From NCBI RefSeq assembly GCF_000283155.1, contig NW_004454216.1, positions 858,626 to 922,625 of the forward strand: 64,000 bases of DNA. The letters run 5' to 3'. The notes beneath the pieces are model-generated. The model saw only the letters and a program-made list of their open reading frames with translations. It searched no databases and had not been told where the DNA came from. Source of the DNA: Ceratotherium simum simum. Its lineage: Eukaryota; Chordata; Mammalia; Perissodactyla; Rhinocerotidae. Positions within the stretch are counted from its first letter, which is position 1, and the number at the start of each line of letters is the position of its first letter. The position numbers were made by a program, and so were the translations under genes. Below are positions 1-64,000 of this stretch, one piece after another.

Positions 1-282
1 GCAGCAGACCACACTGGCAGGGCACACTTGCAGGTGCTTGGCCAGTTTGTGGCGGGACATGGAAAGGGGGCAGCCATATTCAGAGTTGAGACACGGAACC
101 TGCTCTAAGGGACAGAGAAGCTCATGTTCTGCCTCTTTGCACATGTGGAAGGTAGCGCCACAGGACAGGTGGCAATTTATCACCAGGCAGGAGACGTTGG
201 GCTCCACAGGCATGTGGCAGTGACGGTTAAAGCATCTCTCACAATGCCTGTGCTGCCCTGGTGAAGGCCTGCGTGCCCTGCC
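1..282 (-). CDS. FBXO40: FBXO40 exon, N-terminal zinc-finger region (cut by window edge)
   Basis: FBXO40 is a muscle-expressed F-box protein, a substrate adaptor of an SCF ubiquitin ligase linked to IRS1 turnover (family knowledge). The minus strand is open for 94 codons up to the window edge. The protein is rich in paired Cys and His (HRHCERCFNRHCHMP, then CHLSCGATFHMCKEAEHELL, then LAKHLQVCPASVVCC), which is the TRAF-type zinc-finger start of FBXO40; it matches the human N-terminus almost residue for residue from residue 2 as I recall it. The exon starts at 282 after a strong pyrimidine tract ending in CTCCAG. Its first codon is GGC (Gly2), so the ATG must lie in the preceding exon (see 1175-1207). 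The F-box lies outside the window. Confidence 0.93.
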
Positions 283-1174
283 CTGGAGACACCAAAGGCA
301 AGGGGAAAGAGAAAACAAATGACTGCTGGAAGAGAAGCTCTATGCGTGTCTGTAACCGTGTTTTAATGGACTCATTCCTGTTTATACATGCTTATTATAG
401 GAACCTTGGAAAATACAGAAAATCATAGAGAAGAAAGCAAAAATCACTCATAATCCCACAACCCAGAAATAGCAACTATCAACACTTTTCTTTATTTTCC
501 AATAGTTTATTCTATGTACGTAGTAGATGTGTTTAGAATAGAAAAAAACAAAGCTGAATGTAATGGACTACAGTATTGATAATTGTTATTTTTGAGTTGT
601 GGAATATGGGTGATTTATGTTACATAGTTAATACTATGAATACAATTTTGCAGCCTGCTTTTTAACTTTCTATTATAACATGAGACTAGACCATTTTATT
701 AATTATTCTTTGCAAACTTTCTTCATAATGGCAGTGTACCATTCCAGAATGAGTGTGCTGTCATTCTTTTAACCAACTACCATCAGGGGCCGGCTGGGAG
801 GATGGGGCCATGTCTGGCCTTGTTCACATCTGCAGTCCCAGCACCAGTCACAGATTCTGGGCTACTGTGGGTGCTCAATAATATTTGCTGAACGAAGAAA
901 TTGTCAGCCATTTAGTTTATTGCTGGATGTTTTGCTTTTTCATTTTTAAAGTTTTACTAAAAATCTTTGCTCACAAATCTATCTCAGATCTCTGCTTTCC
1001 CCCTACTCCGTGTCAATTTCTTCTAGTTTTTCTCTAGCATCTCTGGTTTGACAAAAAGCCAATAAATATCATCAAATCATAAGGACAAGTCTGCCAGCTG
1101 CTTGGGCTACAGGCTAAATGAAGCCAGACCCGGACCTCTGAACGGTGAAGATCCAGAAAGCATATGGTACTTAC
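283..1174 (-). other. FBXO40: FBXO40 intron
   Basis: Interval between the ATG exon and the zinc-finger exon, read on the minus strand. It begins with donor GTAAGT and ends with acceptor CTCCAG. It holds an L2-like 3' end at about 790-900; bases 375-670 are AT-rich and look like an old interspersed repeat that I cannot name. Confidence 0.6.
790..900 (+). repeat. L2 LINE 3' end
   Basis: The segment has the standard L2 tail pattern: a stretch meaning 'used in the clinic-like' CTTGTTCACAT, then a CAGCACC block, then GGTGCTCAATAATATTTGCTGAA, which corresponds to the common L2 ending. Only about 110 bases are recognisable. Confidence 0.6.
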
Positions 1175-1207
1175 CATAGCTTCCCAGTTTCTTCTTTCTT
1201 TGTAATT
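1175..1207 (-). CDS. FBXO40: FBXO40 short exon ending on the start codon
   Basis: On the minus strand a 33-bp exon can be drawn from acceptor TTTTTCTCTAG (AG at 1209-1208) to a perfect donor GTAAGT that starts at 1174. The last three exon bases (1177-1175) are ATG. Joining it to the exon at 282 gives ATG-GGC-AGG-GCA, that is M-G-R-A-R, which fits the expected FBXO40 start (human M-G-K-A-R as recalled). The start context is good: G at -3, and the +4 G comes from the next exon. So only the initiator codon is coding here and the other 30 bases are leader. This is inferred from splice signals and frame; no transcript was seen. Confidence 0.62.
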
Positions 1208-1364
1208 CTAGAGAAAAATATGAAAATATGAATATGAATGATTAGTAAGAAAAGTATTTTGGTTATCTACATTAACAGGGGCCAAAGAGACATCACAAAG
1301 AGTATGAAGTCTCCACCACCCTGGAGGGAAGTGTCTTTGCCTCCATTTTATAGTTGAGGAAATG

Positions 1365-1480
1365 GAAGCAGAAGTTAAATAACTTGTCAAGGTTATACAG
1401 CTACTAAGTGATGGAATCAGGTCCCAACCCAGGCCATGCTAGCCCCACGCTCTGTTCACTGACCCACACTGCCTTCTGAT
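1365..1480 (-). repeat. MIR SINE fragment
   Basis: Matches the MIR pattern in reverse orientation: a GTTGAGGAAATGGAAGCAGA block, then a CTACTAAGTGATGGAATCAGG block, then a closing CTCTGTTCACTGACC-type segment. Confidence 0.75.
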
Positions 1481-1924
1481 CGGGCACCTTACCAACCACA
1501 GGATGTGTAACTTATGCTTCCTGTAACTTTTCTTCATGGTCTACCAACAATTATCCTGGCATCCCAACCCTCCCCCATAATCTGGCCCGAGTTACCCTTC
1601 TAGCCTTCTCCCTCACTGGGACTTCATGTCCACTTAGAGGTCAGCCTGATATCCAGCTTGGTCTGAGGCAGTCAACAAGTATCTGTAAAATATCTGTCAT
1701 GTGTCATTCACCCTGGTGTATTCAGCGGTGCCATGGCTACAGCAGGGCTCAAACCTCAGAGGCCCCAGAAGCAGGCTGAGTGGGTACTCTGGCAAGCAGA
1801 AGAGAAGATGCCCTACCTTCAGGGGAACACAGCTCCTCAGCTCTGGTCAATTGATCCCATGCGGGAATGTGTTGCCAGATCTTCTGACTTTTCAGAGAAA
1901 CTGGGGATGCAGAATTTTTGTGAG

Positions 1925-2165
1925 TGGTGATATAGCGCAGTGGTTAGAAGACAGACTGCATGGGATTCAACCCTGGCACTACAAGTCAGTAGCTGTGAGA
2001 CTTTGGGAAAGTTCCTTAACCTTTTTGTTCATCAGTTTCACCATCTGTGCAGGAGGACGAGAGTAGTCCCTATCTCATCATGTTGTTGTGAGGAGGAAAT
2101 GAGTTAAATATATCTGAAACTCTTAGAACAGTACTTGTCTTGTAGGAAGTGATCTATACATGGTT
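1925..2165 (+). repeat. MIR SINE, nearly full length
   Basis: Starts with GATATAGCGCAGTGGTTAGA, the tRNA-like head of MIR, followed by the CTGTGAGACTTTGGGAAAG core, then GTTGTTGTGAGGAGGAAATG and the tail. Diverged, as expected for this old family. Confidence 0.85.
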
Positions 2166-2397
2166 GCTATTATCAAACAGGTGTTTTATAGTTCATTGTA
2201 ATGCAACATATTTTTTTATATAATACATCAAGATAAAAATCCTTGGAATTTTAAATATTGGGAATTAATCTAATTTTTTAAGAAAACCTCTATTTGGGCC
2301 AAGGAAAACATGTATGCAGGCTAGACAGGATCTATAGTTGCCCATTTGCAATACCTGGTCTGGAGAATTTGTAGCATAATTTCAGCACTGTGTTAGT

Positions 2398-2436
2398 CTG
2401 GGGTGGGATGGGGTGGGGTGGGGTTGGGGTTAGCAC
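2398..2436 (+). repeat. GGGGT simple repeat, G-quadruplex prone
   Basis: Five-base repeats of GGGGT with small variants, giving at least four runs of three or more G within about 35 bases. Confidence 0.85.
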
Positions 2437-2474
2437 CCAAAAGTCAGAAGATGTAGTATTTTTAAATTTTATTT

Positions 2475-2990
2475 TATTTTACTTTAGGATTTACCAATTC
2501 ACTGTGAGTGAATTTTCCCCCAACTTTTTTTTTTTTATTTCAAATATACGGAAAAGGTGAAGGAATATATACAATGAGCACCCAAATATACTCTACCTAG
2601 ATTCAACAATTAACATTTTTTCACTTTTGCTTTCTCTCTCAATACACACACATATGCACACACAGTTCCGACTAAGCCACTTGAAAATAAGTTGCTGATA
2701 TCATGACATCTCATCCCTAAGTACTTCATCATATATTTCCTAAGAATAAAGACATTTTCCTTTTTACCTACAATAACATTATCTTACCTCAGAAAACTAA
2801 AAATAATTTTCTAATATCATGTAACATGCTGTCTATATTCAAATTTCCCCAATTGTCCCAAAAATATCTTCTATACTTTTATTTTATTTTATTTTTAGTT
2901 TTTGAACCAGGATCCCTTTAAGGTCAATTTATTACAGTTGGTTGGTAAGTCTTTTTAGCCTCTTTTAATCTGGAAAAGCCCTCTCAACTT
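2475..2990 (-). repeat. Old interspersed repeat, probably L1-derived
   Basis: A poly-T run at 2527-2537 is followed by a segment about leader-like 'TTCAAATATACGG ... ACAATTAACATTTTT', which I recognise as a recurring mammalian repeat in antisense orientation. The exact family cannot be assigned by eye. A short CA-rich stretch lies at 2642-2665. Confidence 0.4.
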
Positions 2991-3194
2991 TTCTTTTTCA
3001 GAAGAGAAAGCCTTAAATCTCAAGGAAATTGTATTCTAGTTCATTCATGTATTCATTTGTTCATCCATTCCTTCAACAAACATTTGTTGATTACCTGCCA
3101 GGAAGCGAGCATAAGGGTCACCTGGCTGCTTGTTAAAGTGGTCCTTAAACACTATTGTTCATTAGATTCAGCTGTGATGCTTGTTAAATCTATA

Positions 3195-3400
3195 GATATG
3201 CACTGTTCAATATGGGAGCCACTGGCCACATGTGGCTAGTTAAATTTAAATTAATCAAAATGAAATAAAATTAATAATTCAGTTCCTCAGTCATACTAAC
3301 TACATTTCAAGTGCTCAGTAACCATATATGGTTATTAGCTACTCTATTGGACAACACAGAATAGAACATTTCCAACTTTATGGAAAGTTCTATTGGACAA
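3195..3400. repeat. Nonautonomous DNA transposon fragment (MER type, unassigned)
   Basis: Contains the paired phrases CACTGGCCACATGTGGCTAG and CATTTCAAGTGCTCAGTAAC with repeated TCTATTGGACAACAC at 3341-3356 and 3390-3404. This vocabulary is typical of a MER1-group element. Confidence 0.5.
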
Positions 3401-3404
3401 CACT

Positions 3405-5810
3405 GCTACGAATGCTGGCTCCACCCCTAACCTGAGTGAGGGGTGTGTCCCAGAATTTATATTCTTAACACATTCCCCATCATATTCTTATCCACTGGGA
3501 TTAGTGAGTGTGAAAGATGGTTCATGCCAAGCGCTCTATATGCCTAATAGTCAGCCTGAATCAGGAGTCAGGTGAGAAGCTGCAAGCCAGAACATCAACA
3601 GGTTCAGGGCCCAGCAGAAGATAAACCAAGGTGTTAAAGCCAGACAGGGTGCTGAGCAGAGTGGAAAGGCTCTGAGGGTTGGATTGAGAGGGAGCAGAAT
3701 AGGATCAGGCAAGGAGCACATCTTTTGGATGCAAGAGTCCAGCTACTGGATCTTTTAACATACAATTTAACATTCAGGTAGGCTTCTGCCATATTCCACA
3801 TCACTCCTGGGGGAAAAATGTCCATTGTGGATTTATTTTGGAAATTCATAAATATTAGGCTCAAGCATCTGGAGTTATTTGGCACTCAATAAGGAGCAAT
3901 TTAACATTGTAATTGGCTGTTAACTAGTAGAGGTGGAGGGATGGAGTGGGAAGATGTCGAGTTAGAAAATGCTACGTAGATAATGCGATGGAGGCTTGGA
4001 TGGGTAAGACTGATGACAGTAGACATAGGCAAGATGAGAAAGATAGAAGACGTTACAAGGGAAAATCAACTAACATTTTTGATCCTGGCTGGAGATGTGG
4101 GAAAAAGAAGAGTGAAATGTGATTCCAAGATTTTGAACCAAGAAGAGATAATATTGGGTGTAATTCTGAGAAAAATAGAGGTCTGAGGAGGGAACTGTTT
4201 TGGGAGGAAATATAGATCCAGCAAATGTAACACAAGTTGCTTGAGGTGATGATAGATCATGTAGATGGGAATATGAGGGGTTAGAATATAGAGACACAGA
4301 CTTGAGAATTATCCACTTAAAAGTGAGAGAGGAAGCTGTAACGCGGGAGGAGAGAACACAGAATAGAAATCTGAGCCATGAAGTGCACAGCTGAGAATTT
4401 CCACTTTGAGGACATTAGGAAGAAGTAGAGCCAGAGAAGCAGAAACCAGAAAGCTAAGAAAGTCAGGACCATGTTGCCCACACGTAAAGGAAAGGGTGAG
4501 CGATAGCCTCAAATGCTGTGTGAGGTTAAGAACAATGATGACAAGGCCACTGCTCGTGGAAGTTCCCCAAAGAGCTCTTGCCAGAGCAAACGTGGCATTT
4601 CAGCTGTGCAGGGAGACCCTTGGTCATTTAAAATGTGGTGTTTGCTTGGAGGGGAAGTGGAAGTTATTAAGCACACACTCCAATGTTGGCAGGGCCTGTG
4701 CCCTGGCTGGGAGAATGTGACCATCTGCTTTCTATTCATAAAAGACATTCATCAATAAAGATGGAGTCTGGATGACTCCGAGTCCCCTGCTGGCTTTTAG
4801 GAGGGAAAGAAGAGGGAGATCACAAATGTAACAAGGCTACGTGAAAAAAGCTACCAGTACCAGGAATGTCTAACTTCACATGTGCCAGCCTGGTTCTGGG
4901 GGAAATTGTTCCCACTGAGATAAAGTTTAGCCCCGTGCCTGGAAAGGGAAAAGCCGGCCTGGCTAGTTGTGTGTGCTCCATGTGTGTAGCAAGAACTCTG
5001 CCCTAGCACCATGGATGTGTCTGGCTGGAGGGACAGTGGTGATGACCTCTACACCCAATCATTTCTTATCCTTCAGCATTATAAAGTGTGGTTCTTAGGA
5101 ACACTGTTATTGAAGCTGGAAACATTTGTGGTGGAGCCTTATTGCTCATCATCTCTTTGAAGTTATTTGAAAATATCCCTTTAAGAGAAAAGAAAAACAA
5201 AGCATGCAGGCAACAAAGATGCTGTTGTTTTTTTTAATGCTGCTATTTAAAGACCTTCTGCCAGGCTCTGGAGCAATACCAGATGAGTGACTTTGGGGGA
5301 GGACATGTGCTGAGCAGAAAGACACAGTGAGCAGCGACCACTCTTTGGAGGAGTTTGACAGTAGAAGGAAGGAGAAAGATAAATGTAGCCTAAGGGCATA
5401 AAAAAATCACATCTGAACCTTTTGTTGTATATTGGGGAAAATCATTCCCACTGAAATAAAGGACAATCCAAAATTCTTGATAGTCTAATTATTGCTGGGT
5501 AAGCAGGATGACCAATAGTCCTGGTTTGCCGGGGACTCCCCGGTTTTAGCACTGAAAGTCCCAGGTTCCAGGAGACCTCTTAGTCACAGGCAAACTTGGA
5601 CAGGTGATTGATCACTTTAGGTTGGAGCCAACTGGTGTTGCCCCAAATTAACCAAATTAGATATATCATTCATTATCTTGTGACATAAGATGCCCTGTTC
5701 TCCTATTTCTGTTCCAGTGTAGTGACTGGATCCTTATCCTCCATGGGGTTTGTCTGACTTTCCTAGGTTGGGTGGTTTCTCCACATTTTGGATGTCATGG
5801 AGGAAGAAGA
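3405..5810. other. Non-genic sequence, FBXO40 intron 1 region
   Basis: No exon with supportable splice sites or protein similarity was found on either strand. The open frames are short and share no recognisable motifs. The only internal structure noticed is a diverged direct repeat of about 35 bases, at 4892-4927 and 5430-5465, both containing a GGGGAAA..TTCCCACTGA.ATAAA core. Confidence 0.5.
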
Positions 5811-5814
5811 ATAA

Positions 5815-5975
5815 GATATTAGAGCTTAACATGTGCTTTTACATAATATCTCATTTAATCCTCCCAATAACCATAGGAGTTGGGTATTACCATTTCCAGT
5901 TTACAGACAAGGATACTGAGGCACAAAGAGGCCTAAGTTTGTTTGGCTTCAAATTCTGTACTCTTTGCTCTATCA
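5815..5975 (-). repeat. MIR SINE fragment
   Basis: Reverse-orientation MIR: ATCTCATTTAATCCTCCCAA, then ACAGACAAGGATACTGAGGC, then a degraded CACACTGT end. Confidence 0.8.
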
Positions 5976-6849
5976 CACTGTGTTCCTCAGAGACCCAGAG
6001 AGACATATGCGGTCCATCCCTATGACTTGGGGAGAATGTAATCCCAGGGCTTGTGTCTATCTGGGGAGAGCCTCTCCTCCCCCAGTTGTGGCACAGAAAG
6101 GTGTCTACATGTATCATCTTTCCAGATGGTAGGGGAGCCGGATGCTCTTCATTAGGAAGCACTTCCATTTCTATGATGATTTTTTTTTGTCCTCTGGACC
6201 ACATTCCATACTATGCCCCATCTGAACAGAGGAAACAAGAAGAGTATCCAGGTCTCATGGCTTTGCATTTCAGGGAATACAAATGTAAAAAGGGAAGATT
6301 TTTAGGGTTAAAAATCTGCACCACAATGTGAATTTTGAGATTTAAAATGAAACACTGACTAAATCAAAGCACGTAGATTATAGAAACTCTTCACTGTGAA
6401 AAAGCTGACAATTCTATGCCTGAAACAGAGTATGGTTATCTGGGTGACATTTCCTCCTCCAGTTTCTATGCCCCTGTCTAAAGTCTTGCTTTCTATCTGA
6501 AAAGGCAACACATTCTATCCTTTTAAAAGTGAACCTTAATCAAGTCCCCAAAATATGAGTTTTAAAGTTCCCCAGTCTAGAGGAGACAGCAGTCAAATAT
6601 AATTTAGAATTAAATTGTTCTAAGATTTTACTGGATTTTTTTTACTGGGTATACTGGACGCAGTTTAAGCGGAATAGGAGTAGGTAGAAAGACTAGATGC
6701 ATGAGTTTGAGGGATGGATATTTCTTTAAAGAAATAGGGGAGAATTTAGAACCTGGCATGGGTCAGAAACTTTATTTGATGCAGGTTTGTGGCACTGTGT
6801 GGACCACTCAGAAAGCAGTAAGTTAACAAGCAAAAGCAAGTCAGCTAGA
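5976..6849. other. Non-genic sequence
   Basis: Nothing recognisable beyond short poly-T runs at 6180 and 6638; no coding similarity. Confidence 0.4.
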
Positions 6850-7010
6850 ATAGTGGTCCTTAAAGTGTGGTACCCAGACCAACAGCATCAGCATTCCATG
6901 GGAACTGGTTAGAAATGTGAATTATTGGGCCCTACCAAATCAAACTTACTGAATCAGACCTACTGAGTCCAACTGATTCTGTTGTAAACTCAAGTTTGAG
7001 AACCCACTGA
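6850..7010 (+). repeat. MER5-type hAT element
   Basis: Begins GTGGTCCTTAAAGTGTGGTA with CCAGACCAACAGCATCAGCA and ends AAGTTTGAGAACCCACTGAG. This is the layout of the short hAT-Charlie element MER5A/B, with matching ends in inverted orientation (AGTGGT..ACCCACT). Confidence 0.75.
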
Positions 7011-7254
7011 GTTAGAAGAAGCTTGATATTGTGCTCCCAATCGCAAAGAAAAACTACTGCCCAGTTAGGTAGGAAGGCCTTGGAGAAAGATCTGAAAGGG
7101 CAGTGGGTAATTCTATCCATTTCTTTCCATCTCCGCCACCACTGCCCAGGTCCAAGCACCATCATCTCTCATCGGGTCTGGTGCAATAGCCTTATAATCA
7201 GCCTCACTCCTCCCATCTTGTGCCCCATAATTTATATTCACCAGCAGAAAGAGT

Positions 7255-7600
7255 GATTTTAACAGCTTTTAACACTAGGTTATTACTCCCCTGCTTAAAA
7301 CCTCCAGTGGATTCCCATCACAAGGAATAATCTCTGACATCCTTATCTTGGCCCGAGAGGTCCTGCATGAGTGTCCCCTCCTTGCCCTTGTACCTCACCT
7401 CTCTCCCTTGAGCACTTAGCTCCAGCCTTGCAGCTTATTCCTGCATGCGCCTTTGTACTTGTTCGTGCTACCGAAATTCTCCCCTTGCTCCTCATTTGCA
7501 TCATGGGCTCCTTCTTGCCTTTAGACTTCAGCTTACGTGTTAACCTCCATGAAGAGGCCTTACCTGACACCCCCAATATAAAATAAGTTAATGAACACTC
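7255..7600 (+). repeat. L2 LINE 3' segment
   Basis: Contains the L2 landmarks in order: CTGCTTAAAACCTCCAGTGG, ACCTCACCTCTCTCCC, a TTTGTACTTGTTC block and CCATGAAGAGGCCTTACCTG. Confidence 0.8.
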
Positions 7601-7639
7601 TCATGTATTAGCTAAGTAATTAAATAATTCACAAATCAT

Positions 7640-7745
7640 TTAATATCCTGAAATCTAATTTATTCATTCATAAAATGGAGGTCCTAATAACCCATAGGTT
7701 TGTGTGAGAATCAAATGAGATAAAGTAGAGAAAGTGTCTAATATA
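7640..7745 (+). repeat. MIR SINE 3' part
   Basis: CATAAAATGGAGGTCCTAAT followed by TTTGTGTGAGAATCAAATGA fits the second half of MIR. Confidence 0.55.
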
Positions 7746-10700
7746 TGAGTCACTCAATTGTTAGTCTTTCCTCTATCAGGAAGGTCATTCTGGTGGTCAC
7801 CTCCCTTGTCCAGGCCTTTATTTCTTTCCACTGCATCACTCTCACAGCCCTTGGCTGGCCTTTCAATTTTCAGTTCTCCCTCATTCCAAGGTATCTTATA
7901 TACCACTACCAGCTTAATCATCAGCAAATCCCATTAAAAAAAAAAACTCACCTCACTCCTTTAAGAACGTGAATTTCCCTAATCTCCCCTCCTTTTTGGC
8001 CCCTTGTAATCACCACAAAGTATTTATTCCTTAAACACGTAGGAATTCATATAGTACTGCATCAGGCCTGGACGACCTCTTAGATGCCACAAGGCAATCT
8101 GAGGGCATCTTTGTTTCCTAGGCCCAAGCATTGTTTACATACATTATTTTGTTCATTAAGGAAAAAAGGAAGGTGTCCATCGAGACTCGGCTTCTCTTTT
8201 GCCATTGGCTGCGGGATTCTGTACAACCTGAGGGAAGTTGCTGTAAAGCGTGAGTGGCGAGAGAGAGTCTGATGAAGAGCGTAAATGGAACAGAGGTGCC
8301 GTGACCAGTGAGTGTGTTTAGGCAGTGAAAGGAACTCTGATGGGAATATCAACGGAGAGCGGGAGGGCCCCTCAAGGAGCGTGAGGAATGGTTTCTGAGG
8401 GACTGAGAGAGCAAGTACAGCTAACACTGCTCACGGCCCTCAATCAACCTTTATTGAATAGGAATGAATTGAATGAAATTGAATAGAACCCTAAAGAAGG
8501 CAGCATTTTGAAAGAGCTGTGAGAGCGACTTGAAACAGATTTCGGAGAAAAGTGTAATGATGTCAGATGTACGATAATTTTTTTTAAGGAGGAAAAAGAA
8601 ATATTTTCCATTTTATTAAGTTAATGTAGACTTAACTGAATGGAAAAAGAGTTTGAGGCTCTCATCACATGCTTTTCTTTTTTCTACTTGACCTTGATGT
8701 TTTATTGAGAGACTCTGTAGAAACCACAGTGCCACACAGAGCTACCTGTGTGGCAGTGGCCAAGGGCATGTGGGCAGCTTAAATGGTACCGAGGGCAAAA
8801 TAGGACAGAGGTGGTGACCAAGTGTTGCTAGCCAACAAGGTCATGAGTAGGCAGATAGCAGGTATATTTAAATCACTGACTCAAGCAAAAGAGAATGGGA
8901 TTAACAGATAATAGTTTTAACATTCTTTACTATAATTTTAAAGTTAGTAGGCAAACAGGGTTGATGTCAGGGAGATATTTTTAGGCAAGGGGCCCTCTCG
9001 GCACCCCTCGCATGATGTCAGTGACTAACTATTTTGCCTCCTCGTGTGGCTAGCCCTGGCAATAATTATTTATTCCTGAGCTTTAACCTCAGGGGAAGGG
9101 ACAAGGTCAAAAGTTAAAGATCAGAGATAGTCTTTAATTCTTAACTTGTTAACCAGCCAATTAATTGGTTACTTTAATTATACATTGCTAACCTGTTGCC
9201 CTGCTATGGAGATATTTAATTCTAGGGAAAGAAAATGTGTAAAGTTAAATATTAAAGTAATCCCTTTGCCTCTTGAGATTTTAACACAACCTGTCGGCTT
9301 GAGGATAATTCCCGCATCTGGTTCCATGATCCTGGGCTTCAGGGCTATGATTCCAGCACTTTCACTATACCCTAAAAACATAACCATCCTTCTCCAAAGG
9401 TATTCAACTTCACCATCTGTGCTTCTCCACTTATGCTAGAAATCTCTCTACTTTTAAACTTTCTAGTCATTTAATTAGTTAATTCTCATATCTGATAATT
9501 ATATTATTAGTATCAGTATTTTAAGTTACTGTTTTGTATTCGCCAAGAAAGTACTGACTAGCCAAATTATCCAGGGGTGGCTGTGAGTCAGCCTGTCTAT
9601 TCGGTTATTCCTAGGCCAACACACCCCAGTCTCGCTAGGACAGCACCTCAGCACGCACTTTGAAGACCTTGGTGCCATGAAAACCCTGACAAATTAAATG
9701 AAGTCAGGCAATTATACACAGTGCATTTAAATGATTGTGCCTAGCAAACAGGCATAATTATAATCCAGACACCTATAGCAGAGTTATGGGATCTGTCTGG
9801 ATGTTACAGAGTCAGGCAGGAAGGAACCAAGACTTACTGTGTCTGGGTAGGTCTCCTTTTACTTGGCATTGGTGGCATTAGCCTGTACACTGCAAAGGTC
9901 AGAGCGTACAGAATTTCTTTTGCTGCATAGGCCACTTCCCAGGATGTCCTTATCTGAACTTTGAACTATATAATACTAAAGTGAGGCCCAGAGGAACACA
10001 AGAAAATAAATACTGTTCCCTTATCTCTGCCGATTTTTTTGTGCATGCAACACTGTGCAGTTATTCTGAAAGCTAGAAATAATCTACCTACATTTTAAAG
10101 CTTTTGATACCTCAAAGATCATTAATCATTTTAGTTTGTCCCTCTGGATGTACAAGTTTCAAGTTTGTAATAATTTTTGATTTGCATGCAAAAGCCTGTA
10201 TAAGTTTTTCAACTTGTAAAATAGTTTTACTTCTATTCCATAGATGCATTTGGGATTCAAGAGAGCTGAAGAGAAGAGAGCCATATTTAGGGGATATTGT
10301 CAGAGAAAAAAGGTTTTAAACTCTGCGGCCAAGTTTAAATAGTCCATGCAGTAAATACAGTTGTGCTACATTTACCGGTGGTGTGACATGGGGATGGAAT
10401 TTCAGGTACCTGAGAATGACTTGCAATTAACAGAGCAAATGTTGATTGGTGAAAAGATCACAGCATTTAGACTTCAGAAAATAGAAATCCTGGGGTCTGG
10501 GCCTTCCACCTAATTCCTCACCATCTCCTCCCTCACCACCCCGACCCACCATCACCACTGTGTAACTTGAGAGATATCACACAACCAGTCTGGTTGATTG
10601 TAGAAGAAAGAACCTAAGCTGTTGGAAAGCGCACAATCTCTTCCTGCTCTAAGATTTTTGATTCAAAACAGGTGTTTACATATGGCTGGGTCTCATTCTC

Positions 10701-10850
10701 AGTGCCAACATTTTCCCCCGATGTGTAACTAATTTGCTAAACCCTCTTGTCTTGCTCAGAGCAAAAAGGTGATGTGCAGCTCAGCCTCTGTCTCCGTGTT
10801 CACCATTCCAAAAGTCCCCTTGGTGCACCTGCTCACGTTTGAAAAGCTTA
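7746..10850. other. Non-genic sequence, FBXO40 intron 1 region
   Basis: An L2-like stretch covers roughly 7770-7930. From 8690 to 9600 the sequence has LTR-like character (short A-rich and TTAATT-rich blocks) but nothing I can assign. No coding exon is supported. Confidence 0.4.
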
Positions 10851-10851
10851 C

Positions 10852-11127
10852 CTTGATGGCACTGCTGAACCAGCGTCTGCTGCACCTGTGTCCCTTGATT
10901 GTGAGCAAGCAGATCGCAGGAGGTGGCTGGGAGTTCAGCTGCAGCAGAGGACAGAGTTCTGTTGAGGAGGCAGGGAAAGGAGAGAAAACTTCAACAGAAA
11001 TAGTTCAAGTGTTTCCAAGTTAAAAATAAAACTATATCGCAAGAGGCAATGTGACCAGGCTCAGCTTACGATTTTTTCTTTCCCCTGTATTTATCAACAC
11101 TTGGTATCTACCTGAGTGGCATCCAGC
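10852..11127 (-). other. FBXO40: Candidate noncoding first exon of FBXO40
   Basis: On the minus strand a strong donor, CAAG|GTAAGC, is found with the exon ending at 10852. About 300 bp upstream is a TATA box that would place initiation near 11125-11130. Together these outline a leader exon of about 275 bp ahead of the ATG exon at 1175-1207, with an intron of about 9.6 kb. No transcript was seen; an alternative is that the first exon lies elsewhere and this donor is fortuitous. Confidence 0.35.
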
Positions 11128-11153
11128 AGAGGAAGCCAGGAGGGAAGTAGGGC

Positions 11154-11323
11154 TTTATATCAATGGGTTTCCTTTCCCTCAAGGAAGGAGTAAAATCCCT
11201 TTAAGAAGGATCGTTTTCAAGGCCAGAGCAGCCTCTAAGACTTCTGCGCGTGCAGTCGGCAGATCCAGCTGTGCTCACAGTGGCTGGTGGAGCATTCAGG
11301 ACAGGCTGCTGCTCTAATTATAA
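11154..11323 (-). promoter_or_regulatory. FBXO40: Candidate muscle-type promoter (TATA, E-box, MEF2)
   Basis: Read on the minus strand, TATAAA lies at 11159-11154. An E-box CAGCTG is at 11266-11271 and a perfect MEF2 consensus CTAATTATAA at 11314-11323, both upstream of the TATA box. FBXO40 is known as a muscle-restricted gene, so a MEF2 plus E-box plus TATA arrangement on the correct strand is a fitting promoter. Each motif is short and could occur by chance; the joint arrangement is the argument. Confidence 0.4.
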
Positions 11324-11529
11324 CCATGCTTTTCACCTAGGCCCGTCACTGGCTGAAGCAGCAGCTTGTGCAAGTGACAAGAGGTCCTGTTTCTGTATCT
11401 CCTATTTCTTGTCATGACACGTAAGTGGCTGTCCTCTCCTGGCCCTCTTCTTTCCCTGGTGGCTGAAAAAGGGGGAGTTTGTAATTCAGAAATCAGGCAT
11501 AGAGTAAACCCAGTGTGAGAGAATTAGAG

Positions 11530-11720
11530 GTGGTGGGAGGCTTAGCTATTGCTTAGCCCAGCTTCCTCTTTTTACAGGTGAGGAGACAGAGGTTAAATCA
11601 TTTGTCTGAGGCCACACAGCTTGCTAGCAGAAGAGACAGAGGAAAGACTCAGTTATTCTAACTCCCAGTCTGGTGTTCTTCTTTACCTCATCCTCTTCAA
11701 AGAAGCCCATTCAGCTATCT
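11530..11720 (-). repeat. MIR SINE
   Basis: Reverse MIR: TTTTTACAGGTGAGGAGACA, GAGGCCACACAGCTTGCTAG, then CTCCCAGTCTGGTGTTCTT. Confidence 0.8.
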
Positions 11721-11734
11721 TAGGAGGAAAGAAA

Positions 11735-11950
11735 ATATATAATTCTGGCTTTGCTGATTTCTAGGTATGTGGCTCTGACCAAGCTGCTTAACCACTCTCT
11801 ACCTCAGTTTTCCCAATTGTGAAATGGGGATGATAATACTGGGTGTGACCATGTGTTAATATGTTACCACATTAATGTATTAATGTGTGTAAAGCACATA
11901 AATGATGTCTAGCACATAACAACTGCTCAAGAATGCAGTTATTTGAAGGT
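11735..11950 (+). repeat. MIR SINE
   Basis: Forward MIR: CTGACCAAGCTGCTTAACCA, CTACCTCAGTTTTCCCAATT and a GAAATGGGGATGATAATA block, ending with GTGTAAAGCACATAAATGA. Confidence 0.8.
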
Positions 11951-12039
11951 ATGGACTAACAACAGATATGCTAAATTCTGCTGTAATTAACAGACACTGA
12001 ATTCCTTTTTCCCCTGGATTCTTCCATGCATATATGTCC

Positions 12040-12188
12040 AAGTAGGTAGACTTATTTGGGGTGAGGAATTAGCAGTTGAAAATTGTAAAAATTTTGTCTA
12101 TTGATCTTGTATCCTGAAACTTTGCTGAACTTGTTTATTAGTTCTAATAGTTTTCTTATGAATTCCTTAGGATTTTCTATACATATAA
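12040..12188 (-). repeat. L1 ORF2 fragment, part 1 (interrupted)
   Basis: Antisense L1 ORF2: the phrase TTGTATCCTGAAACTTTGCTG and the following text lie in the reverse-transcriptase region. Continuity is broken at 12189 by a DNA transposon and resumes at 13252. Confidence 0.85.
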
Positions 12189-12197
12189 GATCATGCC

Positions 12198-13242
12198 TGT
12201 GCCCAATATTTTTGCCTTAAGCATCTTTGCCATAGACATCTTTGCCACAAGCATTTTTGCCACATAACTACAGTCATGCACTGCATGACGTTTCAGTCAA
12301 CAATGGACCGCATATATGATGGTGGTCCCATAAGATTAGTACCATATAAATGTAGTAGGCTAGACCATCCAGGTTTGTGTAAGTACACTCTCATGTTCAC
12401 ACAACAACAAAATCACCTAATGACACATTTCTCAGAATGTATCCCTATCATTAAAGTGACACACGACTGTAATTGGCCGTAAGGCAATTCTGCCATAAAA
12501 GATAAAATAACTGGTTGACAGTTTGGTTTGACAGTTTGGTTTCAGCTAGAAAGTATGGTGATAAAACTTACTGGAAGTGTGAAATTAAAGAGAGTGTAAA
12601 GCCAGACTGCATACTATACTAGAAAATGATAACATATCAGCAAATTCTTCAGTGAGCAGAGTCATCCCTCCCACCCATCAAAACCAAAAGTTTACCAAGC
12701 TATGGCAAATATAAAAGAGGCAGCTAGTCATTCATGACTCTCTTTGAGAGCATTAATTATGGATTCTTTAGCTAATTTAGATGCAACAGCTTGTTCTTCA
12801 ATGTCATCTTTACCAAATTTATCATGCAATATTAGAAGTTGGAGGCAAAAGAAGAATCAAGCTCCCCTCCTGTCTCTCCACCCCCCCAAAAGAGAAATAG
12901 TTATGTGATTCCTGATGAGTATATGTTTCTTGAAAATGGTGAAAAGTTTTTGCTATTTGATAGTGGAGAACATGATGTGGACAGAATTTTGGTATTTGGC
13001 ACAGAATCTGGTTGAGATGATTTGGTGAAATTTAGGGACTGGGCATGTGATAGAACATTTAAATGTAGTCCAGATATGTACTACTTGTTTCATTATGTCC
13101 TTTTTAATGTTCCTCTTTTATTTTATTTTTCATTATTTTCTCTTTTACTAAATTGCCTTATAGTCAAATTAGTTATGCAGTGGAAATGTTTTCGGCAAAG
13201 ATGTCTACAGCAAAGATGCTTACGGCAAAAGTACCTAGAACC
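12198..13242 (+). mobile_element. Fossil MULE-type DNA transposon (possibly Ricksha-like)
   Basis: A 1,045-bp insertion splits an L1. Its ends are imperfect inverted repeats of about 45 bp. The left end reads TTTTTGCCTTAAGCATCTTT followed by two further copies of a CATCTTTGCC unit; the right end is its reverse complement, ending near 13230. Flanking 9-bp duplications are GATCATGCC (12189-12197) and AATCATACC (13243-13251), seven of nine matching, the size expected for Mutator-like elements. From 12908 a plus-strand frame reads VIPDEYMFLENGEKFLLFDS, RILVFGTESG, one stop, then WACDRTFKCSPDMYYLF. This resembles the MULE transposase block around the first catalytic Asp (the family motif is DGTFK). 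The rest is deleted, so the element is dead. Superfamily is inferred from motif plus duplication length; the named family is a guess. Confidence 0.68.
12271..12469. mobile_element. Nested TA-flanked MITE with terminal inverted repeats
   Basis: A 199-bp element inside the MULE. The left end is CAGTCATGCACTGCATGAC; the right end, read in reverse complement, is CAGTCGTGTGTCAC. TA dinucleotides flank both sides (12269-12270 and 12470-12471), the Tc1/mariner or pogo signature. The internal text is a familiar mammalian MITE (ACACAACAACAAAATCACCT) that I cannot name with certainty. Confidence 0.75.
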
Positions 13243-13251
13243 AATCATACC

Positions 13252-14385
13252 ATCTGTGAATAGAGATATTTTTACTTCTTCCTTTCTAATTTGGGTGCCC
13301 TTTATTTCTTTTTCTTGCCTCATTATACTGCCTAGAACTTCCAGCACTATGTTGAACAAGAGTGGTGAGAGTGGCCGTCCCTAACTTGTTCCCATTCCTG
13401 ATTTTAGGGAGAAAGCCTACAGTTTTCCACCATTAAGTATGATGTTACGTGTGGATTTTTTATAGATGGCCTTTATCATGTTGAAAAATTTGATAGTTTA
13501 TCGTAGTTTGTTGAGTATCTTTATCATGGAGGGTGTGGAATTTTGTCAAATGCTTTTTCTATGCCTGTTGAGATGATCATGCGGTTTTCATCCTTTATTC
13601 TATTAATGTGCTGTATTACATTGATCGATTTTTGTATGTTGAACCAACCTTGCATTCCTAGATAAACCCCACTTGGTCTAGTATATAATCCTTTTTATGT
13701 GTTGCTGGATTCAGTATTCTAGTATTTGGTTGAGAATTTTTGCATCTATATTCATGAGAGACATGAGAATAGTTTTCTTACAATGTCTTTGTTCAGTTTT
13801 GGTATCAGGGTAATACTGATCTCATAGAATGAGTCAGGAAGTGTTCTTTTCTGTTTTTTGGAAGAGTTTCTGAAGGATTGTTAGTTCTTAAACTTTTCGT
13901 AGAATTTAGCAGTGAAGCCATCTGGGCCTGGACTTTTCTTTATGGGAAGTTTTTGATTTTTAATTCAATCTCTTTATTTGTTAAAGCTCTATTCACAGCA
14001 TTTCTATTTCTTGTTGAATCAGATTTGGTATTTTGTGTCTTCCTAGGAATTTGTCCATTTCATCTAAGTTATCTAATTTGTCATACAAATTATAAAAGTT
14101 ACGCAATTGTTCATAGTATTGCTTCATAATGTTTTTTATTTCTGTAAGGTTTTTCATTTCTGATTCTAATAATTTGAGTCTCCTTTTTTTTTTTTTTTGG
14201 TCAAGGTTTGCCATTTTGTCAATCTTTTCAAAGGACTAGCTTTTGATTTTGTTGATTTGCTCCATTGATTTCTATTCTCTATTTCATTTATTTCTGCTCT
14301 TGTCATGTTCGCTTCCCTCTGCTTGCTTTGGACTTAGTTTGCTCTTCTTTTTCTAGTTTCCTAAGGTGAAAATTTATTGATTTAA
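13252..14385 (-). repeat. L1 ORF2 fragment, part 2 (reverse transcriptase)
   Basis: Antisense L1. On the minus strand near 13359-13230 the peptide [20 protein letters not shown] is followed by SLFTDGM, the degraded FADDM box of L1 reverse transcriptase. The copy is inactive, with stops and indels. It continues part 1 after the transposon. Confidence 0.9.
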
Positions 14386-14790
14386 AGCTAAAACTATGGC
14401 GACAGTAAAAGTATCAGTGGTTGCTGGAAGTTAGGGGAGAGGGAGGAATGAATAGGTGGAGCACAGAGGATTTTTAGGGCAGTGAAACTGTTCTATATAC
14501 TATAATGGTGGATACATGTCATTATACATTTGTCAAAATCCATATAATGTACAACACCAAGAGTGAACCTTAATATAAACTACTGACATTAGGGGATAGT
14601 GATGCATCAAGGTAGGTTCATCAATTGTAACAAATGTACCACTCTGGTGTGAGTTGTTAATAGTGGGGGAAGCTGTGTATATGTGGAAGCAGGGGCTATA
14701 TGGAAAATCTCTGTGTCTTCTAATTTTGCCATGAACCTAAAACTTCTCTAAAAAATAAAGATTATTTAAAAAATCAAAAGTGAAAAAAAA
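14386..14790 (+). repeat. L1 3' end (opposite orientation, nested)
   Basis: Plus-strand L1 3' UTR text: TTGTAACAAATGTACCACTC, GGAAAATCTCTGTGTCTTCT and AAACTTCTCTAAAAAATAAAG, followed by an A-rich tail to about 14800. It lies between two antisense L1 stretches. Confidence 0.8.
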
Positions 14791-14799
14791 TAATAAACA

Positions 14800-16110
14800 A
14801 AAAACCTCACAGCCTAAGTCCCAATGTCTCTTTCCTAGGTCTGCAATCTTGCCCTGCAAGATCCCTTCACGATGACCCAGAATGTGATGAGTAACAGGGA
14901 CCTACAAACCTGCTGCTGCTATGGTCTCTGTTAGTTTCCCCCAGTAAACGCTAATCCAGTTATTATTATATAATGTGTGATACCAGATTATTCACATTCT
15001 GATTTCTTCCATGATTGATTAATTACTTAGAAATGTACTTTTTAGTTTCTAAATAGAGAGCTTGGAGTTTCTTCTGATTAAATTACCTTATGCTCAAAGA
15101 ATGCTGTTTGTATGTTGTTGATTCAATTGAGTTTGTTAAGATTTGCTTTGTGGTCTAATGTGTGGTCATAATGTGCTTGAAAAGAATGTGTATTCTCTAC
15201 CAGCTGGATGCAGAAGTCTATATACTTCCATTAGGTAAAGCTCATTAACAGTGTAGTTAAAATCTTTACCCATACTAAATTTTTATCCATTTGACCTATC
15301 AATTATCGAGTATTATATTAAAATCTTCCATTATGGTTGTGCATTTGCTAAGTTTCCCCAAGGATTTTGTTAGTTTTTACTTCGTATATTTTGGGACTAT
15401 GTTGTTAAATGTATACAAATTCAGAATTACACCTTTCAGGTTAATTGTTCCTTTTGTCCTTATTTAATGTATTTTTACTTCCAACAAAGTGTTTTGCCTT
15501 AAAGTTTAATTTGACAGATATTAATATAACTATGCCAGCTTCCTTCCTGTTTAAAAAAAGGTTATTGATTTGAGATCTTATTTTTTAAATATAGGCTTTT
15601 GCTGCTATAAATTTTCCTCTAAGCACTGATCTAGCTTCATTCCATAAGTTTTGGTATGTTGTGTTTTTCTTTTCATTCACCTCTGAGTATTTCCTAATTT
15701 TCCTGGTGATTTCTTCTTTACTCATTGATTATTTAGGAGTGTCCATATATTTGTGAATTTCGTGAATATCCTGAATTTTCTTCTGCTATTGATTTCTAAT
15801 TTCATTCCATTGTGTATGGAGAACATACTTTATGTTAATTCAATCCTTTTAAATTTATTATTTTGTGGCCTCAATGCCTTTTTTTCAAAATTTTTCCTAT
15901 GTCCTTTATTCAAGTTTTGAAGTTTTCCTTACAGAGGACTTAATTTTCTTAGTTAATTCCTGGATACTTTATATTTTTCATTGAGGTACTTATTTTATTA
16001 TGTGTTTATTATTGGTTTTGAGAAATGCTATTAATTTTGTAGGTTGATCATGTAGCTGGAAAATTTGCTGAACTGTCATTCTAATACATGACTCTTAATT
16101 TTGTTGGTTT
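14800..16110 (-). repeat. L1 ORF2 fragment, part 3
   Basis: Antisense L1 from about 15000 (GATTTCTTCCATGATTGATT) through TTGGTATGTTGTGTTTTTC near 15650 and into AT-rich sequence. The first 200 bases (14800-15000) are not clearly L1. Confidence 0.7.
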
Positions 16111-16606
16111 TCCTAGATGATCATCTCATCTTCAAAAATCTGTTTCATCTCTTCCCATGCCAGTTCTTACATTTCTTACTATGTATGGACTCATATTATA
16201 TTAAAACTAATGGTGATAGTGATTTAACCTTTAAATTTTGACTGAAAATACCCTTTAGAAAACCCCAGACCTAAAGATTTGAAAGAAAATGTAAGTTTAT
16301 AACCTGCTCCCATTAAAAGTGAATGACCCTTAAAGGCTGTTGACATTCTTAAAAAAATCTAAGATATTTTTGGGAAGATGGGATTGTGGAGTCTCATCGG
16401 TCGTCTAAGAGACAAAGAGGGCCTCTCCTCAGGGAGAGTTGTGGGGCTGATTGTAAAGTCCTGAGCTATACTTTTAAAAAAGTTTAGTTTTCACATTTCC
16501 ATGGAAATCAAAGTGACACCAAGCCAGAAATTTGGGTTAAGAAGCAGAAAAAAGAAAGAAAAGAGGCATATACAAGAGGCAAGATCCTTTTTCTATATGA
16601 TCTGGT
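16111..16606. other. Intergenic sequence 3' of ARGFX
   Basis: No gene or repeat is recognised. On the minus strand an AATAAA lies at 16613-16608, 11 bases after the ancestral ARGFX stop, and could be its old poly(A) signal. Confidence 0.4.
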
Positions 16607-16623
16607 ATTTATTAGCACTTTAA

Positions 16624-17205
16624 TCAATGAAATCCAAAGTCCACCATGCTGGAGGGGTTCTGGAATTCCAGACTGTCTCTTTAGACTGTAGGCTGCAAAG
16701 CCCCAGCTTGTCATACTGGACCAGGTTTGCCCAGGAGATAGACCTAAAGCCAGACCAGCAAAGACGTTAAGAGAGGAACTCTGTTCTTCTAGCTGGGGCC
16801 TTGTGGGTGAGAGATACTGATATAGACAGTGAAAAGAAGATCTGGATATCTCATCCTCATCAGGAAAACTATATAGTTTTATGATTTGGGCTATGTCATA
16901 GGCATCCGAGTACAAGGCAGGAACTGAGGCCACTAGCCTCTCCAACTGAGGATCTTGCATTTGGACATCACTTGTGGGACTCTCAGTGATGACAGAGTCC
17001 CATGCCCAATTAGAAGGCCTAAGGGCTGAGGTGGAAGGGAGCTATAGAAATCTGAAACTGCAGGAAAAAAAGAATGAGGCCTGGTTGGTGCTGTGGGTGA
17101 GTGGGGCATATTCTTGCCTGGAAGGATCTGGTATGGTTGATTTAGTGATTGCTCTTATTGCCGCTGCTGCTTCCTCAATTTGAACCGCCGGTTCTTGAAC
17201 CAAGT
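16624..17205 (-). pseudogene. ARGFX: ARGFX last exon: end of homeodomain plus broken tail
   Basis: The exon starts at 17205 after acceptor CTCTCAG, with TWFKNRRFKLRKQQRQ (recognition helix: W48, F49, K50, N51, R53 of the homeodomain). A TAA at 17157-17155 then ends the frame directly after the homeodomain. Beyond it, similarity to the ARGFX tail continues in shifted frames: SDFYSSLPPQPL, a one-base loss near 17016-17025, then LERLVASVPALYSDAYDIAQ and FHCLYQYLSP, a one-base gain near 16677-16684, then the last residues and an ancestral stop at 16626-16624. One nonsense and two frameshifts argue for a pseudogene. Comparison is with the human protein as recalled. Confidence 0.85.
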
Positions 17206-17973
17206 CTGAGAGTGGGAGAAGAGTGGAGATTATGGTTTGTTAATGGAGAAGGAGTTTGAGGCTTCTGCTGGGTGAAAAAAGCCAGATGATAACCCTCATG
17301 TCCTCTCCAAGTCACCCAGACACTGAGTTCTGAGAGCACAGAGGTGGGCATGAGTGGAGTCAATAGGAGGAACAGCGAGGGATCAGAACGGGGACCCCAG
17401 AGATGGAAGAAGGAAAGAAAGGGGGTATGTTTCAGAGGTTGTGCTGGAGGTTCAGAGAAAGGGTCCTGAACTCTAAAGAAGAGAAGCTAGTTCAAGGAAC
17501 TATGGGGAGGTGGGGAATTTGAAGTGAAGGCTTTTCAAGATTATTTTAGAATGGCTCTACAGTGAAAAATACTCCAACAAAAATTTGGGGCCTTAGAAGG
17601 CTCAGAGGTTGGGGGGAGTTATAATAACAGATTGGAGGGTTTTGCTTGAGAAGACCCTAAATGAGGAGTCTGTTCGGATGACAGTCCTTCCTCTATTTGA
17701 GCTGTATATACAAGACCTCTGGAGTTCTAATTACAGTTACACTGGTTATTACCTCTGTGATGCAGTCACTTTGCCCCTGAATCTTAGTTTTCCTCATCTT
17801 TTAAACTAGACGATAGTAGGGCCAATATATGCCCAGTTCAGTACCAACACACAGTGGGTACTCAATAAATGAAATGTTATTATTATTATTGTGTTATGGA
17901 GGGAATTTCCAGGCTGAATAGTAGAATGTGGTTTGGATGGTGTACCAAGCTCCTCTCAGGGGATTAGATGGAC
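17205..17973 (-). other. ARGFX: ARGFX intron between homeodomain codons 46 and 47
   Basis: The intron sits at the classic PRD-class position. It holds a MIR at about 17700-17900; the remainder shows no recognised feature. Confidence 0.65.
17700..17900 (+). repeat. MIR SINE 3' two-thirds
   Basis: CCTGAATCTTAGTTTTCCTC, then GGGTACTCAATAAATGAAAT with an ATT repeat, fits forward MIR. Confidence 0.6.
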
Positions 17974-18122
17974 CTTTACCGTTGACTGTGGTAGGTTGAG
18001 TTTCAAAGCGAGTTCCTTCTGGAGATTTTTATCTGGAAACATGGTATGGCTAAACAGAGCCTCCAACTCTTCATGCTGTATGTGGGTGAATGAGGTGCAT
18101 TCTTGATGCTTCTTCCATATCG
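17974..18122 (-). pseudogene. ARGFX: ARGFX homeodomain exon
   Basis: The acceptor CTCTACAG precedes 18122. The 149-bp exon (entered in phase 1) reads IWKKHQECTSFTHIQHEEL, then EALFSHTMFPDKNLQKELAL and KLNLPQSTVK, covering helices 1 and 2 and the start of helix 3 of a PRD-type homeodomain. There are no stops. Cys replaces Arg5. The exon ends in phase 0 at the conserved 46/47 intron if GTCCAT is the donor; a stronger but out-of-register donor, GTAAAG, lies 6 bases earlier. Confidence 0.85.
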
Positions 18123-18688
18123 CTGTAGAGCAGAGATGGAGAGGGAGTGGTTACACTAACACTACCCTCTCCCCCAAACACCACAGCTGTGAACCTCCCA
18201 TGACTTTCTTCCAATCAGGCTTGGAATCGAGGAGTGATAGATCCCAGGTCTTGACTCCAGGAGGCTAAGTCCTATGTAACAGTGCTCTGTCTTCTGTTTT
18301 CTGAGATTTAGTTTGTCCCCCCCAGGAAATGTTACCACTTTACTTTTCTCTGTACTCAGTCTATTCTCTCTGGAAACTAGCTCCCTTGAGTTTCAGTTTG
18401 CCCTGCACTGAAAACAGAAAATCCTTTTCTCTGGTACTCAGTCTATCTACCTAACCTTAGGACAGTGGACAGTAGCTTCCCTTCTCTCTTTCATGCTTTA
18501 TTTCTTTTAGAAAATAGGAAGAAACCTCATGTTCCTGCACCTGAATATAACACACTCCTCAAAATGAGTTTCCTTTCTTCACTTATTTATTCAGGAACCT
18601 AATCCATTTTTTCTGGAAAATGGATTTTCCAGACTTTCTGAAGCTCTATTCACTCCTCTGGGAAAAGGTTCATAAGACGTGAGACATA
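18123..18688. other. ARGFX: ARGFX intron, pyrimidine-rich
   Basis: No exon or named repeat seen. The region holds repeated short phrases such as CTCAGTCTAT.CTCT at 18355 and CTCAGTCTATCTACCT at 18436. Confidence 0.4.
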
Positions 18689-18947
18689 GGGGCCAGCCTG
18701 GTGGCATAGTGGTTAAGTTCACGTGCTCTGCTTCAGCGGCCTGAGGTTCTCAGGTTCGCATCCTGGGCGTGGACCTGCACACTGCTCATCAAGCCATGCT
18801 GTGTAGGTGTCCCATATAAATAATAGAGGAAGATGGGCACGGATGTTAGCTGAGGGCCAATCTTCCTCAGCAAAAACAGAGGAAGATTGACAACGGATGT
18901 TAGCTTATGGCCAATCTCCCTCACCAAAAAAAAAAAAAAAAAAAAAG
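18689..18947 (+). repeat. ERE SINE (perissodactyl)
   Basis: Head GGGGCCAGCCTGGTGGCATA and GTGGTTAAGTTC, tRNA-like promoter boxes, then repeated GGAAGAT..GGATGTTAGCT..GGGCCAATCTTCCTC units and poly(A). The 8-bp duplications GAGACATA lie at 18681-18688 and 18948-18955. Confidence 0.95.
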
Positions 18948-18955
18948 GAGACATA

Positions 18956-19200
18956 ACTAAATATGTGGAGATGATTGAAAAATTATAGATTATTTTTTAA
19001 AATGGCAATGTAGAGAAATAAGAAATTTTCCAAGAAAATACAATTACCAAAATTTGCTAAAAAAGAACTGCAGACCCTGAATAGACTAATAATCACACAA
19101 GAACATACGTAGGTTATAGAACTCAAGGCAATGCTGTGTTAATTTTCCTGTTATATGCCCATTTCAGTAAAAGGAGGAAGGGTCTTTTCCCCATTTACCC
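18956..19200. other. ARGFX: ARGFX intron, no feature
   Basis: AT-rich sequence without recognised exon or repeat. Confidence 0.4.
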
Positions 19201-20140
19201 ACCATATTGGACCACAATATTTCCGAGATATTGTGATTTATAATAAATATATATATATTTTGGTCTTTATCCATGATCCTTGGCTCACAGCTCTCAAAAC
19301 CCTTGGAATTTCCTAAGAGGTAAGAGCAATGGGAGCATCTTTTGTCATAATATTTGTTCTCTTGTCCTCAGTTCCTGAAATTGCTTCAGAGCCATAAAGA
19401 TGAAATAGGTGTCTTGTAATTCATAACAAGCCCCTTTCCACCACAGCTGGGTTTATGTTAACAACATGACTTTTGGAAATCTCCTAAAGATTGGGGACTA
19501 ATTGCCAGAGGAACCAACCCTGATGAGAGAGTTGGAACTTTCAGTCCCATCCTCTGATATTTGGGGAAGGAAGTGGGGCTGGAGCAGTTGAGTCAATCAT
19601 CAGCAGGCAATGATTTAATCAATCATGCCTATGTAATGAAGCTGCCGTAAAAACCCAAAAGGAGGGGTTTCAGGGAGCTTCTAGGTTGGTGAACCAGAAT
19701 GCATCCACGTGGCACCATGCTTGGCCCCACATTTCTCATGGAAAGAAGCTCCTTTGTTCAGGCCCTTACCCTTTGTATCTCTTCATCTGGTTGTTGATTC
19801 GTATCCTTTAATATCCTTTGTAATAAGCTGGTAATCTAGTGAGTAAACTGGATTCCTGAATTCTGTGAGCCACTCTAGAAAATTAATTGAACCCAAGGAG
19901 GGGGTTGTGGGAACCTCTGATTTATAGCCAGTCCATCGTAAGCACAGGTGACAACCTGGACTTGTGATTGGCATCTGAAGTGGGGGCAGTCTTGTAGGAC
20001 TGAGACCTTAACCTGTGGAATCTGATGCTATCTCCAGGTGCATAGTGTCATAATTGAGCTGAATTGTAGGACATTCAGCTGATGTTGGAGAACTGCTTGG
20101 TGTGGGGAAAAAACCCACGTATCGAAATTGGTGTCAGAAT
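19200..20140 (+). repeat. Old endogenous-retrovirus LTR-like repeat
   Basis: A long segment with the recurrent vocabulary of a mammalian solo LTR: CAATCATGCCTATGTAATGA, TAATAAGCTGGTAATCTAG, AATTGAACCCAAGGAGGGGG and GGCATCTGAAGTGGGGGCAG. No internal viral coding sequence is present. Exact boundaries and family are not determined. Confidence 0.6.
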
Positions 20141-20466
20141 TGTATCCCACCTTGGAAAATGGGCTTTCTGTATTCCTCTCTGCCTATGCTTCAGTCCTTT
20201 CCTCCTAGAAAAACATTCTTACTTGTGCTACATTTTGCGTTCTCAGCTTGTCTGTAATAATTTGGTCAAGCATGGGCCAAAGGCATTTGACTTTGACATG
20301 AAATTTATAACTTCGTCTTTTATGATGAGAACATTTTTTGAATAGATTTTTTAAAGAAGATATAACAATCAATAACTGCTTTAAAACAAATGCAAAATAC
20401 AATTATAGGGCCCCATGAGAAGAGGGTAACGGTGGAGGAGGGAGGGCACAGGAGAGTTATACTCAC

Positions 20467-20563
20467 TGGGATCAGCTGGAGCCTGTGGTATCAAGTTCAT
20501 GCTGGAATCATCCATGTTGATAAACAGGTCTGGCTGGGGATTCTCTGGGGTCATTCTGTTCAT
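20467..20563 (-). pseudogene. ARGFX: ARGFX first coding exon (copy A)
   Basis: ATG at 20563-20561 opens 32 codons (MNRMTPENPQPDLFINMDDS, then SMNLIPQAPADP) that match the N-terminus of human ARGFX as recalled, followed by donor CCCA|GTGAGT. The exon ends in phase 1, which joins in frame to the homeodomain exon at 18122. A human middle segment that looks Alu-derived has no counterpart here. Confidence 0.82.
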
Positions 20564-20599
20564 CAGGGGTTCTGAAATCTGAGATGGAAAGCCTATGAG

Positions 20600-20880
20600 A
20601 AAATGGGAAGCTGATAAAGTCATTCATTCACTGGGAAGCAATGCTTTCAAGGAGCCTGGTCTTGCTCTAACGACCTCAGACAAAGGAAGTTAACCTCTGG
20701 AGCCTCTGCCTCAGCTGAAAGATGATTCACATTTTATACCATAGATGTCCAGATGTCTTAGTCAAAAATGAAATTTTGGAAATATTAAGAGACATTGTGT
20801 GCCAATATCTTTGTGACTCAGAGTAGGGGGTATTTTCTTTAATGAGATTGTTGAAACAGTCTATGCATGAAAAGATGGAT
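20600..20880. other. ARGFX upstream flank, part of the exon duplication unit
   Basis: Bases to about 20740 align with 22000-22150 beside exon copy B (see findings). No other feature. Confidence 0.5.
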
Positions 20881-21270
20881 AAATTAAACAATTAGACTAG
20901 ATCAAATGACCATAGACTTCTCATCAGAAACCAAGGAAGACAATGGAACAAAATCATTAAAGTGTTGAAACAAAACTGTCAACTGAGAATTCTGTATCCA
21001 GGGAAAATATCCTTCAAAAGTGAAGGTGAAATGATGACATTCTCAGATGAAGAGAAACTATGAGAATTTGTGGCCAGTAGTCCTGTTCTATAGAAATGTT
21101 AAAGGAGGTTCTTCAGGCTGAAGGGAAATGATACATGAGGGAAAATTGGAACTTTGGAAATGAAGGTATCTGAAATGGTAAATATCTGGTTAAATATAAT
21201 AGACTAATTTTCTCTTAAGTTATTTGAAATATATGTATTAATATTAAAAACAAAAATTATCACATTGTCT
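20880..21270 (+). repeat. L1-family 3' fragment
   Basis: Includes GAGAATTCTGTATCCAGGGA, CCTTCAAAAGTGAAGGTGAA and GGAGGTTCTTCAGGCTGAAG, a well-known L1 ORF2-end text, in forward orientation. Confidence 0.8.
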
Positions 21271-21274
21271 AGCA

Positions 21275-21680
21275 GGTTTTTTTTCTTTTTCTTTTGAAAT
21301 AATTACAGATTCACAGGAAGTTGCAAAAAAAAGAATATACAGGGAGGAGGTCCTGTGCACCCTTCACCCCGCCTCTCTCAATGGTGACATCTTGCATAAC
21401 TGTAGTACACTATCAAAACCAGGAAAATGACATCAGTACAATCTATCAAGCTTATTCAGATTTCACCAACAGCATTGCCCAACTTAGACCACACGGTAGG
21501 TGGTCTAGGATGCTTCTACTCAACCTTCACTTCTCCTTCACTAGGGGTCAGATTTGTGGCATGGTCTGACAGCTCTCCCAGCCTCCGCTGACTCCCTCCC
21601 CATTTTCTCCATCAGGCATTTCCACTAATAAAATCCTTGCAGGTTTAACCCTATCTTGATCCTATCTGCTTCTTAGAGGA
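21275..21680 (-). repeat. L1-family 3' UTR fragment (antisense)
   Basis: AATTACAGATTCACAGGAAG, then TACAGGGAGGAGGTCCTGTG and CATCTTGCATAACTGTAGTA, an old L1 tail in antisense. Confidence 0.6.
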
Positions 21681-21862
21681 CCCAGACTAATGCACCCTAT
21701 TTTCTGTGTTACAAGTTAATCCATCCTGGAAAGTAGGATTCAGTCTGAGCCGGAGGCACTTGGGATTCATTTGAATGTTGCAACTGTCCCTCCTTTGAGG
21801 AGGGCTGTGAGCCCCCCAGAGATGGAGGTCAGACTGGAGGGAAGGCAGACCACTGTACTCAC

Positions 21863-21948
21863 TGTGATCAACTTGGTCTTGTTGTATCATGTCAATGCTG
21901 TAATCACTCATGTGGCTATAAGAGTGGGTCTGGGGCTCCTCTGTTCAT
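21863..21948 (-). pseudogene. ARGFX: Duplicated ARGFX first exon (copy B, diverged)
   Basis: This minus-strand segment aligns with copy A from the ATG (21948) to the splice donor (CACA|GTGAGT, exon end 21863) at roughly three-quarters identity, with 11 fewer bases. The ATG-led frame stops after ten codons. The last 18 codons, read in the frame of copy A, still give MSDYSIDMIQQDQVDH against MDDSSMNLIPQAPADP. Similarity continues into both flanks, so this is a duplicated genomic segment about 1.4 kb upstream, not a retrocopy. Confidence 0.7.
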
Positions 21949-22269
21949 CTGGGCACCAGAAAGCTGCATTGGTAGATCTGTGGAACAGAGTGGGGTTGGG
22001 GTGGAGAGTGATGGCTCATTCATTTCTATGAATGCAAAGTATTCAAGGCCACTGCTTTTGAATCCCAGGTCATTCAAATAGTACCTCTGTGAATTTAAAG
22101 AAAAAATGACTTGACCTCCATAAGCCTGTTATTCCTGCTGAAAAATAATTATAATCTCTACTTCACTAGGCTATAGCGAGGATTCACCGAGAGCCTATCA
22201 GTAAATCACAAAGCCTGTTGCAAAGTAGTGCTCAAAGGATCGGGACTGCTGTTATTTAGAAAAGTAATT

Positions 22270-22440
22270 CAGACCATGTAACTGTACTGCTGAGAACCCT
22301 TCTATGACTCTCCAGTGCAGGTGGGATAAATTCCACATCCTCACTGACCCTGGCCTAGAGAGCCTGACAGGAACAGGCAGTGCTGCCTTAGACCTGGGCA
22401 AAATCAGCCCCTGTCTTAAGTCCCTTCATTGAGTCCTGCA
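22270..22440 (+). repeat. L2 LINE fragment
   Basis: CATGTAACTGTACTGCTGAG and ATGACTCTCCAGTGCAGGTG with CACTGACCCTGGCC follow the L2 3' order. Confidence 0.65.
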
Positions 22441-22605
22441 CCTCTCAAACTTTAATAAGTATACAAATCACCTAGGGATCTTGTTAAAATGCAGATTCTG
22501 ATTCAGTAGGTCTGGGGTAAGGCTTGAGATCCTGCAGCTCTAACAAGCTCCCAGGTGATGCTGATATTACTGATCTGCAAGTAAGACTTAGAGTAACAAG
22601 GCTTT
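22441..22605 (+). repeat. MER5-type hAT element
   Basis: CTCAAACTTTAATAAGTATA, GATCTTGTTAAAATGCAGAT, TCAGTAGGTCTGGGGTAAGG and CTAACAAGCTCCCAGGTGAT form the classic body of a short hAT-Charlie element. Confidence 0.8.
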
Positions 22606-23089
22606 AAGAGGGCCTCTCTCGGTTCTCTCTGTATGTGCCACTCCCCACTGGGAATGGAGTCTGCAGGACAAAAGTGTCACGACCACCTGGAATACTTGCC
22701 CACTTCTAAATCATACTCCCTGTATCAGGGAACATAGGATTTTCTGCCAAAGGGCCCCGAGCCTGCATAGCCTCTTCCCTGAATTCATCCTCCCGAGTGG
22801 AGAACATGCTGTCAATGTGCATACACACTGGCCCAAGGGGCGACTGTTGGTCAAGGGATATCAACAGAGCCTTGACCTTGAGTATGCAGACAGGGGTGAG
22901 AATGAGGAGGAAGGGCTGGGGCTAGTTCTCCCTCCATTGCTGTGTTCTGCTGTGTAACTTGAAAGAACCCAAGAATTCAAAATTTGAATCTCAAGTTCCA
23001 GGAAGATATATTTGTCAAGATGGCCAGGTAGAACATATTTTACCTAACAGTTTGATAGCTTGATTGACAATTTTTAAAAACTTAAGATA
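22606..23089. other. Non-genic sequence between ARGFX and POLQ
   Basis: No supported exon; some short promoter-like GC content but no motif cluster. Confidence 0.35.
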
Positions 23090-23480
23090 TATAGTATGTG
23101 GGCTTCCATTTGTATTCTTGTCCTGGCCACGAAAATGTTAGGCACCTGCTGAGCTCTCCTCTCTTCTTGGCTCTCCATGTCCTGGCCACACTGGACTTCC
23201 TTCAATTCTTTGAACTAGTCAGGAGCCTCCTATTTCTGGGTGTTTGCACGTGCTCATCCCTGCTGTTTATCTTCCACTTAACAGCTAGTCAACACCTACT
23301 CCCCTGTCTTTTCTCAGTTTAAACAACACTAACTTGCAGGTGCTATCCTTCTCTTCCCAACTTCACCATATTCCGTGTTCTCTTATCTCTTTCTTAGCAC
23401 CATGTACTTTTCCTTCCAAAAGCAATTTTATTTACCCACACTTCTTTTTGCTTCTACTTTATTGTTCCTTTATTTGACCT
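23090..23480 (+). repeat. L2-like LINE fragment
   Basis: CTCTCCATGTCCTGGCCACA, CAATTCTTTGAACTAGTCAG and TGTTTGCACGTGCTCATCCC fit a diverged L2 3' portion. Confidence 0.5.
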
Positions 23481-23524
23481 TTGGCAACAACTAGCTATGA
23501 GGAGCTGATGTGTCAGAGTGAGGA

Positions 23525-23640
23525 AAAAGAGCCAGAAAAGAGTTTATAAGAGAGAGAGGAAGGAGGAAGGGAGGATGGGGGAGAGACGGTGGGGGGAGAT
23601 AGACAGAGAGAGAGAGAGAAAGAGGCAAAGAGCCAATTAC
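23525..23640 (+). repeat. Purine-rich (GA) low-complexity tract
   Basis: About 115 bases of almost only A and G on the plus strand, with GAGAGAGA runs at 23550 and 23606. Confidence 0.9.
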
Positions 23641-24256
23641 TCTGAAAGGTTGGATAACATTCACATTCACCCTGACTTTCATGAGGCAATCAGACCTTCT
23701 GATCTTCCTTCCATTCTCAGTTTACAAGCCACTCTCTATCATCTCCCTCCAGTGGGAATGGAGCTGAGTGATTTGCATCCTTTAATCTTGCTCCTTTGAT
23801 CTTTTGAACTCTTTTTGACCACTTAAATCCCACATTCTAGACCCCATCATTCCTCCCTGCCTTCTCCCGGCTTACCGCTCCTGAATCCCCTTGCAGCGCC
23901 CATTTTCAAGCCTGCTTGATGCGTCTCTCTGGAAATACAGTTTCTTGAGTGTGTCCTCATGGTGAAACACGATGTATTTAAATGTAGTTTTTGATACAAT
24001 CAGACCCTTGCACCACCCAGACACACCCCTAATGTCCCACCCTTCGTTATTCAATCATTTATTCATCCAATAAAAATATGCTTAAAGACTAATATAACTG
24101 TTGCTGGAAATAGCGTCATTATTCTTTTTGTACTCAAAGTCTCTACCTTTGACCAACCCTTTAAGCTGGCTCCTGTGGCCTTTTGATACCACTATATCTT
24201 TACTTTTACACTTGCGTTGTTTAACATTATAGGTGTGTCTCTTTAAAATAGCAATC
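23641..24256. other. Non-genic sequence
   Basis: No recognised exon or repeat on either strand. Confidence 0.35.
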
Positions 24257-24265
24257 CCATCTGAG

Positions 24266-24523
24266 GATCTTTTTTTTTGAGGAAGATTGGTCCCAAGATA
24301 ATATCTGTTGCCAATCTTCCTCTTTTTCTTTTTTTTCCCCCAAACCCCAGTACATAGTCGTATATCCTAGTTGGTAAGTCCTTCTAGTTCCTCTATGTGG
24401 GACGTCACCTCAGCATGGCTTGATGAGTGGTGAGCAGGTCCGCACCCAGGATCCAAAGCGGTGAACCCTGGGCTGCCAAAGTGGAACGTGCAAACCCAAC
24501 CGCTTCGCCACCAGCCTGGCACG
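24266..24523 (-). repeat. ERE SINE (perissodactyl)
   Basis: Antisense ERE: poly(T), GAGGAAGATTGGTCCCAAGA, the long-form CCCCAGTACATAGTCGTATA block, and head ending CCACCAGCCTGGC. The 9-bp duplications CCATCTGAG lie at 24257-24265 and 24524-24532. Confidence 0.95.
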
Positions 24524-24539
24524 CCATCTGAGAATTTTA

Positions 24540-25560
24540 AGATGGATTAAATCTGCTTATGTTTGATAGGATAATGATTAATAATATATTTGAACTGATT
24601 TCTACTTCCTTATCTTTGTGGGTTTTTTTTTCCATTTTTCCTGCCTTCTGTTGGAATGGTTGCACTTTATTCCCTCCCCGCTCCCACAATAGTAAGTTAT
24701 ATGCAAGATTTAAAGTTACCATTAATTTTTTCACACACATATTTAATTTTTAAAAAATCAAAAATCAATCAGTTTCTATATACTTCTCCCAAACAATAAA
24801 ATGCTCTTTGGATTTTTAACAGTGAATTCCCCACCTTCAGTCTTTCATGTTATTTTTGTCTACTATTTTAGATCAAAGTTGCTTTTATGGCCCTAAAAGT
24901 AGTCATTATTATTTTTTGTCATAAATATTTATTTAGCTTTAATGTTTATCAAGTTCTTTGATCATCGTTGCTTCCTCCTTTTTCCTCTTGGGCACAGTTT
25001 TATTCTTTCTGAAGTGGAATCATTAGTAGTTCTTTTAGTGGTGGTCTATTAGTTGTAAACATTTTCAAACTTTCTTTGCCTGAAAATATATTTAGTACAT
25101 TGTCAATCTTGCATAATAGGTTAGATGAGTACAAAAATCACTTATTTGAGAAGTCTGCTGACAGTCAAAATTTATTCCTTTGTACGTAATATTTCTCTTT
25201 CTAGTTGCTTTTAAAAGATTTGTGCTTTGTCCAAAGTCTATATTTTTACCTCAAAGTGTTTAGGTAAGATTTGTTTTTATTTATCTCGTCCATGACTCAC
25301 CATAGGTCTTCAATCTAAACACTCTTGCATTTCTTCAATTATGGACATTTCTGAGCCATTATCTCTTTGAATATTGTCTTTCTTTATCTCTAATAGCTTC
25401 TTCTGGAATTTCCATTAGATTTATATTAGACTTTCTCATTCTATTCTTTCTATTTTTCAACTGCTGTCATCTCCTTATCTTTCTGAGCTGTAGCTTGTTT
25501 AGCCATAACACTAAAAGTCTGATATATACATTTTATCGCTTTGACTGATACTTTTTCTTG
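24540..25560 (-). repeat. HAL1/L1-like LINE fragment (antisense)
   Basis: From about 24900, the order TGGTGGTCTATTAGTTG.., AAGTCTGCTGACAGTCAAAA, CTAGTTGCTTTTAAAAGATT, ATTATCTCTTTGAATATTGT and CTTCTGGAATTTCCATTAGA follows the antisense 3' portion of an old L1/HAL1 family. The first 350 bases are less certain. Confidence 0.55.
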
Positions 25561-25734
25561 ACCTTTAATTTTGTTTTCTCTATGGTGCTTTGCCCACCCA
25601 CCCCTGCCACCATCTTCATCAAACTGACTGAAGTCTCACTCAATTACTCATCTGTGTGTTCTTTCACTCATTCATTCATTTATTCATCCATCACTTATTT
25701 TTTTCCCACAAATTCATTTATTTATTTATTTTTT

Positions 25735-25980
25735 AATTGAGATATAATTGACATATAACATTATATCAATTTCAGGTGTACAGCATAATCATTCGATAGT
25801 TGTAATATGTTGCAAAATGATCACCCCAATAAGTCTGGTTAACATCCATCACCACACATAGCTACAAAAAATTTTCCTTTTGATGAGAACTTTTAAGATT
25901 TACTCTCTTAGCAACTTTCAAATATGCAATACAGTAGTATTAACTATAGTCACCATGCTGTACATTATTCACCACATATT
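25735..25980 (-). repeat. L1 3' UTR fragment (antisense)
   Basis: TTAATTGAGATATAATTGAC, then CAATTTCAGGTGTACAGCAT and AACATCCATCACCACACATA are standard antisense L1 3' UTR text. Confidence 0.85.
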
Positions 25981-25999
25981 TATTGAGTGCCTACTGGGT

Positions 26000-26394
26000 G
26001 ACAAGCACTATTCTGGCATGGGGGGCATCAATTATGACTATAATAGACTTGACTCCCGCTTCAAACCACAGTAGCAACCATTGGCTTGTTGGACTATGCT
26101 TCTCTGGACAGAGGAGGGGACTCTGATCCTGGCCCTTCCCACTTCTCCCATCAGCTATCCCAGAGAGCATAGGTCCTAGACTAAACCATAGATTTAGAAA
26201 CAAAAAACTAGACTCACACTCTGCATCCTACCAAAGAAAGAAGATGGAAACTCACCACATGACAAAAGAAATGTACCCAAAGTAAACCAAAAATATAAAG
26301 CAATAGACAACAGGAAAGAAAAGATTTAGGCATTAAAGAATCAACCCAGGAAATGCGACAAAGATTGACAGATGTTCCAGAAAGAGAAACTCAG
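26000..26394. other. Non-genic sequence
   Basis: No recognised feature. Confidence 0.35.
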
Positions 26395-26650
26395 TGCAGG
26401 AAAATCTCACAATTTACCCCAACATCTCTCTCACAATCTCTCTTATTCTCTCTCGGTATCTCACTCTCTTTTTCAACGTCTCTCAGTTATCTATGTCTAC
26501 CAATTTCGGTTATTCCTGTCCTTCTCTTGCACTCCTTACCTATCCGTTTCCTCCTTCCTCCTTCCCTTCCCACCTCCTCTATTCCTCTTCTTTTCTCCTT
26601 CCTCTCTCTGAATCTCTTTCAAAACTCAATTTCTATCTCTCGTACTGTCT
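26395..26650 (+). repeat. Pyrimidine-rich (CT) tract
   Basis: About 250 bases dominated by CTCTCT and CCTTCC phrases. Open frames in this tract are compositional and not genes. Confidence 0.85.
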
Positions 26651-26654
26651 CATT

Positions 26655-26850
26655 TTCCCAATAATGGAGGGAGCACCACCTTATTACTGTCAGGTGGGGG
26701 GGAGTCCAAGTTCTCCACTCAGCCTCCCTTGACCCTGGGGGAAGGAGTGAGGGCGAGAAGAGAGGGAAGGACCTCATTACAGCTGGGTGGGGGTGAAAGT
26801 TTAGGTTCTCCACTAGGCTTCTGTTGAGTCCACCCTGGCTAGGAAGGGGA
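26655..26850 (+). repeat. Imperfect two-copy tandem duplication
   Basis: TTACTGTCAGGTGGGGGGAG with GTTCTCCACTCAGCCTCCCT recurs about 105 bases later as TTACAGCTGGGTGGGGGTGA with GTTCTCCACTAGGCTTCTG. Both copies are diverged. Confidence 0.65.
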
Positions 26851-27247
26851 GCACACATTCAACCCTGACTAGGCCTGCATCTGTGACCCTCCACCAAAGC
26901 AGCTGGCTATAAGCAAATCCTCCACCCATTTTTCCTGTTTGTTGTTGCTGATTTGGGGAAGATTTTGTCTAAATAAGAAAAGGGATAGGGTTGAGTATAT
27001 CAAAGAAAAAAAGTAACATCCAGAGAAATCCTCAGAATCTGTAAGGGCTGATCTAAAAACTATATATCCAAAGACCCAAATGGCAGCCATGGAATGCTTG
27101 CTTAGACATGCTCTGACTTCCCACTTACCCCCAAATAAGCAGGAGGTTGTTCCCCCATGGCTCCTTTTGATAACTTTTCCCTGCGAAGATATTCATCCCT
27201 CTCCCCGTCTAATCAAAGGCTGTTTATACTTTAAAAACCACATTCTT

Positions 27248-27474
27248 GGGGCCGGCCTCGTGGCATGGCGGTTAAGTGCGCATGCTCTGCTGCTGGCGGC
27301 CCGGAGTTCTATCCCGGGCGATCCCGTGTGCGCACCAACGCACTGCTTGCCAGGCCATGCTGTGGCGGCGTCCCACATAAAGTGGAGGAAGATGGGCGCA
27401 GATGTTAGCCCAGGGCCAGTCTTCCTCGGCAAAAAGAGGAGGATTGGCTTGGATGTTAGCTCAGGGCTGATCTT

Positions 27475-27510
<36 letters not shown>
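27248..27510 (+). repeat. ERE SINE ending in a CA microsatellite
   Basis: Head GGGGCCGGCCTCGTGGCATG, two GATGTTAGC units, then (CA)n at 27478-27510 where poly(A) is expected. Perfect 13-bp duplications AAACCACATTCTT lie at 27235-27247 and 27511-27523, so the CA tract is inside the insertion. Confidence 0.95.
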
Positions 27511-27514
<4 letters not shown>

Positions 27515-27929
27515 CACATTCTTAGGATTCCTGGCCTTACTACTTACCCTTCTTCCTCATATTGTCTCCTTGGTGTTTACTACACAAGCAGCTAGCAGTA
27601 TTACCATGTGAGAAGTGGGAGAACAGCCTATAATTGAATTTGGAAGTTATAGCTTTGTGTTCTCACATATTCAATTAATTTAGTCTCTTTCAGGCATTCA
27701 CTGTTTAGTTTTACCACCTTTAAGTTGGCTTTCTGATGTTTTAACCTAGACATTTGAAGTTATTTCAATTTTGCTTCCATCCCCATCCGCGAATAAATTA
27801 TTTCTACTGGTTCAGAATTTTTGGATCATTGTGGAGAAATATGTCTTTTTCAGAGTTCCTTGTTAATTTAAGCCTCTTATTAAAACTTTCTGACTGAAGC
27901 CACCTGAATTTGTCTGCCTCAGCCCTTGG

Positions 27930-28385
27930 ATTATACCAGTGGTTCTCAGCATATTAGAAACAGCATATTAGAAACACCTGGGGAGCTTTTCAGTCATACC
28001 AGGGCCTACAGTCCATTGCAGACCAATTACTTCAGAATCTCTAGGAGTGGGATAGGTTTCTTCGTGTTTTTTTTGTTTTTTGTTTTTTTTTGGTGAGGAA
28101 GATTGGCCCTGAGCTAACACCTGTTGCCAATCCTCCTCTTTTTGCTTGAGGAAGAGTGGCCCTGAGCTAACATCTGTGCCCATCTTCCTCTTTTTTTTGT
28201 ACGTGGGTCGCTGCCACAGCATGGCTTGATGAGGTCTGTGCCAGGGATCTGAACCCCCGAACCCGGGCCACCGAACTTAACCTCCACGCCACCAGGCTGG
28301 CCCCTGTAGGATAGTATTTTTAAAGCTCCCCAGGGGATTCTGATGTGTAGCCACTGAATTTCTTCCAGTTGAGAACCACTGAACT
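27930..28385 (+). repeat. MER-type hAT element split by an ERE
   Basis: The left part has GTGGTTCTCAGCATATTAGA and CACCTGGGGAGCTTTTCAGT. The right part has AGCTCCCCAGGGGATTCTGA and CAGTTGAGAACCACTGAAC. The ends are inverted relative to each other (GTGGTTCTCA..TGAGAACCAC). The ERE at 28067-28306 lies between. Confidence 0.75.
28067..28306 (-). repeat. ERE SINE (perissodactyl), nested
   Basis: Antisense ERE: poly(T), GAGGAAGATTGGCCCTGAGC twice in variant form, then CATGGCTTGATGAGGTCTGT and head CACCAGGCTGGCCCC. Confidence 0.92.
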
Positions 28386-28389
28386 TCAA

Positions 28390-29670
28390 ACACAAAATCC
28401 TCCTAATTAGCATCTCCTTTATTCTGAGCACATCAGACCCAATCAGCACCACCTCATCCTGTGTTTCTGATCTTGTGTATTTTCCAGCTCCTTCTTTTTT
28501 TGCAAATCTCCACTCATGTGAAAAGCACAGAGTTTATGCAGTCTGGGTAGATGATTCTGTTCTAGTCAATTCACAAATGTAGTTTGTGTACATTTTACTT
28601 TTCCATATAACCTCTGCAATTTCAATGGAAAAATAACTCTTCATTATTTGTGCAAAGTTACTAAAATAATCAGATGACATCTTGCAATGTACATCAACTG
28701 TTATTTAAGTTTTCTTTGCTTCTGCTTTCAGCAATATTAGGCTGAACAAGAAATCACTTCTAGTACGGCGCACTTTCCTTAAAATTCTGGATGTTCTGTA
28801 AAAAAATACATCTTTTAAAATTAATGACTAAACTGGTAAAATCAGAGAATTCTTTGTAGGATAGAAATGTCAAATAATCAAATAATCTAAAGGAGTAAGT
28901 GAAGCACTAGAACCAAAGTCTTCCCTAGTGATATCTGCTGATACCTGGTGGTCCAGAGTGTGGATTTTAATGGATTATGTGTTCTAGAGAATAGGAATCT
29001 GGGGTTTGTAGCAGGGTGAGAGGTAAGATCTAATATCCCTTGTATAAAGCCAAAACCCAAGAAGGGCAGCACCCTCAGTAAGTAAAGCAGAGAAATATCT
29101 ATCCTGCAGATTGAGATGGTGAGGCTGGAAACCTGTCCAAATCTGGCTCTGGGTGTCTAACATCATTCTACTACTTCTGTATCTTAAAACAATGCTATTC
29201 CAGAGATTAAGTTTAAAGTAGTTCAGAATCGGTATGTTTCCAAGGTAACTGGCAGAAATATGTGCAAATTTTTTTCTAGATGGCTTTAACTCAGAGCTGG
29301 AAGAATTACCAGAGATAAAATTCCAAGGAACGTAAGCTCAGACACAATTAAAAGACAGATGAGAAATAACTTCTGGTATATTACCAATAATTGTTATGGT
29401 AACTGTCAGCATAAAATATTCTTCAATATTTTTGAGAAGTAGACTTCTCTATTTTCTAAGAGTTTTTTTTAAAATTAGAAATAGAGGTTGAATGTTTGAA
29501 ATAAATTGTAAATTTTAAAATATTCTCTAGGCTTCTTAGTAGGATGATATAAACCATTCCTTGCAATTCCCTCCTAATTATTTTCTTCATCTGATCATAG
29601 TTCACCTAATAAAAATAGAATAATTTTGTGAGAGATTTCTTTGGTTTACTTTTTTCCCGTCAAAATACTG
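28390..29670. other. Non-genic sequence
   Basis: No exon or repeat identified; AT-rich, with scattered short frames. Confidence 0.35.
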
Positions 29671-29674
29671 GAGT

Positions 29675-29875
29675 TAGGGCTAGCCCTGTGGCATAGCAGT
29701 TAAGTTCATCATGTTCCACTTCAGTGGCCTGGGTTCATGGGTTTGGATCTGGGCACAGACATACACCACTCAACAAGCCACACTGTGGCAGTGACCCACA
29801 TACAAAATAGAGGAAAGACTGGCACAGATGTTAGCTCTGGGCCAATCTTCTTCACCAAAAAAAAAAAAAAAGGAA
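29675..29875 (+). repeat. ERE SINE, diverged
   Basis: GGGCTAGCCCTGTGGCATAG, CAGTTAAGTTCATC, one GATGTTAGCTCTGGGCCAAT unit, then poly(A) to about 29870. Confidence 0.9.
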
Positions 29876-29934
29876 AAAATGCAAGGTTTATATTGGGAGC
29901 AATATTAGAACGTATACATATGACTTTCTTTGAA

Positions 29935-30160
29935 TAGCATTTATTATGTGGTGGGCACTGTTCTAAGCACTTTACACATATTGATTTATTTAATGCTCAT
30001 AATAATCAAATAGGTTGATACTATTTCATCACATAGATGAAAAAAAGGAAGCACAAAGGGGTTAAACAAGTTGCCCAAGATCACACAGCTATTAAGTCCT
30101 CAAACCTAGACTGACTGGCTCCAGAGTTGCACTATTGACCCCTATGCTATATTGCATCCA
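29935..30160 (-). repeat. MIR SINE, nearly full length
   Basis: TAGCATTTATTATGTGGTGG, CACTGTTCTAAGCACTTTAC, GTTGCCCAAGATCACACAGC and CTCCAGAGTTGCACTATTGA in order. Confidence 0.9.
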
Positions 30161-30169
30161 GAAAGCTCC

Positions 30170-30400
30170 TCCATGACTAAATCTAAATTAAGGTCCCTTT
30201 TATTTCCTTGATAGCACTCTGTTCATTTCTGCCTGAGCATTACTACAATTTAAAATTGTTAATTATTTTTTTTAATGTTTGTCTCCTTCTCTAAGCTCTT
30301 TCTTTTTGAGAGCAGGAGCCATTTTCATGCCATTTCCCTGCCATATACCCAGCACCTAGCACGCAGTAGATGCTCAATAAACAGCTGAGTGAATGAATGC
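30170..30400 (+). repeat. L2 LINE 3' end
   Basis: TTTTTGAGAGCAGGAGCCAT, then CAGCACCTAGCACGCAGTAG and ATGCTCAATAAACAGCTGAG, the L2 tail. Confidence 0.8.
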
Positions 30401-31180
30401 ATAAAAGGTAACTAGGAAAGATATTTCCTTCATGGAGTAATGTCTCCATCTTGTGGAATTTGAGAATATTGTCGCTCAAAAATTTTTTTTTCATAAGGTA
30501 GGTTTTCAGAAGAGAATTGATTGTCAGGGGCTATTTCCCAGACTTGTATTAGAATCTTTCTAATTGAACTGGCCCTTTTGAGATTTTTAATGCTGTAGAA
30601 TAGCACAGCCTCTTCAGGGAAGGTCTTTTGCCTGCTAGATTTGCTTGGTGAAATGAACTGTGCAACTAGGTAATCAACGGGGAGCAGTTTATGTCCAGAA
30701 TTCATTTGATTCAAGCCGGCCAAAAGCTAGAGCACAGGTCTATTAATAAGTTCTTGGCTCAGAATGATCACTCAGGCCCCTTCCTTGCAGCGTTCATACA
30801 GCTATCTGAGTCGTCCAGGGGCCAGCAGTCCCCAACTCCCATCACATATTCCTCATGGTGTGTTATGGCTAATGTGGAAATTATGTACAGAAATAGCCTC
30901 TGTCCTACCATCATACACTGAGAGAGGGGCAGATTATGCTCCATTGGAAATCCTAGGTTTTACTTGTTGAATGTTTTGCACACATAATCCGTAATAATTA
31001 AAAAAATAGCAATACGTTAAGATTTACTTCCCTAATTATAGGCAGCTCATTTTATGAAATTAGCAAACCTTGCTAATTCAAACCAGAAATGGACAAAGAC
31101 AAAATGTTTAGGCCAGTTTGATTATAAATGCAGATTATACATGCAGAGTCTTTTTTTCTCTCTTTTAATCTAAGTCCAAC
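30401..31180. other. Upstream flank of POLQ
   Basis: AT-rich, no gene or repeat recognised. Composition shifts sharply to GC-rich at about 31180. Confidence 0.45.
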
Positions 31181-31352
31181 TCGGGTTCTCTCACACTAAC
31201 CAACGACTGACGCGACAGGCCGGAAGTCTAAGACGCCAGCGAGAGCCGCTCCTTCCCCAGGCGTCTATGGTTCTCAGGTTACTCTCCCCACTGAGAACTC
31301 TATGGTTCCGGGGCGAGCTAGGAGGCCTGAGCTTGAAAACTGTGGCGGGAAG

Positions 31353-31424
31353 ATGGCGGCCACAGCTGTCAGCAGGCCGGGTTTCTCCCGAGAGGGAGAA
31401 CGCCGGGACGGCGGCTTTCCCTGA
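31353..31424 (+). CDS. Possible 23-codon upstream ORF in the POLQ leader
   Basis: ATG at 31353 (context AAGATGG, strong) opens 23 codons (MAATAVSRPGFSREGERRDG, then GFP) and ends with TGA at 31422-31424, 20 bases before the POLQ ATG. It would be translated only if transcription starts upstream of it. The ATG is part of the YY1 motif, which often lies right at the start site, so it may not be in the mRNA. Two more upstream ATGs (31267 and 31302) are out of frame with POLQ. Confidence 0.35.
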   Translation: MAATAVSRPGFSREGERRDGGFP

Positions 31425-31444
31425 ACTGTCAAGAAGAGTTCGCG

Positions 31445-31622
31445 ATGAATCTTCCGCGCTGGAGTGGGAAACGGCGGCGTTCAGCATCAGGCTCAGACTC
31501 CTCGGGAAGCGCCGGTGACAGCAGTGACAGCTCCCTGCTCCCCTCGGGGCCGGTGTTGAGCCCACCTCCGGGCCTGGGACGCAGCTTGAAAGACCGCGGC
31601 TGCCCTCCGGCCGGAGCTGCAG
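31445..31622 (+). CDS. POLQ: POLQ exon 1 (start codon, residues 1-59)
   Basis: ATG at 31445 gives MNLPRWSGKRRRSASGSDSS, matching the human POLQ start (MNLLRRSGKRRRSESG as recalled), then VLSPPPGLGR. The exon ends GCAG|GTACTC in phase 1. The stretch before the junction (LKDRGCPPAGAAG) is about six residues longer than in human. This N-terminal tail is basic and serine-rich, lies ahead of the helicase and is weakly conserved. Confidence 0.93.
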
Positions 31623-34158
<2,536 letters not shown>

Positions 34159-34734
34159 TAACTTTGAAATTGTGATAAGGCTGTTTATTGACAGCTGTGG
34201 CTTTACTCATTTGAAATAGAATTAGAGAAGCAAGTGGAAAATAAAGTTTCTTTTATTGCATCCCAATGTAGCTTTAAAAGTTGACCATTATGAAGGGAAA
34301 CTTCTTTATTATTGCATAAAGGAGAAAAAGCCATCAAATCAAAAGAATAATTGGTGAAAATTGTGTTAAAATTTATAAACTTTTCCTTAGGAGGCAAACA
34401 GAATACTTCATTCGGCATATAAGCATGCAAATTAAGAATCAGCATTTTAACTGAATGGTAGGACTAGACTGAAGCATGGAAAGGAAGGACTGTTTAGGGA
34501 AGTATGTCCCATCCTAATTGAGGGCTATTTGGTAACATTTAGGAGATGGAGAACAAAATCCATTCATGCTTAGGTAAAGCACCAGGGCTGTGGTCTGTTC
34601 CTCTGTTCTGCAAAAATGAATGATAACATTTTTCATTTGTATGATATTCACTTTTAAGGCATTTTTACAAATTTCAATGTTTCATTAAGTAGAATAAATT
34701 TATTATTGTGATTTCTGCAGTGAAAAAATGTGCT

Positions 34735-34930
34735 ACTAGTAGTACTGGTAGTCCAAAAAACGTGGGTTCTAGTCCCAGTTTTGCCGCTATGTCTTCAGGC
34801 CAGGCACATAATCTGCTGGGCCTCAGTTTTTTCATTGATAAAATGAGGATGTTAACCCTAGTGGGTTAACTCAATAAACTCTCAGAAACATTTTATAGAA
34901 TGAACAGCTCTAAAATTCTATAAATCTTTT
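34735..34930 (+). repeat. MIR SINE
   Basis: GTGGGTTCTAGTCCCAGTTT, GGGCCTCAGTTTTTTCATTG and AAAATGAGGATGTTAACCCT, the forward MIR order. Confidence 0.7.
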
Positions 34931-35285
34931 TAACAATTATTTCAGAGGCCAAATAGCCAACAAAGTTGGTCCTACATGGTAACATCCTCTCAACTTAGAC
35001 CAAAGTAACAAAATGATGAAAGGATCCTTTTTATTGAGAAGGTATGTTAGTTAAAAGTTAAACTAAAAAAAATTAACATCAAAGTCCCACTGCATTTGAC
35101 TTTTGAAAACTTTTCTTCCATTATATAAAAAATTAGTGGGATAATGAAAATATTTTCCTTGTGAAGTATAAATTTGTTTCTTAAAGTATTACATTAGTGT
35201 TAAAGAGCTAGTTTTTTGCTTGTTTTTTAGATTAAAAATGTTAGTGCTTAAGGTAGTTTTTTCCACTTTTCTATAAATAGCTGTT

Positions 35286-35298
35286 AGAACTTCTTTGA
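35286..35298 (+). repeat. Target-site duplication, left (NUMB retrocopy)
   Basis: AGAACTTCTTTGA. The bases before it (CTGTT|AGAA) fit the L1 endonuclease preference TT|AAAA. Confidence 0.95.
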
Positions 35299-35470
35299 GA
35301 GAGGCAGTGGCGCTAGAGTTAGTGGCGGGCAGCGGCAGATTTGAGGCTTAAGCAACTTCTTCCAGGAAGGAGAGCCAGTGCAGCTGCTGTTACAACCCCA
35401 AGGTGTTGATCCACTTCCATAGATTGGAATATTGGTGGGCGAGCAGCCATCCTCAGACACCTCACTTAGG

Positions 35471-35562
35471 GCAGATGAGGAAACTGAGGCTTGCTGAAGT
35501 TACGAAACTTGTCCAAAGTCACACAGCTTGTAAAGGGCACAGCCAAGATTCAGAGCCAGGTT
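35471..35562 (-). repeat. MIR segment inside the NUMB leader
   Basis: GCAGATGAGGAAACTGAGGC, then AGTCACACAGCTTGTAAAGG and GATTCAGAGCCAGGTT match antisense MIR. It lies inside the retrocopy, so it came with the parent mRNA: the NUMB leader of this lineage includes an exonised MIR. An in-frame TGA at 35485-35487 separates it from any longer frame. Confidence 0.7.
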
Positions 35563-35574
35563 GTGAAAATTAAA

Positions 35575-37269
35575 ATGAACAAACTACGGCAAAGTTTTAG
35601 GAGAAAGAAAGATGTTTATGTTCCAGAAGCCAGTCGTCCACATCAGTGGCAGACAGATGAAGAAGGGGTTCGTACTGGAAAATGTAGCTTCCCAGTTAAG
35701 TATCTTGGCCACGTAGAAGTTGATGAATCAAGAGGAATGCACATTTGTGAAGATGCTGTAAAGAGATTGAAAGCTGAAAGGAAGTTCTTCAAAGGCTTCT
35801 TTGGAAAAACTGGAAAGAAAGCAGTTAAGGCAGTCCTCTGGGTATCAGCAGACGGACTCAGAGTGGTGGATGAAAAAACTAAGGACCTCATAGTTGACCA
35901 GACAATAGAAAAAGTGTCTTTCTGTGCCCCAGATAGGAACTTTGATAGAGCTTTCTCTTACATATGTCGTGATGGCACCACTCGGCGCTGGATCTGTCAT
36001 TGCTTCATGGCTGTCAAGGACACGGGTGAAAGATTGAGCCATGCGGTAGGCTGTGCTTTTGCGGCCTGTTTAGAACGTAAGCAGAAGCGGGAGAAGGAAT
36101 GTGGAGTAACTGCTACTTTTGATGCCAGTCGAACCACTTTTACTAGAGAAGGATCATTGCGTGTCACAACAGCCACCGAGCAAGCCGAAAGAGAGGAGAT
36201 TATGAAACAAATCCAAGATGCCAAGAAAGATAAGACAGTTGTTGGTTCATCAGTGGCCCCTGGCAACACTGCCTCATCCCCGTCGTCTCCCACCTCTCCC
36301 ACTTCGGATGCCACTGCCTCTCTGGAGATGAACAATCCTCATGCCATCCCACGTCGACACGCACCGATTGAACAACTTGCTCGCCAAGGCTCTTTCCGAG
36401 GATTTCCTGCTCTTAGCCAGAAGATGTCACCCTTTAAACGCCAACTATCCCTGCGCATCAACGAGTTGCCTTCCACTATGCAGGGGAAGACTGATTTCCC
36501 CATAAAAAATGCAGTGCCAGAGGTAGAAGGGGAAGCAGAGAGTATCAGCTCCCTGTGCTCACAGATCACCAATGCCTTCAGCACACCCTCCGAGGATCCC
36601 TTCTCATCCGCTCCAATGATCAAACCAGTGACAGTTGTGGCACCACAATCTCCTGCCTTTCAAGCTAATGGCACTGACTCAGCCTTCCATGTGCTTGCTG
36701 CTAAGCCAGCCCATACTGCTCTAGCACCCGTAGCAATGCCTGTGCATGAAACCAACCCTTGGGCCCATGCCCCTGATGCTGCTAACAAGGAAATTGCAGC
36801 CACACGTTCGGGGACTGAGTGGGGTCAATCTTCTGGTGCTGCCTCTCCAGGTCCCTTCCAGGCTGGTCATAGACGAACTCCCTCTGAGGCCGACCGCTGG
36901 TTAGAGGAAGTATCCAAGAGCGTCCGAGCTCAGCAGCCCCAGGCCTCAGCTGCTCCTCTGCAGCCAGTTCTCCAGCCGCCTCCACCCACAGCCATCTCCC
37001 AGCCAGTGCCACCTTTCCAAGGGAATGCATTCCTCACCTCTCAGCCTGTGCCAGTGGGTGTGGTCCCACCCTTGCAGCCAGCCTTTGTCCCTGCCCAGTC
37101 CTATCCTGTGGCCAATGGGATGCCCTATCCAGCCCCAAATGTGCCTGTGGTGGGCGTCACTCCCTCCCAGATGGTAGCCAACGTGTTTGGCACTGCAGGC
37201 CACCCTCAGGCTGCCCAACCCCCATCCGTCTCCCAGCCTGGTCAAGCAACAGACATTCCCTCAGTATGA
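35575..37269 (+). CDS. NUMB retrocopy open frame, 564 codons (PTB intact, C-tail lost)
   Basis: ATG at 35575 ([15 protein letters not shown]) opens 564 codons without a stop. Residues ~30-175 are the PTB domain, with the insert [11 protein letters not shown] at 68-78. Then come the basic and serine-rich linker ([26 protein letters not shown]) and the proline-rich segment ([27 protein letters not shown]). Compared with recalled human NUMB there is a three-residue deletion (KKDKTVVG for KKAETDK-VVG) and single-residue insertions near STPSEDPF and HVLAAKPA. The frame leaves the NUMB sequence near residue 548, where one extra base in GCCCAACCCCCAT shifts it to a stop 20 codons later. The product would keep membrane and NPXY-type cargo binding but lack the AP2 and EH-domain motifs. 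Confidence 0.85.
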
Positions 37270-37528
37270 AACAAGCAGTGCTACTGCCAGTCCCTTCTTT
37301 AAGCCTCCTGCTCAGCACCTCAACGGTTCTGCCGCTTTCAATGGTGTAGATGATGGCAGGTTGGCTTCAGGAGACAAGCACACAGAGGTTCCTGCAGGCA
37401 CCTGCCTGGTGGATCCTTTCGAAGCCCAGTGGGCTGCATTAGAAAGCAAGTCCAAGCAGCGTACTAACCCCTCCCCCACCAACCCTTTCTCCAGTGACTT
37501 ACAGAAGACGTTTGAAATTGAACTTTAA
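37216..37528 (+). pseudogene. NUMB: NUMB C-terminal tail in the shifted frame
   Basis: After the frameshift the parental reading continues in another frame: [15 protein letters not shown], the DPF motif in CLVDPFEAQW, the NPF motif in SPTNPFSSDLQ, and the ending FEIEL at 37528. The tail is otherwise undamaged, so the single extra base is the only break separating it from the 564-codon frame. Confidence 0.92.
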
Positions 37529-38918
37529 GCAGTCCCTATGGCTTATGCATTTTGTCCATACTTAGGCAAGGGTGGGGGTGGAGGTCAAAGGAGCAAAGGG
37601 GACTTTGTGTTCCCCATCAGTATACTTTTCACTAAGCCCAAAGGTCCCCAAGAAGCAAGTCCAGGCACAGAGTGCAGGGAGGGGTGATTTTGAAAAAAGT
37701 GGAAAAAAACCATTCCTAGAGAAGAGCTGTCTTGCGGTTAGGCTAAAGAAGTCAAGGAAATGTTGCCCTCTGTTCCCCTCCTCCTCCTCAGCCCTTACAA
37801 ATCTCTGGCAACAGAGAGGCAGACATATCTGAACAAGAATCTGTATTCAAAGCACATTTCCTGGAATATAAAACAACGGGAAGCAAAACGATCTCCCTTG
37901 GTGTTTCAGGCCATTCACCTGCCTCCTCTTAGTGCTGGCCTGTCTTAAAGATCAAGAACAGGGTGGCCTATGCTTGGGCTGGGGACAAGAAGCATGCTGT
38001 GCTGCCAGAATTCCCAGGAGGACACATTGGCAGCTGCCCAGCAGAGCTATATTTTAGGGGTAAAGTTGAGCTTCCATTTTGAGTAAGAATATTATAAATA
38101 TATATCAAAAAAGCCAAAATCTTTATTTTTATGCATTTAGAATATTTTAAATAGTTCTCAATATTAAAAAGTTGTATGAGTTGTAAGTAATCTTGCCAAA
38201 GGTAAAAGGGTTAGCTGTAAGAAATTGTACATAAGATTGCTTTATCATCGATGCCTATTGAAGTAAAAAAGAGGAAAGGTTGGAAGTTGCAGACAGGATC
38301 CCTAGCTTATTTGATATCATTCATTGTAAGTAGCACATTGCAACAACAATCATGCTTATGACCAATATAGTCACTAGGTTGTAGTTTTAAATAAAGAAAA
38401 TGAAAGAGCAGTATTGTCCTGGTTTTAAACCTATGATGAAATTCTAATGTCATTATTTTAATGGAATCAATCTAAATATGCTCTACAGAGAATATGTACT
38501 TTTTTATATATTGCTGTTTCCTTATGTTAATCCTTTGTTTGTTGTAACACTAAGGGACAATGACATAATCATATCCATAGACGGCAATGCAGGTTACTGT
38601 GTTGGTTTGTCATGTGGGTCTTGGTGGGTTTTGTTTTGTCCTTTAAGTTTTGTTCCCATGAGTTTTGTGGGGATGGAGATTCTGGTTTTATTAGCTATGT
38701 GTGTGTGTCTGTGTGTCCTTCCCCTCCCCGTGGTGAACAGAACATCCCATTGCCAGTTGCAGTCACTGGACCTCTGGTAACAATGTGAGATCCCATCTCA
38801 TTTTTACTTTTGAACGTTGGCCTTATAATCAAATGTAAGTTATATATATTTGTACTGATGAGAATTTATAATCTGCTTTAACAAAAATAAATGTTCATGG
38901 TAGGAAAAAAAAAAAAAA
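37529..38918 (+). other. NUMB retrocopy 3' UTR with poly(A) signal and tail
   Basis: AT-rich 3' UTR ending in AATAAA (38886-38891), then 15 A residues to about 38918. It lies in sense orientation within POLQ, so it is a possible internal polyadenylation site for POLQ transcripts. Confidence 0.88.
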
Positions 38919-38931
38919 AGAACTTCTTTGA
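38919..38931 (+). repeat. Target-site duplication, right (NUMB retrocopy)
   Basis: AGAACTTCTTTGA, identical to 35286-35298, directly after the poly(A). Confidence 0.95.
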
Positions 38932-39193
38932 TTGTTAAATGCTATCATTAAAATGGCATACTTAATTTTATTTGACTCTAAGCAGAAAGTCTCTGTACTG
39001 AGTTTTGTCAATTCTAAACTTCATATTTTTAGTATATGATTCTAAGAAGAACCAGTGTGTCCTTGTCAGGAACAACTAACAGTAATCTGATAAATGTCTT
39101 TGGTTACTTATGTCTGTGTTCTGGGATAGAACCAGTCTACAATTATGAATTTCAAATATTTTCACCTATGTTGTTCATTTTTACTCAATTTAG

Positions 39194-41142
<1,949 letters not shown>

Positions 41143-41879
41143 TGAGTACCTGAGATTTATATATAAATAACTTTATATATTTATTTATATACACATATAT
41201 TTAAATGAGTTCCTGAGATTTCAAACAATGTTGAGAAAGTGCCTGCAAAAGTGCATAATGAGTTAAATAAATTAAAGAAGGAGAGTAGTACTTATTTAGA
41301 ACAAACTCATGTACAGCAGTTCATTTTTGTTCCAAAAGAAGTATTTCAGACTGAAATTAATTTTAGATTATTTTGTAAACATCCTTAAGTTTCTGACTGC
41401 TCACCACGTTTTTGAAAGAATTTTACAAGTCCAGTTTTTGTATTTGTCACTTACATATTTAAGTAGTCAAGGCTAATTTTGAAAAATAGCATTTCTTCAT
41501 TCCCCGCTTCCCAGAAGCAACTATTTTCAACTCTTACAGCTTTTTAAAAAATTTATTTACAGTGGTATCTCTAAATGCAGCTATTGAGTTTTTAGTTTTA
41601 CACATTATGTATTGATTCTTACTATGGGAGTTGAATGTCTAGCTCTTTTTTATTTTCTTTACTCACCCCACCCAATCTCCTCCCTCACCCACTGTCTCTT
41701 TTTATCCTCTTGTCATCTTCCCATTCTCCAAATATAGTTATGTCATAATTTTGCTTAGATCAGTATTCAGTGTTACACTATCATGACTTTATAAATGCCA
41801 TTGTCAACTGAACCATGTAGTATATTATGATTACTTTTACTTTCTAAATAACTTTTTGTTTTCTCTGAAATTAATAAAT

Positions 41880-42180
41880 GTCTTTTTTGTTTGATGGCTT
41901 GGTTTTCTTGCTTTACTTATCACTGATTTCTCCCCAGCCTCTTCCCCACTTGTGTAAATCTCCACCCAATATGTTTCAAAACATTTGCTATTCTACCAAA
42001 TTCATCTTCTTGAAGAAGTTTTTCCTAAAGGCTTCCGAGTTGTTCCAATCTGGATGGGTGCTTAATCTATATATGTGCTGCACAGCAATTATGTTGGGAT
42101 CTCTCTTTATTATTATCATTCATTCCCATTGATTTTTGCTTGAATCAGAGCCCCCTTTTTTGGGATCACATGTCTTTCTC
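41880..42180 (+). repeat. L2-like LINE fragment
   Basis: CTTGAAGAAGTTTTTCCTAA and CTCTTTATTATTATCATTCA resemble L2. Diverged. Confidence 0.4.
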
Positions 42181-42870
42181 TTGATTTACTTCCTCTTTTT
42201 GGTGGGATATCTTCCAGGAAGCTCCACTTTATTTCAGTGTACGGGCTGCAACGGGTATAAATTTTTTGAAAATTCGCATGTCTGAAAATGCCTTACAATT
42301 ATTTCATAGATTGTCTAGGTATAAAAGTCAAGAATTTTTTTTTGAGGAACATTGGCCCTGAGCTAACACCTGTTGCCAATCTTCCTCCTTTTTTCCTTTT
42401 TTTTCCCCCAAAACCCCAGTAGACAGTTGTATGTCATAGTTGTACATCCTTCTAGTTGCTCTATGTGTGACGCCACCTCAGCATGGCTTGATGAGTAGTG
42501 CGTAGGTCCACTCCCAGGATCTGAACCAGTGAACCCTGGGCCTCTGAAGCGGAGTGCATGAACTTAACTGCTATGCCACCAGGCTGGCCCCTAAAAGTCA
42601 AGATTTTAGATATTTTTCCTTTAGGGTTTTCAAGATATTACTTCATTTTCCCATTACTATTGAGAGATCCAATGCCATGCTGATCCTTCATCCTTTGTAT
42701 AAATTATTTTTATTCTCTCTGGGAGTTTTTAGGAGCTCCTTTTCTTCCTCAGTAGTATGAAATTTCACACTGATGTGTCTTGGTGTTGGTCTGTTTTCAT
42801 TCATTGTGCTGAGTACTCAATAAACTCTTTCCATCTGGGAGCTCTTGTCTTTCAGTTTAGGAAGATTTTA
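42180..42870 (-). repeat. HAL1/L1-like fragment split by an ERE
   Basis: CTGAAAATGCCTTACAATTA to the left and CACTGATGTGTCTTGGTGTT to the right are the antisense 3' text also seen at 24.9-25.5 kb. Confidence 0.55.
42334..42591 (-). repeat. ERE SINE (perissodactyl)
   Basis: Antisense ERE: poly(T), GAGCTAACACCTGTTGCCAA, CCTCAGCATGGCTTGATGAG and head CACCAGGCTGGCCCC. Perfect 12-bp duplications TAAAAGTCAAGA lie at 42322-42333 and 42592-42603. Confidence 0.96.
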
Positions 42871-42879
42871 ATACATCTC

Positions 42880-43943
42880 TCACAGTATGTGAGAAAACAT
42901 ACAGATAATCATCTATCAGCAGGGATATAGAAGATAAAACTAATACAATTAGCAAATTTGACCTAATGGATGTATGTAGAACAATTACCAAATAAAAGCA
43001 GAGTGTATATTCTTTTCAGTTACACATGGAACATTTACAAAAAAAATTTACCATATGCTGTACCATAAAGCAACATATTTTAAATGACTTAAATCTGACA
43101 TATTTTAAATGATTTAAGTCATTTAAAATATATTCTCTGACAACAGTGGAATTAAGCTAGAAATAAGTATAAGAAAAGCATAACTAGAAAATGCCCACAT
43201 GTTTGGAAATTAAATACATTTTGGCCCATTTTTGGGTCAAAAAATAATCAAAATAGAAGTTAGAAGATAGTTTGAACTGCAAGTATAATAAAAATATCTC
43301 AACAAAACTTTTGAAATGCAGCTAAAGTTATTTTTAAAGGGAAATTAATAATATATACATTTTTATATTATCAAAGAAGAGAGAACTGAAAAATTAATGA
43401 ATTATCAATCTCAAGAATTTAGAAAAAGAACAGTAAAATAATGCCACAGAAAGCAGAAGGAAAGAAATAGCAAAGAAAAGGTCAAAAATTAATGAAAGAT
43501 GAAAGTTGTTATCCAGAACATTAAAAAACTCTACACATGCGTAAGAAAAACACAACATAATATATCAAGGAACTTGAACAGGTATTTATAAGAGGGTATC
43601 CAAATGGTCCATAAACTTGAAATGGTGCTTAATCTTATTAGTAATCAAGGAAATATAAATTATGTCTTCAAAGAGATATTACCACACACTCTCCAAAATA
43701 GCTAACATTAAAAAAATTGACAGTACTAAGTGGCGACAAGGATGTGGAACAATAAAACACGTGGATTGTGGTGGTGTTACTTTGGTACAGTCTCTTTGGA
43801 AAACAGTTTGAAATTATCTAGTAAAATTGAAGATAACCTATGACCTAGTAAGTTTACCCCTAGGTATATATCCTAAAGAAATGTACGCACGTATGTACCA
43901 AAGGACATGACTAAGAATATTGTTAGCACCACTATTTGTAATT
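42880..43943 (+). repeat. L1 fragment (ORF2 and 3' part)
   Basis: Forward L1-like text: TGGATGTATGTAGAACAATT, then TCAAGGAAATATAAATTATG, GACAAGGATGTGGAACAATA and CCCTAGGTATATATCCTAAA. Several stops in all frames. Confidence 0.75.
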
Positions 43944-43953
43944 AATACTATCT

Positions 43954-44600
<647 letters not shown>

Positions 44601-44889
44601 TAGGAATCACAAAGTAGTTAAATATGCATTACATATCCATTAGAAGGATTATTAATATTAAGCTCATCAGTTTCATCTTAAAGAATTGGTGGTGATAGCA
44701 AGAGAGGAAATGCAGTTGTACCTTCAATTTAAATGATTATCATTTCCTATAAGTAATAAAAAATAATATATGTAATAATAATACCTAATTTTGTAGATTT
44801 TCCTTTTCAACTTGGAAAATATTTTCTTGTGGCTTAGTTTACACTAAACACTAATGTGGAAAATTAACCTTTTGTTAAAGGGTAGGTAT

Positions 44890-45110
44890 AATATATAATA
44901 GAGTGGAAAGACATTATTTTGGAGTCAGACCTACATCTGATACTTAATAGAGATATTTGATATGACTGTGATATTAGTTGAATCACAAAACCTCTCTGAA
45001 TATAGTTTTTTCATCTGTAAAATGAGATGTAATACTTATCTTTAATGTTGTAAGAATTAAATATGATTTTAAAAATTGTCTGGCATCTAGAAAGTGCCTG
45101 ATAAATTCCA
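44890..45110 (+). repeat. MIR SINE
   Basis: GAGTGGAAAGACATTATTTT, ATCACAAAACCTCTCTGAAT and CATCTGTAAAATGAGATGTA in forward MIR order. Confidence 0.75.
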
Positions 45111-45529
45111 TTCATCACCCCTAAATACATTTAAAAAGTTTTAGTTGACAGTATTTTTCTAAGCCTGATTCTTTAATCCTGAGGTTAAAGGACTGACTCA
45201 ATATCTATGGAATGAGGCATCTATTTTTATGTAGAGCTGTGCCTCTGAGTACTGAAATGGCTAAGGGTAAGTTTAGAGCTGGGAATAAGACTAAATTCAT
45301 ATGTTTCAGTACCCTCATAGTTATGCATTTGTAATCTCTGTATGCCTGGTATGGAATCTTATTCAGTTGCTTTGCTCTGTGCCCCAAATTGCACCTGACT
45401 ATACCTTGGTTACCTCAATAAATATATATGTAAACATATTCATTTACTCTCTTGTTAATCTTTTTCTTCTATTACCATGTCTATGCCTCCACCCTATTTG
45501 AATCACTTTCAACTCTTACCTGGTTTATT

Positions 45530-46170
45530 GAAATAGTCTCCTAATTGATCTCTCTACTTCCCACCTTGTCCCCTTCAGTCTGTGCTTGAATCAAGAGCTA
45601 GTGATCTATTTAAAATGAATGTCAGATTATGTAACCATTCTGCTTAAAAACTTCTGATGGTTCTGTTTCATTTAGAATGAAAGACAATGTCTTTAAAGTA
45701 GCCTACAAGACCCTACATGATCTGCCCCCATTCCCTTAGTGCTCTGATCTCACCTGCTACATTCCATCTCACTCCCTCTGCAACCTCTTTGCTGTTCCAT
45801 AATATGCCAAGAATCTCCTCCCTCAGGTTTTCTTTGTCTGGATGCTTTTCCCCTCAGGCATCAGTATGGTTTAGTCTTTCACCTTTGCACCTTTACTCAA
45901 ATGTCACTTTCTCAGACCTTCTCTGGCCACCTTATCTAAATTTCAATGTCCTCCCATTCCTGGTCCCTATTTTCCCTGTATTATTTTTTTCCATAGCACT
46001 TTTCAAAATCAAACATGCTGTGTGTTTTACTTATCTTGTTTTTGTTGTTATCGCCTCTTCCTACTGGAGTAGAAACACCCTGAGGGCAGAGCTTTTTTCC
46101 TGCTTCGTTGTCCATCCCCAGTGCCTAGAACAATATCTGGCACATAATAAATATTTGTTTAATGAGTAAA
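45530..46170 (+). repeat. L2 LINE 3' portion, long
   Basis: TGATCTCTCTACTTCCCACC, AGACCCTACATGATCTGCCC, TTTGCACCTTTACTCAAATG and CAGTGCCTAGAACAATATCT, closing with AATAAATATTTGTTTAATGA. The 150-codon frame within it is repeat-derived. Confidence 0.9.
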
Positions 46171-46229
46171 TGGATGGATGAATTAATTAATCCAGTTACA
46201 CACACTGACCTTCTGGTTTTGAGAACTCT

Positions 46230-46600
46230 CTGGGCTACCACTGGGCATTCAGGTATGCTCTTTGTTCTGCCTGAAATGTTTCCTCTGTCTCTCAGTTACC
46301 TTTCATTGAGATGATGCCTCCCCTCCTTCACATCTCAACTAAATCATCATTTTCTTAGGGAAACCTTTCTTTCACATCTTTCTGTCAAATTTATGTCAAA
46401 TATGAGGCCTCAAAACACCGTAAAACTCTCTTTTATAGTACATCTTGTGATTGTATTTTGCATTTATTTATTTAGCACTTTAATATGTTTCGCCAGTAAG
46501 ACCTAAACCCCTTGAAGATAGGACCTTGACTTTCTTTTGCTCACCATTATATCCCCATTACCTGAGGATTGAAAGTCAATAAATATTAGTTTAATGAATA
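46230..46600 (+). repeat. L2 LINE 3' portion (second copy)
   Basis: GTTCTGCCTGAAATGTTTCC, CTTGAAGATAGGACCTTGAC and TCAATAAATATTAGTTTAAT give the L2 3' end again. Confidence 0.8.
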
Positions 46601-46817
46601 GAAAATACTTCCTTCTCACATTGCATCATAAGGAGGTTTATTTCTTTTTTTCTCTTCTTATTTTGTTTTTTCTTTGTTTTGTTACTGACTTTGTAACTGA
46701 TTTTTTTATGCCTTTGAGTAGAAAAACCTTCCCTATGAAGCAAAATGAGTGACTTTAAACTGATGTGAAAATGTTTTGAAAATACTACTAGAGTGGCTAT
46801 TTCTCTTTCTTTTTTAG

Positions 46818-47012
<195 letters not shown>

Positions 47013-47354
47013 TGAAAGTAATATTAATGATTATATTAGCAAAGCATGGCTGTCTTTCATCATTGCCATCACCTGCCCACTGGACACTCCATTACAAAAC
47101 TGCTTTTGTGACTCCTCCTCTCCTTATCCTCACTACAGACAATGTGTACACACACTTAGGCTAATCTTCAGATTTTTAGAATACTGGATTTATACAGGTG
47201 TATACTGAGATTCTTCATCTGGGATCCATGGGCTTTGAGAAGTTGGTCTTTGAAGCACCTAAATTGTATATAATACTTCACATATACACATTTTTCTGGG
47301 GAATGCAGCCATATCTTTCTTTGTATTTCCAAACTCTAAAAAAAATCACATATA

Positions 47355-47422
47355 CATACGCATACATATATATATATATACATATATACATATATGTGTA
47401 TATATACGCATATGTATTTTAA
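47355..47422 (+). repeat. TATATA/CATATA microsatellite
   Basis: Alternating TA and CA dinucleotides over about 65 bases. Confidence 0.9.
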
Positions 47423-47424
47423 AA

Positions 47425-47780
47425 TTAGCTTTATTGAGGTATAATTTATATACAATAAAATGTACCCGTTTGAAGTGTATAATTTAATGAATTTTAACAA
47501 ATGTATACCCCTGTTTAACCCCCACTATAATCAACATATAGAACATTTCTATCACCCTAAGATGTTCTCTTTTGCTCTTTTGCTGTCAATCTCCTCCCTT
47601 TATCCTCAGCCCCAGGCAACCACTGATCTGCTTTCTGTCACTCTAGATTAGTTGTGCCTTTTCTAAGAATTTCATGTAAAAGAAGTCATATAGTATGCAT
47701 GTGTCTTATACGTCTGGTGTCTTTCACTCAGCATGATATTTTTAAGATTCATTCAGTTTGTTACATTTACCAGTTTGTTC
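47425..47780 (-). repeat. L1 3' UTR fragment (antisense)
   Basis: TAGCTTTATTGAGGTATAAT, AAATGTACCCGTTTGAAGTG and CAGGCAACCACTGATCTGCT are common antisense L1 3' UTR phrases. The L1-like text continues after the ERE at 48060. Confidence 0.85.
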
Positions 47781-47781
47781 C

Positions 47782-48047
47782 TTTTTTTTTTTTTTTGAGG
47801 AAGATTGGCCCTGAGCGAACACCTGTTGCCAATCTTCCTCCTTTTTTTTGTCTTTTTTCTCCCCAAAGCCCCAGTAAATCATTGTATGTCATAGTTGTAT
47901 ATCTTCTAGTTGCTCTATGTGGGACACCACCTCAGCATGGCTTGATGAGCGGTGTGTGGGTCTGTGCCCAGGATCCTAATGTGTGAACCCTGGGCCGCAG
48001 AAGCAGAGCGTGCAAACTTAACCACTATACCACCAGGCTGGCCCCCC
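47782..48047 (-). repeat. ERE SINE (perissodactyl)
   Basis: Antisense ERE within the L1 fragment. The 11-bp duplications are CAGTTTGTTCC (47771-47781) and CAGTTTGCTCC (48048-48058), one mismatch. Confidence 0.95.
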
Positions 48048-49074
48048 CAGTTTGCTCCTTTTTCATTGCTTAATAGTGATCTAGTGTATGGCTATAACCA
48101 TTAGTATATATTTTCTCTGATTCTAGGATGAACACTGTTCCCTCACCACTTTTGCTAGCCTGTGGTCCCTTGGGGTCCAAGATAAGTGTAGGGAAGACAG
48201 ACAAGTTCTGGTCACAGAACATTACGAAATTTATGTCTTCATTATGCCAGTGGCGTCATGAGAAGGCTCTGGTCCAACATTATAATATCTCTTCTATTCC
48301 TTCTTAATTTATATTTTTCGTACTGTGCCAACTTATATTCCTTATGTTATACCGTGATAACTTATATTCCTTAATAACTAGAAACATTACTATTATTTTC
48401 TTTGCTTGAGGTTCTGTTATTTTGATTTATAGCAGTGGGTCCCAAATCCTAGTGCTTGGACTGGAGCCTGGGCGATGATGAAATTTTCCCCAGAAAAGTA
48501 AAGGGAAGGCAGCAGATTTTTCATAAAGCTGAAGTTTAAAATTCTGAAATTATCCCTACTAACTTTTTTATGTTAAAAGGACTCTTCTTTTAAAATAAAG
48601 GTATTGATCAATGATAATTAAAAAAATTTTTAATTGTCCTTAGCATAATAAAACATTGGCAAGCCTCTGTGGGTGCTTAAAATTTTAAGAAAAATTTACC
48701 TAAAAAGTTTAAAAATATATAAAATATAAGATATATTAAAATATATTTTATGAGATGTTTTACTAGTTCAGAAATCAAAAGTCTGGGAAATTCTTTAATA
48801 AAACATAATTCCTGCATCTAAGAAACTTAAGGTCTTACTGGGGGAGAAGGTTTCACAGAGAGGCAAAAACAGAAGGTAATGTGTGATTAATTACCACGTT
48901 AGTATCAAAGAGGCTAGAAAAAATGTCATATAGAACTAGTCTCCTAGGTGGTTGGTGGGACACACTTTGAGCCTGGATTTTGATTTTTAGGCTCTGAGTG
49001 GTAGTATCTGTAATCCTCCCCCTCCTTCAGCTGGTTCCTTTGATTCCCTCCTGTGGGTTTGGTCTCACCCTAAT

Positions 49075-49260
49075 ACAGTGTTTCCTAAACTGTGGTGTAC
49101 ATTGGAATTGCCTGGGGAGATTTTAAAATCTCTTATGTCCAGGTTGCACCCTATTACATCATAACGTCTAAGAGTGAGAGCCAGGCATCGGTATTTTTAA
49201 AAGATGTCCAAGTGATAATTATATGTAGTAGTTTCAGAACCATTGCCCTAGTATTTAGCT
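49075..49260 (+). repeat. MER5/MER20-type hAT element
   Basis: CAGTGTTTCCTAAACTGTGG, TTGGAATTGCCTGGGGAGAT and GGTATTTTTAAAAGATGTCC, ending with AGTTTCAGAACCATTGC. Confidence 0.7.
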
Positions 49261-49322
49261 CTGTCATGACTTAGGCAGATAGCACTTAAAGACATCCAGT
49301 CAGAAGTGAACAGTGTTGATAA

Positions 49323-51054
<1,732 letters not shown>

Positions 51055-51971
51055 TGAGTTTGAATTTAATTGTAATAACATTGCTTAAGAACAGTGTCAG
51101 TCTACTTGAAATTTCACTAGTGCCTGGCAACCCATTTCTCATCATGCTATATTTCTGTATTATCCGAAGCACTAATGTAACCCTTTTGGATATACTAAAT
51201 CTTTATAATAATATAAGTTATAACTTTGAAATATCATCAACCATTGATTTTCTCAAAAGAGAATTAAGATTTTCTTTTGTATTATGTACAGTGAAATGAT
51301 TCAGTATTATGTTAATCAAGATGACATCACATTAGCTGGAAGATGATTTTTAATTTCCAGTGTAGTCTACTATTTAGTGCTAACGAAGGGAGTAATTTTC
51401 GTGAGTATTAGTTCTCTCTAAGAGGGAGTTCAATAGGGATGCTGAGAGCTGGGACGTACTCTCACACTTTTGGAGTAGGAGCTTCACATACCATTTTTTT
51501 CTCTCTAGATTGGTGCTGGCTCTGAAAACACCTTTTCAGTTTCTTATCTTGTACAGCAAGTAATGATAATATTACCAGCAATCCAACCAAAAGTTTTGTC
51601 TTAAGCAATGAGGAAGAGGCTTGTTTGAATTAAATATCAAGATAGCAGCAAATATTATTTCTAACCTGCTGTGTTATTCTGGATGTGGCTACATTGTTAT
51701 GAGTCTTCTACATAAAGAATCTTGGGAGGAACATTCTCTGTCACTTCACCTTTCTTCTCTCAGATGTAGTTTATTGACTGCAATATTATACTATATGTCA
51801 AATAAACAGGCAAACAGTTCTGTGACTACTCAAAAGAAATTATGTTATTGAAGAGAAAAGACAAAGTCTTAATGGGAATATGGTGGAATATTTTGGGCAC
51901 AAAAACCTGGGGAGTATACTGAGGAAGTGACTTTTAGAATAACTTGACTTGTCATGTGAAGTCCCCAGATA

Positions 51972-52602
51972 CAGTCGATCCTTATTATTTGTGGATTTCA
52001 TATTTGTGAATTTGCCCACTAACTAAAATGTATTTATAACCCCCAAATCAGTACTTGTGGGGCTTTCATGGACACGTGCAGGGCAATGAGAAATTTGAGT
52101 GTGGAAGCACACGTTCCATGCTGATGTTGAACAAGATGACTCTACCTTCTTGTTTTAGCTTTCATACTGTAAACAATCATCCTTGTCATGGTCTATTTAG
52201 TGCCACATTTTCACATTTTTGTGCTTTTTGTTGGTGATGTAACTGTTTAAGATGACCCCCAAGCATAGTGCTGAAGTGCTATCTAGTGGTTCCTAAGTGT
52301 AAGAAGGCTGTGATGTGCCCTACAGAGAAAATGTGTGTTAGATAAGCTTTGTTTAGCCGTGATAGTACTGTTGGCTATGAGTTCAATGTTAATAAATCAA
52401 CAATATAGGTTAAATAAGGTGTCTTTAAACAGAAACACACATAAAACCAGATTTTGTGTTGATTGATTAATGAAAATGTGACTAGAGGCTTCAGGGAAGC
52501 TAACCCTGTATTTCCCCTAGGAGCAATGGTTCAGTATTCCCTAATTCAGTGTTCATGGTGACTTTATGTACTGTAACTACCAAAAATAACAAGAATCGAC
52601 TA
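51972..52602 (+). mobile_element. Tigger (pogo) DNA transposon, internally deleted
   Basis: Left end CAGTCGATCCTTATTATTTG; the right end in reverse complement reads AGTCGATTCTTGTTATTTTT, an imperfect TIR. A TA lies before the left end. Internally, from 52250, the frame gives TPKHSAEVLSS, then stops, matching the N-terminus of Tigger transposases (CENP-B-like). Most of the transposase is deleted. Confidence 0.85.
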
Positions 52603-52619
52603 ATTTATTGGTGACTGGA

Positions 52620-53120
52620 TTAGTTAGAATATAAATTCACTGCTATAACAAAAGCCACCATAATAGGTACTTAAACAAAGTAGAAGTTAATTTCTTCTCA
52701 TATAACAGTACAATAGTAAGTAATCTGAGACTGATATGGTGATTCCACTATCAGGGACCTAGTCTTCTAGTTTATCTTTCCATGTTCAGCAATTTAGTTT
52801 CAATCCATGGTGCAAGACGGTTACTCCAGTCTCTGTCGTCACATCTGCATTTCAGCCATCAGGAAGGGGAGATGAGGAAGTAAAGGGACATCCTGCCTTA
52901 ACTTTAAGGGCACTTCCCAGAAACTGCACATAGTATCTCTCCTCACATATAATGATTTAGTCACATGGTTACATTTCCCAACTGCAAAGGAGGCTGGAGA
53001 ATATAATCTTTAGCTGAGTGGCCATGTACCCAACTAACACTTATGGGTTTTATTAAAGGAAGAATGAGAGAATGGCTATTAGGGGACAACCATCAGTCTC
53101 AACCCCAGCAGTAAATGACT
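52620..53120. repeat. Unassigned interspersed repeat
   Basis: Opens with AAATTCACTGCTATAACAAA and contains CCATGGTGCAAGACGGTTAC and TAATGATTTAGTCACATGGT, phrases shared with a mammalian repeat that I cannot name. No coding potential. Confidence 0.4.
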
Positions 53121-53176
53121 CCTCTATCTATAATCTCTGAAGGGCCATTGATCTGCCTCCTTTTTAAGCCCTAAAA

Positions 53177-53577
53177 TTTTTTTTTTTTTAGTTTTTTGTT
53201 TATTGCAGTAACATTGGTTTATAACATTGTATAAATTTCAGGTATACATCATTATACTTCTATTTCTGCATAGATTACATCATGTTCACCACACAAATAC
53301 TAATTACAACCCATCACCACACACATGTGCCGAATTACCCCTTTCGCCCTCCTCCCTCCCCCCTTCCCCTCTGGTAACCACCAGTCCAATCTCTGCCCCT
53401 ATGTGTTTGTTTATTGTTGTTATTATCTACTACTTAATGAAGGAAATCATATGGTATTTGACCTTGTCCCTCTGACTTATTTCACTTTGCATAATACCCT
53501 CAATGTCCATCCATGTTGTCACAAATGGCTGGATTTCATTGTTTCTTATGGCTGAGTAGTATTCCATTGTGTATATA
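53177..53577 (-). repeat. L1 3' end, 5'-truncated (antisense)
   Basis: Poly(T) at 53177-53189, then antisense L1 3' UTR and ORF2 end (GCAGTAACATTGGTTTATAA, CTGAGTAGTATTCCATTGTG). Perfect 12-bp duplications TAAGCCCTAAAA lie at 53165-53176 and 53578-53589. It shares the 3' end of the element at 59297-61487, so it is of the same subfamily. Confidence 0.95.
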
Positions 53578-53589
53578 TAAGCCCTAAAA

Positions 53590-55289
53590 ATTTTGATGAT
53601 CAAAAAAACTTCCAACTCGTTGGATTTTCCCTACTGTAGACATCAAAGAAGTTTATCCTGCTTCTGTCTTTTACTTTACCTACAAAATAAGCAGATTACA
53701 TGTATGTGTTTAAAAAGAGTGAGGGGAAGAGACTAAGACACTCCCTTCCCATTTCTAACTGCCTCCCTCTGCTCTTCCCCCAACTCTGATTTCTCAGCTG
53801 ACTCAACTCTGGAGAGTGGAGTGTAAGTTTATTTTACACAGACACTCTTCTTTTAGGGCCAGAGGGTCTTTAAGGTAATGTAGAAGATAAAGTTTTATTT
53901 GCCTTGCTAGATTCTTAGCTTGTGCTCATCTTTCTCATAGGGAAGAATAATTGGAAGGTTGGTGCCCTGGTTAATTATCAAGCCTTAAGTCAGATAACAT
54001 TCAAATAAAACTAAAATATACCACAATACCTTTGTTTCTAAGGTCTTGGAAACTTCTGAGATTTTGATATTCCATAATGCTCCATTTTAGGATGGCATAT
54101 GATTTGCTCAAAACTTCCAGCAAGTGGGGAATGTGCGGATATAGGGTTTCACATCAACTACGAAGATTTAAATACTTGGTCATGCTTTTGGACTGTGTAG
54201 CATCTTTGCAACTTCTGTGCATTTTATACATGATGTTAATATTTCCTGGACAGTTCATGGTGTTTTATTTAGATGACACTTTAATGTCTGTGAATTTCCT
54301 GGAACCTTCCAGTGTAGGATGATAGTGCTTTGTGCCAAAATAGTGATTTGTAAGTTAAATAGTTAGTAATAAATGATTTGATTCTAATTGACTTCTCTAT
54401 CGTGGTGTGCATACCACCTCCCCAGAGAGGTGGGAGCAGGAAACTGGATGTGTATACTGGCATTAATTTGGGTACTTTCATAAATCTTGATCATCCTGAA
54501 AAAGGGTTGTCCATTTTCTTGAAGAATAAATACCTGGAAGAGGTTTAAACAGCCCAAAGTGGCTTTTTACCTTGCTGCTAATGCTAGTTGATCCATTTTC
54601 TAGGTAATTTTTTTGTCTTAAGCTGGGCTATTTTGTAGTCATTGCTAGAGCCAGGGGATATATTTTATTTGCCTGTTTTTTTTTGATGGCATCTATCTTT
54701 TTGTCATTATATCTGGGATAAATAACCAATGGTCATCAAGTTTATAGTCCCTTCTCTTTATCCTATTTTGATGCTTAATTTGGCAGTTGGTGTTAGGAAA
54801 GCATCATCTGTACCTTCTCTCTGCCTGGAGTGGTTAGTATGTACCACCACAGTGGCACTTGTATTTTTCTTTAATGCGAAAGGCCTTCATTTTGCCTCTT
54901 GAACATCTTATTTATCTGCTTCCTTTCCTCTACTATTGGATTGATTTTTGAAAAAAAAATTATGATTTTCTCTAGTCTTAATTGTTATAGTAGTTTATGT
55001 TTGTATAAATTGTATATTTGTGTATGTTTTTAATTTATGTGTTTTCACATATTTTTGTTCATTTGATTGTCACAATAACCTAAAGCATTTAGACTAGTGA
55101 ATGTTATAATGTAATTTCTAGGTATCCATAATTTTTTTTTAATTTATATTCTCATCACGTATAACCAGTAATAATTTGCATTTTCCTTTCTGGTTTTCAA
55201 AGTACTTCTGTTACTATTGTTATATACTTAATTATTCAATAATAATAGTTAATTCTGTGGGGAAGGAAGAAAACTTTTCCTCTTAGGTT
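53590..55289. other. POLQ intron 9, plain stretch
   Basis: No exon or named repeat recognised. AT-rich, short frames only. Confidence 0.4.
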
Positions 55290-55830
55290 TTATGGCTAGT
55301 GCCTGCAAATTAAACTGACAAATGACAGATTAACAGGAGAAAAGGCATACGTATTTAATTTGACGTTAATATTTTAATTTTTTATGTGCACAGAAGCCTA
55401 TATAGAAAAGAAATGAAGATCCAAAGAAGTGGTTAGATGCTGGGGGCTTATATACCCTTTTAACAAAGGGTGATAAATTGTGGAGAAGTGACAAGGGAAA
55501 GGAAAGGGGTTTGGGCTTCTAGGGGTGGTAAATTGTGGGAAGGTAAATGTATGCTGGAAACTAACGGAAATTAAGAATTATTTAGTCAAGGTTTGTGCAG
55601 ACCCATCTTGGTGCTGACTTTCTGTCCCCAGTGATAAGAATTGTTCTCTTGCTATGGGAGACGTGATGGGGAACACCCTAAGAGAAATTTATGTCCTGCT
55701 TCTAGGCAAATAGGGAGAGAGTAAAAAGCTCTGTCTGTGTTTGCCACTTCCCAGTTGCCTTCAGATCAAAATAATCTTTTCGCAAAAGTGGCATATTTTG
55801 GTATGGCACTTTCTGATCCCCTTCAATCCA
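55290..55830 (-). repeat. Unassigned repeat, possibly LTR-related
   Basis: CAAATTAAACTGACAAATGA, TGTGCACAGAAGCCTATATA, GACCCATCTTGGTGCTGACT and CACTTTCTGATCCCCTTCA recur in mammalian genomes in my memory as an LTR or DNA element. The family and orientation are uncertain. Confidence 0.4.
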
Positions 55831-55860
55831 AAGTTCAGAAAATAAAAACATTAGCAATAA

Positions 55861-58331
<2,471 letters not shown>

Positions 58332-58523
58332 TAAGGGAACATCTTGTCTGTTTTCCTTGACTAGGGTAGTAGTGTTGGGAATAGAGAAGAGGTAAGAAGA
58401 GAATTGTTTTAAAGTAATAAGCCAAATGTTCTAGTGACCTTTTAATCTATTTGCCTGCTTATCTATTTTCTCCAACTTCCTTTTAAAAAGGATTTGAGGT
58501 GGTTTATAAAAAACATGTATTTT

Positions 58524-58830
58524 TTGGGGCCGGCCCCGTGGCTTAGCGGTTAAGTGCGCATACTCCGCTACTGGCGGCCCGGGTTCGGATCCCGGGCGCA
58601 CACCGACGCACCGCTTCTCCGGCCATGCTGAGGCCACGTCCCACATATAGCAACTGGAAGGATGTGCAACTATGACGTACAACTATCTACTGGGGCTTTG
58701 CGGAAAAAAAAGGAGGAGGATCGGCAATAAATGTTAGCTCAGAGCTGGTCTTCCTCAGCAAAAAGAGGAGGATTAGCACGGATATTAGCTCAGGGCTGAT
58801 CTTCCTCACAAAAAAAAAATTAAAAAAACC
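58524..58830 (+). repeat. ERE SINE, young-looking
   Basis: Head GGGGCCGGCCCCGTGGCTTA, tRNA-like boxes (GCGGTTAAGTGCGC and GGGTTCGGATCCCGGG), long form with the GTTGTACGTCATAG-type block, two TTAGCTCAG units and poly(A). Perfect 10-bp duplications CATGTATTTT lie at 58514-58523 and 58831-58840. Confidence 0.97.
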
Positions 58831-59296
58831 CATGTATTTTACAATATATAAGAGAACAGCAAAGGACAATGAGCTATCAGGAAATTAAAGATCATAATGT
58901 AAAACTCAAGCAAAGGTTGGTACATAAACATGCATGCCATTAAGTCATGTACAGTTGCTGTGGCCAACTTTTCTTCTGGGCTTTCTAGCAACTACAGCAA
59001 AGAGGAAAGCTTGATTAGTCTCAAAATTCATAAGATAAAAAGCAGAAGAATTAGGAAAAGCATTGCATTTTATTGCCTAAGAGAAAGTTAGTCCTAAAAA
59101 GATGCTATGAGACTTATAATCTCTATAATAAATGCAGTAAAGAATTTTAAAAGTTTGTTTACATTAGACAATCTTTTACAAATATTATTTCTTATAACAA
59201 AGATTTTTATAAGAATTGTATAAGATGGAGTTTGAGATCATATTCTCTGGCAAGAACCTGGCCAGAGATACTTTATTTTGTCAATTAAGAGCAGAT

Positions 59297-61487
59297 GTGG
59301 GGAGTGAGGTAAGCAAGATGGCGGAATAGGAGGTCCCTAGCTCTAGTCCTCATTACAATACAGATTAGCAACTATTCACAGACAAGAATGCCTTTTTAAA
59401 AATCCCAGAACCTGGTGTTGAGGTTGAAAAACTTTCTTGGAGCACAAAAACTGAGAAAAGCCACATTAGAAGGCTAAGAGCAGTGGTTTTACTTTGACTG
59501 CATTGCCCCTCCCCCAAGCTGGCACAGTGCCACACTGAGAGGGATCCCCTGGGCCTACAGTTTCTTCAGTAGGGAAAAGAGAGCCCGAGGTGGACATCCA
59601 GCCTCCCTAGCATTCCCCAGGAAGCCCACTTCTGTCTCGCCTCATGGGAACACTGGGGGAATTGGCAAGGCTGGAACACCTGAGACCTACTAGGAACAGA
59701 TAACGGGGGTGGGGCTCATTGATTAGTGTGTTGATCCTCGTGGTGGCACTATATCCCTCCCAGCCGCCTCAGATCAGAGAGCCCAGCAAGTAGCTCCACC
59801 CACGCATGGCACCAGATTGACGGCCCCATCTGGCCAGGAAGCAGGGTGAGCAGATCTCAGCCTGCAGCCCTGCCAGACCAGGGAGCCTGACTGTGACACA
59901 TCCTGGAGTACTGCATGATAACAGACCTCATCCTGTGGCCCCACCCAAGGGAGGACAGCTTCTGGCCACACCTGAACGTGGAGTCCAACTAATAGCACCA
60001 CCTAGTCAGGGAGTATTGTGGTCCTGCCTGACCAGAGAGCCCAGGCAGTGGCCCCACCCAACTGGAGAGCTCAGCCAGTGAACCTGCCTGACTGTGGAGC
60101 TCAGCCAATGGCCACGCCTATCCACGGAGCCCAGCTAGCAGTCCCACCTGACCAAGCAGCCCTGGCAGCAGTCTTGCCTGAAGGCAGAGCTGAGCCAGTG
60201 GCCCCACCCAACCAAGGACCCTGGCAGCAAGCCCTACCTGCCCTTCTGTGGACTCTACCAGCTGGCCCTTGGAAAACCCCAGGCTGGGCTGACTATGGAG
60301 GTCTTTCCCTACCGAAGCAAACCTGTAAGGACTGGAACAGGTGACCACTTCCTCAGATGCACAGACATCAATGCAAGGATACAAGAATAATGAAGAGTCA
60401 GGGCAACTAAGAATTTAGGATAATCCGCTTAATGAGTTCAGTGAACTACAGGAAAACACAGGTAGGCAATTAAACAATATTAGGAAAACAATCCATGAAC
60501 AGAATGAGAAGTTTAACAAAGAAATAGAAACCATTAAACAAACAAACAGAAATCTCACAGCTGAAGAATACGACTGATCTGAAAAATTCAATAGAAAGCT
60601 TCAAAAGCAGACTCAGTCAAGCAGAAGAATCAGTGAACTCAAAGTTAGGTCATTTGAAATTATACATTCAGAGCAACAAAAATAAAAGAATGAAAAAGAG
60701 TCAAAAAAGCCTCCAAGACTGAGGAGACACTGTCAAGCAAAATAATATATGCGTTATTGAAGTCCAAGATGGAGAAGAGAGAGAAAATGGCAGAAAGTCT
60801 ATTTAAAGAAATATTGGCTAAAAACATCCCAAATATGGGGAGAGATATGGACATCTAGGTACATGAAGCTAAACAGATACAGTTCAGAGAGGACTTCACC
60901 CAGACACATTATATTATCAAATTGTCAAAAATCAAAGAATCAAGTTCTTTGGATAAATACCCAACACCAATTTGCAAAGGTACATGCACCCCTGTGTTCA
61001 TTGCAGCATTATTCACAATAGCCAAGATTTGGAAGCAACCTAAGTGCCCATCAAGGGATGAATGGATAAAGAAGCTGTGGTATATATACACAATGGAATA
61101 CTACTCAGCCATAAAAAACGATGAAATCCAGCCATTTGTGACAACATGGATGGACATTGAGGGTATAATGCAAAGTGAAATAAGTCAGAGGGAGAAGGTC
61201 AAATACCGTATGATTTCCTTCATTAAGTAGTAGATAATAACAACAATAAACAAACACATAGGGACAGAGATTGGATTGGTGGTTACCAGAGGGGAAGGGG
61301 GGAGGGAGGAGGGTGAAAGGGATAATTTGGTACATGTGTGTGTGGTGATGGGTTGTAATTAGTATTTTGGTGGTGAACATGATGTAATCTATGCAGAAGT
61401 AGAAGTATAATGATGTACACCTGAAATTTTTACAATGTTATAAACCAATGTTACTGCAATAAACAAAAAATTAAAAAAAAAAAAAAG
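59297..61487 (+). mobile_element. Internally deleted L1 (5' UTR, ORF1 part, 3' end)
   Basis: A 2.2-kb L1 in sense with POLQ. It starts GGGAGTGAGGTAAGCAAGAT-GGCGG, an L1 5' UTR start, followed by a GC-rich repeat region (60000-60245) and an ORF1-like coiled-coil segment from about 60420 (frame broken). Near 60940 the text jumps to the end of ORF2 (GGATAAATACCCAACACCAA), then the 3' UTR and poly(A) to 61487. About 4 kb of a full L1 is missing between. Stops are frequent, so it is inactive. No clear duplications were found. Confidence 0.75.
60000..60245 (+). repeat. Degenerate ~30-bp tandem repeats in L1 leader
   Basis: About seven units of the form GAGCCCAGCAGTGGCCCCAC-CCAACC.., varying from 28 to 32 bases. 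Both strands carry open frames (up to 108 codons) because the unit lacks stops; these are not genes. Confidence 0.8.
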
Positions 61488-61499
61488 AAATTTCACAAT

Positions 61500-62200
61500 C
61501 TTATAAACTGTTACGATCTCAATTAAAAAATGCTTATTACAAAACAATACATAAGTAAAATATATTAAAAAAAAATATTGTCTTCCACTACATGTACATG
61601 GACTGTCTTTCCATTTATTTAGGTCCTCTTTAATTTCTTTCAACAATTTTTATGGTTTTCAGAGTATAAGTTTTCTATTTCTCTTGTTAAATTGTCCTAG
61701 CATTTTATTCTTTTTGATGCTGTTATAAATGGAATTGCTTTTTTAATTTCATTTTCAGATTGTTTATTAAAATGTATAGAAAAACTCTTTGTATATTGAT
61801 TTTATATCCTGAAATCTGTGAAACTTGTTTATTAATTTTAATAGTATTTTGGAGGATTCCTTAAGATTTTCTGTATACAAATCATGTCATCTGCAAACGG
61901 AGATAGTTTTGCTTCCTCCTTTCCAATCTGGATATCTTTTATTTCTTTTTCTTGCCTAATTGACCTGGCTAGAATTTCCAATAAAATGTGAAATAAAGGT
62001 AGCCAGAGCAGAAATCTCTGTTTTGTTCCTGATCTTAGAGGGAAAGCATTCAGTCTTTCACTATCAAGTATGATGTGAACTGAGAGTTTTTTGCAGATGG
62101 CCTTTATCAAGTCGAGGAAGTTTCTCAACTTGTGAGTTGTTTGTGAATAAATGCAGTTTCTATATAAATGAAGTATTATCACATTTAGAAATTTTTCCAA
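61500..62200 (-). repeat. L1 ORF2 fragment (antisense)
   Basis: On the minus strand [20 protein letters not shown] is followed by SPFADDMI, the L1 reverse-transcriptase active-site box (FADD intact), in a copy broken by stops. The first 60 bases are an AT-rich junction. Confidence 0.9.
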
Positions 62201-62300
62201 ATATTGAGGACTTTGTATTTAATATGAAGTTTACATTTACAATTTTGTTCCTTTTGTAGTGCAGTAGTTTTAGCTAATGAATGATGCTTCTTCCTTTTAG

Positions 62301-64000
<1,700 letters not shown>

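Follow-up and report, generated by a model that had tools for sequence, protein, structure and literature searches.

A full-length, intronless copy of the spliced NUMB p72 mRNA was identified in intron 3 of POLQ in the white rhinoceros (Ceratotherium simum simum); it is very probably an ordinary young processed pseudogene that is neutral or nearly so. The copy lies on the forward strand of the 64,000 nucleotide stretch of contig NW_004454216.1 which was analysed here (positions 858,626 to 922,625; hereafter the window, from the first letter of which positions are counted), and it includes exons 3 (the PTB insert) and 9, both alternative, as in the p72 isoform (see Table 1 for coordinates).

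The copy is flanked by a target-site duplication (TSD), the two arms of which are identical at 13 of 13 positions, and it ends in an A-run (38905-38919) comprising 14 A residues plus a final A shared with the TSD, with an AATAAA hexamer ahead of it at position 38886. LINE-1 TSDs are approximately 7-20 bp in length and the LINE-1 endonuclease consensus is TT/AAAA; the insertion junction (GCTGTT/AGAACT, i.e. TT/AGAA) shows one mismatch to this site. Ten exon blocks which are separate at the parental gene, with AG/GT borders, are fused in the copy without remnant. Four features by which LINE-1 processed retrocopies are recognised were found, namely precisely absent introns, a poly(A) tract after its signal, a TSD and an endonuclease-like target, and the full-length retrocopy proposed in the preliminary description, which had been made from the letters of the window, was confirmed on these grounds. 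The p72 isoform has been suggested to be the most abundant NUMB isoform in ES and iPS cells (PMC11889595, in extract), which is compatible with a germline source.

One stretch of the 5'UTR (35475-35559) resembles a MIR repeat, and this part also matches another place (L009) at 74% identity. A 32 amino acid upstream ORF begins in the MIR-like stretch and ends just before the NUMB ATG. The MIR-like piece is perhaps a repeat that was exonised in the parental mRNA.

Table 1. Features of the NUMB retrocopy and the neighbouring POLQ exons (window positions)
Feature	Position	Strand	Evidence or remark
POLQ exon 3 (start approximate; donor GTAATG)	34012..34143	+	
5' TSD AGAACTTCTTTGA	35286..35298	+	Repeat identity; LINE-1-like junction
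NUMB p72 retrocopy, spliced mRNA and poly(A)	35299..38918	+	Parental exon alignment
NUMB 5'UTR	35299..35574	+	Two parental 5'UTR exons aligned
Open frame, 564 aa, frame-shifted tail	35575..37269	+	ORF listing
PTB/PID domain, aa 39-171	35689..36087	+	Pfam; PDB identity
Exon 3, PTB insert, 11 aa	35776..35808	+	Parental microexon not located
DPF motif 1, aa 341-343, kept in ORF	36595..36603	+	Motif search
Exon 9 (about)	36665..36811	+	Parental exon not located; N-run between neighbours
Five-C run against four in parent (frameshift)	37219..37223	+	Parent alignment
DPF2 (37412) and NPF (37481), past frameshift, outside ORF	37412..37489	+	Motif search
Original NUMB stop codon	37526..37528	+	Parent alignment
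NUMB 3'UTR	37529..38904	+	ATTAAA 38163; AATAAA 38390 and 38886
Poly(A) tail, 14 A plus shared TSD A	38905..38918	+	Letters read
3' TSD	38919..38931	+	Identical to 5' TSD
POLQ exon 4 (acceptor TTTAG)	39194..39350	+	262 bases past insertion

The parental NUMB gene was found on another contig of the same genome (G000:C18). A 626-base coding probe matched five exons there, as well as three weaker places on contig C108 which, at 77-80% identity, are presumably NUMBL. In all, ten parental exon blocks were read, among them two 5'UTR exons that lie upstream of the one with the ATG, at distances of approximately 62 and 98 kb; the nine acceptors and nine donors read at the borders were all AG and GT, respectively. 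No counterpart was located in the readable parental sequence for exons 3 (33 nt) and 9 (about 147 nt), the MIR-like exon of the 5'UTR and the final bases of the 3'UTR. Each of two NUMB probes, one coding and one from the 3'UTR, returned one copy besides the parent, these counts being lower bounds. Runs of N were observed in or near some parental exons (L010 238-314 and 3290-3480, and others on C18); such gaps could arise when short reads are assembled in the presence of a near-identical retrocopy. At one exon the parental gene also has a choice of two acceptors, differing by the residues AET (L010 near 9784 and 7732-7742; G000:C18 approximately 19184784 and 19182740), of which the retrocopy used the downstream one.

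The readable parental NUMB protein was identical to that of C. simum simum (P0089) at 590 of 590 residues and to that of Diceros bicornis (P0097) at 589 of 590, the single difference being T455P, while 11 of 589 residues differed from Equus (P0106). At these 11 positions the copy sides with the rhinoceros parent at nine and with Equus at two (P455 and I474). Fourteen POLQ exon matches were found on the forward strand of the window using human POLQ as the query. When joined, these exons were 99% identical to Diceros bicornis and 94% to Equus asinus, with 10 of 765 residues differing from Diceros, at least one of which is perhaps a join error; the rows compared for the two genes included no white rhinoceros POLQ and no Asian rhinoceros or tapir NUMB. 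An equid origin was considered and rejected on the 11 of 589 parental NUMB differences and on the POLQ identities (94% Equus against 99% Diceros). The placement of the copy in POLQ intron 3, as had been described, was verified by the exon borders on either side. The copy is in the sense orientation relative to POLQ, the GT and AG splice sites of the intron are intact, and the insertion makes up 3633 of the 5050 bases of intron 3.

Over the 3288 bases that could be aligned, copy and parent differ by 25 substitutions (0.76%), distributed as 2/190 in the 5'UTR, 11/1774 in the coding part and 12/1324 in the 3'UTR; the pieces named above as having no located parental counterpart were left out of this count, and the gapped assembly could understate the divergence if retrocopy reads were mixed into parental exons. 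Six indels were observed, five of them in the 3'UTR. Across those parental exons that were readable, the coding part shows a single indel, one additional C in a run in which the parent has four, and the coding sequence from this point to the NUMB stop codon is identical to the parent. The single frame break that had been placed near position 37217 was real and two bases from where it had been put, and the tail beyond it is as undamaged as claimed.

As previously noted, the copy holds a frame of 564 codons from the NUMB ATG with a complete PTB domain (Pfam PID, 1.2e-37, aa 39-171) and, in addition, a NumbF domain; in the ORF listing the same frame extends upstream to a TTG at position 35491. 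Residues 20-175 are identical to human NUMB in PDB entry 5njj (156/156), and an A is present at position -3 of the start codon. Both NUMB DPF motifs bind alpha-adaptin, DPF2 being the widely conserved one, and the NPF motif binds EH proteins (PMC11889595, in extract). The predicted product keeps PTB, exon 3 and DPF1 and loses DPF2 and NPF; the earlier suggestion of a product lacking the AP2- and EH-binding motifs thus stands for DPF2 and NPF, but not for DPF1 (aa 341), which stays in the frame. Among the 120 matches listed of 812 (90% identity clusters may hide members), none had the shifted tail, and none covered more than 67% of the final 45 residues of the ORF. The NUMB tail in the other frame gave no PDB match and no Pfam domain and, as expected, no relatives of the retrocopy protein were confirmed in the viral and bacterial collections.

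Over the 590 codons compared, four silent and seven amino acid differences were observed (dS 0.0093, dN 0.0052, ratio 0.56); a ratio below 1 is expected, since the parent, which is constrained, contributes half of the divergence. One of the seven, T455, is a change on the parental side, as Diceros, Equus and the copy all carry P. The remaining six were assigned to the copy (F195L, R304G, T349I, V474I, A478V and I528V), and at four of these sites (F195, R304, T349 and I528) the residue is invariant across the other 11 rows, from 10 species, of an alignment (A1) chosen from the 120 listed matches. If it arose on the copy, V474I was a CpG transition; however, the rhinoceros V is absent from 8 of these 11 rows, seven of which carry I, and the I may be the old state rather than a change on the copy. 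Two of the same 11 rows also show A478V. The copy has H391 in exon 9, where all seven other rows with exon 9 have R; this site was excluded from the six changes.

Silent and UTR sites (18 differences in 1943 sites) were used as the neutral yardstick, with half of the divergence assigned to the copy. On this basis 6.2 amino acid changes were expected on the copy under neutrality (1340.8 sites) and six were seen, which corresponds to an omega of approximately 1 (95% CI 0.31-2.5), while an omega of 0.2 fitted poorly (upper-tail P = 0.0035). With V474I left out, five changes remained (P = 0.81). The neutral result depends on the assumed half share; when 35% or 65% of the divergence was given to the copy, 4.4 or 8.1 changes were expected and neutrality still fitted, and an omega of 0.5 was excluded only at the 35% share (P = 0.024), fitting at 50% and 65%. 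Strong constraint on the copy is not supported by these counts, and weak constraint (omega 0.5) would be compatible with so few changes. Constraint confined to the PTB domain was also considered and is unsupported: the readable codons 1-193, within which the PTB lies, match the parent completely, but this holds for silent sites as well, and the longest difference-free run (569 bases) is not unusual under random placement (P = 0.21). The expected number of stop codons on the copy is 0.30, and the probability of one disabling change or fewer is 0.12; a single coding indel and the absence of stops agree with the age of the copy, so that the near-intact frame is explained by its youth. Of the two options in the preliminary description, that so intact a copy is either young or partly constrained, the first is upheld by the 0.76% divergence and the second is unsupported, comparison with the parent of the same species giving no sign of purifying selection.

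The insertion is roughly 2-8 million years old. The split between white and black rhinoceroses falls within this range, and the presence of the copy in the black rhinoceros is therefore possible either way. At the rate of 2.2e-8 per site per generation and the generation time of 25 years used in PMC13296254 (in extract), the neutral divergence of 0.93% corresponds to 5.3 million years (counting error, 3.1-8.3) and the all-site divergence of 0.76% to 4.3 million years. With the rate of 2.1e-8 and the generation times of 8 or 25.5 years quoted in PMC11009427 (in extract), ages of 1.5-1.8 or 4.6-5.6 million years are obtained.

In the favoured account, the LINE-1 machinery presumably reverse-transcribed a germline NUMB p72 mRNA and, by target-primed reverse transcription, placed the copy in intron 3 of POLQ in a rhinoceros lineage some 2-8 million years ago; the resulting processed pseudogene has since evolved neutrally or nearly so. 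Passive transcription within the POLQ primary transcript, followed by removal along with intron 3, is probable. A more active role in POLQ expression is conceivable, in which NUMB poly(A) signals in the sense orientation, or cryptic splice sites, would shorten or otherwise change some of the POLQ transcripts: the insertion supplies three poly(A) hexamers (38163, 38390 and 38886) and accounts for most of the intron. Retrocopies, however, omit the element downstream of the cleavage site of the parental mRNA, both splice sites of the intron are intact, and 262 bases separate the insertion from exon 4; such an effect is considered very unlikely. An assembly chimera, with NUMB cDNA or parental sequence misjoined into POLQ, might be suspected from the N-runs in or near some exons of the parental locus, but the copy has a TSD and a tail, and along its length it differs from the parent by both substitutions and indels, which leaves this a negligible probability.

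It is highly unlikely that the copy is a functional retrogene, the 564 amino acid truncated NUMB of which would bind PTB and exon 3 partners and compete with full-length NUMB at endocytic sites. The long frame with its PTB and NumbF domains, the A at position -3 and the loss of DPF2 and NPF would suit such a competitor, and weak constraint is compatible with it. The amino acid changes, on the other hand, have accumulated at the neutral rate, four of them at otherwise invariant residues, DPF1 is retained, and no listed match has the shifted tail; a retrocopied mRNA moreover brings no upstream promoter. Neither purifying selection nor the full parental frame, interrupted here by the extra C, was found. 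A narrower version, rated extremely unlikely, is that the copy, if transcribed in germ cells or the embryo, might yield a p53-stabilising, endocytosis-poor NUMB fragment with the long form of the PTB, in which exon 3 and DPF1 are kept and DPF2 and NPF are gone. Elephants reportedly carry TP53 retrogenes, which would be an analogue in a very large mammal. The p53-stabilising reading is based on the binding and inhibition of MDM2 by exon 3 of human NUMB (PMC6778778, in extract).

Several other elements were observed in the window. Upstream of POLQ, the remains of ARGFX are located at 16600-20570 on the reverse strand with an in-frame stop near 17150, just past the homeodomain part, and the gene looks like a pseudogene in this host. 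An Rfam match to mir-544 (22467-22564, forward strand, 76 bits) is perhaps a repeat, the mir-544 family being linked to a DNA transposon. An inverted pair (53177-53579 and 61081-61485), 95% identical, is LINE-like by eye, and SINEs in the window resemble the ERE family of perissodactyls. No tRNA was found in the window using ARAGORN.

The literature search returned no published description of this NUMB retrocopy. The sole match to NUMB retrocopy or pseudogene literature was a mention of NUMBP1 in a human CNV paper, no paper brought together three of the four subjects rhinoceros, retrocopies, POLQ and NUMB, and Ceratotherium was not mentioned among the retrocopy papers in the matches listed. 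The copy could be useful as a datable insertion marker for rhinoceros phylogeny and population work, and in rhinoceros conservation genomics it may lead to mis-mapped reads and to NUMB variants that are false. Only after comparison with the parent of the same species can a long, near-intact frame be taken as evidence of constraint.

Compared with NUMB p72 itself, the copy shares the PTB domain with exon 3, the NumbF domain, DPF1 and exon 9, but is frame-shifted before DPF2 and NPF, intronless and located inside POLQ. The equid LCORL retrocopies (PMC10249811, in extract, the main text of which names neither NUMB nor POLQ) are likewise perissodactyl, millions of years old and damaged in frame, but are segmentally duplicated and highly expressed, whereas one copy of NUMB was found here. 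The closest likeness is to mammalian LINE-1 processed pseudogenes, which are alike in the spliced copy, poly(A) tail, TSD, dispersed site and lack of any sign of constraint; nothing essential differs, and the NUMB copy is a full-length and young example.
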